Positions 1 through 49,593 of a DNA stretch of 49,593 bases are shown here, one piece after another (within the stretch, counting starts at the first letter, position 1; each line of letters starts with the position of its first letter). The notes below the pieces were generated by a model. That model was not told the origin of the DNA. It searched no databases and saw only the letters and a program-made list of their open reading frames with translations. A program made the position numbers and the translations under genes. Source of the stretch: a virus. The DNA is taken from the IMG/VR virus record IMGVR_UViG_3300042731_003675, positions 1 through 49,593 of that record. One strand, 5' to 3'.

Positions 1-286
1 CATACCCTGCATCTGGAGTTAAATTACAACTCGCGCCACCAGTACAATCATATGCTTGTGTATGTTTAATGGGCGCACCAGCAGCATAAACGTTTTCAGG
101 ATCGGTTATGTCTGCGCCCTCTTCAGTTGTAGAAGGCGTTATATTTCCTGCCCCATCTGACGTAGGTATCCCAACTATAGCCCCAACAATAGGGTCACTT
201 TCAGGTACTGTAGAACTCGGATTCTGAGCACATACCTCAGTACAAAAGATCAATACGGTTAATATAGTTAAAAATATCTTTTTCAT
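1..286 (-). CDS. Exported virion-block protein, N-terminal part (gene continues at 49593)
   Basis: The ATG at 286 is preceded by AAGGAGC. It opens a typical Sec signal peptide, MKKIFLTILTVLIFCTEVCA, with cleavage expected after the last Ala. The rest is a low-complexity Ser/Thr/Asp-rich segment. The frame is open to base 1, leaving one base of a codon. Joined to the frame entering from 49593 it gives GTA and continues without a stop, for a total of 951 nt and 316 residues. The gene is therefore cut only by the linearisation point of a circular genome. The function is unknown. It lies among other exported beta-rich proteins of the late block. Confidence 0.9.
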   Translation of the reverse strand, partial: MKKIFLTILTVLIFCTEVCAQNPSSTVPESDPIVGAIVGIPTSDGAGNITPSTTEEGADITDPENVYAAGAPIKHTQAYDCTGGASCNLTPDAGY

Positions 287-296
287 ATCTTGCTCC

Positions 297-1997
297 TTAT
301 GGGTTGATCACTGCACCAGTTAAAACCGCACCTTGTATGGCAGTATCCGGTTTAATGTCATAGCCAAAAGCTCCTATTTCAATACCGTCTATGGCTGAAT
401 TTACGAGCCTGTCATGGTCAGAATCATAGATAAGTTCCGTGGTGTCCGTATCATCAATAAATTGATACTGATCACCATCACTCGGAGTCATCCATTTTGT
501 TCCCGCGTTTATTGCAGGAGAGCCTGCTTGTGGAGAATAGTTAGAGTCTAGGAGGGGGTCTATAGATAGGCTATAAACGTCTTTTTCACTAATACCTGAA
601 TCATCCGATATTGATGTTTGCCAAGCTGATAAAGTGGAATAGCTTCCATCTTCATCTTTGGCTATATATGCTGTTCCTTCAGCATAGTATAAATTATTAT
701 TAAGTGTTACATCGTATTCGTTCGGATTAGCATCATCAGTTATTGAAATACATTCTATATTATGGCTAACTTCTATTGTATAAGCATATATTAAGTTATT
801 TCTAATGTCAGCTTTTATACCATTTATCTGAACTGCTATTCCATGACCGGAGCTTCCTGTTGGAACATGGTATATAGTATTACCCCATATTTTATCAGGA
901 ATTGAGTTAGCTGGAGATTCATGAGATATACCATTTACTATAGAAGCCACTACTAAATTAAATTTTATTATATTCCCGCCATTACCACTACTTGAATTTA
1001 TCAAAATTCCTACTCTTGAATTTTTATATAAATAATTATTTCTAATTATATTTCCTTCCGAAGACCCTTGAATTGCAATACCATGACCAAAATCGTCAGG
1101 GTATGTATCACCATCCCAACACCACTCAATCGTATTTAAGTAGATTTCATTATTATCACTGTCATTTATCAAAACACCTTCAGTTACTCTATTTGTTTCA
1201 TCTCCGATTGTATTATTATAAACGCTTATAGAATTGGATCGTAATATGTAAATTCCTGCATTATTTAAACTTTCAGGCACAGTGCCGCTTGTATTATATA
1301 TTACGCAGTCATGAATAGAATTACCTGACCCTTCATCCGCATTAGAAAAATAAACACCTCTGGTGGGTTGAGATTCAATTATAATAACGCAATTAGAGAT
1401 TTCAACATTGCTGGGATCACCGCCAACATCACCTGCAACATATATATTAGGGCTTCCAGCCGTTACATTTCCAGATACGGTTAAATACTCAAAAATAGTA
1501 TTACTTGATGTTCCAATATTGCCTATCGTTCCAAATTCATAATCTCCTTTAATAGTTAGATTAGATAATGTATTTGAATTATGATCGTTTATTCTAATAG
1601 TCCAGTCTGTGAATGCTGTACCATCAACAATTACTGTCCCCGAATGGCTTGAATAATCGGGATCAGATATTATGGGAGACCTCCATATCTGATTATCGTT
1701 AAGTATATCTAAACCATCATCTGCGTCAATCATCGTGCCCGAATATGTTTGCCCATAAACGCCCCCGGACAATATGAAAACAGCTCCATCCCCCCCTGCA
1801 ATCCTAGCTGCTTCTAAATCTGTATTTGTGGTTCTGGTTCCATCATTATCAGAAGGCCATCCGTTTGTATCATACATTATTTTAGTAGTAGGATTACTAA
1901 CATCGGGCTCGATAAAATAAGTAGCCCCCCAGCTCATCCCGCACCAGAGTAACAGTAAAATAAATAGTATCGCAATTGCTATAAATATATGTTTCAT
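297..1997 (-). CDS. Exported right-handed parallel beta-helix protein (pectate-lyase-like)
   Basis: This start (566 residues) is preferred over an upstream ATG because AGGAGAGG sits 6 nt before it and the signal peptide begins here: MKH, a long Ile/Leu core, and a likely cleavage after SWGA near residue 25. The body has the short turn-and-strand repeats of a parallel beta helix, with many N-N-x-I steps such as IIRNNYLYKNSRVGILINSS. The C-terminus ends in a SPAINAG...IGAFGYD pattern seen in secreted choice-of-anchor-Q type pectate-lyase-like proteins. It could be a fibre or spike, or a secreted glycan-active protein. A signal peptide is unusual for a virion protein. Confidence 0.8.
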   Translation of the reverse strand: MKHIFIAIAILFILLLLWCGMSWGATYFIEPDVSNPTTKIMYDTNGWPSDNDGTRTTNTDLEAARIAGGDGAVFILSGGVYGQTYSGTMIDADDGLDILNDNQIWRSPIISDPDYSSHSGTVIVDGTAFTDWTIRINDHNSNTLSNLTIKGDYEFGTIGNIGTSSNTIFEYLTVSGNVTAGSPNIYVAGDVGGDPSNVEISNCVIIIESQPTRGVYFSNADEGSGNSIHDCVIYNTSGTVPESLNNAGIYILRSNSISVYNNTIGDETNRVTEGVLINDSDNNEIYLNTIEWCWDGDTYPDDFGHGIAIQGSSEGNIIRNNYLYKNSRVGILINSSSGNGGNIIKFNLVVASIVNGISHESPANSIPDKIWGNTIYHVPTGSSGHGIAVQINGIKADIRNNLIYAYTIEVSHNIECISITDDANPNEYDVTLNNNLYYAEGTAYIAKDEDGSYSTLSAWQTSISDDSGISEKDVYSLSIDPLLDSNYSPQAGSPAINAGTKWMTPSDGDQYQFIDDTDTTELIYDSDHDRLVNSAIDGIEIGAFGYDIKPDTAIQGAVLTGAVINP

Positions 1998-2005
1998 GGC
2001 CTCTC

Positions 2006-2749
2006 CTATTGCGCGTCTGATGCCTGATAATAATGCCATGTTGGAGTTGTGGCAGTTCCTATCCATAGCATAGTTATGCTGTCCGCCGCTTCATCAAGAG
2101 TTTCCAACCCTGCGTTTGGACATCCGGTACAGGTGGAATCAGTTTCAAAGTCTAATATTAAACTATCATCGGCGGTTATTGCATCCAGATAGAAAATCAC
2201 TTTTGAAACTTTTCCTGTCGGCCCGTCTTGAATGTGAATAGTTTCAGCAGTATCATCATCATCCGTTTTGAGTAGCACAAAAGAAGACGTTATATCAGAC
2301 CCTACGGTTTCGCTCCCATCATCAGCATTATAGGTCTTAGTCTGAGATGAATATCCTTGGACGAGGGAATGAGTCACAGTATTATCACTTCCATCAGCAT
2401 ATATAAAAGTCGTTTCCGAACCACCTACCCATACAGTGCGCCAACTATCTCCTGTCTCACCGTCTTCAGTTGTAACCGTCATATTGCCATGCATGCAAGT
2501 CACATACTCGTCTGTGTCTTCAGCTCCTTCTGCATTTGAGTCTCTCAAGCAAACGGATGGTGTGGCCGAACTTGAATTAACCAGTCCACCGGCATAAGTG
2601 ACTAAACTCTGTTGTGTAACCCCGGCAGTATCAGAGTTAGATGCCATATCGTCCTCATCAAGCAGAGTTACCGGAGGAATGGGAGGGCCTGCCCAAATCT
2701 GACTTGACCACAAAACCATAACCGCAATTATAAAGAATATTTTTTTCAT
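2006..2749 (-). CDS. Exported beta-rich protein of the tail/fibre block
   Basis: The product has 247 residues and starts with a clear signal peptide (MKKIFFIIAVMVLWSSQIWA, cleavage after Ala20), followed by a Pro-rich linker. The mature part is rich in Ser, Thr, Asp and Val with alternating strand-like patterns. It carries a CTGC pair near residue 210 and ends HYYQASDAQ. No catalytic motif is seen. The gene lies between the tailspike gene upstream and the beta-helix gene downstream, with 8-9 nt gaps. Its stop codon overlaps the next ribosome-binding site, so expression is probably coupled. The function is unknown; a small fibre or decoration protein is an inference from position. Confidence 0.75.
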   Translation of the reverse strand: MKKIFFIIAVMVLWSSQIWAGPPIPPVTLLDEDDMASNSDTAGVTQQSLVTYAGGLVNSSSATPSVCLRDSNAEGAEDTDEYVTCMHGNMTVTTEDGETGDSWRTVWVGGSETTFIYADGSDNTVTHSLVQGYSSQTKTYNADDGSETVGSDITSSFVLLKTDDDDTAETIHIQDGPTGKVSKVIFYLDAITADDSLILDFETDSTCTGCPNAGLETLDEAADSITMLWIGTATTPTWHYYQASDAQ

Positions 2750-2758
2750 GTTTATCTC

Positions 2759-4975
2759 CTATGGTAAATTTGGGCCGGCACTTAAAACAGCTAATGGGCA
2801 CAAATAATCCCATTCTACAGTATTATCTGATATTCCACTGCCTGTCCCTGTTGGTCCACCGGCACCAGCCGAAGTCCCTGCCGTTACACACACATATATC
2901 TTGTCTGTATCATTTAATACAAGGTTCCCTACCTCGTAATCCGTGTCAGCACCCCACGCAGATGCAAGCCGACCAGCAGTGGTGCATTGATAGTAAGAAG
3001 CAACCCCGCTTGCAGCGTCATCATGCATTAACATTGTTCCTATAACATATTGTCCATGCACTCCACTTGTAGGATCATCTGTATATTTCTGGAAGGGGTC
3101 TTGACTATGCCCTGAATAAGCATGGATACCATATGTGTCAAGAGATGCAATTTGAAAACTTTTCAACCTTAGATTTGCAGTCCCCCCCACAAAGAGAATC
3201 CTTGCAAACTTGACACTATCGGTGAATCTTATTATGTGTTCTGTAGACCCATCCGAGCCATCCCTATAGGAATTTCCAAAATTCGAAGATGTACCACTTA
3301 AACCAGAGACATAGTAAGGTGATGTTCCACTTAAAACAGTACCACCAGCATTGTAGCAAACAACATAAAGCCTTCCTGTGTTACTTCCATAAACTGTATG
3401 CCTTACTGTGAAAGCCTTACCATTGACAGTGTTTACAAATACCCCTACACCTCTTGTGCTTGACAACTCAACATCGTCTTTGTTTAACACAATGCTTGAT
3501 GCGTTTGTTCTGGCTACAGTATAGGCACTATCGCCTGAGTACATAAAATGGAGATGCCCACTGATAGATGCATTAGTGGCATCGTAGGAAGTTATCAATT
3601 TGTTAATGTCACCACTGTTAAACTCTATTGATGCCTTGTCAACTTTGGGCGCGTAATAATTATCACCTGCCCCAGCCGTTTCCACTATCCCATCAGTTAT
3701 ATAGTCACCCGATGTAAAAGAAACTTCAAAATGATTATTAGAAGCATATGTCGGGCCTACCAGCTTCGCAAATTCCCCCCGTCCACCTTCAAACCTGGCA
3801 TCATATATTTTATTAAGCCTACCTGCGCCATTCATGTATACAGGAACACGTTCCGTTCCTAAATCTCCATCCCTTAACTGGAAGCATGGATGATACCATA
3901 CATTGTTGTTATGGTTCTGGTATGCCCCTGCTCCTGAGTTATAATGCACATACCAGCCGTACACATCCTGGTCATCGGCTACACCATTAAAGACCGCCAG
4001 TTCCCCACCAATCCATAGATTTTCATTAACGCCACCTGTGGCATTATTTGAATAACTGCGCCTCTGATATTTATTGTTTTTAAGTGTTCCCAGTACTACA
4101 GTATTATAACTCAACTGTTCTCCATTGGTATACTCATCCAATCCCACAGTGAATCCACTTATTTCAACAATGTGAAAATAAGAGTATTTTGCTGCATAGC
4201 TTCCGTCACTCTGGATTCTTAACCCACAATAATCAACATCGGAAAAGTCAGACTGAGAATCAGACTGTATTAATACCCCACTGATAGTCTTTTTATTTGG
4301 GGCAACTATAACCGCAGGACGGTCTTGTGTTCCACCATAAGTTATTTGTGATCCGTTAAAATCCCAGTGGACATTATTAGCCGTTACAGTGTCTTCAATG
4401 TAATAATCAGCTCCGGGAACTCCTTTGAAGCTGGTTGCGCCACTGGCAAGCAACATACTTATAGCAGCTTCATCATCTGTTGAACCATCCCCTGTTGCAG
4501 CCCATCCTAACGATACTTCCCCTCCATTTGTAAACACCACCGTTATAGAGCTGCCGAATATTTGTTGTCCGGGTAAAGCCTTGATCTGTCCAACATTATC
4601 AAAGGTTATTGTTCCTGCTCCGTCTATGATAGCTCCATTCTTAAAGTCTAATTGAACATTATCAGGAACAGTCTCATCGGTTGTAAGTGTGTAGGTCGTA
4701 ACACCGCTTGAAGGATTATCATTCGGAAATCTTAATCTAGCTTTGATAGTCGTACCATTATTGTCAATATGGTCTTTGAGTGACCTGTTTCCCTCACTGG
4801 TGGCTGCCCCTTGATCTAGGCTACTGGAATCAATAGTGTATTCATTTATATCCTGAACATCACCATAGATGTTATAGGCAAAGATAGCATGTAGCTTCCT
4901 TGCGCTTTTACCTATCTGTCCATAGTTGTCCTTGTGGGCATCAACTAATATTTGTTGGTCTGATCTATCTGTCAT
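2759..4975 (-). CDS. Tailspike / tail fibre with pectate-lyase-like fold and C-terminal carbohydrate-binding module
   Basis: The 738-residue protein has no signal peptide, unlike its neighbours. Residues of about 160-235 contain the classic tailspike signature GDGSTDDEAAI followed by ADYYIEDTV, where pectate-lyase-like phage spikes begin their beta helix. The last 80 residues contain W-x-A-D-x-x-Y-E-V-G-N-L-V, Y-V-C and GPTGTG motifs ending in W-D-Y-L, typical of a chitin/carbohydrate-binding module of the CBM5/12 kind. It probably recognises, and may cleave, a host surface glycan. Its ATG overlaps the stop of the preceding gene (ATGA), so translation is coupled to the internal virion protein gene. 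Confidence 0.8.
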   Translation of the reverse strand: MTDRSDQQILVDAHKDNYGQIGKSARKLHAIFAYNIYGDVQDINEYTIDSSSLDQGAATSEGNRSLKDHIDNNGTTIKARLRFPNDNPSSGVTTYTLTTDETVPDNVQLDFKNGAIIDGAGTITFDNVGQIKALPGQQIFGSSITVVFTNGGEVSLGWAATGDGSTDDEAAISMLLASGATSFKGVPGADYYIEDTVTANNVHWDFNGSQITYGGTQDRPAVIVAPNKKTISGVLIQSDSQSDFSDVDYCGLRIQSDGSYAAKYSYFHIVEISGFTVGLDEYTNGEQLSYNTVVLGTLKNNKYQRRSYSNNATGGVNENLWIGGELAVFNGVADDQDVYGWYVHYNSGAGAYQNHNNNVWYHPCFQLRDGDLGTERVPVYMNGAGRLNKIYDARFEGGRGEFAKLVGPTYASNNHFEVSFTSGDYITDGIVETAGAGDNYYAPKVDKASIEFNSGDINKLITSYDATNASISGHLHFMYSGDSAYTVARTNASSIVLNKDDVELSSTRGVGVFVNTVNGKAFTVRHTVYGSNTGRLYVVCYNAGGTVLSGTSPYYVSGLSGTSSNFGNSYRDGSDGSTEHIIRFTDSVKFARILFVGGTANLRLKSFQIASLDTYGIHAYSGHSQDPFQKYTDDPTSGVHGQYVIGTMLMHDDAASGVASYYQCTTAGRLASAWGADTDYEVGNLVLNDTDKIYVCVTAGTSAGAGGPTGTGSGISDNTVEWDYLCPLAVLSAGPNLP

Positions 4976-7900
4976 TTAATAACCTCATCTAAATTATTCA
5001 ATAACTGTAATTCCATCTGTGCGGTTTTTAATCTTAATCTCTCAAGGTTGCTTATTACTTTTCTTTTTTTCTCGCTAGATATATTTAATTCTATAACAAT
5101 GTCTATTTGTCTATTTATATCAGATATAGCCTCTCTTGTGCTCTGAGTGCTTGGATAAAAGATTAATTCAGGATAGTTTTTCAATAATTCATTTTGTTCC
5201 TTTTGATTCATGTCACTGATTTCTTTTTTATATGTCGCATATGCCTCTGATATTTCATTTGATCTTCTATAAAATTCTCTTAGGCTTTGTGGATTAGACT
5301 CTACAGGTCTGGATACAAATCCCTTGACAAGTGGTAAGTCGGCAGCCTCATACGGTCTTCTTTTGTCAGGTGTTACATTCAATGCTCTTAAGGCTAAGTC
5401 TGTTGCTTCTAAGGAATATCCTCCCACTGAACCCCCATAACCTTTTACAAAATTCTCTATCTTAGATGGTGATGTATTGGTCAGCTTTCCTATTATTTTA
5501 GCTGATTCAGTGGTATATTTACCATATTCATGATAAGGCAAAAATCTTTCGCTGGATTCTGATACTATTGGCGTTTCCCTAAAAAATGACCAGTTAGTTT
5601 CATTCTCTATGAGAGGCTTAATAGCTGTTGGCAGAATAGAACCTGACACATCTCCCTGTATTGGGGTTGATGCAGATATAAGTGATTCCACAAACCCATC
5701 CAATGCAGTTTGATCTTTTTCATAAACATAGTTAAGAAACCGTTCAACTGTAGAACCATATACCTGACCATATAAAAATGGTTTGGGTACTCTTGCCCAT
5801 TGAATAAAATCATCAGGCCCACCAACTTTTATATTCCAAAATAAATCCTTCTGATAGGTAGGTAATTCTTTGTAGTCTGGATCATCTTTATTCAACATCC
5901 AAAGCATAACACTTGGAATCGTTATGGTAGCAGTAGCTTTCATTGTCACTTCTTTAGGGTTGGTTTTATGTGCTCTTATAAATCTATCGGTTCCCTGTAT
6001 GGCGGGGTTAAAGAAAGCAGTCATCGAGCTAAACTTTTGCAAAGACTTTGATGATCCTTTAGATGCAAAGTCTACAGTTCCTTCTCTTGAAATAAAACCG
6101 GCCTCTACCTGAGATTTTCCACTCCTTATAGCTGATTTATAAACTCCCAACCTTGTAGCTTTTTCAATAGCGAGTGATACCTGTTGTGCATCATTTATTA
6201 TATTGAGATATTTTAAATTTGAACCTTCACCCTGTAATTTTGTGATTATATTATTAAGATTTTTTCTACTTAAATCTACAAACGTAGAGTGTGCTCCACC
6301 GCTTCGCAGCCAATCATAATAAACATCTGTTTTACCTATAACATCTGCCAGTGCTTGCGCTGAATCAATGGCAGGTCTAAACCCAACTTGAGTCTGTATG
6401 TAAGCGTCAAACTGATCACGGACAAAGTTTCTAAGAACAAACTCAGGAGTGCTTGTGGTTCCCATCTTTAACATATGAGCAGGTGTAGATAGTATTCTTG
6501 TTAAAAAATCACTGGACATACTTGTCATATCACTCATAGATTTGTAAAGATTCTCAGATACTTCTATATATTTTTTACCTCCGTTATCATAATATTCAAT
6601 TACATTACCACTTGGTTTAAATGGAGATGGCCTGAAAATAGTTACATCTCTACCAACTTCAGCCTCAGTAACATTTATTGGCTGCATTTTAGGTCTAACA
6701 CGCTTAATAGTATCAGGAAATATATCACTTAAACTTGCAACGCTTTTAGCAACTGTGTTTCGTTCGGCAATATCAACAGTCCTATAAGTGTTTTTAATGA
6801 TAGAACCCATTACATCTTCTATTTCTTTCTCAGACCCTTTGATGCGCTTTACAGGTGATCTTGTCTCAGTAAAAGTCTTTTTCTGCCGCGGCCCACCGGA
6901 TACATTTATTTCATTGCCCTCTAATATCCTACTGAATGGCACATAATTAGGATTAGCAGTTACTATGTCTGTATATTGAGCTTCAGATAAATTACCTGAA
7001 TCAACGAGCATGTGTAGAAGTTCTTTTTGATAGTCATATAACCGTGTAGCTGTAGTCTCAAGGTGATCTATATTTCCATACTTACCTTCAAGTTCTGTTA
7101 TTTTTTTGCGGGCAGATTCAACTTGTGCCTCCGTTACAATATTTTCTTCAGACCCCTCTCTTTTGGGCCTTTGTAAATCTTCTATTGTTCTTCTTGCTAT
7201 AAGAAAATCATTAAGGTCTTTATTTCTTGCTTCCAACTTAGGTTCAGGAGAAAGGGTATCATAGTCTTTTATGATAGGTTTAAGACCCTCATTTGTAACC
7301 GTTGCATTTCCTTCTTTTGACATCTTATATGGACCTTTTTCAAGAACTGACTGTACCTTTTCAGACACACCAAGATAGTTTCTGGCCCTTAGTCCTGGTG
7401 CTTCACCAGCAGGTATATCAAGTCCCAACGCTTTAGCTCTCTTATCAAGGTTCTCTATAGATGCAAATCTATTAATTGTGGATTGGTATATAGACTCAGT
7501 ATTCACCTCCCCTATATTTATTGATCCATCATCATTGCGCCTAATATTGGCTTTTTCCCTTAATGCTTTTGACAATTTAGGTTCTATAACATTTTGCCTT
7601 ATTTCATTTAACCCTAGTTGACCGCCCGGAGAAGACAATGAATAACCAGCCCCAGTGACCAAACCCTTAACGAATGCTTTACCTTTTTCACCCTCTTGTA
7701 CATTTTGTGTTTCTTCAAGCCCAAAGATAGTTCCCATTATAGGCGCCTTAAGATATTGTTTTAAAGGAGCCATTGCTCTAAAAATAAAATCCAATGTACC
7801 TGTTTTGGCAGCCTCTACCAGTCCGTTTGTAAATGGATCATTCCCATTCTCTGCTGCTACATTCGCACCGTCCATGTATGGAAATGTGAAGCCTGATCCA

Positions 7901-8358
7901 ACATCCAGCGCAAACTGAGTGATACCAGATGGAGCTTGACCTATAGCTTCACCAACGATTTCTTCAAAGAAGGTAAAACCTACATCCTCTGCTCTTTTTT
8001 TCCAATGCTCGGAGTTGCCACTATAATTATCTGCTAATTTCTCAAACAATCCACCCTTCTTAAATCCGGTAGATTTCTCTACAAATTCTGAAATACTATC
8101 AAGATGAGTTGCAAATGCCGCCAACCCTTTATTAACTCCCTCAGCAGCCTTATATCCTGTCGCAACAAATGGCCTTGATATATCAGACAGTATATTTGAC
8201 ATAACAGATTTATTAATATCAGTTTCCTCTATTGGCTTTGCAGAGTTCCATTGATCAAATTGAGTATCAATATCAAATGGAGCAGGATCAGGAGCGGTTC
8301 TTATCTGTTTATCCTTCTGTTCATAATCAGGTATTATTAAGTTTTCTCTAATTGGCAT
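4972..8358 (-). CDS. Large internal virion (DNA-ejection) protein with LPD38-type region
   Basis: The 1128-residue protein is mostly helical. Residues of about 660-740 carry TPEFVLRNFVRD, then WLRSGGAHSTF, and residues of about 800-850 carry FFNPAIQGTDRF. I recognise this pattern as the large polyvalent protein-associated domain LPD38 found in internal or ejected proteins of podoviruses. It lies directly between a charged helical protein and the tailspike, the place where T7-like phages keep gp15/gp16-type core proteins. The inferred role is ejection into the host with the DNA, to build a channel or protect the entering genome. The start overlaps the stop of the gene before it by one base. 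Confidence 0.75.
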   Translation of the reverse strand: MPIRENLIIPDYEQKDKQIRTAPDPAPFDIDTQFDQWNSAKPIEETDINKSVMSNILSDISRPFVATGYKAAEGVNKGLAAFATHLDSISEFVEKSTGFKKGGLFEKLADNYSGNSEHWKKRAEDVGFTFFEEIVGEAIGQAPSGITQFALDVGSGFTFPYMDGANVAAENGNDPFTNGLVEAAKTGTLDFIFRAMAPLKQYLKAPIMGTIFGLEETQNVQEGEKGKAFVKGLVTGAGYSLSSPGGQLGLNEIRQNVIEPKLSKALREKANIRRNDDGSINIGEVNTESIYQSTINRFASIENLDKRAKALGLDIPAGEAPGLRARNYLGVSEKVQSVLEKGPYKMSKEGNATVTNEGLKPIIKDYDTLSPEPKLEARNKDLNDFLIARRTIEDLQRPKREGSEENIVTEAQVESARKKITELEGKYGNIDHLETTATRLYDYQKELLHMLVDSGNLSEAQYTDIVTANPNYVPFSRILEGNEINVSGGPRQKKTFTETRSPVKRIKGSEKEIEDVMGSIIKNTYRTVDIAERNTVAKSVASLSDIFPDTIKRVRPKMQPINVTEAEVGRDVTIFRPSPFKPSGNVIEYYDNGGKKYIEVSENLYKSMSDMTSMSSDFLTRILSTPAHMLKMGTTSTPEFVLRNFVRDQFDAYIQTQVGFRPAIDSAQALADVIGKTDVYYDWLRSGGAHSTFVDLSRKNLNNIITKLQGEGSNLKYLNIINDAQQVSLAIEKATRLGVYKSAIRSGKSQVEAGFISREGTVDFASKGSSKSLQKFSSMTAFFNPAIQGTDRFIRAHKTNPKEVTMKATATITIPSVMLWMLNKDDPDYKELPTYQKDLFWNIKVGGPDDFIQWARVPKPFLYGQVYGSTVERFLNYVYEKDQTALDGFVESLISASTPIQGDVSGSILPTAIKPLIENETNWSFFRETPIVSESSERFLPYHEYGKYTTESAKIIGKLTNTSPSKIENFVKGYGGSVGGYSLEATDLALRALNVTPDKRRPYEAADLPLVKGFVSRPVESNPQSLREFYRRSNEISEAYATYKKEISDMNQKEQNELLKNYPELIFYPSTQSTREAISDINRQIDIVIELNISSEKKRKVISNLERLRLKTAQMELQLLNNLDEVIK

Positions 8359-9869
8359 TATTCCGGCACATGGTTAAGTTTGTAAATTTGCAATACCCTA
8401 TCATCTGTTATTATTTGCCCTGATGCTGTTAGGGATTTTTCTATTCTTTCTTTATCCGCTTTAGGAATGTCTTTAACGGTAAGATTTGAAAATTCCACCG
8501 CTTTAATTGTTTCATTTAATTGTTTATAATTTTCTTCATATTTTTCAATTAATGTAAGTTGATAATCTTGAGCAATTTCTCTTGCTTTTTTCTTTATATC
8601 ACTCCTTGATAAAAACTTATTATTAGATTTTGCATCATCAATAAACTCATCTAAAGCAAACTGAGCCTGACTGATTCTTTGTGGGATAATTGAAGTAGGA
8701 GGTATTATACGATTATCATATGATGGGTCTATCACAGTTTTTATTTCACTATACCCTGCACTTCTTCCCGCTTTTACTTCAGATGATATTTCAGATTCCA
8801 GTTTATTAAGATATTGCTCCTTATCTTCTTTTTTTATATTTGTGTTCTGAACTATATATTTTCGTATACTATTAGGGTCATCTTGGCCTGATATCATACT
8901 GTTTATTTTAACTATTTCTTCGGCTTCTTTTGTGGCTCCTACTTCTTTTTCTGCTTTATCAAGATTAGAGTTAATAGCATTAAACCATTCTTTCTTTTCT
9001 GGACCAGTCAATAAACCAGATTCATTTATTAATTTTAACGCTTCAGTATAGTTTTCCCTAACAAATAAATCACCAAGGTTTCTTTCTTCAGTATCATGAT
9101 CTATCTTTTTCTGTGCTTTTATTTTAGATTTGGCTTCCTTCTCTGATACCTCTTTTTCTCTTTCTAAAGCATTCTTTCTGCTCTTGAAAGCGTCCTCATA
9201 TTTCTGGACTAAATCTCTATTCTTGAAACTACCCTTTATATCGTTAAACTTCTTTTCTGCAATTATGAGTTCTTCAATGGTATCCTGTTTAAGAAGAGAA
9301 TCCATTCTTGCATTCTCAAGAGCAGCAATAGCTTTATCCTTCATTCCAGGATTTCCACCAAAGTTCTTGTCTATTACAGTAAGAGCTTTTTCTTTATTAA
9401 GATTATATACCTCATCATCATAAGGATTATCATAAGACTCATTTGCCCAACTATCTATTCCCTTATTAAGCGAATCAATCTTGTACTGTTCTGCCTGTGA
9501 TGCCTGATAAGTAGCTATATTATCAAGAAAAGAGTCATTTAAGCTAGAAGCAGCTTGATTAAATTGACTCTTTATAAATGGATGTAAATTCTGTTCAAAC
9601 CTTGCATACTCATCTTGTATCCATTTACTACCTTCATTATAAATATCAAGAGCATCACCACTCTTTTTTTGTTTTAATTGAAGCCTTTTAGTTCTAAGTA
9701 TTTCCCTCCAATCAGCCATTTTATCAATCATCATGCTTCTGGAGACTGTATCTCTATATATATCAGCAGCTTGACCAGCTATAGCAGATACATTATTCCC
9801 AACTTGGGACGCAGGAACTCTACCAGAATCAAAATTTGTAATCTGTCTTTGTGATTTTATTATCGGCAT
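8358..9869 (-). CDS. Charged, helical internal virion protein
   Basis: The product is 503 residues, very rich in Lys, Glu, Asn and Ile, with long predicted coiled-coil or helical stretches (for example around residues 200-330). It has no membrane segment or catalytic motif. It lies between the gp14-like small core protein and the 1128-residue core protein, with 1-nt overlaps on both sides. In T7-like and related podoviruses this position holds an ejected internal core protein (gp15-like). The assignment rests on position and composition only. Confidence 0.65.
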   Translation of the reverse strand: MPIIKSQRQITNFDSGRVPASQVGNNVSAIAGQAADIYRDTVSRSMMIDKMADWREILRTKRLQLKQKKSGDALDIYNEGSKWIQDEYARFEQNLHPFIKSQFNQAASSLNDSFLDNIATYQASQAEQYKIDSLNKGIDSWANESYDNPYDDEVYNLNKEKALTVIDKNFGGNPGMKDKAIAALENARMDSLLKQDTIEELIIAEKKFNDIKGSFKNRDLVQKYEDAFKSRKNALEREKEVSEKEAKSKIKAQKKIDHDTEERNLGDLFVRENYTEALKLINESGLLTGPEKKEWFNAINSNLDKAEKEVGATKEAEEIVKINSMISGQDDPNSIRKYIVQNTNIKKEDKEQYLNKLESEISSEVKAGRSAGYSEIKTVIDPSYDNRIIPPTSIIPQRISQAQFALDEFIDDAKSNNKFLSRSDIKKKAREIAQDYQLTLIEKYEENYKQLNETIKAVEFSNLTVKDIPKADKERIEKSLTASGQIITDDRVLQIYKLNHVPE

Positions 9870-10252
9870 TAGATTAAACCACCTAATATATGTGAACCAG
9901 CTTTAAATAAACTGCTAATTTTAGATTGTTTACCTTGATAGCGAAGAAGTTTGCTTCTATTTTCAGAGGCATATCTGATAGCAAGTGCATCAAGTTCCGT
10001 ATCCCTTACTGTTGCACTAATAACTGCTGCCGGTGTACGGCCTGATCTTGACGATATATCCACGCCTGAAGCTCCAAAACCTGCTCTCTGTGAAGACTTT
10101 ATTGATTCCCCTATGTCTCGCCTTGCCTGCTCTTTAAAAGCCCCTTCCTGACGTTCTAAACGAGCCTGAAGCTTTAATGCCTGGTTTTCAGAATACCCCT
10201 GAAGTATATCTCCAAAGGCTTGTATGCCTATTAAAGCGTAATATGGATTCAT
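9869..10252 (-). CDS. Small internal virion protein, T7 gp14-like
   Basis: The 127-residue protein begins MNPYYALIGIQAFGDILQGY and carries the Ala/Arg/Gln-rich helix and the G-F-G-A-S-G-V-D motif near residue 60. Both are common to gp14-like internal virion proteins of podoviruses. A short hydrophobic C-terminus (SHILGGLI) fits a protein that inserts into a membrane during ejection. It follows tail tubular protein B by a 7-nt gap and overlaps the next core gene by 1 nt, the expected gene order. Confidence 0.75.
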   Translation of the reverse strand: MNPYYALIGIQAFGDILQGYSENQALKLQARLERQEGAFKEQARRDIGESIKSSQRAGFGASGVDISSRSGRTPAAVISATVRDTELDALAIRYASENRSKLLRYQGKQSKISSLFKAGSHILGGLI

Positions 10253-10259
10253 AGCTTCC

Positions 10260-12419
10260 TCACTGAAATTTAACTAAAATACCGCTTAAACACATAGACA
10301 ATGGATTTGAGCTTTTAACGTATATTGTCTGGTCCTGATCCCATGTACCGGGAAATGTTAATTCACAATTACCAATATACGGAGTCGTACCATAATAACT
10401 GGAAAATGCAATATCACCTAAATTTGTAGAATTACTACCATAAGAAGCATCAGATGTTTTGAAGAATTTAGCGTTTATCTCTTTTATATTTCGGATTATT
10501 CCACTTCCTACAGGCACATCAATTGTTTCGATTGTAGCTGAATAAGATAATCCTATATGTACAACGCTCGCTGCTGCATCAAGCTCTATTTCTCCTGAAC
10601 TGACAGTCTTTCCGGTAACAGTAACGCCATCAGCTAAAACAGCAACATCTTCTCCTTCAAGGTGGTCAAGCCCTGTGATTGTAGTTGCAGGAGTTGAATC
10701 ATAAGTCGCACCACAATCCACATAAAACATATCCTCTTCGGTATCCATTTCAGGATCAACCATATATTCTACATACTTAACTGTACTTCCATCTACGGTT
10801 CTCTCAACTATCATCCAAAGTTCATCTGTATTGGTCCCAGGTATGGTAGCTATCCATTTAAAATCACCGTTAGTGGTATGGGTTGACCAGGCATAGATAT
10901 TTTGATTCTCAAGGAATGTCAGACTATGTAAATTGCCGTCAGCAGTAATAACCCATAGACAGCTAAATGGTTGCTGTTGATATGATGTGCAAACTATTGA
11001 TGTATCACTGAATAAGTGTTCAGCAAGAATAGATATTTCATCACCCTTGAAACCATCACTCTGCCAATCATATCCAAATACATATATTTTTCTTGATGCC
11101 CTGTGAATAAAAAATGTGCCCTTTCCTATTTGAATAGAATCGATATCTGCACTACCTTTGTCGGATTGTTGTTTTATCCGTATATTTGTGGGGGTAACAC
11201 CATCTGTTGTAGATTGCGCTCCCAATGTCCATTCACTTCCGGTTGTTCCAATTTGAAGAACACTCCCCTCATTTAACCATCTGATAGCATTAACCCTTGC
11301 AGATGCCATTGTAACTGAAATAGCATCGTCATCCTCATCACCTGTTGCCATATTTTCAAAATCACCTGTTTTTGACATCCAGATTGTTTGAGGATATTGA
11401 GATGTCCCCGCCCAACAAAGTCTCTGTTCATAGAATTGTACTGTGCTTGGATAACCGTTTGTTGAATTCCATGCTGCTTCTTCTAGTGACCATATGTTTG
11501 TTGCATCTGTTTGGTCATCTATTAACTCTATTATCTTACCTTTCACAGTAGTTGCGTTAGTATAAGATGTTATTTTAACAAGGCCCCCATTAACATAGAT
11601 ATAGTCTCCAACATCTCCTGACCTGAAAGCATCAACAGAATTTACTAAACTTATTATGCTTCCTTTATTTGTCGGCGAGTCAGATGGGTTTAAGCTGCCG
11701 CTTGGACTTCCATAAATATACCAATTTGTTGCGGTTATAGGGTCTGTGTCGGGGAAATTGGATAATACATCTGCTGTAACGTGTGTGGTATCAGTAAAGG
11801 CAGTTATAACAGCCTGTGCTGTTCCGGCAATTACTGTCCGGCCTATATCCCCTTCGAGAAATGCAGCAGCTCCAGCAGTTAAGGTAATGCCCGTACCAGA
11901 CACAGCACTTGGGGTAACAGTCGTAGAGGGGTAGAGCGACTGTAAGACAGTGGCGGGAGGTTCGAATGATATCGTAGAAAGAGTCCACGATGTATGACCA
12001 CTTCTTGTTAATTTCGCAGGTGCATGGTCTGGATGGGCTATGTAAAGATAATCGGCAGACTGTGTAAATCTTAATTGTGACAGTTGCGCTTCCGTATATG
12101 TGGTAGCAACTTCATACGGATTCGCGCCATCAAGAATTTGACCATTGTCTTTATAAAAGCGTATATATTCATCTCCAAATTCTAATATATATGCCTGTGT
12201 TGTGGAATAGTAAAATGGGACAAGTATGCTGTCCTCAGAGGATGTTTCAGTTTCAGCAACATACTTAGTGCCTCCACGTTTTATAACACCCCCTTGAGGC
12301 AATACAATAACATTTTCAAGTGTTCTGGCTCCATCAAAATACTTCTGGAAATCAACTCTTGTATCGAGTTTCCTTGTCAGAACACCACTTGAGAAATTTG
12401 TAAAATAATGATTTGGCAT
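10260..12419 (-). CDS. Tail tubular protein B (T7 gp12-like nozzle)
   Basis: The 719-residue protein starts with the diagnostic region in which GVLTRKLDTRVDFQKYFDGA leads into E-N-V-I-V-L-P-Q-G-G and R-G-G-T-K-Y-V-A. This is the conserved N-terminus of gp12-type nozzle proteins in T7-like and many other podoviruses. A second conserved patch, Y-P-S-T-V-x-F-Y-E-Q-R-L-C-W-A-G-T, lies near residue 325. It forms the end of the short tail through which DNA leaves. Gene order is canonical: the gene for tail tubular protein A lies directly upstream, with its stop next to this start. Confidence 0.92.
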   Translation of the reverse strand: MPNHYFTNFSSGVLTRKLDTRVDFQKYFDGARTLENVIVLPQGGVIKRGGTKYVAETETSSEDSILVPFYYSTTQAYILEFGDEYIRFYKDNGQILDGANPYEVATTYTEAQLSQLRFTQSADYLYIAHPDHAPAKLTRSGHTSWTLSTISFEPPATVLQSLYPSTTVTPSAVSGTGITLTAGAAAFLEGDIGRTVIAGTAQAVITAFTDTTHVTADVLSNFPDTDPITATNWYIYGSPSGSLNPSDSPTNKGSIISLVNSVDAFRSGDVGDYIYVNGGLVKITSYTNATTVKGKIIELIDDQTDATNIWSLEEAAWNSTNGYPSTVQFYEQRLCWAGTSQYPQTIWMSKTGDFENMATGDEDDDAISVTMASARVNAIRWLNEGSVLQIGTTGSEWTLGAQSTTDGVTPTNIRIKQQSDKGSADIDSIQIGKGTFFIHRASRKIYVFGYDWQSDGFKGDEISILAEHLFSDTSIVCTSYQQQPFSCLWVITADGNLHSLTFLENQNIYAWSTHTTNGDFKWIATIPGTNTDELWMIVERTVDGSTVKYVEYMVDPEMDTEEDMFYVDCGATYDSTPATTITGLDHLEGEDVAVLADGVTVTGKTVSSGEIELDAAASVVHIGLSYSATIETIDVPVGSGIIRNIKEINAKFFKTSDASYGSNSTNLGDIAFSSYYGTTPYIGNCELTFPGTWDQDQTIYVKSSNPLSMCLSGILVKFQ

Positions 12420-13271
12420 TTATCTACCTGCTGATTGCCATGATGTATTGTACATTGGATCATGTCTTTCCTGATTATCATTAGGCCATTTTTCGATAGC
12501 ACCAAGTCTATATGCTTCCGCTAATGTATCTCTATAGATTGCCAACCATTCAGGTTTAGCCTTAGGTTTATCAGCGATAGACCCTATGAATTCAGCAGCC
12601 AATTTATCAGAAAATGTTTCGATAAATTCATCAGACAGATTGGCCACTGTAGTCTCTTTGAAAATGTACCGGAAATAAATTTCATCTGAATTTGTAACAA
12701 TATAATTACCTTCCATGTCCCATTTTACATTGTAAAGCATCTTAAACATTCTTAAAAAATCTGAAGGGACTTTAAAGGCATAGTCATATTCATTTAAGGG
12801 AGCAGCCCTTATATAACCTGAAGTAGCTGTCCCTATACTTGAACCATCAAACGTGTTTATACCATCCTTCTCATAAAGTTCCAGCGTGTCAGAGCCATCT
12901 GTAAGAGACTGCACAGAGAAAATATGACCATCCAGCTCGTCAATACCCGTGTCCCAAATATAACACCCAAAATCATCTGTAAGATAGGCATCAGTTATAT
13001 CAGTCCCGGTAACAACAACAGGACTTGCAGCAGTAGTAGCAGTTATTGTGTCCTGGAAATTACTGGCATCCATTACAACCCTTTTTAAAGCAAACTTCCA
13101 AGGATACCTTTTAAGAAGTTGATCACGCTCATTTGTGTAAATAGTGCTTGCTATCAGAGCTGTTGTGTTGGTCCCTGGTGTTGTAAATTGTGCAGAAGAT
13201 ATTTGAACTTTACTGCCTATCTTTGCCAGTGCCAGATTACATATTTCATATGCAGAGGTTAGTGATGACAT
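12420..13271 (-). CDS. Tail tubular protein A / head-tail adaptor (T7 gp11-like)
   Basis: The 283-residue protein begins SAYEICNLALAKIGSK, followed by NERDQLLKRYPWKFALKR. This is the strongly conserved start of gp11-type proteins, with the Y-P-W core. It forms the ring connecting portal and nozzle. It is immediately followed by the gp12-like nozzle gene, the usual pairing. The region of about residues 70-150 is more variable and may be an inserted beta domain. Confidence 0.9.
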   Translation of the reverse strand: MSSLTSAYEICNLALAKIGSKVQISSAQFTTPGTNTTALIASTIYTNERDQLLKRYPWKFALKRVVMDASNFQDTITATTAASPVVVTGTDITDAYLTDDFGCYIWDTGIDELDGHIFSVQSLTDGSDTLELYEKDGINTFDGSSIGTATSGYIRAAPLNEYDYAFKVPSDFLRMFKMLYNVKWDMEGNYIVTNSDEIYFRYIFKETTVANLSDEFIETFSDKLAAEFIGSIADKPKAKPEWLAIYRDTLAEAYRLGAIEKWPNDNQERHDPMYNTSWQSAGR

Positions 13272-13694
13272 TTATTCCCCTATTGATAACTCACGTTCTT
13301 CCTTGAATTCTTCTTCAAGATCATTGTCTCTGATAAGTCGCATTAGTTTTTTTGCACCGAGTCTATGATGATATTTAATTTTATACTTATCCAAGACTTT
13401 TTTAGCAACCTCAGATTCATTGTCAAAGGTTTCCTCCTGACGTTTCTCAGCAATAAGTTTCTGCAACTGTGGGACCGTCCAACTTTCATCTACATAACAT
13501 CCCATCTCTTCAAGTCTGTCCTTTAGAATGTCATAAACGTCTTTACCTTGATTTTCACCTTCCATTGGTACAAAATGATGGTTTGGAGATTCTTTTCCGT
13601 TATAAATCTCACCTGTCATGAAAAACCTTGGATATACTTTTCCATTAGGTGTTTTACCATTAATCACACAAGTGTCTACACACATAAATTTCAT
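13272..13694 (-). CDS. Hypothetical virion-block protein with helix-extended-helix-like repeats
   Basis: The 140-residue product is acidic and basic by turns. Its first half is compact, with two Cys near residues 5-9 and an F-M-T-G-E-I motif. Its second half has two short repeats (SWTVPQLQKLIAEK near residue 75 and HHRLGAKKLMRLIRDNDLEE near 115) that resemble HeH/SAP-like DNA-binding helices. Such repeats occur in capsid-block proteins that assist head completion, but I do not recognise the family. The start overlaps the upstream stop by 4 nt (ATGA). Confidence 0.6.
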   Translation of the reverse strand: MKFMCVDTCVINGKTPNGKVYPRFFMTGEIYNGKESPNHHFVPMEGENQGKDVYDILKDRLEEMGCYVDESWTVPQLQKLIAEKRQEETFDNESEVAKKVLDKYKIKYHHRLGAKKLMRLIRDNDLEEEFKEERELSIGE

Positions 13695-14476
13695 CGGTCT
13701 TCCTCCTCATAAGTTTGAACCTGAGTATAAAGATGTTCCTGATTATTAAACATCAACATTGATGTATCTCCAACATAGTCAGCATGTCTTATCCATCTTT
13801 CTATAACATCAGTTATTACTAATTCGCTTTGACGTTTAGGTTTTGGATACACCGTCCAATATTTATCCATCATTGCCTGCCAATGCTTAGCGTGTCTAGG
13901 CTGGTTATACCCCTTGCTGTTTCCGAATCTTAATTCAAATTCAGTACAATATCGCTTCAATATAACCTTGATATCGGGACTTATATTATCAGAGACAAGT
14001 TTTCTAACCTGATTAAGCCTGTCAAGGCCTTTACTTTTTGAGTCATTATAAAAATATCCACCCCAATGACCCGATACATATGGCCTATCCACCTCCATCC
14101 CACACTTGCAATGAACATCCTCGTCTTTATTCATGTCTATTTGTAAGTTAAGCAGTTGCATCAATTCAAAAAGTGTTTTTGGCCTTACAACAACTTTCCA
14201 GCATTGGAGACATTTATCAGGAACAAAACCAAATGTCTTGAATATTATTTCAAGATCATCACATTGCCTATTTGGGTCTTGATTAACATGGACCCACGGT
14301 GTTGCCGTGTCATGACCCGCAAGTAATATTGGTTCAATCTTATTTGTGTCTGGATTTATCTTATGTGTTCTTCCTAAATATCCTGCATCCCTTAATGGTT
14401 TTACCAAATTGTTAATATGTAATTGCTCAAATAAATTCGTATTCGTTAAATCTACTTTTGGAATATGTGTTGCCAT
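13691..14476 (-). CDS. Hypothetical protein with Cys pairs, in the capsid block
   Basis: The product is 261 residues. CLQCW lies near residue 90 and CKCG near residue 123, together a possible structural metal site. Conserved-looking segments are SGHWGGYFYND and NQPRHAKHWQAMMDKYW. There is no signal peptide or membrane segment. It is encoded between the cement protein and the helix-repeat protein with its own good Shine-Dalgarno site (AAGGAGGAGG). The function is unknown. Conservation inside virion blocks would suggest a head-associated role, which cannot be shown here. Confidence 0.6.
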   Translation of the reverse strand: MATHIPKVDLTNTNLFEQLHINNLVKPLRDAGYLGRTHKINPDTNKIEPILLAGHDTATPWVHVNQDPNRQCDDLEIIFKTFGFVPDKCLQCWKVVVRPKTLFELMQLLNLQIDMNKDEDVHCKCGMEVDRPYVSGHWGGYFYNDSKSKGLDRLNQVRKLVSDNISPDIKVILKRYCTEFELRFGNSKGYNQPRHAKHWQAMMDKYWTVYPKPKRQSELVITDVIERWIRHADYVGDTSMLMFNNQEHLYTQVQTYEEEDR

Positions 14477-14533
14477 TCCTCCTCCTTGATTAAGGGGGGT
14501 CGGGCGTAACCCCCCACATAGTCATTAAATGGT

Positions 14534-15025
14534 TTATGTTAAAGAACTACCAGTAATTTGTGTGTCACCTGGAACATCAGACAGCCATGCGTTTACAGCC
14601 CCGCTTACAATCTTAGTTCCACCGTTAACATAATAAACTACTCCCATATGCCTTTCAGTTGAAGCAAACTCAACATTAGGTACAGATACGCTCCTGATAG
14701 TACCGGCAGCAGCATCCACAGGAAATGCAACCTCAATAAGTTTATTACCGCTTTTAATTGAAGTAGCTGCACTATGAACATACAGTCTAGCTTCAAGTAT
14801 AGATGATCCAGTACAGGATAATACTGTATTTATTTCAGCATTGAAATAAACAGTTCCACCTCTGAATTTGTCAGCAATATTGGTGGCACTCAACCTGTAC
14901 CATCCATCCTCCGCAGCATTGCCACCTGTAAGGTCAAGAACATTGGTTGACTGTGTTTCAGAGGAAGCAGATTTACTTGCTAATGCTTGTGCATCACTGA
15001 ATTCTAATTCGCTATCAATTATCAT
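14534..15025 (-). CDS. Capsid cement/decoration protein, Bbp16-like
   Basis: The 163-residue protein starts MIIDSELEFSDAQALASKSA and contains STNVLDL. This matches my knowledge of the N-terminus of Bbp16-family cement proteins of Bordetella phage BPP-1 and relatives, which reinforce the capsid lattice. The remainder is a beta sandwich-like sequence with the pattern EARLYVHSAATSI...LIEVAFP. It directly follows the major capsid gene with a 14-nt gap, the same neighbour order as in BPP-1-like phages. Confidence 0.8.
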   Translation of the reverse strand: MIIDSELEFSDAQALASKSASSETQSTNVLDLTGGNAAEDGWYRLSATNIADKFRGGTVYFNAEINTVLSCTGSSILEARLYVHSAATSIKSGNKLIEVAFPVDAAAGTIRSVSVPNVEFASTERHMGVVYYVNGGTKIVSGAVNAWLSDVPGDTQITGSSLT

Positions 15026-15039
15026 GATTTCCTCCTTTC

Positions 15040-16035
15040 TTATGTCAATGCAGATTCAGTTATTACAATCTGATCGCATTTCTTGACAGGATTTTTCCTG
15101 AAGTAGAGGACAGGTTCGCCAGCCAACCCTTCACCATTTGCAGGTGTATAATTGACGTTGTTCTTGTCCTTAAGTGCGATTTCCATCTGTGTAAGAACTG
15201 TATCATTGACATAAAGAGTTGCACCCCTACCAGCCATAGGCATACGGTTCAGGATTGTAATAAGATCATCTTCATCGAATATATTTGAGCTTCCAGTAGA
15301 TTCGATATTTGCAAGACGGGCTATACATCTCTCATCCCTCACTACAAGACCACATTTTACCTGGAAATGATCTCTGTAAGCCTGATACTGTGCAGTGCTG
15401 TTTGCTGTAGTTGTTGCCGTACTTACCGTTACTTCACCCATGTCAGTGTGTTTAATACCCATAAAAGGATGCCCCTTTGGGTATACCATATGAACCTTGT
15501 CAAGTCCCCACTGTACGATAAATATAGAAGTAAGGTCAGACCCGGAACCACCGGCATTCCTTACGTTAGTAGTAGTAGCGAGTGATGCCATACGGGCAGC
15601 AAAGCCGTTAAATCTTTCAGGTGTGGTTACTGTACTCTGATAAAACATAGAATACGCAAGCTGTTGACTAATACCCTCTATAAAACCTCTAGCCTCATCC
15701 ATTCTTGCCTGCATAGGATTAGGAAAAGAGTCAATAAGGTCTTTGTCATTCTCAGCATAAATCTCAAGCATACCAATACCATCAATTACTTCGATAGTTC
15801 TGGTAGACGCTGTTCCTACACCACCATTAAGTTTTCTCCAAGAAGCACTCGGTACATACGATCTCCTTGTAGTTTTATGCGCCCATGTGTCATTTGCTTC
15901 AACCCACGGTGCATCCTGTATAATAGGGTTGTCCTCATTGAGAACTTCGGCAATAACAGATAAATTACCTGAAGGGTCTTTACGCCTTGCCTGTTCAATG
16001 AGGGTCAACTTGCTATACGGTGTCAAAGTAGCCAT
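15040..16035 (-). CDS. Major capsid protein, BPP-1 (Bbp17)-like HK97 fold
   Basis: The 331-residue protein has the family start L-T-P-Y-S-K-L-T-L-I-E-Q-A-R-R-K-D-P-S-G followed by VIAEVLNEDNPI, typical of BPP-1-type major capsid proteins. The Y-P-K-G-H-P-F-M-G-I motif near residue 185 and the R-M-P-M-A-G-R-G motif near 265 are also conserved in the group. It forms the icosahedral shell together with the cement protein encoded next. Two AGGAGG-type sites precede the start. It is among the most secure assignments in the window. Confidence 0.93.
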   Translation of the reverse strand: MATLTPYSKLTLIEQARRKDPSGNLSVIAEVLNEDNPIIQDAPWVEANDTWAHKTTRRSYVPSASWRKLNGGVGTASTRTIEVIDGIGMLEIYAENDKDLIDSFPNPMQARMDEARGFIEGISQQLAYSMFYQSTVTTPERFNGFAARMASLATTTNVRNAGGSGSDLTSIFIVQWGLDKVHMVYPKGHPFMGIKHTDMGEVTVSTATTTANSTAQYQAYRDHFQVKCGLVVRDERCIARLANIESTGSSNIFDEDDLITILNRMPMAGRGATLYVNDTVLTQMEIALKDKNNVNYTPANGEGLAGEPVLYFRKNPVKKCDQIVITESALT

Positions 16036-16047
16036 AGTTTTCCTCCA

Positions 16048-16827
16048 TTATTTATTTTGCATAGAAGGGAACTGTAAAATGGGTCTACCATCCAATCCCC
16101 TTTGAACATCAGTTTTTTTATTAAAGTCAGATGAACCGTCAGTGTCTAATGTTGAGTCATCCCCTATAATCTTCCAGACTTCGTGAAAAGCCTTTACAAG
16201 CATTGGGTTATTTCCAAGTCCTGAGTCACGCATAAATTCAGAAAACTCTTCTTTGATTCCAGCAAGTTCTCCAACTTTATCAAATGCCCTGCTTGCACCC
16301 TTGGATTTAACATCAAAATCTGCCCCCCAATCCTTTTTCAAATCTTCAATGGCCTTTTCACTCATTTCAGCTTTTAGTTCCTGATTTTTCTGCCATTGTT
16401 CAAGCGCACGTTGTGTAGCAAATTTCTGTAATTCTTTCGCCTGGTTGTCTGTTAATCCTAATTTGTGGAATAACGGCCTGTATACATCAACATCATTCTG
16501 TATAACTTCTTTGTAGTCATCAGAAAACCCTTCAGGCCATTTAACATCTTCAAACTGATAATCATCCGGTTTTTCGGGCCTTCCCAACTTCTTATAGAAA
16601 GAGTCCCTGTCCTCATCCGTGGCATCTTCGCCCGGAACAAATAGAGCCTTGTCCATTTTAGTCTTTAAATCATCATGTTCAGTCTTGACAGTTTTGGCTT
16701 CACGGAAAAAATCACCCACGTTGCTGTGTGTCTTGGCCCAATCATCATGTTTAAATTCATCTGGTAATCCTGCTCTCCATCCTAGATTTTCGTTGCCTTG
16801 ATCTCCGTTGGTCACTTGGCCTTCCAT
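16048..16827 (-). CDS. Capsid scaffolding / assembly protein
   Basis: The 259-residue protein is highly charged (many Asp, Glu, Lys) and almost entirely helical. It carries VPGEDATDEDRDSFYKKLGR, then PDDYQF and LGLTDNQAKELQKF, patterns common in podovirus capsid assembly (scaffolding) proteins. It lies just upstream of the major capsid gene, the normal place for a scaffold that templates head assembly and then leaves. A GGAGG site lies 4 nt before the ATG. An intrinsic terminator precedes it at 16839..16870. Confidence 0.82.
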   Translation of the reverse strand: MEGQVTNGDQGNENLGWRAGLPDEFKHDDWAKTHSNVGDFFREAKTVKTEHDDLKTKMDKALFVPGEDATDEDRDSFYKKLGRPEKPDDYQFEDVKWPEGFSDDYKEVIQNDVDVYRPLFHKLGLTDNQAKELQKFATQRALEQWQKNQELKAEMSEKAIEDLKKDWGADFDVKSKGASRAFDKVGELAGIKEEFSEFMRDSGLGNNPMLVKAFHEVWKIIGDDSTLDTDGSSDFNKKTDVQRGLDGRPILQFPSMQNK

Positions 16828-16838
16828 GTTTCCTCCAT

Positions 16839-16870
16839 AAAAAAAGGCATCTCAAATTGAGACACCTTTG
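16839..16870 (-). terminator. Intrinsic terminator/attenuator ahead of the scaffold-capsid genes
   Basis: Read on the minus strand, AAAGGTGTCTCAA pairs with TTGAGATGCCTTT: 11 pairs around a 2x2 internal mismatch. It is followed at once by seven T (A run at 16839..16845 on the plus strand). It sits in the only sizeable gap between portal-side genes and the scaffold gene, so it may partly uncouple capsid expression from the upstream operon. Confidence 0.7.
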
Positions 16871-16889
16871 GTTAAATTGTTAATAATTA

Positions 16890-17681
16890 CTAATTACTTT
16901 TCGGTATCGTATTAGAATTATAAACCACTTCAAATGCTGTTACAGTCACTGTTCCAGCAAAATCATTGGCAACAGCAGTATTTCTGTGTAATAGAAAAAA
17001 TACATGATCCTGTTTCGTTAAAGGTTGATCAGCATGATCATAAGTAATTGTAAACGGTGAGTGAATAGATAAATATTGTGCGTTATCATCATCGTTTGTA
17101 ACAGTCACAGTTGCTACTGATCCTTGTGTTAGTAGCTCGCCTTCAGCTATTGATCGGTATTCCAACACCCATTGCACCGTATCTGTTCCTGACATAGCCC
17201 CACTATCAGGTGTCCAGTCTAGCTCTATAGTTATATCTTCACCACCAACCCAATCATCAGGCACTTCCCATTGAAATCCTGCATATTTATCAGGAGTGGA
17301 AGCGAACTGAAGACCTACAGCCGTTCCTACAGTATTACCAACTGCCTGATTAGCAACCGTCCCTGATGCTTCTACTGGAATTTGAATATGTCGTGTATAT
17401 GATGCAACTGTAACAGTATTAAAAGTAACATCTGAATCAGTTGCTATACTCTGTGGTAAGGATAATGTAACCGTGCCATCAGTATTATCCGTAACTGTTA
17501 TCTGATCGGTGGTTCCAGTTATAGACGCCACTATGCTTGAAAATGCCTCATCTATAAAATTCTTAGAAGATGTCTCATTAAAATAATAACGTCTTATTCC
17601 ATCTGACCATACCCCCGGCCTTATCCTTTTCAGTGATAACTGTTTGGACCCTCTCTTTCCTCTTGAATCAGGGGCAGACAT
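16890..17681 (-). CDS. Structural protein with fibre-like N-terminal motif
   Basis: The product has 263 residues. After a basic N-terminus it carries TDQITVTDNTDGTVTLSLPQ and then ATDSDVTFNTVTV, a motif often found at the base of phage tail-fibre domains and in virion proteins of environmental phages. The C-terminal 150 residues are a beta-sandwich-like sequence, with WTPDSGAMSGTDTVQW and H-V-F-F-L-L-H-R-N. It has no signal peptide. Its start overlaps the sulfotransferase stop by 14 nt. A head fibre or decoration protein is likely, by position only. Confidence 0.7.
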   Translation of the reverse strand: MSAPDSRGKRGSKQLSLKRIRPGVWSDGIRRYYFNETSSKNFIDEAFSSIVASITGTTDQITVTDNTDGTVTLSLPQSIATDSDVTFNTVTVASYTRHIQIPVEASGTVANQAVGNTVGTAVGLQFASTPDKYAGFQWEVPDDWVGGEDITIELDWTPDSGAMSGTDTVQWVLEYRSIAEGELLTQGSVATVTVTNDDDNAQYLSIHSPFTITYDHADQPLTKQDHVFFLLHRNTAVANDFAGTVTVTAFEVVYNSNTIPKSN

Positions 17682-18276
17682 TTAGATGAACCTCTTTAAT
17701 CTCATGGTTTGGTAAATTTAGCCAATTAAATAGGTCTTTTTGACCATCTTCTGTATTTAAAACATAATTCATATCAAATATTCTAAAGTTATTTAATTGT
17801 TTCTCAAATCTTCCAGCAACAGTATAATATAGATCGTAATAAAGACCTACGGCATGATTTACATTAAGCGTTGGAAATTTAGGGAAAGAACTATTTAAAC
17901 TTCTAAATACAACTGTGTAATTATCCTTCTTTTGAACTTTATCAGCCTCATTGGCTTGTGATGTCCAATAATCCTTATTCTTAAACCATTTCTGAAAACT
18001 TGATACAGTCTCAGATTTATCACGTTTAAGGCAAACAAACTTAGCTTTAACTAATGGAACATAATTTAACCACCAGAAGGCAACGTCACCAACAACCGAT
18101 TCAGGTCGTTTTTTAAATAAATTTAAGTTATTCTGGAGATTATGATGGTTGTGATACCAATCCATCTGATACTGTTCATGTGCAACAAAGCAATCATCCT
18201 GAGTTAAAAGGCTGGATAATGACTCAGTTCCGCATCTACCAGTACCTAAACCTATTATTTGTCTTCTTTCCAACAT
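17668..18276 (-). CDS. Sulfotransferase-family protein (PAPS-binding motifs)
   Basis: The 202-residue protein has the 5'-phosphosulfate-binding loop at its N-terminus: I-I-G-L-G-T-G-R-C-G-T-E-S-L, residues 7-20. It also has a 3'-phosphate-binding motif, KFVCLKRDKSETVSSF, with Arg85 and Ser93 at the canonical spacing of eight. These two motifs define PAPS-dependent sulfotransferases, so the predicted reaction is sulfuryl transfer to a glycan, protein or small molecule. The 3' half is divergent. The gene overlaps both neighbours (22 nt and 14 nt) inside the virion operon, which suggests a virion- or surface-related substrate. The substrate itself cannot be read from the sequence. Confidence 0.78.
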   Translation of the reverse strand: MLERRQIIGLGTGRCGTESLSSLLTQDDCFVAHEQYQMDWYHNHHNLQNNLNLFKKRPESVVGDVAFWWLNYVPLVKAKFVCLKRDKSETVSSFQKWFKNKDYWTSQANEADKVQKKDNYTVVFRSLNSSFPKFPTLNVNHAVGLYYDLYYTVAGRFEKQLNNFRIFDMNYVLNTEDGQKDLFNWLNLPNHEIKEVHLNVCP

Positions 18277-18752
18277 AAAATAGCCAGTGTAACTTGGTCT
18301 ACTGCATCACCGATATCACTTGATGTTAGATTTAACTGCCCTGATATTACAGGATATTGACCATAATCTATAGCCATAGAAGTACCCGGAGTATCAGCAA
18401 CATTTGAAAATGCTGTTTCATTGAAAAATGTAATGAGTTCATTTGCAAACGTAAAATCCATTGTAGCAGTCGGTGCAGCACCACCAGTGCCGGGAATCAC
18501 ATCAAGGACCATTGCAGTAGTGCCACTTATTCTCCTGAATAAGTCTGTCCCTATAGTCACAACCGCTTCTGCCGATGTAGAGCTAACAAGTAGATTTGTT
18601 GATGTCAGTGTAGTACCATCTGATACACATACCCATTTAACATAGATATAATGTTCAGTTTCAAACACCTTTGAAGCAGTCACCGTCCATGCCCCAAATG
18701 CCTGAGAGCAGAACATAAATAAAAATAGAATTGACAGTAATAGTTTTTTCAT
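18255..18752 (-). CDS. Exported small beta-rich protein of the virion block
   Basis: The 165-residue protein has a signal peptide (MKKLLLSILFLFMFCSQAFG, cleavage just after, at A-W). The mature domain is Thr/Ser/Val-rich with strand alternation and ends near CWKEDK. Its ATG is formed by the TAATG overlap with the upstream DUF4177-like gene, and its 3' end overlaps the sulfotransferase start by 22 nt. Function unknown. It belongs to the group of seven signal-peptide proteins in the late block. Confidence 0.7.
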   Translation of the reverse strand: MKKLLLSILFLFMFCSQAFGAWTVTASKVFETEHYIYVKWVCVSDGTTLTSTNLLVSSTSAEAVVTIGTDLFRRISGTTAMVLDVIPGTGGAAPTATMDFTFANELITFFNETAFSNVADTPGTSMAIDYGQYPVISGQLNLTSSDIGDAVDQVTLAILCWKEDK

Positions 18753-18916
18753 TATTTAACCTCTTTCTTAAATAAAAGAACTGCTATTTGATTTCCATCA
18801 ATTATTATATTGACTAAATCCCATCCTTGTTCCCCATAATAGTTAAGCAAACTATCATCAGAATTAAGGATGTCCTTCTTTGGGACCCTGATTGTTTCAT
18901 ATTTTATTTTTTTCAT
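18752..18916 (-). CDS. Small DUF4177-like protein (54 residues)
   Basis: The product contains NYYGEQGWDLVNIII, then AVLLFKKE. This is the L-N-x-x-G-x-x-G-W-E-L-V...F-K-R pattern of the small DUF4177 family, whose role is unknown. Both ends use the TAATG arrangement: its ATG overlaps the stop of the 82-residue gene upstream and its stop overlaps the ATG downstream, so it is translationally coupled on both sides. The length and the intact motif make it a real gene despite its size. Confidence 0.8.
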   Translation of the reverse strand: MKKIKYETIRVPKKDILNSDDSLLNYYGEQGWDLVNIIIDGNQIAVLLFKKEVK

Positions 18917-19164
18917 TATTCTTTCCTCTTTAGTTCAAATGAATGTTTGGCATCACATAAATATAAAAGCCTTTTTGCAAAGTTGTTTTTTACTCTTTCT
19001 TCCTCATTGGTTATGTTATGAAAAAGTCCAAGTTCTTCAAGAATATCAGCCAGTACAAGTTTCCCTTGAGTGGTTGAAAACAAGTTATTATAGCGTATTT
19101 TCCAATCTCTAAATCGCTTCTCATATTCAGGGTCAGTTTCATTATGCTGGCGTACTGGCATCAA
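18916..19164 (-). CDS. Small hypothetical protein after the portal
   Basis: The 82-residue charged, helical protein contains DPEYEKRFRDWKIRYNNLF and then TTQGKLVLADILEELGLF. The latter part resembles small proteins often encoded just after portal genes in podoviruses. It overlaps the portal stop by 23 nt, and the start could be the first or second of two adjacent Met codons. No function can be assigned. Its stop is fused to the start of the next gene in a TAATG. Confidence 0.65.
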   Translation of the reverse strand: MMPVRQHNETDPEYEKRFRDWKIRYNNLFSTTQGKLVLADILEELGLFHNITNEEERVKNNFAKRLLYLCDAKHSFELKRKE

Positions 19165-20821
19165 ATCCCTCAGTTATTTTACCACCTGACGCTTTGTCAG
19201 CTTCAGCAAGAGTTTTTGCAGAGTCCATAGCATTCATTATAGCTTCCTGTTGCTGTTCTCTCATTTGAGCCTGCATTCTTCCCTGTCGTATTTTATCAAC
19301 AGCGTCTTTTGTATTCATTGAGTCTTGTTGAAATCCCGCTGAGAACAGTATCTTTTTAGCGGTAGCATCACCATTCACCCAATCAAGAACCTCCGGCCCC
19401 TTAACCTGTGCAAGCATAGCTAACTGCTCAAGGCCAACATTAATACCCTGAGTCTCAAACAATTTCCTTTGTGCCTGTGCAAGAGGGCCCATAAATTCGA
19501 CATCTACGTTTTCTCCCTGTAAATCCTCAATGATAGGTGGCATAAGGGGGAGTCTACCTGCTTCATTCTCCATATCCCAAATATTATCTATAATTGGCAT
19601 TAGGCACTCTTTGTTAAGTTTATTAATCGGCCTGCCAAGTACAGCAGCCTTTTCCCCCTGAAGTTCAATAATCTCTGTTGCGGTACGTCTTGATCCTTCC
19701 TGAATACTTAGATTTGATAAAAGAGTAAAAAACTCTACCTTGAAATGTCTTTCAATTGCCCTTTGAATACGTTCTTCCCTGTCAATCCCTATAGGAAAGT
19801 CAACCCCCCTGTCTACCGGATAAATACGTTTATTGGGATCAGTATAGAAGTTCATACCATTAGGAGTAAGATCAACCATTCCTGCCATTTCTGAAGGGAC
19901 ATTCATGGGTGGTTCTATTGACTTCTGTGCTGCTTTTAATAGACTTTTTTGAATTGCGTTAGCCCCCATTACCTCTACGAGTGCCTCTTCAGCAGGGCCA
20001 CTGCCATAAGCTGTCGTCCCTTTCTTGAAACGCCACACCATATAAGGAAATCTGTTATAACCTTTTTCTCTAACTACTTTTCCGTTTGTGTCTCGTGGAT
20101 CACCATCTTTTTCCAACCATATAGAAGCAAAAGGTTTTTTAATAGATGTGACTCCCATTCTTCCAAAGTCTTCTTTAGGAAAAACAGCATGTATGAACTC
20201 AAACTCCTGAAATTCATTATCATCTGCTGCTTTAGCTAATGCCTGACTTACATTTTCTTTGCCAAACTTCTTTACAGCGATACCTGCCTGTATTTTTTCT
20301 TCCCTATAAACGGTGTCTACATATCCACAGATGTTTTCACGGACATAAACACCGCCCGGATGATATACATGAAATACAGGTTGATCTCTTGACATATCCT
20401 CTTCAAGATACATGCACCCAAACCCAAGAGCAGGCACATACTCAAAATAGGTACTCATAGAATCATAGAAGTTGGTCTTGTTAAATATCTCATAGTAATA
20501 AGCCTCTACATCCTGAAGCCATTCCCTTACCTCTGCAATCTGCATGATTTCTTCTTTCATGTTGAATCTCAACCATGCGATTGAAGGACTTATCAGATAT
20601 CCAAACAACCCATCAGCAAATAACTGAAGAGCAGATACACCTGTACCGTCAAATCGTTTAATTCCTGTTCTAGCTCCAGGTTTATCTATGTCATTTAGTC
20701 TCATTACTTCAAGTCCAGGTATAATGTATTGGATAATATCATCCCATACAGCCTCCCTTGGAAGCCGGATACCATAAAGACTTTTGAAGTTCTCTTTTAT
20801 TTTTTTAGCTAACTCTGCCAT
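19142..20821 (-). CDS. Portal protein (head-to-tail connecting protein family)
   Basis: The 559-residue protein begins A-K-K-I-K-E-N-F-K-S-L-Y-G-I-R-L-P-R-E and carries G-T-G-V-S-A-L-Q-L-F-A-D-G-L near residue 55 and RFPYMVWRFKKGTTAYGSGP near residue 255. These are typical of T7-like and BPP-1-like 'bacteriophage head to tail connecting' portals. A Gln/Met-rich C-terminus follows, as in the family. It forms the dodecameric ring for DNA entry and exit. Length and motifs are complete. The upstream small gene ends exactly at its ATG (1-nt overlap). Confidence 0.93.
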   Translation of the reverse strand: MAELAKKIKENFKSLYGIRLPREAVWDDIIQYIIPGLEVMRLNDIDKPGARTGIKRFDGTGVSALQLFADGLFGYLISPSIAWLRFNMKEEIMQIAEVREWLQDVEAYYYEIFNKTNFYDSMSTYFEYVPALGFGCMYLEEDMSRDQPVFHVYHPGGVYVRENICGYVDTVYREEKIQAGIAVKKFGKENVSQALAKAADDNEFQEFEFIHAVFPKEDFGRMGVTSIKKPFASIWLEKDGDPRDTNGKVVREKGYNRFPYMVWRFKKGTTAYGSGPAEEALVEVMGANAIQKSLLKAAQKSIEPPMNVPSEMAGMVDLTPNGMNFYTDPNKRIYPVDRGVDFPIGIDREERIQRAIERHFKVEFFTLLSNLSIQEGSRRTATEIIELQGEKAAVLGRPINKLNKECLMPIIDNIWDMENEAGRLPLMPPIIEDLQGENVDVEFMGPLAQAQRKLFETQGINVGLEQLAMLAQVKGPEVLDWVNGDATAKKILFSAGFQQDSMNTKDAVDKIRQGRMQAQMREQQQEAIMNAMDSAKTLAEADKASGGKITEGFDASTPA

Positions 20822-21081
20822 TATTGACCGCCAAGTACAGTCTTCTTAAGCTGTGGTGTGCCCAAATCCTGACCTTGAGTCAAAATAGTGGACTGCCTGC
20901 CTCTCATGCGCCTTATACGTTCACGCTCCGCTGCTTCAGCAGCTTTAACTTCTTCATCATTTTCAGTCGGGGGAGCCTTTAAATCAGGTGGGGAAACTTT
21001 ACCTTCAATGTAATCATATGATTTTTTTGCCGCATATCCACCGGCCGCCATAGTGCCTACTGCAAGAGCTGCCATTCCCAT
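20821..21081 (-). CDS. Small conserved portal-associated protein
   Basis: The 86-residue protein has an Ala/Gly-rich N-terminal hydrophobic helix (MGMAALAVGTMAAGGYAAKK). It also has the motif RRMRGRQSTILTQG...KKTVLGG, which recurs in small proteins encoded beside portal genes of many podoviruses. Its biochemical role is not known to me. It overlaps the portal start by 1 nt. Conservation of both the motif and the position supports a virion assembly role. Confidence 0.75.
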   Translation of the reverse strand: MGMAALAVGTMAAGGYAAKKSYDYIEGKVSPPDLKAPPTENDEEVKAAEAAERERIRRMRGRQSTILTQGQDLGTPQLKKTVLGGQ

Positions 21082-21082
21082 G

Positions 21083-21535
21083 TTATATTTCCTTGTAGTA
21101 TATTGAATCTAATGGTGAATAACCAAGTCTTTCAATAAGTTTGTGTAGATTCCCCTTGGTTTTAATAGAAACTAAAACCATAGAAATCCCAAGTTCTTTT
21201 AATCTTTGCTCTGCTTTTCTGATTAATTTATAACCGACCATGCCTTTCCTATAATTTGTATCAACAAAAATAATATCAGAGTTACTTGTCAGTATGTCAC
21301 TGTAATGATGATGGGAATACAAAAATGAAATATAATACCCAACCAACTTCAATTCATTTCTACATGTATATATAAAAAGAGACTTATCTTTGTCTAATTT
21401 TTTATATATGTCCCAATTGGGATTTAATTTAACCCTATCTTTATCAAAGGCACATATTTCACTATAATGACATACCAATAGATGTTTGATTTCATCTATT
21501 ACATCAGTAAAACTTTCTTGCTGATACGTTATCAT
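21083..21535 (-). CDS. GNAT-family acetyltransferase
   Basis: The 150-residue protein fits a GNAT fold. A central strand, S-D-I-I-F-V-D-T-N-Y-R, is followed by the acetyl-CoA loop and helix, K-G-M-V-G-Y-K-L-I-R-K-A-E, near residues 95-113. It ends in a strand and the R-L-G-Y-S-P-L-D-S-I-Y-Y-K element. Phages with this gene order often keep such an enzyme between portal and terminase, but its substrate is unknown. The stop-start junction with the gene upstream is TAATG, implying coupling. Confidence 0.8.
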   Translation of the reverse strand: MITYQQESFTDVIDEIKHLLVCHYSEICAFDKDRVKLNPNWDIYKKLDKDKSLFIYTCRNELKLVGYYISFLYSHHHYSDILTSNSDIIFVDTNYRKGMVGYKLIRKAEQRLKELGISMVLVSIKTKGNLHKLIERLGYSPLDSIYYKEI

Positions 21536-22296
21536 TACAGTGCAGCATGACCATAAAATCTGATTATATACTGACCGCCACTGTAAACACCAGTAGCAGC
21601 AGTTGTGTCGCCTTCTACAAGATAGATATAGTCGTTAGCCGACATATTTGGCAAATCGTTAGATGCCATTTCACCGAGGACAAGTGCCGCGGTATTGAGA
21701 ACGGTTATATCACCAACAGCGTCATCATATCCTCCTGTTGATGCCGTTCCTGACGCGATATCTATATCCGTAGTAATAGTTGCGGTTCCCTCTGTAGGCA
21801 GTTCAACACAAATCATTTCCACCCTGTAAACAACACCATACGTTGCCACAACATATCTTCCAATATAAGCATCGGGGGCTGCCGTAACTACACCAATAAC
21901 ATCGTCAGCAGCATCACCCTTGCATCCAAGGCCTGTAATGTCTACCTGTATTTCGGTAACAATATCTCCATTTGGAAGACTATACCTGTAAGTTGTAAGA
22001 CTTCCACCAGTTCCAACAGCTCCCGCACCATTTTCGGCTGTTTCCGCTGCACCAATTACCGATATCCCTGCTGTAAAATTATTACTACCACTCCATGTAT
22101 TACTTCCACTAGACGTAATAGTTTCAGAAATAGTAGACGGAGCCGTTATAACAAGGCCTGTCCCCTCAATAGTCGTAGTTGCAGAAGATGTAACATTACC
22201 CTTAAAGTGCATACTATCCTTTACAACTGTAGCATAAGCCATTGGTATTGCTACCATTAGCACACAAACAATCATCCACCCTATAATTTTTTTCAT
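21535..22296 (-). CDS. Exported structural-type protein between terminase and portal
   Basis: The 253-residue protein has a signal peptide (MKKIIGWMIVCVLMVAIPMA, cleavage near Tyr-Ala). A fibre-like repeat zone follows (SGSNTWSGSNNFTAGISV), resembling tail-fibre collagen-like or beta segments. The C-terminal half, with Y-I-Y-L-V-E-G-D and G-G-Q-Y-I-I-R-F-Y-G, looks like a compact beta domain known from virion proteins of uncultured phages. It lies just downstream of terL with a 12-nt gap. The export signal on a fibre-like sequence is odd and is shared with six other late-block proteins. Confidence 0.7.
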   Translation of the reverse strand: MKKIIGWMIVCVLMVAIPMAYATVVKDSMHFKGNVTSSATTTIEGTGLVITAPSTISETITSSGSNTWSGSNNFTAGISVIGAAETAENGAGAVGTGGSLTTYRYSLPNGDIVTEIQVDITGLGCKGDAADDVIGVVTAAPDAYIGRYVVATYGVVYRVEMICVELPTEGTATITTDIDIASGTASTGGYDDAVGDITVLNTAALVLGEMASNDLPNMSANDYIYLVEGDTTAATGVYSGGQYIIRFYGHAAL

Positions 22297-22307
22297 CTTT
22301 TCTCTCC

Positions 22308-23969
22308 TTAATATCTTAGTGGGTCATAATCATTATTTACTCTATTCTTCTGAATAAGTACGCTTAAATCACCTTTTGCTCTTGATTTCATCATTTCAAA
22401 TTCTATAGCAGGGTCTTGACAGGCTAAATAAAAGTAATTAGTAGAATGCCTGTAGTGATCCTCTGTGTTTATTTTGACATATCGATATTCACTTGCTCCG
22501 GTCTTCGGGTCTTCCTGCAAGACTTTAACAAGGTTACTCATATGCTCAGCATACAGATTTATCTCTGCACAGCGTCTTGGTATCTCAAAACGTGTTCCAG
22601 AAGCCACAATACGGTGCGTAGCATCACATATCTCTGTCCTGCGTATAGTTATGGTCCCCTTTTCTTCGTTGTCCACTCTGCCGGCTTTTAAGCGCTCCTG
22701 ATAGTCACACAGGAATATCTTAGCGTTCTCTGCTGCCTGGAATTCTCTTACCTTATGAGTCTCAGGTTCGGCATCAATAACAGCCGATTTAACAGTAAAC
22801 CTCTGGAAAACGTCATGGAGTTCGTTAAAATTGGCAACCCTGCCTACCCAAGTCACCTTTAACATGTCTTTTTCTTTTACAGGATATCCAATTACTACAT
22901 GCAGGAACCGTTTTCCTACGTCAACTCCTGCGCATCTGGCAACTTCTGACCGTTGTTCCATCTGGTCAGGACAGCAACACCTGAAAACATCATTAGGAGT
23001 CAGTCTGTTTTCAGCATCAGTGTACGCCTCACCCAAATCAATGTTGTAAAACTGTGTAATATCAGTATCAGGGTCTTCCCATCTCTTCAAGAAGTGTGCC
23101 AAATCCGTCTTAACTGACTCCATATGGCTGATTGTTCTGCCAACCATGTCGGTATTAGTAGGATATTGGGCAATCCATTCCCCATTTGTAGGGTCAAGAG
23201 GCTTTCCGCAGTTCATACAGGCCCGAATAACAACTTCCTGACCGTCGATTATCTCTCTTTTGATAGGACCCGGAGGGTTTGCAAGAAATTCCAGCTTTAA
23301 ATTAGTCCATTTCCCGCAGGACATGCACTTAATTTCCCAATATCGCTGATCTGACCCCCTGAAAACTTTGTCAATCCCATAATTTGGAATAGTCGGGTTT
23401 CCTAAGTACGTTTCCCACTTCAAATTAGAGTCTGCCATGCGGCCAATTGCTAAATCTCTGGCACTTTGGTCCATTTCGTCGAACTCATCAAAGATTACCC
23501 AGTCAACAGGAATTGACTTTAGCCGTGAACTTGCCTTCCTATCACTCTGAAGTGTCTGGCTAAGCCTACCTCCTCTAAAATAAAGATGACCTCTTTGTAT
23601 TTTTTTAAGATTCTCCCGGTCAGTATCACGAACAAACTTCCCGATCTGACTCGGATTGTCTTTAATCATCGGCTTGAAACGTGTCGTTGAGAAGTCCGTA
23701 ACATCGTCCAGAGTAGGAAATAAATATAAGACACCCTTTGGTAAGCGATTGTAAATTAAACCGTGTAGTGCCTTAATTACATAAGCCTGAGTACCATATG
23801 CCTGTGTGCTCTTGCAGTAACATTGGCGTGGAGAGTCATCCTGAAGCAACTGAATCTGGAATTCATGGTTCTTTGTGGAAAACATCTCTGAACCTAAGTT
23901 CAGCTTACTATACTCTGCCCATACCCACGCATCAGCAGCCATTAATTTTTTAGGGTCAGCATCAATCAC
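22308..23969 (-). CDS. terL: Terminase large subunit (packaging ATPase-nuclease)
   Basis: The 553-residue protein has Walker B V-D-W-V-I-F-D-E-F-D-E near residue 160, a GpA-like zinc ribbon (CMSCG near 220, CMNCG near 253), and RNase H-type nuclease motifs C-A-G-V-D-V-G-K (about 345) and A-V-I-D-A-E-P-E (about 397). The Walker A region is atypical: C-K-S-T-Q-A-Y-G-T-Q-A around residue 53 lacks the usual G-K-S/T. It packages genome DNA into proheads through the portal. The start is GTG, overlapping the upstream TGA (GTGA). A start at Met10 is possible. Confidence 0.93.
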   Translation of the reverse strand: MIDADPKKLMAADAWVWAEYSKLNLGSEMFSTKNHEFQIQLLQDDSPRQCYCKSTQAYGTQAYVIKALHGLIYNRLPKGVLYLFPTLDDVTDFSTTRFKPMIKDNPSQIGKFVRDTDRENLKKIQRGHLYFRGGRLSQTLQSDRKASSRLKSIPVDWVIFDEFDEMDQSARDLAIGRMADSNLKWETYLGNPTIPNYGIDKVFRGSDQRYWEIKCMSCGKWTNLKLEFLANPPGPIKREIIDGQEVVIRACMNCGKPLDPTNGEWIAQYPTNTDMVGRTISHMESVKTDLAHFLKRWEDPDTDITQFYNIDLGEAYTDAENRLTPNDVFRCCCPDQMEQRSEVARCAGVDVGKRFLHVVIGYPVKEKDMLKVTWVGRVANFNELHDVFQRFTVKSAVIDAEPETHKVREFQAAENAKIFLCDYQERLKAGRVDNEEKGTITIRRTEICDATHRIVASGTRFEIPRRCAEINLYAEHMSNLVKVLQEDPKTGASEYRYVKINTEDHYRHSTNYFYLACQDPAIEFEMMKSRAKGDLSVLIQKNRVNNDYDPLRY

Positions 23970-24232
23970 TTACAATCAAACTCCCTGCAATATTCAGGTT
24001 TTGTATCATGTATACCACATAAATTACCCTCTAAATGTATACATGGTTCACATATTCGTAAACTTAAATCTTCCGTACTGTCCAAGACTTTAATCGACTT
24101 CACAGTCCTCCAGCTGCCTCTTACCCCCAAAAACTCATCAAACTCGGCACTGAACTGTAAAGCAGGAATTCCTGCTCCTTTAGGAATGTTTAACTGGAAA
24201 AATCTGCAACATTTTCCGCATTGATTACACAT
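23966..24232 (-). CDS. YkgJ-family cysteine cluster protein
   Basis: The 88-residue protein opens with C-N-Q-C-G-K-C-C-R-F-F and ends with C-E-P-C...C-G-I-H-D-T-K-P-E-Y-C-R-E-F-D-C. This is the Cys-rich signature of the YkgJ / zinc- or iron-chelating domain family. The eight or more Cys suggest a bound metal or cluster. The molecular role is unknown, though such genes are common next to phage terminases. It overlaps terL by 4 nt and follows the ribbon-helix-helix gene without a gap, so the three are probably one transcription unit. Confidence 0.85.
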   Translation of the reverse strand: MCNQCGKCCRFFQLNIPKGAGIPALQFSAEFDEFLGVRGSWRTVKSIKVLDSTEDLSLRICEPCIHLEGNLCGIHDTKPEYCREFDCK

Positions 24233-24493
24233 TTAATGCCCACAATTAAACTTTAATGCCTTACCACAAACCTTACAGTTTTCCATAGGATTCTTCTTGC
24301 GATATTCCTCTGAATAAATATCCGTAGACGAGACTATCCTTTTTGCCAACTCAAGATTAGAAATTTTAGGACCAGTGGTATGTCTCTCCAAATACAAATC
24401 AACTAAAAACCTACTGAATGACTTCCTGGACTTATAAGCCTCCTCCTTAATCTCATCTACCAAACTATCAGGTATCCAAATCATCTTTTGCAT
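24233..24493 (-). CDS. Ribbon-helix-helix regulator with C-terminal zinc knuckle
   Basis: The 86-residue protein has an N-terminal ribbon-helix-helix pattern: the strand M-I-W-I-P-D-S-L-V-D-E-I and helices to about residue 33 (S-R-K-S-F-S-R-F-L-V-D-L-Y). It ends with CKVCGKALKFNCGH, a possible zinc site. Such proteins bind tandem operator repeats. Its own promoter region (24504..24558) contains three copies of ATGTATA overlapping the -10 and the transcript start. I infer autorepression and control of the terL group. GGAG lies 7 nt before the ATG. Confidence 0.72.
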   Translation of the reverse strand: MQKMIWIPDSLVDEIKEEAYKSRKSFSRFLVDLYLERHTTGPKISNLELAKRIVSSTDIYSEEYRKKNPMENCKVCGKALKFNCGH

Positions 24494-24503
24494 TATGTAT
24501 CTC

Positions 24504-24558
24504 CATATACATGTTTATAATATACATATATACTATACATGTTTATATATAATGTCAA
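24504..24558 (-). promoter_or_regulatory. Promoter with tandem operator-like repeats ahead of the RHH gene
   Basis: On the minus strand a TTGACA -35 (24553..24558) is followed after 17 nt by TAGTAT (24530..24535). Three ATGTATA copies lie at 24534..24540, 24521..24527 and 24506..24512. Two of them sit within a 14-mer, TATAAACATGTATA, repeated 28 bp apart. Copies overlap the -10, the start region and the leader, which fits binding by a ribbon-helix-helix dimer array. The sigma-70 elements are seen; autoregulation is inferred. Confidence 0.65.
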
Positions 24559-24566
24559 TTTTTATT

Positions 24567-24752
24567 TTAAATTTTCAATCCGATAGCAAGTCGTTTATAT
24601 ATACATTTCCCTTTTATTTTATCTGTATACACGATGTAGGCCTTTTTACTTTTATTATATACGGGATGTAAGGTATATATACACAACCAGGGGCCTCCCA
24701 CTGGGGCCATACCCCTACCTAATACCCTGTAATAACAATCCTTTTTTCTCAC
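24567..24752 (-). CDS. Possible small protein after terS (GTG start)
   Basis: This open frame of 61 codons starts at a GTG that overlaps the terS stop (GTGA). It is basic and Tyr/Cys-rich (CYYRVLGRGMAPVGG, then LCIYTLHPVY). There is no recognised motif, and the ribosome-binding site would lie inside terS. Much of its AT-rich 3' part precedes the next promoter. It could equally be untranslated 3' sequence, so it is listed because of the coupled junction only. Confidence 0.35.
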   Translation of the reverse strand: MRKKDCYYRVLGRGMAPVGGPWLCIYTLHPVYNKSKKAYIVYTDKIKGKCIYKRLAIGLKI

Positions 24753-25198
24753 TCACTGACAGACTGAGGCTTGTCTCTACCCGTTATGTCTGTTACCTTA
24801 CTGCTCTGCTTTTCCCTGCTCTTCTTAGCAAGCTCCTCTGCCAGTGTCTTGAGTTCATCTACTTGCTCTGGTGTCCAGTTGTTAGCATTATCTTGTGTGT
24901 TTTCAATAGTTTGCTTATCTTGCCAGCCAAAGTTCTTAAGCGCAAATATGTCTGTTGTCTTACCTGATTTACGCAGGGATACCTCATAAGCGTGCTCTAC
25001 TTTTGCCCATATTCTTTTTGTTGCGTCTGAAAATTCTGGTTTACTGCAATAATCCCATAACTGCTGCCTATAAGTTCCTAAGTGTAAAGCTAAACCTGTA
25101 ATAGTCCATTCATCCATAGGTATAGTATTAAAGTATTCGTCTGATCTGTCTTCGAGTTCTTTGACTGTTTTAAATAGTCTAGGTCTACCACCTGGCAT
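24749..25198 (-). CDS. terS: Terminase small subunit
   Basis: The 149-residue protein starts G-G-R-P-R-L-F-K-T-V-K-E-L and continues E-Y-F-N-T-I...W-T-I-T-G-L-A-L-H-L-G-T-Y-R-Q-Q-L-W-D-Y. This is the DNA-recognition helix-turn-helix region of P22 gp3-type / DNA-packaging small terminases. A hydrophilic Lys/Glu tail follows. It recognises packaging sites and presents DNA to TerL. It is the first clear gene of the late block, separated from terL by three small genes, an arrangement that differs from the usual adjacent pair. Confidence 0.85.
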   Translation of the reverse strand: MPGGRPRLFKTVKELEDRSDEYFNTIPMDEWTITGLALHLGTYRQQLWDYCSKPEFSDATKRIWAKVEHAYEVSLRKSGKTTDIFALKNFGWQDKQTIENTQDNANNWTPEQVDELKTLAEELAKKSREKQSSKVTDITGRDKPQSVSE

Positions 25199-25272
25199 TG
25201 TTTATATCCTGTTTTTAGTGGTTTATAGTATTACTTACAGTTTATTGGCTTTCATATTTAGCCCTGACTGTA

Positions 25273-25470
25273 TTATCTCTTGTGCTTGCATAGTTTAGTA
25301 TGCTTGCATTTATATCGTTTATTGAATCTTTGTAATCCGGTTAATGGTCTTTTCTCTATAGTGATTGTATTGCTTTTGATATACTTGTCCTTTTCTTCCG
25401 AATCACTATCATATTGTATGTGCTCTTGATATTCTTTTTGCTGATGTGATGTGTCTTGCTTGTGTATCAT
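25273..25470 (-). CDS. Doubtful small basic open frame upstream of terS
   Basis: This 65-codon frame is rich in Lys, Gln, Asp and His, and ends R-Y-K-C-K-H-T-K-L-C-K-H-K-R, which could bind nucleic acid. No convincing Shine-Dalgarno site precedes the ATG, and no family is recognised. It occupies most of the 387-nt interval 25199..25585. Outside it and the plus-strand promoter I see only AT-rich sequence and a duplicated TGCTTGCAT motif near 25287 and 25302. It may be leader RNA of the late operon rather than a gene. Confidence 0.25.
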   Translation of the reverse strand: MIHKQDTSHQQKEYQEHIQYDSDSEEKDKYIKSNTITIEKRPLTGLQRFNKRYKCKHTKLCKHKR

Positions 25471-25523
25471 TTCAGTAACTTACAAATAAAATGAAAAATA
25501 ATTAATGTTTTTAACTTTTTTAC

Positions 25524-25551
25524 TTGACATTATCTTTTATTATGATAATAT
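25524..25551 (+). promoter_or_regulatory. Sigma-70 promoter for the 25586..28000 block
   Basis: TTGACA at 25524..25529 is a perfect -35. After 16 nt comes TAATAT (25546..25551). Transcription would start near 25558, about 28 nt before the first ATG. TTGACATTAT is also the -35 region of the divergent ribbon-helix-helix promoter at 24549..24558, so the two could be expressed at the same stage. Confidence 0.7.
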
Positions 25552-25585
25552 TAATAATAAATAAACACTTAAACAGGAGATAATT

Positions 25586-25696
25586 ATGAAACAATGTACT
25601 TGTAAAAAATGTGGCTATACTTGGAATTCAAGAACCGACAATCCTAAAGCATGTCCAGCATGTAAACGCTATGACTGGAATAAGGATAGTAAATAA
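25586..25696 (+). CDS. 36-residue zinc-ribbon protein
   Basis: This tiny protein has two Cys knuckles, MKQCTCKKCGYTW near the start and ACPACKRYDW in the second half, making a complete four-Cys zinc ribbon. CAGGAGATAATT precedes the ATG and the stop overlaps the next ATG (TAATG). It is the first gene behind the promoter at 25524. Such mini-ribbons often act as DNA-binding or protein-adaptor modules; no specific role can be given. Confidence 0.8.
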   Translation: MKQCTCKKCGYTWNSRTDNPKACPACKRYDWNKDSK

Positions 25697-25992
25697 TGAA
25701 TAAAATACAAGAAACCGTATCTAGAATAAAAGCAAGACGGAAAATGTTAACAATATATCCTAACTTAAAAACCAATGAACATGTCCACCATATTGATCAT
25801 AACCCGTTTAACAATGATATCAATAATTTAATTATTGTAGATGCCTCAGATCATATTTCTTATCATAAAATAAAATTTTACAGAGATAATCCTGATTATA
25901 AACCTGTTGGTAATCCTAAGCCGATTCAAGATCGTATCAACCAATTAGAGTTATTAATATTAGATTTTAATGAACGTAACTGGAACTATTAA
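25696..25992 (+). CDS. HNH-type endonuclease, short
   Basis: The 98-residue protein carries H-V-H-H-I-D-H-N-P-F-N-N-D-I-N-N-L-I-I near residues 29-47, then D-H-I-S-Y-H. This is the H-H-x-D...N-x-x-x-N-L...H pattern of the HNH_3-like homing endonucleases. The DNA-binding parts found in free-standing homing enzymes are missing, so it may be a minimal nickase or an enzyme acting on phage DNA. It is coupled to the zinc-ribbon gene upstream through TAATG. Confidence 0.75.
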   Translation: MNKIQETVSRIKARRKMLTIYPNLKTNEHVHHIDHNPFNNDINNLIIVDASDHISYHKIKFYRDNPDYKPVGNPKPIQDRINQLELLILDFNERNWNY

Positions 25993-26015
25993 CACACTAA
26001 CAAAGGAGAAATAAA

Positions 26016-26363
26016 ATGACAGATTTATTTAAAACAAATGACGGAAATTTATATAATACTGATATTCCTGAGTGGTACCTAAAAAGACCTTTAAGGAAAA
26101 ACTTTTCAATAACTCATAGGGATATAAACTCTATTAATGACCTTAAAGCCACATTGCGCGAAGGTGAATATGTATGGCCGGGCGGTTATCAAATAGCATT
26201 TATTACAAATGACGGTGGTTTATTATGCTTTGATTGCGTTAAAGATAACCTTGCAAGTATTATGTATTCAATTAAACATGATATAAACGACGGTTGGAAA
26301 ATCATCCATACCGATATTATTTATGATCCCGATAATTGCTCCCATTGTTCAAAAGAGATTTAA
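26016..26363 (+). CDS. Hypothetical protein with two Cys pairs
   Basis: The product is 115 residues. The central motif, W-P-G-G-Y-Q-I-A-F-I-T-N-D-G-G-L-L-C-F-D-C, is one I have seen in small proteins of phages and plasmids, and the C-terminus holds CSHCSKEI. Together they could bind one zinc. There is no membrane segment. AAGGAG lies 7 nt before the ATG. The function is unknown, and its neighbours are other small accessory genes of the same transcript. Confidence 0.75.
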   Translation: MTDLFKTNDGNLYNTDIPEWYLKRPLRKNFSITHRDINSINDLKATLREGEYVWPGGYQIAFITNDGGLLCFDCVKDNLASIMYSIKHDINDGWKIIHTDIIYDPDNCSHCSKEI

Positions 26364-26408
26364 TCACAGCTTTATATATCTGATAACACTTATAAAGGAG
26401 ATAAAATT

Positions 26409-26681
26409 ATGAGATACCAATTATATACTTACGATGTATGGGGCAATGAAAAAGACGGTTATGAAGTTAACAATATATTTTCAACTAATGCAATATATGA
26501 GCTTGATGAAAATATGACTGATAAAGAAATTGTCAAAGCATTAAAAGATCAAGGATTAATTAAAAAAGGCATACATACAAGCTCAATCGAAATTGACGGT
26601 GAAATGGATTATACCCTGTATTTCGATGACGTTAAAGGTGGACATTGCAAACCTGATTTTGAATTACGTAAGATTGATTAA
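26409..26681 (+). CDS. Hypothetical acidic protein
   Basis: The 90-residue product is acidic, with alternating strands (Y-Q-L-Y-T-Y-D-V-W-G-N-E-K-D-G-Y) and an acidic helix (D-E-N-M-T-D-K-E-I-V-K-A-L). It has a good AAAGGAG site and codon use like its neighbours. I do not recognise the family. Its size and fold pattern fit the many host-takeover proteins encoded in early phage blocks, but that is only an inference. Confidence 0.7.
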   Translation: MRYQLYTYDVWGNEKDGYEVNNIFSTNAIYELDENMTDKEIVKALKDQGLIKKGIHTSSIEIDGEMDYTLYFDDVKGGHCKPDFELRKID

Positions 26682-26760
26682 TATTTCACCTTATGCCGAT
26701 AACTTGTTTATTGGCATACATGGAGCATTAATCTATTAACCTCTTATAAAGGAGTAAATC

Positions 26761-26913
26761 ATGAAATGCCCTAAATGTAAACGAAAAATGGATGATTTAA
26801 CACATGGTTACGGAGAACATAGAAATTATATTTGTAAAAAATGTAACACCCACAATTGGAAAAATAAGTTTTATACCAAAAAAGAATGGGAAACATACAT
26901 TAATGGTAACTAA
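26761..26913 (+). CDS. 50-residue zinc-ribbon protein
   Basis: Starts MKCPKCKRKM and has a second knuckle, Y-I-C-K-K-C-N-T-H-N-W. It is a complete C-x2-C...C-x2-C ribbon followed by a basic aromatic tail (NKFYTKKEW). AAAGGAG lies 6-7 nt before the ATG. It is similar in layout to the 36-residue ribbon at 25586, so the two may be distant duplicates. Confidence 0.78.
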   Translation: MKCPKCKRKMDDLTHGYGEHRNYICKKCNTHNWKNKFYTKKEWETYINGN

Positions 26914-26961
26914 CCTCTTATGACCTAAGCAGGTCTTTAAAAGGCTTGAAAGGGTAATAAA

Positions 26962-27162
26962 ATGGAAAAAAGAACAGATAAATTTTTCATAACCGAACTT
27001 ATAAATGATTTACATCGTAATGGCTTTGTTCGCGGTGGCAAAGCTGAAACAATGCTACATGATTGGTCAAGAGAATTAAAAAGAGATATCAAAACCACAA
27101 AATTACCCCCTTCTCGGCTGCACAAATGCTTCAATGATGAAGTCGGGGCTTATAACTGGTAA
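26962..27162 (+). CDS. Small basic hypothetical protein
   Basis: The product is 66 residues: a helical, basic first half (DKFFITELINDLHRNGF), a motif R-G-G-K-A-E-T-M-L-H-D-W, and a Lys/Arg-rich middle. It shows no Cys or membrane segment. The upstream Shine-Dalgarno site is weak (GAAAGGGTAA). It may bind nucleic acid, but no family is recognised. Confidence 0.6.
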   Translation: MEKRTDKFFITELINDLHRNGFVRGGKAETMLHDWSRELKRDIKTTKLPPSRLHKCFNDEVGAYNW

Positions 27163-27166
27163 CCCT

Positions 27167-27241
27167 ATGTCACTAAAAATACTTTTATTAACTGTACTGG
27201 TTGAGGTTTTAGTTTTTATTTACTTTAAAACTCGGAGGTAA
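27167..27241 (+). CDS. 24-residue single-span membrane peptide
   Basis: The product is MSLKILLLTVLVEVLVFIYF followed by KTRR: one hydrophobic span with a positive tail, expected N-out/C-in. Its last two Arg codons (CGG AGG) form the Shine-Dalgarno site of the next gene, so the reading frame and the next start are locked together. It begins 5 nt after the upstream stop. The role is unknown; it may be a membrane-acting phage micropeptide or simply a leader that tunes the next gene. Confidence 0.5.
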   Translation: MSLKILLLTVLVEVLVFIYFKTRR

Positions 27242-27243
27242 TT

Positions 27244-27510
27244 ATGTCATATACTAAAGGACCGTGGATGATAAAACATTATGATGATATTTTCATTGAG
27301 CCTAAAATCTGTGAAATCCCCGCAAACGGTTGTTATTCATACGACAACTGGTTAGATAATGCCCGTTTAATATCAGCTGCCCCTGATTTATTAGAAGCGT
27401 GTAAAGAGGTTCGATTCCTTGTTAATTCCATCCCAACTTTTAATGAGTTTAAAGATGAACCTTGGTTTAAAAGATTAAACGATGCTATCAACAAAGCAAC
27501 GGAGGTATAA
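27244..27510 (+). CDS. Conserved phage protein with TKGPW / NARLISAAPDLL motif
   Basis: The 88-residue protein begins S-Y-T-K-G-P-W and contains D-N-A-R-L-I-S-A-A-P-D-L-L-E-A-C-K-E near residues 37-54. These are two hallmark motifs of a small family widespread in phages. The family role is not established to my knowledge. It has an excellent GGAGG site shared with the end of the membrane peptide upstream. Confidence 0.8.
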   Translation: MSYTKGPWMIKHYDDIFIEPKICEIPANGCYSYDNWLDNARLISAAPDLLEACKEVRFLVNSIPTFNEFKDEPWFKRLNDAINKATEV

Positions 27511-27515
27511 ACCAT

Positions 27516-27779
27516 ATGAAACATTTAACACAAATAACAACCCAAAATGGTATAATTGTTGACCTTCCAGATGCAACAATGTTGCAGGTCAAAAAAGCAT
27601 GTGAAGAACTTAAAAAATCAGGGCATCCACGTCCCTATACTATTAAGACAGGATATCCGGCTTATTGCCCTTATTGCACCCAGGAATACGGTGAAAGTCC
27701 TGTTTCAGGGCTTAGAGACTACCCTAATAACTCTGTAACGTGTGTTCATCATGCTAAAAGTATGAAAGAACATTTTTAA
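27516..27779 (+). CDS. Hypothetical protein with zinc-knuckle
   Basis: The product is 87 residues: an N-terminal strand-helix region (G-I-I-V-D-L-P-D-A-T-M-L-Q-V), then CPYCTQEYG near residue 50 and C-V-H-H near residue 77, together a likely C2-CH zinc site. It lies 5 nt after the preceding gene. Function unknown; a nucleic-acid-binding role is plausible. Confidence 0.7.
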   Translation: MKHLTQITTQNGIIVDLPDATMLQVKKACEELKKSGHPRPYTIKTGYPAYCPYCTQEYGESPVSGLRDYPNNSVTCVHHAKSMKEHF

Positions 27780-27808
27780 TACACATTAACCCTTTGGAGG
27801 TAAATATT

Positions 27809-28000
27809 ATGAGAAATACACTATTTTCAAAAACAAATGAACTTTTTCTGGCATCATGCAAACTAGCCAATGTTCCACCAACTACACGACAGGCATCAAA
27901 ATACAGGATGCATAAAGGAATAGTCTTTAAAAGTGTTCCTAAACTGAAAGCAATGCCACTTGCCAATCAGGCTATTATTAATAGAACTTTCCCATCTTAA
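27809..28000 (+). CDS. Small basic hypothetical protein, last gene of the plus block
   Basis: This 63-codon start is chosen because TTTGGAGG lies about 9 nt upstream. An in-frame ATG five codons earlier overlaps that site. The product is basic and lacks Trp and acidic clusters (N-V-P-P-T-T-R-Q-A-S-K-Y-R-M-H-K-G-I-V-F-K). A ribosomal or nucleic-acid contact is possible; no family is recognised. The terminator follows directly at its stop. Confidence 0.65.
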   Translation: MRNTLFSKTNELFLASCKLANVPPTTRQASKYRMHKGIVFKSVPKLKAMPLANQAIINRTFPS

Positions 28001-28037
28001 AATAAAAAACCCGCTTTCCGGCAAGAAGGCGGGTTTA
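28001..28037. terminator. Bidirectional terminator between converging genes
   Basis: AAACCCGC (28007..28014) pairs with GCGGGTTT (28029..28036) around a 14-nt loop. On the minus strand the hairpin is followed by TTTTTTATT, a strong U tract. On the plus strand the tract is only GGGTTTAT. It lies between the plus gene ending at 28000 and the minus gene ending at 28071, so it can serve both. Confidence 0.8.
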
Positions 28038-28070
28038 TGGTGTTCAAGGGTGTTAGAGTATTCATTTTTT

Positions 28071-28682
28071 CTAACCAAAGACCGCATTAATATTGTCAAT
28101 GAATCGCTCATGGTCAACCCATTCTTTATCTATTTGCTCTCTTGTTTTACTTTCAACATTAAATAACTGTGCTTCCCAGGCTCCCCTATCCAATAATCTA
28201 GGTATCTTGTCAGGGTATTCATATTCAGGTTTATCTTTATTAATAACCCTTGCATTTTTTCTCAATTTATAACAAGGTTTTCTATTCAGTTTATATTTAA
28301 GATTAAATTGATTTACATGAAAATCTAACCAATCAATTATATTTTGATCCATTACAAACCATTCACCTTGCACCCTAAATCTTTCAAATTTTTCATGTAA
28401 ACTTTTTTCTAAGTTACGTTCCATCCCCTTTGGAACTTTAATTTTATATCTAAGTAATAATTCAAAAGGACATCCTGTCTGTAATCCCTTCAACCTTAAA
28501 TCAACATCAACAGCAATACCTATTTTTACCCTATTAAGAGATTTATCATCACTTGGAACATTGGTTACAATAAAATAAATAAAAGTATATTCTTTTATAG
28601 TCCTTGGATCATAAAGAAACCTATCAATATCTTTTGCAATAATATCTTCAACCACTGGTGCTATTAACCCTTGTTTAATCAT
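28071..28682 (-). CDS. GIY-YIG-like / T5orf172-domain protein
   Basis: The product is 203 residues. Residues of about 34-115 contain Y-F-I-V-T, then K-I-G-I-A-V-D-V-D-L-R-L-K-G-L-Q-T-G, L-H-E-K-F and G-E-W-F. This is the signature of the T5orf172 branch of the GIY-YIG nuclease fold (also Mug113-like). The C-terminal 80 residues are basic and probably bind DNA. It may be a homing-type or recombination nuclease. The start overlaps the upstream gene by 8 nt. Confidence 0.8.
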   Translation of the reverse strand: MIKQGLIAPVVEDIIAKDIDRFLYDPRTIKEYTFIYFIVTNVPSDDKSLNRVKIGIAVDVDLRLKGLQTGCPFELLLRYKIKVPKGMERNLEKSLHEKFERFRVQGEWFVMDQNIIDWLDFHVNQFNLKYKLNRKPCYKLRKNARVINKDKPEYEYPDKIPRLLDRGAWEAQLFNVESKTREQIDKEWVDHERFIDNINAVFG

Positions 28683-28932
28683 TCCAATACTCCCATCTTT
28701 TATCAGAATCTTTAATTGGTTTTGGTATATGTTGATTTTTTAACGGCTTAGGATCACTTGGGGCGTGATATAAATTAAGTTTACTTTGTCGGATGAGCCA
28801 TTGAAATTTTAAATGAAGATTATAGTCGGCCTGGATTTCGGATTGCATTAAATAATAATCCCAACCACTTACACCTTCATGGTTCACAGATTTTAGACGT
28901 TTTTCTTTGCGTTGCTTAGAAAACTTACTCAA
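28675..28932 (-). CDS. Hypothetical basic protein, first gene after the 28998 promoter
   Basis: The product is 85 residues: basic N-terminus (S-K-F-S-K-Q-R-K-E-K-R-L-K), an aromatic middle (G-W-D-Y-Y-L-M-Q) and a Pro/Lys/Asp tail. It has no recognised domain. It is the leader gene of a two-gene unit with the T5orf172-domain protein, behind a clear promoter at 28998..29026. Confidence 0.65.
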   Translation of the reverse strand: MSKFSKQRKEKRLKSVNHEGVSGWDYYLMQSEIQADYNLHLKFQWLIRQSKLNLYHAPSDPKPLKNQHIPKPIKDSDKRWEYWND

Positions 28933-28997
28933 TATTCATCCTTATCTAGAGAGATTTTTCTATTCGGATTCTAATTAGTACAATTAAAAACATGGGC

Positions 28998-29026
28998 ATT
29001 ATAAACGAAAACATATTAAATTGCAA
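28998..29026 (-). promoter_or_regulatory. Promoter of the shared CTTGCAATTT class (P1)
   Basis: On the minus strand TTGCAA (29021..29026) lies 17 nt before a perfect TATAAT (28998..29003). The -35 is embedded in TACTTGCAATTT, and CTTGCAATTT recurs at three other promoters in the genome. It drives the genes starting at 28932. The adjacent A/T-rich 28933..28997 holds nothing else I can see. Confidence 0.75.
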
Positions 29027-29053
29027 GTATTATTTTTAATTTGGGTTCATTTT

Positions 29054-29212
29054 TTACCACTTTAATTTATTATAATATTTAACAAACCAATATGCAAACA
29101 ATGCAAAACCAGATAAAACAGTCAAAGTAAAAAATAATAGATTAATTAAAATACCTAAACATATACTAGTTGCTATTACGCCTCCTAATAAAGGTAAGAT
29201 TATATCTCTCAT
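29054..29212 (-). CDS. 52-residue two-span membrane protein
   Basis: The sequence has two hydrophobic spans, L-P-L-L-G-G-V-I-A-T-S-I-C-L-G-I-L and L-L-F-F-T-L-T-V-L-S-G-F-A-L-F, with a short turn between and a basic tail (K-Y-Y-N-K-L-K-W). GGAGGGATAAA precedes the ATG and comes from the end of the upstream gene. It has the size and topology of a small holin- or superinfection-type protein, but its early-block location argues against lysis. Function unknown. Confidence 0.7.
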   Translation of the reverse strand: MRDIILPLLGGVIATSICLGILINLLFFTLTVLSGFALFAYWFVKYYNKLKW

Positions 29213-29213
29213 T

Positions 29214-29483
29214 TTATCCCTCCATTATCTCATTGGTATATTCCCTAACAAAGTGCATAATCATAGCAACTTTCTGTTGAATTTTATTCTTAAATATATT
29301 TTTATCAATACTTATATCTAAAATACTTCTATTTTCGTCCCACCTATCTTGATAATATTCAATTGCTCTTTTATCTAAAGTTAATATTTCTTCTGCTGTG
29401 TCACCCTCTCCAAATTTTTCAATAAAATCCGCTCTGACAAACATTTTAATTAAATTTACCTGGAGTTTCTCTTCTGGGCTCAT
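29214..29483 (-). CDS. Hypothetical helical protein
   Basis: The 89-residue product is amphipathic and helical throughout, with S-P-E-E-K-L-Q-V-N-L-I-K-M-F at the N-terminus and Q-Q-K-V-A-M-I-M-H-F-V-R-E-Y near the end. It has no Cys and no membrane span. Its last codons, GAG GGA TAA, supply the ribosome-binding site of the next gene, as also occurs at 32129. The family is not recognised. Confidence 0.65.
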   Translation of the reverse strand: MSPEEKLQVNLIKMFVRADFIEKFGEGDTAEEILTLDKRAIEYYQDRWDENRSILDISIDKNIFKNKIQQKVAMIMHFVREYTNEIMEG

Positions 29484-29484
29484 T

Positions 29485-29778
29485 TTATCCCTCCGTTATT
29501 TCTTTATGGCATTCTTCACATAATACTTCCATATCATCCTGGTTTAGCAGTTCTGCCCTTATTATTTCGTATATTTTAGACCATAACAGTATATTACTTT
29601 TATGGTGTACCTCAACCTTTACCTCTTTTCCTTTGGCCTTGCTCTGCTTTATTCCACATTTAGCGCATGAATAATTATGGGCTTTTAGGACTGCTGCCCG
29701 TTCCCTTGAGCGCAAAAATAATTGCCGTAATGCTGATTTTATTTTACTGTTTGGTGTATATGGTAGTTTTTTACCCAT
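29485..29778 (-). CDS. HNH endonuclease
   Basis: The 97-residue start (M-G-K-K-L-P-Y-T-P-N) is preferred, because an ATG ten codons earlier lies inside the gene upstream while AAAGGAATAG precedes this one. The motif order fits HNH: C-A-K-C-G near residue 38, V-E-V-H-H-K near 60, and V-L-C-E-E-C-H-K near the C-terminus, giving two Cys pairs for zinc and the catalytic His-His. It is probably a nicking or homing-type enzyme; a packaging-associated HNH is less likely because it is far from terL. Confidence 0.8.
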   Translation of the reverse strand: MGKKLPYTPNSKIKSALRQLFLRSRERAAVLKAHNYSCAKCGIKQSKAKGKEVKVEVHHKSNILLWSKIYEIIRAELLNQDDMEVLCEECHKEITEG

Positions 29779-29788
29779 ATCTATTCCT

Positions 29789-29974
29789 TTATTCCTCCCC
29801 ATTACGAGTGTTAAGTGCCTTTATCAAGTCTTCTTCGCTTTTAAATTTGATATTAAGTCCTTCATGCAAAATACAGTTTTCTTCTTCGCAAAATACAAAC
29901 CAGTATCCGTCACTATGCCAACGGGATTTTAATTTATTTTTACAAAACGGACAAGGTTTTAATTGTGTTTTCAT
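29789..29974 (-). CDS. Lar-like restriction alleviation protein
   Basis: The 61-residue protein begins L-K-P-C-P-F-C-K-N-K-L and ends A-L-N-T-R-N-G, with C-E-E-E-N-C in the middle. The C-P-F-C...W/L-N-T-R frame is that of the Lar / Rac-type restriction alleviation family, which modulates type I restriction-modification in enterobacteria. In phages the family is common and its role is mostly untested. Here the W-N-T-R motif is A-L-N-T-R. Translation of the HNH gene begins just after it. Confidence 0.72.
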   Translation of the reverse strand: MKTQLKPCPFCKNKLKSRWHSDGYWFVFCEEENCILHEGLNIKFKSEEDLIKALNTRNGEE

Positions 29975-29976
29975 AT

Positions 29977-30732
29977 CTATTCCTTTATCTTCTTAAACTC
30001 GTCTCCAAAGTGTTTATGGAAGTCAGAAGCGGGAATTTTAAAAACACCCTCAACACTTAAAGGTCTGCAACCTGGATTTAATCCACCTTTATTATTTAAC
30101 CCTACTAAATATTCGCCCCATGAATTAAGTTTAAAAGTATTACCTATAAAACTCTCAAACTCATCCCCCACGCTATAAAACTCTTCTTCTACTTTCTTAA
30201 TAAAGCATCGGTCTATAAGCCATCGGATTAAATTGTGTTTTCTAGCTACTGATATTAAATCCTGCGGAGATATATATTCATGTAATCCATAATTCATATC
30301 AATCCAATCTTTACAAGCATTACCAAAATCCTCTCTACAGGGTTGTTTAGCTGCCATACCAGCCATAGTTATATTATTAAATATTACCTTGTATTCCATT
30401 TTTACCTCCGGGTTAAAATGTTTGTAAGTGCAATAAATCTTTTGGTTTTTTTTGTCGTGTCCGTAGCAGTATTTACAATTATTCTCTCCTCCCATATCAC
30501 CACAAAAAGCCATCCCTAATATTATTGGAATATCACTCAATAAAATATTTAATTTATGTGGACACTTTGTTTCATATTTTTTATATTCTATCTCTTCACA
30601 GGGTATGCACTTTGCTGGGGTGCTTCCTGTATTACAGTTAGTAACCCGATCACATACTGAAAAATGTTCATGCGGTTCCTTATGTGGACAATAATATCCA
30701 CACTCCCTTGCTTTATCACATATATTTTTCAT
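29977..30732 (-). CDS. Cysteine-rich hypothetical protein
   Basis: The product is 251 residues. The first 115 residues hold about 14 Cys in spaced pairs (C-D-K-A-R-E-C, C-P-H-K, C-I-P-C-E-E, C-K-Y-C-Y-G), suggesting several zinc sites or disulfide-like knuckles. The C-terminal half is an ordinary globular sequence ending near H-K-H-F-G-D-E-F. I do not recognise the family. Its start overlaps the small HTH gene upstream by 17 nt. Confidence 0.65.
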   Translation of the reverse strand: MKNICDKARECGYYCPHKEPHEHFSVCDRVTNCNTGSTPAKCIPCEEIEYKKYETKCPHKLNILLSDIPIILGMAFCGDMGGENNCKYCYGHDKKNQKIYCTYKHFNPEVKMEYKVIFNNITMAGMAAKQPCREDFGNACKDWIDMNYGLHEYISPQDLISVARKHNLIRWLIDRCFIKKVEEEFYSVGDEFESFIGNTFKLNSWGEYLVGLNNKGGLNPGCRPLSVEGVFKIPASDFHKHFGDEFKKIKE

Positions 30733-30886
30733 TTTCTGCCTCCGTCTTCTTATAGGTATCCCTCAATTGTTTCAGAGTCTTCCAGTCAAGGCCGGTACGA
30801 TCCCGGATGACTTTGTTTGTGTGCCCTTCTTTAATCATTCGTTCTGCCGTTTCTTTAAGTCTTGCCACTTCTTCTCTTCTTCTCAT
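30716..30886 (-). CDS. 56-residue helix-turn-helix-like protein
   Basis: The basic protein contains E-R-M-I-K-E-G-H-T-N-K-V-I-R-D-R-T-G-L, then D-W-K-T-L-K-Q-L-R. This is a helix-turn-helix pattern of the kind found in resolvase or small phage regulators (recurring I-x-x-x-T-G-x-x-x-x-T-I/L). GGAGG precedes the ATG by 5 nt. It overlaps the following Cys-rich gene by 17 nt. It may regulate the early block. Confidence 0.68.
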   Translation of the reverse strand: MRRREEVARLKETAERMIKEGHTNKVIRDRTGLDWKTLKQLRDTYKKTEAENEKYM

Positions 30887-30888
30887 GT

Positions 30889-31335
30889 CTACCTCCTTAT
30901 ATCTATGTGAATTAATTTTGATAATATCTGTATTACCTCATCCATGTCACAGCAAATATAATCAAAAACTTTTACCATTAACTCAGGTTCCCCATTTTCT
31001 AAAAGTAAAATAGTTTTCTTATTTTGCCCAGCAGCCCAACCCATCTCAATTGATGCAGACCTTCCGAAAGGCTGAACACCTACAAAAACTTCAGCCCATA
31101 TCATAGCCATAAAATCAGAAATAAATCCTTCATTTGCTATTGGATGATCAAGACAATCTCTATATTTTTTAGGCGTCCATTCCTGCCAATCAGGATCAAT
31201 ATCAGACCAATGGAATCCCTTATCACCTTCTTTTGGGTTTTTGAAATCATAAACCTTATGCCCTTCATCTCTTAATCTTTTTACTACTTCCGGTTGGATG
31301 TTATTTCTCCAACTGCTTGCTACATATATTTTCAT
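30889..31335 (-). CDS. Nucleoside 2-deoxyribosyltransferase-like enzyme
   Basis: The product is 148 residues. It opens K-I-Y-V-A-S-S-W-R-N and contains G-H-K-V-Y-D-F-K, F-H-W-S-D-I-D, W-A-E-V-F-V-G-V-Q-P-F-G-R-S-A-S-I-E-M-G and G-Q-N-K-K-T-I-L-L-L. These are the motifs of the nucleoside 2-deoxyribosyltransferase-like fold, with the catalytic Glu in R-S-A-S-I-E-M-G. It probably works in nucleotide or base metabolism, or as a nucleotide-sensing protein. It is commonly found in phage early regions. Confidence 0.82.
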   Translation of the reverse strand: MKIYVASSWRNNIQPEVVKRLRDEGHKVYDFKNPKEGDKGFHWSDIDPDWQEWTPKKYRDCLDHPIANEGFISDFMAMIWAEVFVGVQPFGRSASIEMGWAAGQNKKTILLLENGEPELMVKVFDYICCDMDEVIQILSKLIHIDIRR

Positions 31336-31356
31336 ATCTTCTTCCTTGTATCCATG

Positions 31357-31686
31357 TTAAAATCGGTTGTTTCCTTCTAAAATTCTAAAAAACTCTATCC
31401 CCTCTTCCGTTAATTCTTCAAGTATGTTTTCCCGGATATCCGGATGGTACCAACCTAATAGACTGAGATAATTATGCATGTGTGATTTAAATATTTTTCT
31501 CAAGTGGCCGGGTATTATTATATCTGGCATATCTACCTCTGAAGTATTCTTAATAACCTCCTCAAGCTCTTTAGCACATGTATAAAAACTGTAACCAGCT
31601 ACATATTCACCATGATGATTGTAACTTGTTGCAGCATCACGCCAACTATTTACTAATTTTTTTAAACTCTTAATAGTTTCTTTCAC
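31357..31686 (-). CDS. Hypothetical protein with CAKELEEVI motif
   Basis: The 109-residue product has a GTG start with AAGGAG 6 nt upstream. The N-terminal half, W-R-D-A-A-T-S-Y followed by A-G-Y-S-F-Y-T-C-A-K-E-L-E-E-V-I, resembles short phage proteins with the same Cys-Ala-x-Glu-Leu helix. No catalytic residues stand out. The upstream interval holds the nested hairpin at 31721..31767. Confidence 0.65.
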   Translation of the reverse strand: MKETIKSLKKLVNSWRDAATSYNHHGEYVAGYSFYTCAKELEEVIKNTSEVDMPDIIIPGHLRKIFKSHMHNYLSLLGWYHPDIRENILEELTEEGIEFFRILEGNNRF

Positions 31687-31720
31687 GGTAGTCTCCTTAT
31701 ACCTAGGTTAATATCAGTTA

Positions 31721-31767
31721 ATGGCGCGGGGGAGTTCTCTATTCTCCCCCTGGTTGTTGTGCGCCAT
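31721..31767. other. Nested inverted repeat (RNA or DNA hairpin)
   Basis: ATGGCGC (31721..31727) pairs with GCGCCAT (31761..31767), and just inside it GGGGGAG (31728..31734) pairs with CTCCCCC (31744..31750). That makes fourteen GC-rich pairs in an otherwise AT-rich genome, interrupted on one side by 10 nt. There is no T run on either side, so it is not a plain terminator. It lies in the 132-nt gap 31687..31818. The rest of that gap shows no convincing gene. Confidence 0.6.
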
Positions 31768-31818
31768 ATATCAAAGCCATGCCACCAGGGATAGCCTCCT
31801 TTCGTTAGTTTTCATGGC

Positions 31819-32127
31819 CTAGATATCTTTTTTAGTTGCAGAAAATTCGGGCACAGATTGCACATCAATATAATATTTCTCCCATTCCGTATCCCCTGCT
31901 TTTTTTACCCACAGTTCCATCTCTTCAGGATAATCCCATTCACTGAAATACCTATCAGCACAAAATAAAACTGCTCCTTCAGAATTATAAGCATATCCTT
32001 TATAGTGATCTTCAGGATCATCAGGGTCATTCCAGTCCGGTGATATAACTATCCACTCAGGATCACATTTATGGTTATCTTTAAAATCATAAACTCCACA
32101 CTTTTCACAAAAATTATAATTGCCCAT
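31819..32127 (-). CDS. Hypothetical acidic protein with zinc knuckle
   Basis: The 102-residue start (MGNYNFCEKCG) is chosen over an earlier ATG because GGAGGGATAAA lies directly before it. C-E-K-C...H-K-C near residues 7-23 form a possible zinc site. The remainder is very acidic and Trp/Tyr-rich (W-N-D-P-D-D-P-E-D-H-Y-K-G-Y), which may mimic DNA. No family is recognised. Confidence 0.65.
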   Translation of the reverse strand: MGNYNFCEKCGVYDFKDNHKCDPEWIVISPDWNDPDDPEDHYKGYAYNSEGAVLFCADRYFSEWDYPEEMELWVKKAGDTEWEKYYIDVQSVPEFSATKKDI

Positions 32128-32128
32128 T

Positions 32129-32470
32129 TTATCCCTCCATCCAGCCTGCTTTTTCTTTGGTTTTGACATAATGTTGTAAATCTTTAAACCTTTGGCGCCT
32201 TTCCTCTATAGGTAAATCTGATGTAAAATTAACTTCTTTAAGACTGTCTTCCCGCCTGAGAGGAATATGCTTTTTAAATACTCCAGGTGTGGGAAACCTA
32301 TCAATTCCGGCTTCCATGTAAGCAAAAGTTGCCTCTATTATACTTGAATCAGGATAAGCCTTTAAAATCCTATAGTAATCATCTATAACCTTATCTGTTA
32401 TTGTTTTCTTCCAGTGCCCGCTCAAACGGATCAACGCACTCTCTATCATCTTCCGTGATGTCAAGTTCAT
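32129..32470 (-). CDS. Replication protein, helicase-loader-like (overlapping gene)
   Basis: The product is 113 residues. I-E-S-A-L-I-R-L-S-G-H-W, then D-D-Y-Y-R-I-L-K-A-Y and G-I-D-R-F-P-T-P-G-V-F-K-K, follow the layout of small phage helicase loader / replisome-organiser proteins (a helical domain ending in F-P-T-P-x-x-F). It overlaps the preceding replication gene by up to 80 nt in another frame. A start at Met8 would reduce this to 59 nt. It probably recruits the host helicase, which is inferred from pattern and neighbour. Confidence 0.55.
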   Translation of the reverse strand: MNLTSRKMIESALIRLSGHWKKTITDKVIDDYYRILKAYPDSSIIEATFAYMEAGIDRFPTPGVFKKHIPLRREDSLKEVNFTSDLPIEERRQRFKDLQHYVKTKEKAGWMEG

Positions 32471-32705
32471 CCTCCCATCTAAAGTGTTTTATCCATCTTT
32501 CCACATGAGGAAAGTTAGGCTGCCAGTGTCCACGCTCTTCCATGTACTGCTTATATTCTATCTGATCTTGCAGTATAGTTTCAAGCTCATAAAGATGTGG
32601 CATGTTTTTTTTATGGCGTTTCCACTGATCAAAGGCTTTCTTTTTGCTTCCCTTTATAGGCCATTGACATAGTTTCCAGAATATTTCAAATTCTTCTGAG
32701 TACAT
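32391..32705 (-). CDS. Free-standing C-terminal module of a phage replication (O-like) protein
   Basis: The product is 104 residues. F-E-I-F-W-K-L...K-K-K-A-F-D-Q-W-K-R, then L-Y-E-L-E-T-I-L, Q-P-N-F-P-H-V-E-R-W-I and F-R-W-E-D-E, reproduce the C-terminal module seen after a winged-helix domain in O-like/DnaD-like replication proteins. Here the DNA-binding winged helix is absent and the module stands alone. It overlaps the helicase-loader-like gene. No DNA polymerase or helicase is encoded nearby, so host enzymes are presumably recruited. Confidence 0.65.
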   Translation of the reverse strand: MYSEEFEIFWKLCQWPIKGSKKKAFDQWKRHKKNMPHLYELETILQDQIEYKQYMEERGHWQPNFPHVERWIKHFRWEDELDITEDDRECVDPFERALEENNNR

Positions 32706-32733
32706 AATCTCTCCATGAGAAATTAGATTTTAT

Positions 32734-32919
32734 TTATTCATTACCCCAAACAGGTTTTAAATTAACCGCAATACTGTCTCCACAATTAGTGCATATTAAA
32801 AACTTAAAAACTGGATTATCGCCCTCTGAAGTCTCAATATAAAAAGTATTACAATCACAGTTAGCACACAAAGCGTGGGGAAATCCTAGTTGATTACCTT
32901 TTATGTCATAAACTTTCAT
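32734..32919 (-). CDS. 61-residue zinc-ribbon protein
   Basis: C-A-N-C-D-C-N-T-F-Y near residue 18 and C-T-N-C-G-D near residue 43 form a complete four-Cys ribbon with strands between them. It is the first gene of the replication group and starts just downstream of a divergent perfect-consensus promoter (32931). A DNA- or protein-binding accessory role is likely. Confidence 0.75.
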   Translation of the reverse strand: MKVYDIKGNQLGFPHALCANCDCNTFYIETSEGDNPVFKFLICTNCGDSIAVNLKPVWGNE

Positions 32920-32930
32920 AATTTACCCCC

Positions 32931-32959
32931 TTGACAAATTAAATGTTTAGTTATATAAT
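32931..32959 (+). promoter_or_regulatory. Perfect-consensus sigma-70 promoter for a small RNA
   Basis: TTGACA (32931..32936), a 17-nt spacer, and TATAAT (32954..32959) match the consensus at all 12 positions, on the plus strand, while both flanking genes are on the minus strand. Position +1 should fall near 32966, exactly where the 5' arm of an RNA hairpin begins. Confidence 0.9.
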
Positions 32960-32966
32960 CCTTCCC

Positions 32967-33060
32967 GCTATGAACATTTATTCTTGCAGGCCTTAACTTT
33001 TATAATTAACCCTAGAGGGAACATACTGTAAGAATGTTCATAGCACCTCCGGGGTTTTTT
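32967..33060 (+). ncRNA. Candidate 94-nt hairpin small RNA with anti-Shine-Dalgarno tail
   Basis: The 5' arm GCTATGAACAT (32967..32977) pairs perfectly with ATGTTCATAGC (33034..33044). After a 4-nt bulge, TCTTGCAG (32982..32989) pairs with CTGTAAGA (33026..33033) with one G-U. The stem is followed by ACCTCCGGGG and a run of six T ending at 33060. The tail contains ACCUCC, complementary to GGAGGU ribosome-binding sites. The antisense strand in the right arm contains GGAGG and a 9-codon frame (MNILTVCSL, 33012..33041). Promoter, stem and T tract together indicate an independent RNA. The rest of the gap, 33061..33374, shows no convincing gene. Confidence 0.65.
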
Positions 33061-33374
33061 ATTTGATATCGCCTTGAGACGGGCGCATCTATACAGGTAA
33101 AAGGCTGTAATAGATGATAAACAGGTTTATGTAGCATGGTTTTGATTGGCCTTGGTTGTACCTTAAACAAGCCGGCCTTGAGATTATCAATAAAAGATAA
33201 TCGCTCTAAGTCTATCTTGATATGAGCAGATTGGGTTTCTCGGAATTTTCCCTTAAGACATCGAAAGATTCTTAACAAAATATTCACCTGATAAAATATC
33301 ATAACTCTCACCTTTTAAAAACATTCTTTTCTTCAGGGGCTACTAAGGTCTCAAAAGACTGCTATGTTTTAAGT

Positions 33375-33662
33375 TTATTGTTTAGCTATCGGCTTAATAG
33401 AATTAATAACAGCTTTAATGGATTTACTTACTTCCGGTGCTTCCTTTTGTATATCAGCTAGCCCTTCCCCGGTTAACTCTACTGTAGCCGATGGAATAAG
33501 GGCTTGTATAGCTCTTTCTGCTGCTGTTCTCATTACTTCACCTACTGTTCCAGAACCAAAAGGCTTACTGAATAAAGGACGATCCTCATCACATTGGCAC
33601 TGGATTTTCTTAGCTCTCTTGGGTGGTATATTTACCGTTAAATATGATTGATATTTTTTCAT
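33375..33662 (-). CDS. Hypothetical protein
   Basis: The product is 95 residues: basic N-terminus (K-K-Y-Q-S-Y-L-T-V-N-I-P-P-K-R-A-K-K) with C-Q-C-D, a G-S-G-T-V-G-E-V turn and a helical Ala/Glu/Ile-rich C-terminus. No family is recognised. It is preceded by AAGGAATAAACT, the kind of leader shared by several genes of this block (also at 33815, 29778 and 29974). Confidence 0.65.
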   Translation of the reverse strand: MKKYQSYLTVNIPPKRAKKIQCQCDEDRPLFSKPFGSGTVGEVMRTAAERAIQALIPSATVELTGEGLADIQKEAPEVSKSIKAVINSIKPIAKQ

Positions 33663-33665
33663 AGT

Positions 33666-33815
33666 TTATTCCTTTTCCTTTAAATATTCCCAAATCTTTT
33701 CAGCACACTGCTTTGGAGAATTTACTTTATAAGTCCCTCCCCAAGCATTTACTGCTTTTTTAGTACCGTATTTTTTACATATTTTATAGATATCTGAGAA
33801 TTTAATATCTGCCAT
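33666..33815 (-). CDS. 49-residue basic hypothetical protein
   Basis: The product reads F-S-D-I-Y-K-I-C-K-K-Y-G-T-K-K-A-V-N-A-W-G-G, then S-P-K-Q-C-A-E-K-I-W-E-Y-L. It looks like a compact helical DNA-binding-type module. AAAAGGAATAAGC precedes the ATG. It is 2 nt from the gene upstream and 3 nt from the gene downstream, so it is part of a tight operon. Too short for confident assignment. Confidence 0.6.
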   Translation of the reverse strand: MADIKFSDIYKICKKYGTKKAVNAWGGTYKVNSPKQCAEKIWEYLKEKE

Positions 33816-33817
33816 GC

Positions 33818-33988
33818 TTATTCCTTTTCTTTGGGTGGGAGAGATTCTATTTTATCTAAACATTTTTTACAAATAGCTAAAGTGTTACGCTCATATAAAT
33901 CTTGTAATGCAAAATATTCACCACACATACAACACTTTTCGCAAGTACAATTATAATCAGTGTGAAAACATTTATCACAATATTTCAT
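33818..33988 (-). CDS. 56-residue Cys-rich zinc protein
   Basis: The N-terminal 23 residues, K-Y-C-D-K-C-F-H-T-D-Y-N-C-T-C-E-K-C-C-M-C-G, hold seven Cys, and a second knuckle, I-C-K-K-C, lies near residue 40. Two zinc sites are possible. GGAGATGTAAG precedes the ATG. It belongs to the series of small zinc-ribbon proteins in the early minus block. Confidence 0.72.
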   Translation of the reverse strand: MKYCDKCFHTDYNCTCEKCCMCGEYFALQDLYERNTLAICKKCLDKIESLPPKEKE

Positions 33989-34012
33989 CTTACATCTCCT
34001 CTATAGTACAGA

Positions 34013-34258
34013 TCACCATTTAATTAACATGCCTTCCATTTCTGGCTCTCCTGCATCAATAGCCATGTCATGTGTTACCGTTACCCATCTATTAGTTTCA
34101 TCACCACCGGGGCAACATTCACCGTTTACTTTTGACACTTTATCCCAGCCTACATGTGGACTTAATAATTCTATTTGTGCAGGATTATAAGGCTCTCCGT
34201 TTCTATCACACGGTTGTCCACACCATCCACACCTAAAACATTTTATTTTTGCTTTCAT
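34013..34258 (-). CDS. Hypothetical protein with Cys cluster
   Basis: The product is 81 residues. C-F-R-C-G-W-C-G-Q-P-C-D-R lies at residues 7-19 and E-C-C-P-G-G-D-E near 47, then R-W-V-T-V-T-H. At least six Cys could hold a zinc ribbon. The gene has the short leader with TAGAGGAG shared with the next gene upstream. Function unknown. Confidence 0.68.
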   Translation of the reverse strand: MKAKIKCFRCGWCGQPCDRNGEPYNPAQIELLSPHVGWDKVSKVNGECCPGGDETNRWVTVTHDMAIDAGEPEMEGMLIKW

Positions 34259-34268
34259 CTAATCTCCT

Positions 34269-34457
34269 CTATAGCAATTCAGGATTAACATGATGTCCTG
34301 AATAAGCAATAAATTCAAATAATCTTCTTTTATCGGATTGACTGAAACTTTTAATAATAGTCTTAACTGTGTCAGATGAAAAATATTCCTTTAAGCAATC
34401 CTTTTCCATTTTTTCTCTGATTGGCACATATTCAGGCCATGTAACATCTATACTCAT
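34269..34457 (-). CDS. Small hypothetical helical protein
   Basis: The 62-residue product reads D-V-T-W-P-E-Y-V-P-I-R-E-K-M-E-K-D, followed by K-T-I-I-K-S-F-S-Q-S-D-K-R-R-L-F-E-F. It has no Cys and no membrane segment. It is preceded by one of three near-identical leaders of the form TATAATCAAGTGAGGGG. No family is recognised. Confidence 0.62.
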   Translation of the reverse strand: MSIDVTWPEYVPIREKMEKDCLKEYFSSDTVKTIIKSFSQSDKRRLFEFIAYSGHHVNPELL

Positions 34458-34482
34458 CTAATCCCCTCACTTGATTATAGTG

Positions 34483-34728
34483 TCAAAGCATTAAAATATT
34501 ATCAATCTCATTTTCAAAAGTACAATAATCAACCATTATTTGATCAATCTGTATCTTTTGTTTATCAGTTAAAGACTCATAAAACTCTTTAGCATTATTA
34601 ATGGCTTCATTATGATGGTCTGACGCGTCTTTACAGTTTTGTGAACAATAATCATGTTCTGAGTAACCATCATTTCCACAAGATGCGCAAAAATGAAATT
34701 TGTTTCCACAATTTTTACATACAGCCAT
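34483..34728 (-). CDS. Zinc-finger-like small protein with acidic helix
   Basis: The product is 81 residues. C-K-N-C-G-N-K-F-H-F-C-A-S-C-G and Y-C-S-Q-N-C form a double Cys knuckle in the first 30 residues. An acidic helical C-terminus (E-F-Y-E-S-L-T-D-K-Q-K-I-Q-I-D) follows. The leader TATTATCAAGTGAGGGA is a copy of that before the neighbouring genes. Function unknown; adaptor or nucleic-acid binding is plausible. Confidence 0.72.
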   Translation of the reverse strand: MAVCKNCGNKFHFCASCGNDGYSEHDYCSQNCKDASDHHNEAINNAKEFYESLTDKQKIQIDQIMVDYCTFENEIDNILML

Positions 34729-34758
34729 ATTTCCCTCACTTGATAATACTCTTAGGAT

Positions 34759-34953
34759 TTACCAATCAAGTTCCTTAGAGTGTTTTATAGATTTTCTGAG
34801 TATTTTATTGTCTTTACTTAATTCTTTTTCGCTACATTTAGGACATAAAATCCTGCTCCCGCCTATGCGCATTTCCCTTGACCATCCGGCAGGATTCACA
34901 TTCCCAATCTCTACGGTATTTGAACATCTACTACATTCCCATATTACTGGCAT
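34759..34953 (-). CDS. Zinc-ribbon small protein
   Basis: The product is 64 residues. W-E-C-S-R-C-S near residue 6 and L-C-P-K-C-S near 37 are separated by a W-S-R-E-M-R-I-G-G strand. A basic helical tail follows (K-I-L-R-K-S-I-K-H-S). The leader TATAATAAAGTGAGGGA matches those of the two genes downstream. Part of the zinc-ribbon series. Confidence 0.72.
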   Translation of the reverse strand: MPVIWECSRCSNTVEIGNVNPAGWSREMRIGGSRILCPKCSEKELSKDNKILRKSIKHSKELDW

Positions 34954-34975
34954 ACATCCCTCACTTTATTATACT

Positions 34976-35158
34976 CTAGGGTTTACGTAAAAGATAATCC
35001 TTGATATACCTGTAAAGACTCTCAGGTGCTTGTTTTTTCCCGTTCCGATAGTAATAGTATTGTCTAATGGAACATCCAAGCAATTTAGCAATAATAGCCT
35101 TATCTCTGTACTTCTCTTCGAGCTTTATACATAGTTTATTTATGCGTTTAAATTTCAT
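34976..35158 (-). CDS. Small helix-turn-helix DNA-binding protein
   Basis: The product is 60 residues: K-A-I-I-A-K-L-L-G-C-S-I-R-Q-Y-Y-Y-Y-R-N-G-K-K is a helix-turn-helix with a basic recognition part, flanked by strongly basic ends. It resembles Cro-like or phage regulatory HTH proteins, though no dimer region is evident. It is the second gene behind the 35431..35458 promoter and is the best candidate for an early regulator. Confidence 0.72.
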   Translation of the reverse strand: MKFKRINKLCIKLEEKYRDKAIIAKLLGCSIRQYYYYRNGKKQAPESLYRYIKDYLLRKP

Positions 35159-35167
35159 GGGCTATCC

Positions 35168-35407
35168 TCAATATATAACGTACTGTTTTAAAACTTCAAT
35201 GCCATTAGGGGTAACATAATAAAAAATACCACCACGCTCAGAACCCATATCATTCTTTGATGCTAAACCTAACCTTTTTAAGTATTCCCAATCCTCATTT
35301 ACCTCAATAGTATTATAATAGTTTCTGTATGATTCATGGCTTATATCATTACCTAAAGCATGCCTCATCATTGATACTTGCTTGCCAGTTAAGGCTATTT
35401 CATCCAT
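35168..35407 (-). CDS. Conserved phage protein (winged-helix-like)
   Basis: The start at 35407 (79 residues, MDEIALTGKQ) is chosen over a TTG four codons earlier because GGAGGAAAAC lies directly before this ATG. L-T-G-K-Q-V-S-M-M-R-H-A-L-G, then Y-R-N-Y-Y, L-G-L-A-S and V-T-P-N-G-I-E-V-L, are motifs of a small family frequent in phages. The G-L-x...Y-x-V-T-x-x-G end is like the wing of a winged helix. It is the first gene of the early minus block. Confidence 0.75.
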   Translation of the reverse strand: MDEIALTGKQVSMMRHALGNDISHESYRNYYNTIEVNEDWEYLKRLGLASKNDMGSERGGIFYYVTPNGIEVLKQYVIY

Positions 35408-35430
35408 GTTTTCCTCCAAATTTTTCTCCT

Positions 35431-35458
35431 ACTATATCAAATATTGCACAAATTGCAA
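35431..35458 (-). promoter_or_regulatory. Early minus promoter of the CTTGCAATTT class (P2)
   Basis: On the minus strand TTGCAA (35453..35458), 16-nt spacer, TATAGT (35431..35436). The -35 is within TACTTGCAATTT. It lies just upstream of the early minus block whose first gene starts at 35407, and faces the plus-strand copy at 35530. Confidence 0.72.
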
Positions 35459-35529
35459 GTATTATTTTCGTCTGACACCTTATTTTATAATAACCTATAA
35501 ATTATTTTTGCATTTTATGCATTTTTTTC

Positions 35530-35558
35530 TTGCAATTTAATTTCGATAAGAGTATCTT
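35530..35558 (+). promoter_or_regulatory. Divergent plus-strand promoter of the CTTGCAATTT class (P4)
   Basis: TTGCAA (35530..35535), 17-nt spacer, TATCTT (35553..35558). The -35 region TTCTTGCAATTT matches the other three class members, but the -10 is weaker. It would drive the genes from 35609. Confidence 0.55.
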
Positions 35559-35608
35559 ATATCCATCGTATGAAATTTTATTGACGGCACTCACTAAGGA
35601 GAGGGGAT

Positions 35609-35806
35609 ATGGCTAAAGTAGAATATATTGTAAGTATTGGCGGTGGTAGGGGTGATGATGTTTGGGATCGTGAAATAAAAATAGAGGGTGAGGATTTAGA
35701 TATATTTACAGCCCTAGCAATGGCAAAAGAAAAACTTTCGTATGAAGAAGAGGTATTTGCCATCATAAATAATGATTATATAGTTACCAAACAGATCACT
35801 AAGTAA
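35609..35806 (+). CDS. Small hypothetical protein, first gene of the plus block
   Basis: The product is 65 residues: a beta strand (V-E-Y-I-V-S-I-G-G-G-R-G-D-D-V) and a helix (L-D-I-F-T-A-L-A-M-A-K-E-K-L), ending in a strand and polar tail. GGAGAGGGG precedes the ATG. No family is recognised; it has the compact alpha/beta look of phage host-modulating proteins. Confidence 0.65.
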   Translation: MAKVEYIVSIGGGRGDDVWDREIKIEGEDLDIFTALAMAKEKLSYEEEVFAIINNDYIVTKQITK

Positions 35807-35849
35807 TACGACATGTCGGTTATCTCGGTATCTGGGAAAGGAGGTATAA

Positions 35850-36092
35850 ATGGATAAAGACAAAAAAGTAATATGTGATATAATAAGCAATATGTTAGAT
35901 AATCCTGATAATACAGGTATATATCCTACAGGTACAGCATATACAATGCTCGAACACTACATAGAAGAAGTAAGAGCAGAGGCTATAGGGTGGGCACATG
36001 CAGATGCTTGTATTATGCTTGATAAGGGTATGGATTATAGATTAGTTGAAGTTCCTGATATATTGCGAAGGGCATTAATTGATTTAAGTTAA
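35850..36092 (+). CDS. Small hypothetical acidic protein
   Basis: The product is 80 residues. Y-T-M-L-E-H-Y-I-E-E-V-R-A-E-A-I-G-W-A-H-A-D-A-C-I-M-L-D is a helical core that I associate with small phage proteins carrying the A-x-G-W-A-H/Y-A-D motif. GGAGG precedes the ATG. A terminator follows directly at 36097, separating it from the structured RNA locus. Confidence 0.7.
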   Translation: MDKDKKVICDIISNMLDNPDNTGIYPTGTAYTMLEHYIEEVRAEAIGWAHADACIMLDKGMDYRLVEVPDILRRALIDLS

Positions 36093-36096
36093 GTTT

Positions 36097-36138
36097 ACCG
36101 ACTGATTAACACGCTATATGCGGTTAAATCGGTTTTTA
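36097..36138 (+). terminator. Intrinsic terminator before the RNA locus
   Basis: ACCGA (36097..36101) pairs with TCGGT (36129..36133), TTAAC with GTTAA inside it, then CGC with GCG around a TATAT loop. The hairpin runs into TTTTTAT. It ends the transcript of the two genes starting at 35609 and gives the RNA locus at 36140 an independent boundary. Confidence 0.72.
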
Positions 36139-36139
36139 T

Positions 36140-36845
36140 CTCAACACCCAAAGACCTGTGCAAATATATAAGCAAGGCAAGGTGAGAGAATAGGTAAATA
36201 TGCTGAGAGTGGCGAAATTGGTGAGTCGCATCGGGACAGGTTCAATTCCTGTCAATAAGTTATGGTACTGGAATCCTCACCATTGGTAGACGCTAAGTTC
36301 CATAAGGTGAAAAGCCCTAATGGGGTGAATGACAACGTTTTACATTTATGTAATTTATGATCACCGTGCAGGTTCAAATCCTGCCTCTCAGCACAGGATC
36401 AGGGTCGTTAACAGTGGGTATGATATCAGAGCGAAGTGGCGATGCTCTAAGGGTACGAAATGGCCATAGTACTAATAATAGCCACTAAAAAGACCTACAT
36501 TATACCCACTACTAACGGCCTTGATACAGGGCAATGTTAAACTCACACAGGAGGTAAAAACTTTTGAACTTAACAATTGTGGCCGGTCGGTCACACAATT
36601 AAAACAGAATGATCAAAAATATTTGATTAGTGAGTTTGCTGGCAGGTTCTCGCATGACCGTCCCGATAATAAGAGTAAAGGTCGTTAATATTACCGCCTG
36701 CCAGCAAAAATTGGGGATATGATGAGTCGGTGCAAATTGGGACCGTTCCCCAAAGTAAAAGCCCTTGAGTGCCAAACAAAGCGACCATCAAGGTGTTAGT
36801 AGAGCAACCTGCTAGGCACAAAGGGGCACAATTAAGATTTGAGTT
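36140..36845 (+). ncRNA. Large ornate structured RNA locus of about 700 nt, adjacent to tRNA-Glu
   Basis: No frame here looks coding, but successive long helices can be read by eye. (1) Acceptor-like helix 36202..36209/36385..36392. (2) A 13-pair helix 36398..36410/36513..36525, a 2x2 internal loop, then 9 pairs 36413..36421/36502..36510. (3) 36540..36546/36630..36636 enclosing two hairpins. (4) 12 pairs 36635..36646/36697..36708. (5) 36711..36717/36747..36753. (6) CCCTT+GTGCC (36762..36773) with GGCAC+AAGGG (36815..36825). Size, complexity, phage origin and tRNA neighbourhood resemble GOLLD- or ROOL-type giant phage RNAs. Sequence homology to either was not tested. A weak -10-like ATATATAA lies near 36165. 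Confidence 0.7.
36202..36393 (+). ncRNA. tRNA-Leu-like domain with a D-loop insertion
   Basis: The outer 8-pair stem GCTGAGAG/CTCTCAGC encloses TGGCGAAATTGG (tRNA-Leu D-arm start) and GACGCTAAG (D-arm end). It also encloses a normal T-arm, GCAGG-TTCAAAT-CCTGC (36368..36384). Between the two halves of the D-loop lie 66 nt flanked by a duplicated ATTGG. The insert is closed by GGTGAG/CTCACC and holds a second T-arm-like hairpin (GACAGG-TTCAATT-CCTGTC, 36235..36253). No 7-nt anticodon loop with a 5-bp stem is evident, so it is unlikely to work as an ordinary tRNA. It could be a tRNA remnant or a tRNA mimic. Confidence 0.6.
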
Positions 36846-36920
36846 GTGAGGCATTGGTCTAGTGGTTAAGATATCGGGTTTTCGCCCCGTTGACAGGAGT
36901 TCGATTCTCCTATGCCTCAC
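36846..36920 (+). tRNA. tRNA-Glu (anticodon TTC)
   Basis: GTGAGGC pairs with GCCTCAC at the ends. The D-arm GGTCTAGTGGTTAAG is standard. The anticodon loop TTTTCGC carries TTC between GGG and CCC stems, and the T-arm is CAGGA-GTTCGAT-TCTCCTA-like. All parts of a 75-nt tRNA are present, with no encoded CCA. It immediately follows the structured RNA locus, with one-base spacing to the last readable helix region. It may supply GAA decoding to this AT-rich genome. Confidence 0.93.
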
Positions 36921-37004
36921 TTAATATATCCCAAACCACTTGTGCCTATGTGGAACGGGAGGGCGGGTGACATAGGGTTGCCCGCCTAGTTAAAGGAGAT
37001 GGAA

Positions 37005-37379
37005 ATGAAAATAAGTGAAAAGTCATGGCATTATAGATTTAATGATTTATTTTTTGACACAGGACATAAATATGACAATCTCTGTGGATATTTTTGGGCC
37101 ACAGTAATTCATGTTATACTTATTGTAGGGCTTTCTTTTGCTATAGTTCTTGCTACAATATGTTTAATGCGGTCACTTCAGAATGATCCTTGGGGATGGG
37201 CCATAGGTATCTCTGTGGCACTGTGTCTTGCTGGCCCCCCATTGGCGATACATCTGTTTAGGAAAAGATACCCTCCGATCAAAACTAAAACAAAGGTCGA
37301 AACATTAACAGGTGAATATTACAAGGCTTTTAAAGGCAAATATTGCCCTAGGATTGAATATACTTGGGGCGATGAATAA
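37005..37379 (+). CDS. Two-span membrane protein of a known phage family
   Basis: The start at 37005 (124 residues) is preferred because AAGGAG lies 8-9 nt before it. The frame's earlier ATG at 36999 overlaps that site. S-W-H-Y-R-F-N-D-L, then C-G-Y-F-W-A-T-V and two hydrophobic spans (about residues 35-55 and 65-85), mark a small membrane family I have seen in phages. The C-terminal 35 residues are basic and likely cytoplasmic. Function unknown. Confidence 0.75.
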   Translation: MKISEKSWHYRFNDLFFDTGHKYDNLCGYFWATVIHVILIVGLSFAIVLATICLMRSLQNDPWGWAIGISVALCLAGPPLAIHLFRKRYPPIKTKTKVETLTGEYYKAFKGKYCPRIEYTWGDE

Positions 37380-37403
37380 TTGCCCGCCTAAAAGGAGGAT
37401 GGG

Positions 37404-37586
37404 ATGGACCAAGAAATAATAGATAGGGCTGTTTTAATAGCGATTAAATATGCCCTTCACGGTGAACCAAGCCAAGTGAAGTGGATTCCGCCAACAACGG
37501 GCTCCGACAATCCGTATGGACATTTTATGACCATACCATTTCCTGACTATGGGGCGACTGATTGCCCTCCTTGGGAGCGAATATGA
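37404..37586 (+). CDS. Small hypothetical protein
   Basis: The product is 60 residues: a helix (I-I-D-R-A-V-L-I-A-I-K-Y-A-L-H) and a Gly/Pro-rich second half with D-Y-G-A-T-D-C-P-P-W. AAGGAGG precedes the ATG. Its stop overlaps an ATG (ATGA) that begins the short duplicated gene start at 37583, so it has become coupled to a remnant. No family is recognised. Confidence 0.6.
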   Translation: MDQEIIDRAVLIAIKYALHGEPSQVKWIPPTTGSDNPYGHFMTIPFPDYGATDCPPWERI

Positions 37587-37613
37587 AACCACTAACTAAA
37601 GACATATGTGTAA
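37583..37613 (+). repeat. Direct repeat, copy 1: duplicated start of the 37866 gene
   Basis: ATGAAACCACTAACTAAAGA and the 11 bases after it match 37866..37896 at 30 of 31 positions. In this copy the frame reads MKPLTKDIC and stops after 14 codons at 37627, so only the beginning of the gene was duplicated. The whole gene 37624..37866 lies between the two copies. Confidence 0.9.
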
Positions 37614-37623
37614 GGAGGATGGG

Positions 37624-37866
37624 ATGAATGGTAGAACAGTATATGAAGTGGTAACTAAATTAATAGGTCCTATTGATCCTATCGGAGAAACAAATGCTGA
37701 TGATGATAGATTTGATAATTTGAAGGAATTGGCTATCCTTGTTGATAAACTTGTATATGATATTGATGCTGTAATTCCCAATAAACGTAGGGCTGAATTT
37801 AGCATGAAAAGGGCTGGAGAATATGCTGATAATTTCTTGACTAAAAGTTTGGGGATAGCTGAATAA
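37624..37866 (+). CDS. Hypothetical helical protein inserted between repeat copies
   Basis: This start (80 residues, MNGRTVYEVV) is chosen for its AAGGAGG site. An in-frame ATG six codons earlier lies in the repeat. L-K-E-L-A-I-L-V-D-K-L-V-Y-D-I-D-A-V, then S-M-K-R-A-G-E-Y-A-D-N-F-L, resembles a small helical family common in phages. It probably entered as a cassette at the start of the next gene, because the beginning of that gene is duplicated on its left side. Confidence 0.72.
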   Translation: MNGRTVYEVVTKLIGPIDPIGETNADDDRFDNLKELAILVDKLVYDIDAVIPNKRRAEFSMKRAGEYADNFLTKSLGIAE

Positions 37867-37896
37867 TGAAACCACTAACTAAAGACATGTGTGTAA
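37866..37896 (+). repeat. Direct repeat, copy 2: intact gene start
   Basis: This is the complete partner of 37583..37613 (30 of 31 bases identical). Here it continues into the full membrane-anchored protein. Confidence 0.9.
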
Positions 37897-38093
37897 TTAT
37901 ACTGCTTGCTATCTGCCTTTTAATAGCTCTTTGGATACCCAGTAAGGGTTGTGAAGAGAAAGTCGATCCTGAGCCATTCTGTGAACTTTCAAGGGGAGAT
38001 ATAGCCCTTATCACAGTAGATGCTTTAGATAAAACAGCAGATGTATTGTTGGAACATCAGGAAGTCTATAAAAAACAGTTGGGGGTAAAGTGA
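37866..38093 (+). CDS. Small membrane-anchored protein
   Basis: The product is 75 residues: after MKPLTKDMC comes one hydrophobic span (V-I-I-L-L-A-I-C-L-L-I-A-L-W-I), then a short external region with two Cys and a helix (D-A-L-D-K-T-A-D-V-L-L-E). Expected topology is N-in with the rest outside. Its ATG overlaps the upstream stop in TAATG and its TGA overlaps the next ATG. Function unknown. Confidence 0.7.
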   Translation: MKPLTKDMCVIILLAICLLIALWIPSKGCEEKVDPEPFCELSRGDIALITVDALDKTADVLLEHQEVYKKQLGVK

Positions 38094-38344
38094 TGGGAAA
38101 ATGGAAAACAACAGTAAGTATAAAAAAATATTTCACAGAAAAAGAAGATTATGATTCCTTGCAAGAAAGCATGAATAATATTGCAGATGATATAGAAAGT
38201 AATCCATATTTTGATGAATTTGATCTAAGTGATTTTCGTAACCTGCCAAAAGGTGATGATATTTTCGGTCCAGTAAATTATGCAAATAAACTGTTGGAAC
38301 GATTATATGATTATGCTGATTATTACCAGATATGGATAGAATAA
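38093..38344 (+). CDS. Hypothetical acidic protein
   Basis: The product is 83 residues: basic N-terminus, then an acidic region, F-D-E-F-D-L-S-D-F-R-N-L-P-K-G-D-D-I, and an aromatic C-terminus. A GTG one codon earlier is possible, but the TGATG overlap makes the ATG at 38093 natural. No family is recognised. Confidence 0.62.
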   Translation: MGKWKTTVSIKKYFTEKEDYDSLQESMNNIADDIESNPYFDEFDLSDFRNLPKGDDIFGPVNYANKLLERLYDYADYYQIWIE

Positions 38345-38362
38345 AAGAGCAGGAGAATAAAG

Positions 38363-38608
38363 GTGGATAAAATCTACATAGAAGGTCACAGCTTAGTACA
38401 CACAGCTCAACAACATGGCGTGATAGGCTGTTTGATAGTATCCAGGAGGCTTTACAGGCTAATGATGCTTAAATCTCTTCAGGGTAAATGGATACACGAT
38501 ATGCAGTTATTGCCCCGTGCGATAGAATCTGATAGCTTTATTTTCCCGTTGTTCTGTTTTGAAACGGGTTGCCTTATTGGGTATAAGGCTATTGAAGATA
38601 ATGAATAA
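38363..38608 (+). CDS. Hypothetical protein (GTG start)
   Basis: The product is 81 residues: G-H-S-L-V-H-T-A-Q-Q-H-G-V-I-G-C, then R-R-L-Y-R-L-M-M-L-K. The start GTG has GGAGAATAAAG upstream, a close but usable site. It has no membrane span long enough to be certain. Unrecognised. Confidence 0.55.
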   Translation: MDKIYIEGHSLVHTAQQHGVIGCLIVSRRLYRLMMLKSLQGKWIHDMQLLPRAIESDSFIFPLFCFETGCLIGYKAIEDNE

Positions 38609-38634
38609 AATATTTCTAAAGGAATAGAATAATC

Positions 38635-38949
38635 ATGGAAAAGAGGGAATGGGTATACACTCAAAAGCCTCAAAATTATGAAATGAGATGCGATCTTTGC
38701 GAAGGCACAAATATTGACTGGTCAGAATATCAAGGTATGATTTGGTGTTATGATTGTCAGAAAGATACTAAGGGATTTGGTCTTTTTGATGGGCCTATTG
38801 CAGTTCATCTTTGTGAAATATTAGGCATAAGATTTGATAGATATTATATCAATGAGAATGAGATCAGGTTGTTTGATATCGATAATAATGAGTATATACC
38901 CTATTGTTGTCCATGGCCTGACCCACGTAACTGCAAGCCAGAGGAATAA
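38635..38949 (+). CDS. Zinc-ribbon phage protein with W-C-Y-D-C core
   Basis: The product is 104 residues. M-R-C-D-L-C-E-G-T-N-I-D-W-S-E-Y, then M-I-W-C-Y-D-C-Q-K-D-T, give a C-x2-C...C-x2-C ribbon, followed by F-D-G-P-I-A and G-I-R-F-D-R. I recognise the combined pattern as a phage family without a known role. AAAGGAATAG precedes the ATG. Confidence 0.75.
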   Translation: MEKREWVYTQKPQNYEMRCDLCEGTNIDWSEYQGMIWCYDCQKDTKGFGLFDGPIAVHLCEILGIRFDRYYINENEIRLFDIDNNEYIPYCCPWPDPRNCKPEE

Positions 38950-39006
38950 GGATTTAAATCACCTATTGCTGATGCTTTAGGGGTAAAGGACATCATGGAG
39001 GAATAA

Positions 39007-39249
39007 ATGGTGAGTGTAAAAAGGCCAATTTGGGAAGATACAGGATTTAGTGAAGATGCTATAGAAATAATGATAGCTCAAGACAAATACATAGACCACC
39101 TTGAATCCAGGCTGGCAGAGATAGCGGAGAAATCCGAAAGTATAATCGTGAATTGTGTTGAGGGAGTGGAATTTATAACCCGATGTCAATTGGCGGAGTT
39201 TGTTTTAAAGGATGCCAAAGAAATCAATACCCTTGCCAAAGGAGAATAA
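39007..39249 (+). CDS. Hypothetical coiled-coil-like protein
   Basis: The product is 80 residues: helical throughout, with D-K-Y-I-D-H-L-E-S-R-L-A-E-I-A-E-K as a likely coiled coil. It has GGAGGAATAA directly before the ATG. Nothing catalytic is seen. Confidence 0.6.
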   Translation: MVSVKRPIWEDTGFSEDAIEIMIAQDKYIDHLESRLAEIAEKSESIIVNCVEGVEFITRCQLAEFVLKDAKEINTLAKGE

Positions 39250-39281
39250 CAGATGAAACATATAACTGAGGAGGATAGCAA

Positions 39282-39773
39282 ATGAAGGGATTAACTGCCT
39301 TAAAAGAACAGGTTAAAGTACAATGTTCTGATGGTAATTGGGATTATGACCCATATATGCACGGGATGGCTAATGGTTTGATTTGTGCATTAGCTACCAT
39401 AGAAGGGAAGGAACCTAAATATCTTGACGCTCCTAAAACTTGGGGATGCCAAGAATGTAAAAATGAGAATATAGAAATATCAAAGATAAATGCTGTAATA
39501 ATGTCTTTTACTGACAAAATTAAAGATAGGATGTTAGAAAAATATAATGATGGGAAAAGAGGCTGGGACGAACAGTATTCTGAGTCGAAATTAATACAAG
39601 AACTAGCCAAGGATATTATGGATATTAAAAAAAATACTCCTTTGGATAAATTTAAAGTAACGCTGGAAAATGTACTATCAAGACGCCTCATTGATATAGC
39701 CGCAAGAACCATGATAGTATGGTATAGACATAACCAAAAGAGAATAACAAATGATAATTCCTGCTCCCGGTAG
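39282..39773 (+). CDS. Fusion-like protein: conserved phage N-domain plus nucleotide-pyrophosphohydrolase-like segment
   Basis: The product is 163 residues. The first 60 (A-L-K-E-Q-V-K-V-Q-C-S-D-G-N-W-D-Y-D-P-Y-M, then G-M-A-N-G-L, E-G-K-E-P and C-Q-E-C) match a small phage family I know by its Q-C-S-D-G-N-W motif. The second part, F-T-D-K-I-K-D-R-M-L-E, then G-K-R-G-W-D-E-Q and R-R-L-I-D-I-A-A-R-T-M-I-V-W-Y, looks like the dATP/dGTP pyrophosphohydrolase-associated domain of phages. A short natural fusion is inferred. The metal-binding E-x-x-E motifs are not obvious. Confidence 0.62.
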   Translation: MKGLTALKEQVKVQCSDGNWDYDPYMHGMANGLICALATIEGKEPKYLDAPKTWGCQECKNENIEISKINAVIMSFTDKIKDRMLEKYNDGKRGWDEQYSESKLIQELAKDIMDIKKNTPLDKFKVTLENVLSRRLIDIAARTMIVWYRHNQKRITNDNSCSR

Positions 39774-39801
39774 AAGGGAAACTGAAGCAACCGAAAAAAG
39801 G

Positions 39802-39834
39802 CCCCCGGATCAAGCAGATATGAACTGACGGGGG
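39802..39834 (+). other. GC-rich hairpin between genes
   Basis: CCCCCG (39802..39807) pairs with CGGGGG (39829..39834), extendable by GG/TC, around a 21-nt loop. No T run follows, so it is not a standard terminator. It could slow transcription, protect a 3' end or bind a protein. It is notable against the low GC of the surroundings. Confidence 0.55.
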
Positions 39835-39866
39835 TCGGGGCAGATTAAATATAAAGGAGTAATATT

Positions 39867-40046
39867 ATGTCTGTAGAAGACAGCATTGAGAATCAGGCTC
39901 TATACGATGATTTCAGGAGGCAACTTAAGTCATCCCTTGAAGAGCGTTTATTTGACCATTGGATAGCAGGGATGGCTGGAGAATATATAGAAACGGAGGA
40001 TTGGAACAGAATCTTAACCAGTGCCTTCGAGGGGGTGACAAGATGA
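39867..40046 (+). CDS. 59-residue hypothetical protein
   Basis: The product is acidic and helical, with D-D-F-R-R-Q-L-K-S-S-L-E-E-R-L-F-D-H-W, then W-N-R-I-L-T-S-A-F. AAAGGAG precedes the ATG, and the stop overlaps the next ATG in ATGA. Size and coupling make it credible; no family is recognised. Confidence 0.65.
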   Translation: MSVEDSIENQALYDDFRRQLKSSLEERLFDHWIAGMAGEYIETEDWNRILTSAFEGVTR

Positions 40047-40270
40047 GAGGGATTAAAGTAAATGAAGAATCTTTAAAAGGTGGTAGACTATTTGTTAAGA
40101 AACCTATACCCATTCAGGCAATCCAAATTAAGGAAACTTTTTGGGTTGAATCCCCTGAGGGAAATCATCAGGGCAAAGAGGGTGATTATCTTATAAGGGG
40201 TGTAAGGGGTGAGTTAAATATCTGTGATAAAGAAATATTTGAAGAAACATATCAATTGCTAAATAGGTGA
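40043..40270 (+). CDS. PGDYG-like conserved phage protein
   Basis: This start (75 residues) is taken because it overlaps the upstream stop (ATGA). I-P-I-Q-A-I-Q-I-K-E-T-F-W-V, then G-K-E-G-D-Y-L-I-R-G-V-R-G-E-L and I-F-E-E-T-Y, are typical of a small phage family with the G-D-Y-L/G motif. Function unknown, and the fold is probably a small beta barrel. Confidence 0.78.
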   Translation: MRGIKVNEESLKGGRLFVKKPIPIQAIQIKETFWVESPEGNHQGKEGDYLIRGVRGELNICDKEIFEETYQLLNR

Positions 40271-40274
40271 CAAA

Positions 40275-40466
40275 ATGAGAGAATCATGGTTTATTAAAAC
40301 AGAAAACAGTTATATCGGATGGGATTTAACTGAGGTAAAAGACTTAAGTGAAGCCCATACATGGCCTAATAGTAAAAAGGTAAATCATGCTAAGAATATA
40401 CTTGGCTGCCTTTATTTTGGCCTTGAAATAGGCCGATATGAACCAAAGGAGATTACCAATGGATAA
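40275..40466 (+). CDS. Small hypothetical protein
   Basis: The product is 63 residues: W-F-I-K-T-E-N-S-Y-I-G-W-D-L and G-C-L-Y-F-G-L-E-I-G-R-Y. It follows the previous stop by 4 nt, and its end overlaps the start of the next gene by 8 nt. No family is recognised. Confidence 0.6.
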   Translation: MRESWFIKTENSYIGWDLTEVKDLSEAHTWPNSKKVNHAKNILGCLYFGLEIGRYEPKEITNG

Positions 40467-40875
40467 ATATATTGTCAAAAAAGAGCTTCCGTGGTTAAGA
40501 GTTGGGGCTGTTGTATGGGTTGAAAATGGATATCTCTATAAAGAGATTGATAAATTTGACGGACTTGAATATATTGGGGAGCCAATATGTTTAGGCGCTG
40601 AATGCTATAGAGCTACTCTTAATTATTTTGAGGATGGCCTGGATAACACTGAATGGTTTGAAAAAGTAAATCCCTACAAATCCTTAATAGATGATATATA
40701 CATGAAGCTGAAAGGATTACCGGAACTTATTGATATGGAAGATATTGATTGGAATGCTGATTCAGATTATCTAATAACAACCATCAAACATCTATTAGCT
40801 GATGCAAATATTTACAGCCAAATAGCAGACGATATAATTAAACAGATTGAAAACCTTTATCAGAAGGAGGAATAA
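40459..40875 (+). CDS. Hypothetical protein
   Basis: The start at 40459 (138 residues, MDKYIVKKEL) has AAGGAG 8 nt upstream and is preferred over an ATG seven codons earlier. The N-terminal domain reads like a small beta barrel (P-W-L-R-V-G-A-V-V-W-V). The C-terminal half is helical (L-L-A-D-A-N-I-Y-S-Q-I-A-D-D-I-I). It directly precedes the SSB-like gene by 2 nt, so a replication role is possible but unproven. Confidence 0.62.
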   Translation: MDKYIVKKELPWLRVGAVVWVENGYLYKEIDKFDGLEYIGEPICLGAECYRATLNYFEDGLDNTEWFEKVNPYKSLIDDIYMKLKGLPELIDMEDIDWNADSDYLITTIKHLLADANIYSQIADDIIKQIENLYQKEE

Positions 40876-40877
40876 GG

Positions 40878-41423
40878 ATGGGACAATTAAGTAACGTAGA
40901 AGTAGAGTATTCTGATTTGAAAAAGTCAGGTACGTCTAATGGTAAGAATGGCCCCTTTGAATGGAATAGGTACTCCCTTAAAATTAATGGAGAATACTAC
41001 ACCTACTTTCAGTCAGGTAAAAAACCAATTATCAAAAAGGGTGATATACTTCTTTATGTGGAATATTCTGAAAAACAAAACGGTGAATACCTGAATAAGA
41101 CCATAGAAGATTTTAAATTCGCTACTCAGGAGCCACAGACTAAGCCCACAGTAGGAGATATCCAATCGGGCAAGGTCAATGTACCCTTGAGCAATGATAT
41201 TGATCTACGGTGGAAATTTGCAAAGAATGTAATTGAATTAATGAGGATATCAAGGGAAACAGGGGAACCTCTGGCTAATCTAATAGAAGAGTGTAAGGCA
41301 GGGGTCAGTCAAATGGCATCACATCCAGAAAAACACCCTGCATGGGAAAGGCCTGTTGGGGCACCTGAAGACAGTTACCCTGAAGAATCTGCTGAGATAG
41401 ATGACTCACAAATCCCTTTTTAG
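40878..41423 (+). CDS. SSB-like single-stranded DNA-binding protein
   Basis: The product is 181 residues. The N-terminal 85 residues are a small beta domain (E-V-E-Y-S-D-L-K, Y-Y-T-Y-F-Q-S-G-K-K, G-D-I-L-L-Y-V-E-Y) consistent with an OB fold. A polar linker follows. The C-terminus, E-I-D-D-S-Q-I-P-F, is an acidic tip of the type by which SSB proteins recruit partners (consensus D-D-x-I-P-F). It is the only DNA replication or recombination factor evident in the plus block. An alternative is a phage recombination mediator with the same tail. Confidence 0.62.
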   Translation: MGQLSNVEVEYSDLKKSGTSNGKNGPFEWNRYSLKINGEYYTYFQSGKKPIIKKGDILLYVEYSEKQNGEYLNKTIEDFKFATQEPQTKPTVGDIQSGKVNVPLSNDIDLRWKFAKNVIELMRISRETGEPLANLIEECKAGVSQMASHPEKHPAWERPVGAPEDSYPEESAEIDDSQIPF

Positions 41424-41470
41424 CGAGCCTCATTAAAGAGGTATTTAACGGACATATAAAGAGGTAAAGA

Positions 41471-41644
41471 ATGGAGAGATATAAAGTAGGCCATTTAATT
41501 GATGATACTTATCAAGTAATTAAAGTAGGACGGGATTTTTCAGTCAATTATCCCGAATATGATGAGATTGAAATAATCGTGTATCAAGGCTCTTTAGCGG
41601 ATTGTAATGCGTGGCTTCAATTACATGATAAGGAGTATATATAG
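41471..41644 (+). CDS. 57-residue hypothetical protein
   Basis: The product is M-E-R-Y-K-V-G-H-L-I-D-D-T-Y-Q-V-I followed by an acidic strand-rich section and A-D-C-N-A-W-L-Q. The leader AAAGAGGTAAAGA is duplicated in front of the next gene at 41644..41653. This suggests a local duplication of the translation-start region. Unrecognised. Confidence 0.6.
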   Translation: MERYKVGHLIDDTYQVIKVGRDFSVNYPEYDEIEIIVYQGSLADCNAWLQLHDKEYI

Positions 41645-41653
41645 AGGTAAAGA

Positions 41654-42016
41654 ATGGAACTGGTTGAACTGGAAAAGATGGTGTTTGAGGATAAGCAAAC
41701 ATTAAGCATAAGAACCAAAGATCATCGTAAGGCCGTAGAAGATTTTGCACAGGCACAGCATGATTATTATATTGCTAAGGGCCGTAAAGTTATCGAGCTT
41801 CGTGCAAAAGGTGAACCTGCTACATTAATACTGGATATGGTAAAAGAAGATGCCTACATAGCTGATTTACGTCTTAAAAGGGATATTGCTAAAGGATTAA
41901 AAGACAATTATTGGAATGCAATGGAAAACATACGATCAAGCTTAAGTGCAACGCAATCCTTCATTTCTGTAGAGCGTGTCAAAATAGAAAAAGGTCTTTA
42001 TTCAGAAGGTAACTAA
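41654..42016 (+). CDS. Coiled-coil phage protein
   Basis: The product is 120 residues, entirely helical: V-E-L-E-K-M-V-F-E-D-K-Q-T-L, then V-I-E-L-R-A-K-G-E-P-A-T-L-I-L-D-M-V-K. The A-K-G-x-P-A-T-L/I and K-x-x-A-Y-I motifs are known to me from short phage proteins of unknown function. Its stop overlaps the next ATG (TAATG). Confidence 0.7.
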   Translation: MELVELEKMVFEDKQTLSIRTKDHRKAVEDFAQAQHDYYIAKGRKVIELRAKGEPATLILDMVKEDAYIADLRLKRDIAKGLKDNYWNAMENIRSSLSATQSFISVERVKIEKGLYSEGN

Positions 42017-42174
42017 TGAAAATAAAACAATCCCAAATACAAGCCATGCAGAAAGTCATAGACGCTGTTGACCGTTTCTATAGAGACTACAATGACATGA
42101 AAGACTGTGGTAAGCCTGAATGTGCTCATTGTAATTTAATAAAAGCTTATGAAGAATATTTGAAGGAGGAGTGA
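42016..42174 (+). CDS. 52-residue hypothetical protein
   Basis: The product is helical, with F-Y-R-D-Y-N-D-M-K-D-C-G-K-P-E-C-A-H-C and one C-x4-C-x2-C group that may bind zinc. It is coupled to the preceding gene by TAATG and supplies a GGAGG site for the next. Its small size leaves the function open. Confidence 0.65.
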   Translation: MKIKQSQIQAMQKVIDAVDRFYRDYNDMKDCGKPECAHCNLIKAYEEYLKEE

Positions 42175-42175
42175 G

Positions 42176-42349
42176 ATGCCACAATGTAAATACTGTAAGT
42201 TATGGTACAATCCTAGTGATCCTGAATGGATAAGATGGGAAGGACCGAGAGATAATGGATTTTGTTCTCAAGATTGTGAGCATAAAGATGAGTATTACCA
42301 AAACAAAGAGTATTATGATAAATATTGCAATGATGAAGAAGAGGACTAA
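42176..42349 (+). CDS. 57-residue Cys-containing protein
   Basis: The product is M-P-Q-C-K-Y-C-K-L-W-Y followed by G-F-C-S-Q-D-C, then a Tyr/Asp/Glu-rich acidic tail. It resembles a knuckle of the C-x2-C...C-x3-C type with an acidic tail. GGAGG lies 5 nt before the ATG; TAAATG joins it to the next gene. Function unknown. Confidence 0.68.
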   Translation: MPQCKYCKLWYNPSDPEWIRWEGPRDNGFCSQDCEHKDEYYQNKEYYDKYCNDEEED

Positions 42350-42709
42350 ATGCAATTTTCAAAGCCAGTAAAGAAAAAGAAGAAAAAGCAGGACAATAAA
42401 GACCTTTATCTTGCTGTCCATGAAAGAGACAAAGGTTGCTGTAGACTCTGTGGTGATCCGGTCCCGATCGGAAGTGTACACCATATTTACGACAAGAGTC
42501 ACAATACTATTGATGATTTAATCACGCTTGGATGGGCTAATATGTGTCGATGCCAAGGACATTTTATTTATCATCATGTTGGAATAGCCAGTTTTATTTG
42601 TTTGTACTGTGAATATAGAAATATAAGTAAAAATTCTTTTGATAAATACCCAAGGGATATAAGCTTAAAGATTACTGCACAAAAATTCATGAAGGGAATG
42701 ATAAAATGA
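42350..42709 (+). CDS. HNH-like endonuclease
   Basis: The product is 119 residues. V-H-E-R-D-K-G-C-C-R-L-C-G, then S-V-H-H-I-Y-D and later C-R-C...H-F-I-Y-H-H, fit the metal site and catalytic histidines of HNH enzymes. The N-terminal lysine run, K-K-K-K-K-K-Q, may bind DNA. It is a third HNH-type protein besides those at 25696 and 29485, which is a relatively high number for one genome. Confidence 0.65.
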   Translation: MQFSKPVKKKKKKQDNKDLYLAVHERDKGCCRLCGDPVPIGSVHHIYDKSHNTIDDLITLGWANMCRCQGHFIYHHVGIASFICLYCEYRNISKNSFDKYPRDISLKITAQKFMKGMIK

Positions 42710-42975
42710 AAAAACCAGATAATTGTTGTGATATGGGCACTTATGAATGCCAGGTTCTTATGCCAATAAAGGGAAGGGTGAAGGGCATTGATTTGTGTAT
42801 AGCTGATATTGTTGCAGCACTCAATGCCGCGAATATTACCACTGTTGCCTCTTGCTGTGGTCATGGAGAATTACTCGGAAATGTCATTCTTGAAGATGGT
42901 CGTATGATAACTATATCTGAGACAAAAAGAAATTCTGATGGTATCATTGTGCCTTTGATTTTTAAGGAGGATTAA
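42706..42975 (+). CDS. Conserved phage protein with T-V-A-S-C-C-G-H-G motif
   Basis: The product is 89 residues. C-I-A-D-I-V-A-A-L-N-A-A, then T-T-V-A-S-C-C-G-H-G, G-N-V-I-L-E-D-G-R and I-S, is a phage family I recognise, with a probable metal-binding Cys-His motif. It begins 4 nt before the end of the HNH-like gene. The biochemical role is unknown. Confidence 0.8.
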   Translation: MKKPDNCCDMGTYECQVLMPIKGRVKGIDLCIADIVAALNAANITTVASCCGHGELLGNVILEDGRMITISETKRNSDGIIVPLIFKED

Positions 42976-43016
42976 CGGCTTATAAAAACGGGGAAACATA
43001 ATGAATTGGAGGAAAA

Positions 43017-43358
43017 ATGACAAACGAAGAGTTAAATAAATATCTGGCTGAGAAGGTTATGGGATGGTATTTAGAACATGGAGTATGGAAAGACGATAAG
43101 AATCTATCTAAATACACTGGCTATAATAACATTGAATGGCATCCTCGATATTGGAAGCCCACCGAAGACAGAAACCAGATGGCAATGTGTGAAGAGAAAA
43201 TACCGGAGGAAAGATGGAAGCAATATATAGGTGCATTAGATGCCGTATGTAATCCTGATAAACTTGATTCTAAATTGGATATACTTCAAGCTTTTGGTAT
43301 TATAACAGCCTTCCCCCGCCAAAGGGCAGAGGCACTTTATAAAGCTATGGAGGAATAA
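43017..43358 (+). CDS. Phage ABA-sandwich (BC1872-like) protein
   Basis: The product is 113 residues. L-N-K-Y-L-A-E-K-V-M-G-W, then W-H-P-R-Y-W-K-P-T-E-D-R-N-Q, matches the opening of the phage ABA-sandwich / BC1872 family (M-G-W...W-x-P-T-x-D). A helical C-terminus ends in A-E-A-L-Y-K-A-M. GGAGG precedes the ATG. The family is common in phage early regions with unknown function. Confidence 0.8.
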   Translation: MTNEELNKYLAEKVMGWYLEHGVWKDDKNLSKYTGYNNIEWHPRYWKPTEDRNQMAMCEEKIPEERWKQYIGALDAVCNPDKLDSKLDILQAFGIITAFPRQRAEALYKAMEE

Positions 43359-43359
43359 A

Positions 43360-43608
43360 ATGAGAAAGATTATACTTATAGCTTTGATGATAGTAATGGT
43401 AGGATGTGGGGGCATGACATATGAAGAGATAGAAGAGGAGGCTCAATTTTGTAGAGACAATAACATGAGCAGTGATATTATTGTGAATGGTATTACAGGG
43501 AAAGTCAAAGAAGTTCGGTGTGTCCCGAAAAAGGACTTAAAAGTTAACAATCCCTCAGGCTGTTTAATTGACTCAGATGCAGATTTAAAAGGAGACTATC
43601 ATGAATGA
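43360..43608 (+). CDS. Small lipoprotein
   Basis: The product is 82 residues. The N-terminus, MRKIILIALMIVMVGC, is a lipoprotein signal peptide with the lipobox V-G-C at the end, followed by G-G-M-T-Y and an acidic exterior with more Cys. It probably sits in the outer or inner membrane. GGAGG precedes the ATG. A superinfection or surface-modifying role is possible but not demonstrated. Confidence 0.75.
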   Translation: MRKIILIALMIVMVGCGGMTYEEIEEEAQFCRDNNMSSDIIVNGITGKVKEVRCVPKKDLKVNNPSGCLIDSDADLKGDYHE

Positions 43609-43885
43609 ACAATTCGAGGAAAATTTTAATAAAATTGAAGAGCATTTTTCTAAAATTGAGGCAAGCCTTAAACGATCAAAAGGCGCGTTAGATTGTATCG
43701 GAGAAGCGTTGAAAGATATAACTGTGGTTGTATATGAAGCTTACTTACAAGAGCAAAGGAAGCCTCATAACCCGTCACTCAAGGCCGACAAGCGGGGTCC
43801 ATGCAAATTTAAACCTAAGTGTCTATTTTCTTTCGATGTTTGTGAGACAAGCGGGTGTCGGTATTACATTCCGCTTGCGCCTTAG
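43601..43885 (+). CDS. Hypothetical protein, end of the plus block
   Basis: The product is 94 residues: helical N-terminus (F-E-E-N-F-N-K-I-E-E-H-F-S-K-I-E) and a Cys-containing C-terminus, G-P-C-K-F-K-P-K-C and C-E-T-S-G-C. It overlaps the lipoprotein gene by 8 nt. Only 48 nt separate it from the converging lysis block, and I see no clear terminator there. Confidence 0.62.
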   Translation: MNEQFEENFNKIEEHFSKIEASLKRSKGALDCIGEALKDITVVVYEAYLQEQRKPHNPSLKADKRGPCKFKPKCLFSFDVCETSGCRYYIPLAP

Positions 43886-43933
43886 TTCAATTGTTATGTC
43901 TTAGGTGGTTCTTTACCGTTGCCCCTGGCTTTA

Positions 43934-44398
43934 TTAAAACTTCTCCTTTAATTCCTCAAAAGTAGCTTCGACTGTAAACTTATGATAATAGCCCCATGCT
44001 ACTCTGACAACTGGAGTCTTTATATTTCGTCTGAGCCATTTATTAAATCTGAAGGTTTGTACCCTAAATTTTTTCCATTTACTGTCAGCACTTTTCTTTT
44101 TCTCAGCAATAAGCATTTGATCTCTGCAATTTTGAGCTTCCTTGTATACAGCAGCAGCCATTTGTTTTGAAACTATCGGATCACTGTTTAACCGGCACAG
44201 ATAATCATGTATTACGCCACCACGCTTAGAAGTAGCTCGAATTAACGGTACAGACTCATAATCACAAATAAAGCCCGCAGGAATAGATATTTCGCATTTA
44301 AGCAGGTCACTGTAATAAACAAAAGGTTCATCCAGTCTTGCAAATTTGCTCCCCATTAACTCTTCAGTGATTAATTTTGATCTGAATTTGGATGTCAT
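43934..44398 (-). CDS. DUF1353-family protein
   Basis: The product is 154 residues. Y-Y-S-D-L-L, then I-S-I-P-A-G-F-I-C-D-Y-E-S-V-P and V-I-H-D-Y-L-C, are the I-P-x-G-F-x-x-D-x-x-S-V-P...H-D-x-L motifs of DUF1353. That family is frequent near phage lysis genes and its activity is unsettled. A basic C-terminal part follows. It is the last gene of the late block and lies 1 nt from the cationic peptide gene. Confidence 0.8.
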   Translation of the reverse strand: MTSKFRSKLITEELMGSKFARLDEPFVYYSDLLKCEISIPAGFICDYESVPLIRATSKRGGVIHDYLCRLNSDPIVSKQMAAAVYKEAQNCRDQMLIAEKKKSADSKWKKFRVQTFRFNKWLRRNIKTPVVRVAWGYYHKFTVEATFEELKEKF

Positions 44399-44399
44399 T

Positions 44400-44504
44400 T
44401 TATTTGCTCCTTTTCAGAAAATGCTTTATCTTCCCGGCCACCTTTGCAACTTTCTCACGGTGTTTCCATAAAGCCTTACATATGGTTAATATTTTCAACC
44501 ACAT
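44400..44504 (-). CDS. 34-residue strongly cationic amphipathic peptide in the lysis cassette
   Basis: The product is MWLKILTICKALWKHREKVA followed by K-V-A-G-K-I-K-H-F-L-K-R-S-K. It contains 11 Lys/Arg and one Glu, so the net charge is about +10, and hydrophobic residues recur every 3-4 positions, as in membrane-active helices. There is no uninterrupted span. AGGCTGA is a weak site upstream. It lies between a lipoprotein and the DUF1353 gene. Size, charge and position recall the disruptin class of lysis peptides (phage phiKT gp28); sequence relation is not established. Confidence 0.6.
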   Translation of the reverse strand: MWLKILTICKALWKHREKVAKVAGKIKHFLKRSK

Positions 44505-44505
44505 T

Positions 44506-44910
44506 TCAGCCTCCCAAGGCCCCTTTAAATGTTTTGATAAGCGAAATGGCTGTTCTTAATGACCCTCTGTCTAGTTTAATCTTGCCAGTATCCACGTCAA
44601 TATAGAACATATTTTTCACAGCTAAAGCAGCAACCGGATTTATCTTTTCTGCTATGAGAGCATTTAAACCGTCGTTAATGTATGCTTCTATTACTTCATT
44701 ATTGGTCTCAGACAGTATTTTGTCGCATTCAGCAATATACCTTTTTACATCCCCTGGGTGGTTTTTCCTTATATGTCTGGCAAGGTCCATGACAGCATAA
44801 CTGCCTGCTGATTCAATCATGGAATCAGTTACTATCTGTTTGGTTCTTACATCTAAAACACATCCTGACATTAAAACTAAAGCCATTAAAATCATTGTTA
44901 TTTTTTTCAT
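44506..44910 (-). CDS. Phage lipoprotein of the lysis cassette
   Basis: The product is 134 residues. The signal M-K-K-I-T-M-I-L-M-A-L-V-L-M-S-G-C with the lipobox M-S-G-C is immediately followed by a mature helical domain (A-V-M-D-L-A-R-H-I-R, then A-L-N-A-L-I-A-E-K). It could be an outer-membrane spanin-type component, although it is longer than typical outer spanins. GGAG lies 8 nt before the ATG. Confidence 0.72.
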   Translation of the reverse strand: MKKITMILMALVLMSGCVLDVRTKQIVTDSMIESAGSYAVMDLARHIRKNHPGDVKRYIAECDKILSETNNEVIEAYINDGLNALIAEKINPVAALAVKNMFYIDVDTGKIKLDRGSLRTAISLIKTFKGALGG

Positions 44911-44992
44911 TTCTTCTCCTTTAAAGTGTTTTCTTTGCTATTATCTTCCAATAATTAATCTTTCTTCTAAGCATAGGTGCACATCTTGTTAT

Positions 44993-45376
44993 CTAACCAT
45001 CTGACTCCTTTTTTTGTGGAAGCCGGTTATATACTGTACGGGGATGCACCTGTATATGAAAATGAATTCCCTTGCCAACATCATGTAATGTAGCCACTTT
45101 CTTCTCAGGACGTTTAGGGTCGTATGCCCAATTCATATTAATGTCATCACATACAGCTTTGGGGTCTTTAAATACCCATGACCTTAAGTCAAATGCACGC
45201 AAAGGTATTGCACCATGAACACCTTTATCTTGCCATCTGAATGCTGATGTTATTACTATTTGGCCTGTGTGGTGTCTGACTCTGAGCCATTTAAGGAGAG
45301 CTATTAGCGTAGGATGCCATGAAACAGTTAGCATCTTTTCCAATACATTGAGATTTTTGAATCCTATCTCAGACAT
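44993..45376 (-). CDS. Endolysin candidate, peptidase M15-like
   Basis: The product is 127 residues. I-T-S-A-F-R, then K-G-V-H-G...L-R-A-F-D-L-R (His54, Asp63) and I-H-F-H-I-Q-V-H (His105/His107), form the zinc-ligand arrangement of M15 (VanY/L-alanyl-D-glutamate) peptidases. This suggests peptide cleavage in peptidoglycan. It has no signal peptide, so access to the wall needs a holin. Its GGAGG can pair with CCTCT just upstream, and a structured leader of about 280 nt precedes it. Confidence 0.75.
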   Translation of the reverse strand: MSEIGFKNLNVLEKMLTVSWHPTLIALLKWLRVRHHTGQIVITSAFRWQDKGVHGAIPLRAFDLRSWVFKDPKAVCDDINMNWAYDPKRPEKKVATLHDVGKGIHFHIQVHPRTVYNRLPQKKESDG

Positions 45377-45657
45377 TGTTTACCTCCTATTAAGAGGAAC
45401 GGTATTGATTCCATGTATGATTTTAAGAGGGCTTTTACACTCATCAGGAGCAACCTCACCTAAGTTTGCGGATTCAAGTCCTACTGACCTCCACGCCAGT
45501 TTGCTTAGGCACTGTCTCCCTTACATGGTAGGGTTTTGGCATCTTTGTCATTCAATCAACACCTGCTTTCAAAAGCCCTTGTCGGGCGGGTGAATCCTAC
45601 TTGCTAGGTTACCTAGTTTCAGATTCGATAAAACCGTAACTCAGTGGCCTGCCAAGC
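45377..45657 (-). ncRNA. Structured leader RNA upstream of the endolysin
   Basis: The whole 281-nt interval lacks a gene. On the minus strand TTGCTT near its start pairs with AAGCAA at 45505..45510, about 150 nt away. Local hairpins include CTAGG/CCTAG (45604..45616), GCCC/GGGC and CCCT/AGGG. A competing pair, CCTAAG/CTTAGG, uses the same region, as expected for a switch. At the end CCTCT can pair with the endolysin GGAGG (45383..45387). A regulatory RNA timing lysis is inferred; it is not a riboswitch class I recognise. An in-trans role is an alternative. Confidence 0.55.
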
Positions 45658-45663
45658 AATAAT

Positions 45664-45692
45664 ACTATACTCTTTTCAGGCTGAAATTGCAA
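45664..45692 (-). promoter_or_regulatory. Promoter of the CTTGCAATTT class (P3) for the endolysin leader
   Basis: On the minus strand TTGCAA (45687..45692), 17-nt spacer, TATAGT (45664..45669). The -35 is in AACTTGCAATTT. It lies only 6 nt downstream of the coiled-coil gene and would start the structured leader near 45657, giving the endolysin a promoter separate from the long late operon. Confidence 0.72.
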
Positions 45693-45697
45693 GTTAT

Positions 45698-46018
45698 TTA
45701 TTCAATCTTGTCGGCAAGCTTTTCAATTTTTTCTGCAAGTTCACCCTGTCTTTTATTGTTCTGTTTGGTTCGTTCATTTGTTACTTTTAATTCACCAACA
45801 AGCTCTTTCATGGATAAGGCTATAACTTGTATATCATCCGAGTTTTTTTTACGTTCTTTTTTGGCGTCACATTGCTCTTTTTCTATTTGATCTATTGCCT
45901 TCGCATTATCTCTGGCCAATAAAACGCTACCAGCCGTAAATGTCAACATAGCTCCAATTACAAGTGTCATAATGCCTCTAGGATTAATCCATTTCGCTAT
46001 TCCGTTCTCTTTTGTCAT
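45698..46018 (-). CDS. Single-span membrane protein with coiled coil (holin or inner-spanin candidate)
   Basis: The product is 106 residues: one hydrophobic span (T-L-V-I-G-A-M-L-T-F-T-A-G-S-V-L-L, about residues 18-34) and a long charged coiled coil, M-K-E-L-V-G-E-L-K-V-T-N-E-R-T-K to the end. This is the topology of inner-membrane spanins and of some phage holins. No partner with a clear outer-spanin motif was found, apart from the lipoprotein at 44506. It is expressed from the late operon, ahead of promoter P3. Confidence 0.65.
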   Translation of the reverse strand: MTKENGIAKWINPRGIMTLVIGAMLTFTAGSVLLARDNAKAIDQIEKEQCDAKKERKKNSDDIQVIALSMKELVGELKVTNERTKQNNKRQGELAEKIEKLADKIE

Positions 46019-46026
46019 AATCTCTC

Positions 46027-48129
46027 CTAATTTACAATATGTCCATTTGTGTCATAAGTTCCTATCAATCCATTCGCATCGTAATTTCCAACCCGCCCTG
46101 ATGCCGCCGGTGAGACATTAGATACTGTAATTGTTTGTGATACTTCTATAGCCTCACCTAAAGCTACGGCTGCCGCCGGAATTGTCAAGGTTATTATTTC
46201 GTTGGCCGTTATTACATATGTCGCTGTCGCCGGAACTGTCCATGTAGTTTGGGTATCACTGTCCCTGTTACATGTTAAAGTGTCCTGAACGTCATTATTC
46301 CATCCATGAGTTTCAGAGCCATTAGAAACAAAGCCATTTCGCATGGCCGCCAAGTGTGTCGTGCATACATCGGCTTCCCATGTAGTATCATACACGGTTG
46401 CAACAATTGTTAGTGGATCGCTGTTATCATCAAGCCCGGAGACAATTTGATCTTCAGAAACATTGCTCCCACCAAGACCTGTGTACATTGTTCCTGTCGC
46501 TGAAGCTCCTGCTCCTATCAAAACGCTACCAATATCATACGAATCTGTTACCTGTTCTCCAGTAGTAAAATCCTGCGTGTCAGGGAGAGAGGTAAAATCT
46601 CCATCACTCAACAAGGTAGCATCAAATCCAGTATTTATACCAGCTCCTTTCAAGGCCCCGGAAACATCCCCTCTAGTGTCAGCAAATGTCAAGCCATTGC
46701 TACAGGGATTACCGCCCGGAAGTCCATCCCAATTGATAGGGCTTCCTTTTTCTTCGCCATATATTTTAGGGTCAGTAGTCACATAATTTGATTGGAAGTC
46801 ACTACCAACAGTGGGGCTTCCGCCCGTTGTCCAGAAGTGGTTGTGTGATATTGTCCAATAATTGGTTAGTGTGCCTATTCCTCCCCAATTAGCAGCATGA
46901 GTCCCGCCTATACGGTCATAAAGAATTGATGAATTATTATAAATAAATCCTTTTCCGGCAGCTACGACTTGCCAATCCTGTAAAACTAAATTTGTGTTGT
47001 TATCAATTAAAGTATTGTTGAATATTCTGATTTCACCCCACGCACTTAAATCATCAAAATCATTAAAAACAATACCTGTTACTCTGTTTATTACTGTATT
47101 TCCATATACCTGAAGGGTTGCTCCTGAATTGTCTCCTCCTCCACCCAGCCCCTCATCCGCGATATATATGCCATCAGGTGATACACCGGATACCGCATAC
47201 ATCTCAGATGTAGCCCAATCACTCATCATTACCAAATTAAATCTTATAATATGGTCTTGTCCATCTTGAGCGAAAGGATTAATGTAAATTCCTACTGATC
47301 CCGTATCACCAACGATATTATATTCAACGGTTGCACCATTCCCGTGGATACCCTCACCTGCTAAGTCATAAACAACATTGTAACTTATTGTATTTCCAAG
47401 AGCTGCTCTCTTATTTCCCCATACAGGTGCAACTGAAATACCATAAGCCCAATCAGAACCCGGGGTTTTATCATTCATATAAAGGTTGCCACCATGATGG
47501 ATAATATTTTTTGTAATAGTAGTGTTTCTAGTGCCATATGGATTACTAGCTTGCATACCAAAAAAACCAAAATAGCTTATCTCACATCCTTCAATAGTTA
47601 AATTATCTCCATAGCTGGTAGTGTTCCCGAATGAAATGCCAGAGCCATAAATATTTGTTATCTTGATATTTTTTATAGTACTGTTATCTGATGCTATAAG
47701 TAACATATTATTCCACATAAAGGGTCCTGTTGTTTCATTATGTTCTGGCACAGCACTAAAATCACTAACCATTCCATCGAATACGGGCTTATCACCTTCA
47801 CCGTAAGCATCTATGTTCACAGCAGGTGCATCTGTTGAAACCCATAAAGCAAAAACATATTTTTGAGCTACCTCTGCTGTGTCAAAATACCATGTATCTC
47901 CTCTTTTAAAATATAAATTAACAACATCAGGGGAACTATGGGCATCAAACTTATCTTGCGCGGTAGTTCCTGAGCTATACCCGTATTCGTCAGAGCTTAC
48001 ATATTTGCACGGAGAAACTTCCGAACACGTAGACCCGCCTCCGGAGGTGCTAAAATAATAACTGTATGTAGCCCCGTAAGAACTAGATGAAACCAAAAGT
48101 ATCAATATAAAAAGGATTTTTTTTATCAC
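46027..48129 (-). CDS. Exported parallel beta-helix protein, 700 residues
   Basis: A signal peptide (M-I-K-K-I-L-F-I-L-I-L-L-V-S-S-S-S-Y-G-A) is followed by a Cys-containing N-domain and a parallel beta helix. The helix shows in repeats such as G-I-S-F-G-N-T-T, N-L-T-I-E-G-C-E-I, I-T-K-N-I-I-H-H-G-G and Y-N-I-V-G-D-T. The final 150 residues are Thr/Ala-rich strands (W-T-V-P-A-T-A-T-Y-V-I-T). It resembles the protein at 297..1997 in architecture, so the two may be paralogues. It could be a glycan-binding fibre or a secreted depolymerase. It overlaps the next upstream gene by 1 nt. Confidence 0.75.
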   Translation of the reverse strand: MIKKILFILILLVSSSSYGATYSYYFSTSGGGSTCSEVSPCKYVSSDEYGYSSGTTAQDKFDAHSSPDVVNLYFKRGDTWYFDTAEVAQKYVFALWVSTDAPAVNIDAYGEGDKPVFDGMVSDFSAVPEHNETTGPFMWNNMLLIASDNSTIKNIKITNIYGSGISFGNTTSYGDNLTIEGCEISYFGFFGMQASNPYGTRNTTITKNIIHHGGNLYMNDKTPGSDWAYGISVAPVWGNKRAALGNTISYNVVYDLAGEGIHGNGATVEYNIVGDTGSVGIYINPFAQDGQDHIIRFNLVMMSDWATSEMYAVSGVSPDGIYIADEGLGGGGDNSGATLQVYGNTVINRVTGIVFNDFDDLSAWGEIRIFNNTLIDNNTNLVLQDWQVVAAGKGFIYNNSSILYDRIGGTHAANWGGIGTLTNYWTISHNHFWTTGGSPTVGSDFQSNYVTTDPKIYGEEKGSPINWDGLPGGNPCSNGLTFADTRGDVSGALKGAGINTGFDATLLSDGDFTSLPDTQDFTTGEQVTDSYDIGSVLIGAGASATGTMYTGLGGSNVSEDQIVSGLDDNSDPLTIVATVYDTTWEADVCTTHLAAMRNGFVSNGSETHGWNNDVQDTLTCNRDSDTQTTWTVPATATYVITANEIITLTIPAAAVALGEAIEVSQTITVSNVSPAASGRVGNYDANGLIGTYDTNGHIVN

Positions 48130-48929
48130 TAAAAACCTCCTCCCGCATCCTGATATTTTGCACCGTCATAAACCAGGTCATGACTTATAGCTGATGTTGA
48201 GTACAGACATCCAAAGGTCAAGTACTGTGCAGCATTATTTTCTCCGGTTATAGTATCTGTCCCTTGGAGAGACATTGCAGCATTGTAAACTTTCATAACG
48301 GTACTGCCTGCCTGGTCTAAGTCTAGCTCAATAAAATACCAAGCAGCAGTGGTTACAGTAGTCCCTTCGTCTTCGTCTGAGTCTCTCAACCTTATCGAGG
48401 CATTCCCTGTCCCTACATGTCTATGTGATATAAGGGCCTGATAAGAGGCTGTGGGATTGGTTGTGGAACTCACTGCTGCAATATAGACTTCTTGATAATC
48501 ATCGACATCAACAACATAGTACCAAAATCCCTCAGTACAATCAGAATCACCTGAAGGCAGAGGAAACTGTATAATATTATCCTCCTGGTTTGCGCCAGAA
48601 ATTGAGATAACAGCAGCATGCGTGCCTAAGCCTGGAGCCGCGCCATAGGTCGTGCTATATGTGTCAATTATTCCGTCATTGTCAGTTACGGTAGCATCGG
48701 TACAGCAATCATCGGCATCAGGACACTCAAATGATTCTTGATCCCCTGAAGCAAACGTGAGAGTGTTACAGCAGGATGGAGGAACTGCCAATCCACTTAC
48801 TCCAAACATATCGTCAGGATCATCAACACCAAAAGCTACGGCAGGATTTTCAACTTCAAATGCTCCTGTAGCCCATACATAATTAGGAGTTAAAAGGGCT
48901 AAAATTCCAAGTAATATATATTTTCTCAT
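48129..48929 (-). CDS. Exported lectin-like beta-rich protein
   Basis: The product is 266 residues: signal peptide (M-R-K-Y-I-L-L-G-I-L-A-L-L-T-P-N-Y-V-W-A), a linker with G-V-D-D-P-D-D-M-F-G-V, then a Cys-rich start of the domain (C-C-N-T-L and C-P-D-A-D-D-C-C). The main part, with E-G-F-W-Y-Y-V-V-D-V and W-Y-F-I-E-L-D-L-D, looks like a concanavalin/LamG-type jelly roll. A carbohydrate-binding role is therefore possible. Both flanks overlap their neighbours by 1 nt. Confidence 0.7.
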   Translation of the reverse strand: MRKYILLGILALLTPNYVWATGAFEVENPAVAFGVDDPDDMFGVSGLAVPPSCCNTLTFASGDQESFECPDADDCCTDATVTDNDGIIDTYSTTYGAAPGLGTHAAVISISGANQEDNIIQFPLPSGDSDCTEGFWYYVVDVDDYQEVYIAAVSSTTNPTASYQALISHRHVGTGNASIRLRDSDEDEGTTVTTAAWYFIELDLDQAGSTVMKVYNAAMSLQGTDTITGENNAAQYLTFGCLYSTSAISHDLVYDGAKYQDAGGGF

Positions 48930-49593
48930 TATGGAACCTCAACTGTATCAAGAACAGGTTTGAAATATATAGTATCTGCTGAAAGTGCTACTCCTAGAGG
49001 TTGAGATTGATCACCTGTAGTTGAAAGTGGCGTTTGAGTAAGCCCTGTTGTTGTACTTGGATCATCACTCAAATATATCTTCCCACCAATCGTCCAGTTC
49101 CAATCTGTTTCACAAATCTGCCCTTCAAGCAAACAATTTATTGCTCCTGTTCCAGATGCTAAAGCAAGACAAAATGCCGGAGCTGCTCCAGAACTTGCAA
49201 CATCACCATCGGCTTCAATTAATTCTCCATCAGTATCTATGTGATATGCCTGACCAAATGAAGTATTTGATTGCCCTGAATCAACTGTCATGGGCATTAT
49301 ATTGCCAGCATAATCACCATCATTAGTTAAAACTGACCCAAAACTTCTATATTTAATGCCAAAGTTCTGCCTTGTATTGCTTTGTACCCATCTATCAGGT
49401 GTATCATAAGTCGCATAACCTACAGAAGTATAATCAAACTGTATTTGTTCACCATCTAAGACTTTCACAGTTCCTATAGTTTGCTGTTGAGCTGCGATCG
49501 TTGTAAACGTTGCCCAATCGGTTGCTGAATTATCAGCAGAAATCACAATCTTGAGATGAGGTGGCCTTGATTCAAATCCTGCATTTTCTTGTA
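48929..49593 (-). CDS. Exported virion-block protein, C-terminal part (joins 286..1)
   Basis: The frame is open up to the last base and begins Q-E-N-A-G-F-E-S-R-P-P-H-L-K-I-V-I-S-A-D-N; a GTG inside it is not the real start. The body is strand-rich, with G-Y-A-T-Y-D-T-P-D-R-W-V-Q and C-L-L-E-G-Q-I-C-E-T-D-W-N-W. It contains a G-K-I-Y-L-S-D segment of the kind found in fibre-like and decoration proteins, ending D-T-V-E-V-P. It joins in frame with the signal-peptide fragment at 1..286 across the circle, giving 316 residues. Confidence 0.88.
   Translation of the reverse strand, partial: QENAGFESRPPHLKIVISADNSATDWATFTTIAAQQQTIGTVKVLDGEQIQFDYTSVGYATYDTPDRWVQSNTRQNFGIKYRSFGSVLTNDGDYAGNIMPMTVDSGQSNTSFGQAYHIDTDGELIEADGDVASSGAAPAFCLALASGTGAINCLLEGQICETDWNWTIGGKIYLSDDPSTTTGLTQTPLSTTGDQSQPLGVALSADTIYFKPVLDTVEVP

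Follow-up and report, generated by a model that had tools for sequence, protein, structure and literature searches.

Positions 36635-36708 of the window, the 49,593-nt stretch of phage DNA analysed here (IMG/VR record IMGVR_UViG_3300042731_003675), belong with high confidence to a new family of structured RNA, in which a near-invariant core, with a hairpin (P2) held by two pseudoknots, is closed by a helix of variable sequence (P1). The family is new in that it has no relative in Rfam 15 and none in the open-access literature searched. The reading that we favour, with a probability of about one in two for the family and its mechanism together, is that of a small phage RNA gene that rides on tRNA operons.

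The region upstream of tRNA-Glu resembles a series of small elements

A sequence-only reading of the window had described a locus of about 700 nt beside tRNA-Glu as a giant ornate RNA, possibly GOLLD- or ROOL-like or of a new class. Several of its observations held. The region (36140-36847, 708 nt) was non-coding, had no credible coding frame and belonged to no Rfam family, and it was strongly structured, with an RNAfold energy of -217.6 kcal/mol relative to -180.4 +/- 6.0 for shuffled sequences (z = -6.2; 0 of 20 shuffles as stable). Both long helices that it had singled out were present, one running from 36398 to 36526 with its 13 + 12 pairs arranged around a 2x2 internal loop and the other being P1 of the new module, and the neighbouring gene was confirmed as a tRNA-Glu (Table 1). 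As for the terminator proposed just before the region, a hairpin followed by TTTTT was visible at ~36098-36137, but a simple terminator scan made no call.

The proposed identity found no support. When all 4227 Rfam models were searched over the region at E ≤ 10, only tRNA pieces and one chance-level match were returned, with no GOLLD and no ROOL. The GOLLD model (RF02032; the accession RF01998 given earlier is that of group-II-D1D4-1, a piece of a group II intron) had no match in the whole window record; in the same search it scored 164 bits (over the cut-off) in G031, a record of 435 kb, and 114 bits (below the cut-off) in G006, both motif-bearing records, which indicates that the model works in this search. 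The ROOL model (RF03087) likewise had no match in the region or the record, in a search that was run without a ROOL positive control.

A single giant RNA, whether GOLLD/ROOL-like or new, was therefore judged very unlikely, given the absence of these matches and given that the conserved module is independent elsewhere: its relatives stand alone as units of 60-96 nt between tRNAs, while the remainder of the region has no relatives in the motif-bearing loci compared. In its favour are the stability of the whole stretch and the occurrence of GOLLD and ROOL RNAs near phage tRNA islands (PMC12286853). As to the context trait of GOLLD, more than 400 nt of structure near phage tRNAs, a tRNA-Glu is adjacent and the region is structured, but the structure is likely that of several separate elements. 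The region is best read as several small elements in succession: one conserved module, a cloverleaf like that of tRNA-Leu with a large insert, and several hairpins for which no relatives were found. There was no sign of one 700-nt RNA, and the idea of a new class stood for the 74-nt module and not for the region. Two distant terminase relatives of the window phage were found, and the one that was searched lacked the locus.

Table 1. Elements between 36140 and 36920 of the window and parts of the new RNA.
Feature	Position	Strand	Evidence
tRNA-Leu(CAA)-like cloverleaf, ~106 nt inserted between anticodon-like and T arms	36202-36393	+	MFE fold; separate element
Long 13+12 bp hairpin element	36394-36530	+	z -5.5; no relatives found
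Multi-hairpin element	36532-36634	+	z -3.2 (fold of 36532-36646); no relatives found
Window copy of the new RNA family, a double pseudoknot closed by P1	36635-36708	+	Homologues, covariance model R1, covariation
P1 5' strand, pairs with 36696-36708	36635-36647	+	RNAfold, 13 pairs
PK1 5' strand UCG, pairs with CGA 36664-36666 in P2 loop	36650-36652	+	Covariation
P2 5' strand GACC, pairs with GGTC 36680-36683	36656-36659	+	Paired in 45/45
P2 loop, near-invariant GUNCCGR..AAGNG core, holds PK1 3' (36664-36666) and PK2 5' strands	36660-36679	+	
PK2 5' strand UAA, pairs with UUA 36691-36693	36676-36678	+	Covariation
AAU linker	36687-36689	+	Both A invariant in 45 copies
P1 3' strand	36696-36708	+	RNAfold, covariation
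Weak hairpin	36709-36760	+	z -1.6, not above chance
Branched hairpin element	36755-36840	+	z -3.7; no relatives found
tRNA-Glu(TTC)	36848-36920	+	ARAGORN; Rfam RF00005, 64 bits

The minimum free energy fold of 36202-36393 contained all four arms of a cloverleaf (acceptor, D, anticodon and T), the anticodon-like loop reading CAA (z = -2.5 for 36202-36394). ARAGORN, with introns allowed, also placed a tRNA at these positions, but read it as Val(tac) interrupted by a 102-nt intron, and the tRNA model RF00005 scored 15.4 bits, below its cut-off of 29. The usual group I intron is longer than the insert of 100-106 nt. A flanking segment, GACCTGTGC (36153-36161), can pair with GCACAGG at the 3' end of the cloverleaf. 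Elsewhere, a similar insert-bearing tRNA lies 3' of the motif in a Sulfitobacter plasmid (L048), and tRNA matches with inserts of ~40-65 nt were seen in phage or plasmid DNA at L048 1937-2074, L042 8889-9006 and G006:C1:74281-74403; unusual, enlarged tRNAs may be common in such arrays. Apart from the module, none of the elements had relatives in any motif-bearing locus compared. Within the multi-hairpin element, an AGGAGG is followed 9 nt on by a 12-codon TTG frame (36549-36602), which could be a leader peptide or chance. A tmRNA was sought in the window and none was found.

The module recurs in phages of Rhodococcus, Microbacterium and Sulfitobacter

The module itself (36635-36712) folded at z = -4.6 relative to shuffled sequences (RNAfold), and it is not a tRNA. 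In a sensitive DNA search, Rhodococcus phages Francesca and Dorin matched 36637-36698 with non-coding DNA that separates tRNA genes (87% over 62 bases, E = 4e-11), and Sulfitobacter phages matched 36649-36689, likewise with non-coding DNA. Scans of IMG/VR with a progressively relaxed core, combined with searches of named phages and plasmids, gave 45 distinct places with the module after removal of duplicates and two chance matches; these were in phages of Rhodococcus, Microbacterium and Sulfitobacter and in many IMG/VR contigs. The two removed candidates, Arthrobacter L020 and IMG/VR L052, were chance matches in coding DNA.

A covariance model, R1, built from 32 of the 45 copies recovered all 45, including copies outside its training set (L021, L047 from Microbacterium phage Zooman at E = 8e-9, L050, L051 and L053-L059). 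The window copy, which was in the training set, scored 84.7 bits (E = 3.7e-21) and had each feature that defines the family, that is P1, P2, PK1 and PK2, all four helices being formed, the GUNCCGR...AAGNG core and the AAU linker. Including P1, the module measured 60-96 nt across the family and ~74 in the window.

No Rfam 15 family matched any copy tested, except for permuted-tmRNA matches that spanned the module as their intervening segment. A strict pattern, which fits about half of the known copies, had a single match, by chance in coding DNA, among 84,980 species genomes of bacteria and archaea, so that the family seems to be limited to phages and a single phage-like plasmid of Sulfitobacter. 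An exact 41-nt pattern had no match in IMG/VR.

A single copy was present in 33 of 35 records, among them one of 435 kb and one of 309 kb with 66 tRNA matches; one record had two copies and one had three. The three copies of the latter, the 270-kb record G006 (L017, L028 and C1:74953-75033), lie on both strands. At L021 (8346-8466), a 42-nt hairpin is inserted by the 3' strand of P2 together with another GGTC, as though the motif had undergone a partial duplication. One 218-kb phage record has a further repeated non-coding motif, TTACAGGNGCGGTANCCA, of which two copies closely follow the new RNA (L014 3620-3637 and 3768-3785); TTACAGGNGCGGTANCCA was absent from the other motif-bearing loci compared.

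Paired positions change together in P1 and in the pseudoknotted core

Covariation, a check proposed beforehand on which the claim of structure could have failed, was present in the helix closing 36635-36708. In the alignment of the 45 copies (A3), 90% of cells were paired and 13 of 19 pairs changed on both sides, counts that were made without removing relatedness among the copies. The covariation score was 0.444 relative to 0.135 +/- 0.010 for shuffled alignments, and slid registers scored no higher than 0.13. A3 was fitted to a model with P1 and P2 only, so that the fit does not favour the pseudoknots, and RNAalifold recovered P1 and P2 unprompted. In P1, all eight pairs counted across the family changed on both sides, the letters drifting while the pairing was kept; P2 was invariant except for its outer pair, G-C becoming A-U in L018 and L019.

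In PK1, the 5' half of the P2 loop pairs with the strand that precedes P2; in PK2, the 3' half of the loop pairs with the strand that follows P2. One PK1 pair was U-A in 36 of the 45 copies and C-G in the other nine (mostly UCG/CGA, with CCG/CGG in nine); a PK1 pair was broken in a single copy, L013, and PK1 extended to six contiguous Watson-Crick pairs in L047 (Zooman), L050, L055 and L059. PK2 showed C-G replaced by U-A in five sequences at one pair and A-U, G-U or G-C at the next, and was broken at one position in 9 of 45. An initial candidate for the first pseudoknot, CUC/GAG, was rejected: it had looked perfect in 32 sequences, but the search pattern had dictated the letters of its two strands, and variants broke it in 9 of 45, whereas the UCG/CGA register keeps the pair.

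Invariance of the core is partly built in, since copies were collected with patterns that fix core letters; P1, the AAU linker and the 3' strand of PK2 are free of this constraint. Conservation in the linker was 1.00, 1.00 and 0.96, its two A lying outside every IMG/VR pattern that found copies. UAAGAG may resemble T-loop or RNase P motifs, a likeness on which we base no claim.

The strong conservation of the core letters would also be seen if selection acted on the DNA or on a peptide instead of on RNA structure. We regard this as extremely improbable, given that the pairs of P1 change on both sides throughout, that PK1, P2 and PK2 co-vary, that the orientation to tRNAs is fixed and that the drift and indels of P1 are unfit for a conserved frame.

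Most copies neighbour tRNA or tmRNA genes

Of the tRNA and tmRNA genes in the fetched stretches, 380 were on the strand of the motif and 2 were on the opposite strand. At least 30 of the 45 copies were beside such genes: with ARAGORN, 28 were within 200 nt of a tRNA or tmRNA or inside a permuted tmRNA (24 when the distance was set at 30 nt), and Rfam added L030 and L006/L007. Many copies extend all the way from the 3' end of a tRNA to the 5' end of the one that follows it, and at L018, L021, L023, L044, L051 and L057 the motif occupies the gap between two tRNAs. In two phage groups (L025 with its duplicates, and L030) a permuted tmRNA has the motif as its intervening segment, bounded on one side by the CCA end of the acceptor piece and on the other by the beginning of the coding piece. 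The window copy lies 139 nt before tRNA-Glu. Linkage to tRNAs is not universal, since at least eight copies (L003, L009, L010, L022, L027, L031, L034 and L054) had no detectable tRNA in the fetched stretch.

The module lies where a cut is needed, whether it separates two tRNAs or the two pieces of a permuted tmRNA. The main rival to our reading is that of a new small self-cleaving ribozyme that separates tRNA or tmRNA precursors, a candidate activity that we consider rather unlikely. The size of the module, its double pseudoknot, its covariation and its near-invariant unpaired AAU and AAGNG fit a published profile of ribozyme candidates (50-80 nt, conserved positions, pseudoknots), but the ten such candidates that were assayed showed no cleavage (PMC10085705). 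Moreover, there is one copy per genome though an array has dozens of spacers that would need cutting, tRNAs are already separated by RNase P and 3' processing, some copies lie far from tRNAs, and no Rfam ribozyme family was matched, the known ribozyme models giving nothing at E ≤ 10 in the window and in the Rhodococcus phage locus L002. Twister, HDV-like and glmS ribozymes have a compact, doubly pseudoknotted core; the module is like these in size and architecture but has no Rfam match or known catalytic core.

P1 often runs from the end of one tRNA to the start of the next (L018, L025, L030, L051 and L057) and could thus stack on acceptor stems, as might be wanted of a cis-acting spacer, either a structural cap or a nuclease landing site, that aids the folding or maturation of the adjoining tRNA or tmRNA. 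This role is improbable: a plain hairpin would suffice for it, conservation is much stronger in the core than in P1, though it is P1 that touches the tRNAs, the module is present in single copy, and a role confined to cis fits poorly with the copies that lie away from tRNAs.

The module may be a small RNA gene carried by tRNA operons

One copy per record is what is expected of an RNA gene and not of array-wide punctuation. This single copy, the core shared by phages of Actinobacteria and Alphaproteobacteria, and the habit of occupying spacers expected to be removed as tRNAs and tmRNAs mature fit a small RNA gene of tRNA operons. The module would be transcribed together with the neighbouring tRNAs and, judging by its position, could be released by their maturation enzymes, with RNase P cutting at the 5' end of the following tRNA and 3' processing acting on the preceding one. 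Less firmly, the freed knot might act in trans on a component common to Alphaproteobacteria and Actinobacteria; by analogy with the unexplained RNAs of phage tRNA arrays, the putative target may be translation, tRNA-handling or tRNA-targeting defence machinery. Release by tRNA maturation followed by action in trans is proposed tentatively. It is also conceivable, and we hold it with similar caution, that the module is a new self-cleaving ribozyme class or a host-targeting decoy RNA, retained by phages of at least two bacterial phyla in their tRNA arrays and even as the segment excised from permuted tmRNAs.

Relation to other RNAs of phage tRNA arrays

The broader setting has precedents, as phage tRNA arrays hold structured RNAs without known roles. 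The tRNA cluster of phage T4 contains RNAs C and D, stable small RNAs of unknown function that are made with the phage tRNAs; their relation to the new module is one of analogy only. A manA RNA (RF01745) lies between tRNA-Met and tRNA-Lys of Rhodococcus phage Francesca (L002 2643-2825), a phage that also carries the new motif between tRNA genes, but manA has 192 positions and is unrelated in sequence and structure. GOLLD is also a structured phage RNA near tRNA islands with unknown function, and it co-occurs with the motif in G031 and possibly in G006, both large-phage records (matches at G031:C1:299655-300084, ~23.5 kb from the motif, and G006:C1:56744-57237); it differs in its length of 500-800 nt (416-position model), and neither its sequence nor its model matches the window. 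ROOL is similarly a phage or prophage RNA that is often near tRNA islands (PMC12286853), but its model has 574 positions and no match here. A homo-oligomeric RNA cage characterises both GOLLD and ROOL.

The new module is small and sharply conserved and is present in isolated, cultivable phages (Zooman, Francesca, Dorin and pCB2047-A/C). Its structure is open to compensatory swaps, so that the ribozyme and trans roles are directly testable. That nearly the same core is retained in very different phages indicates that the module probably does a job that is important to many of them.
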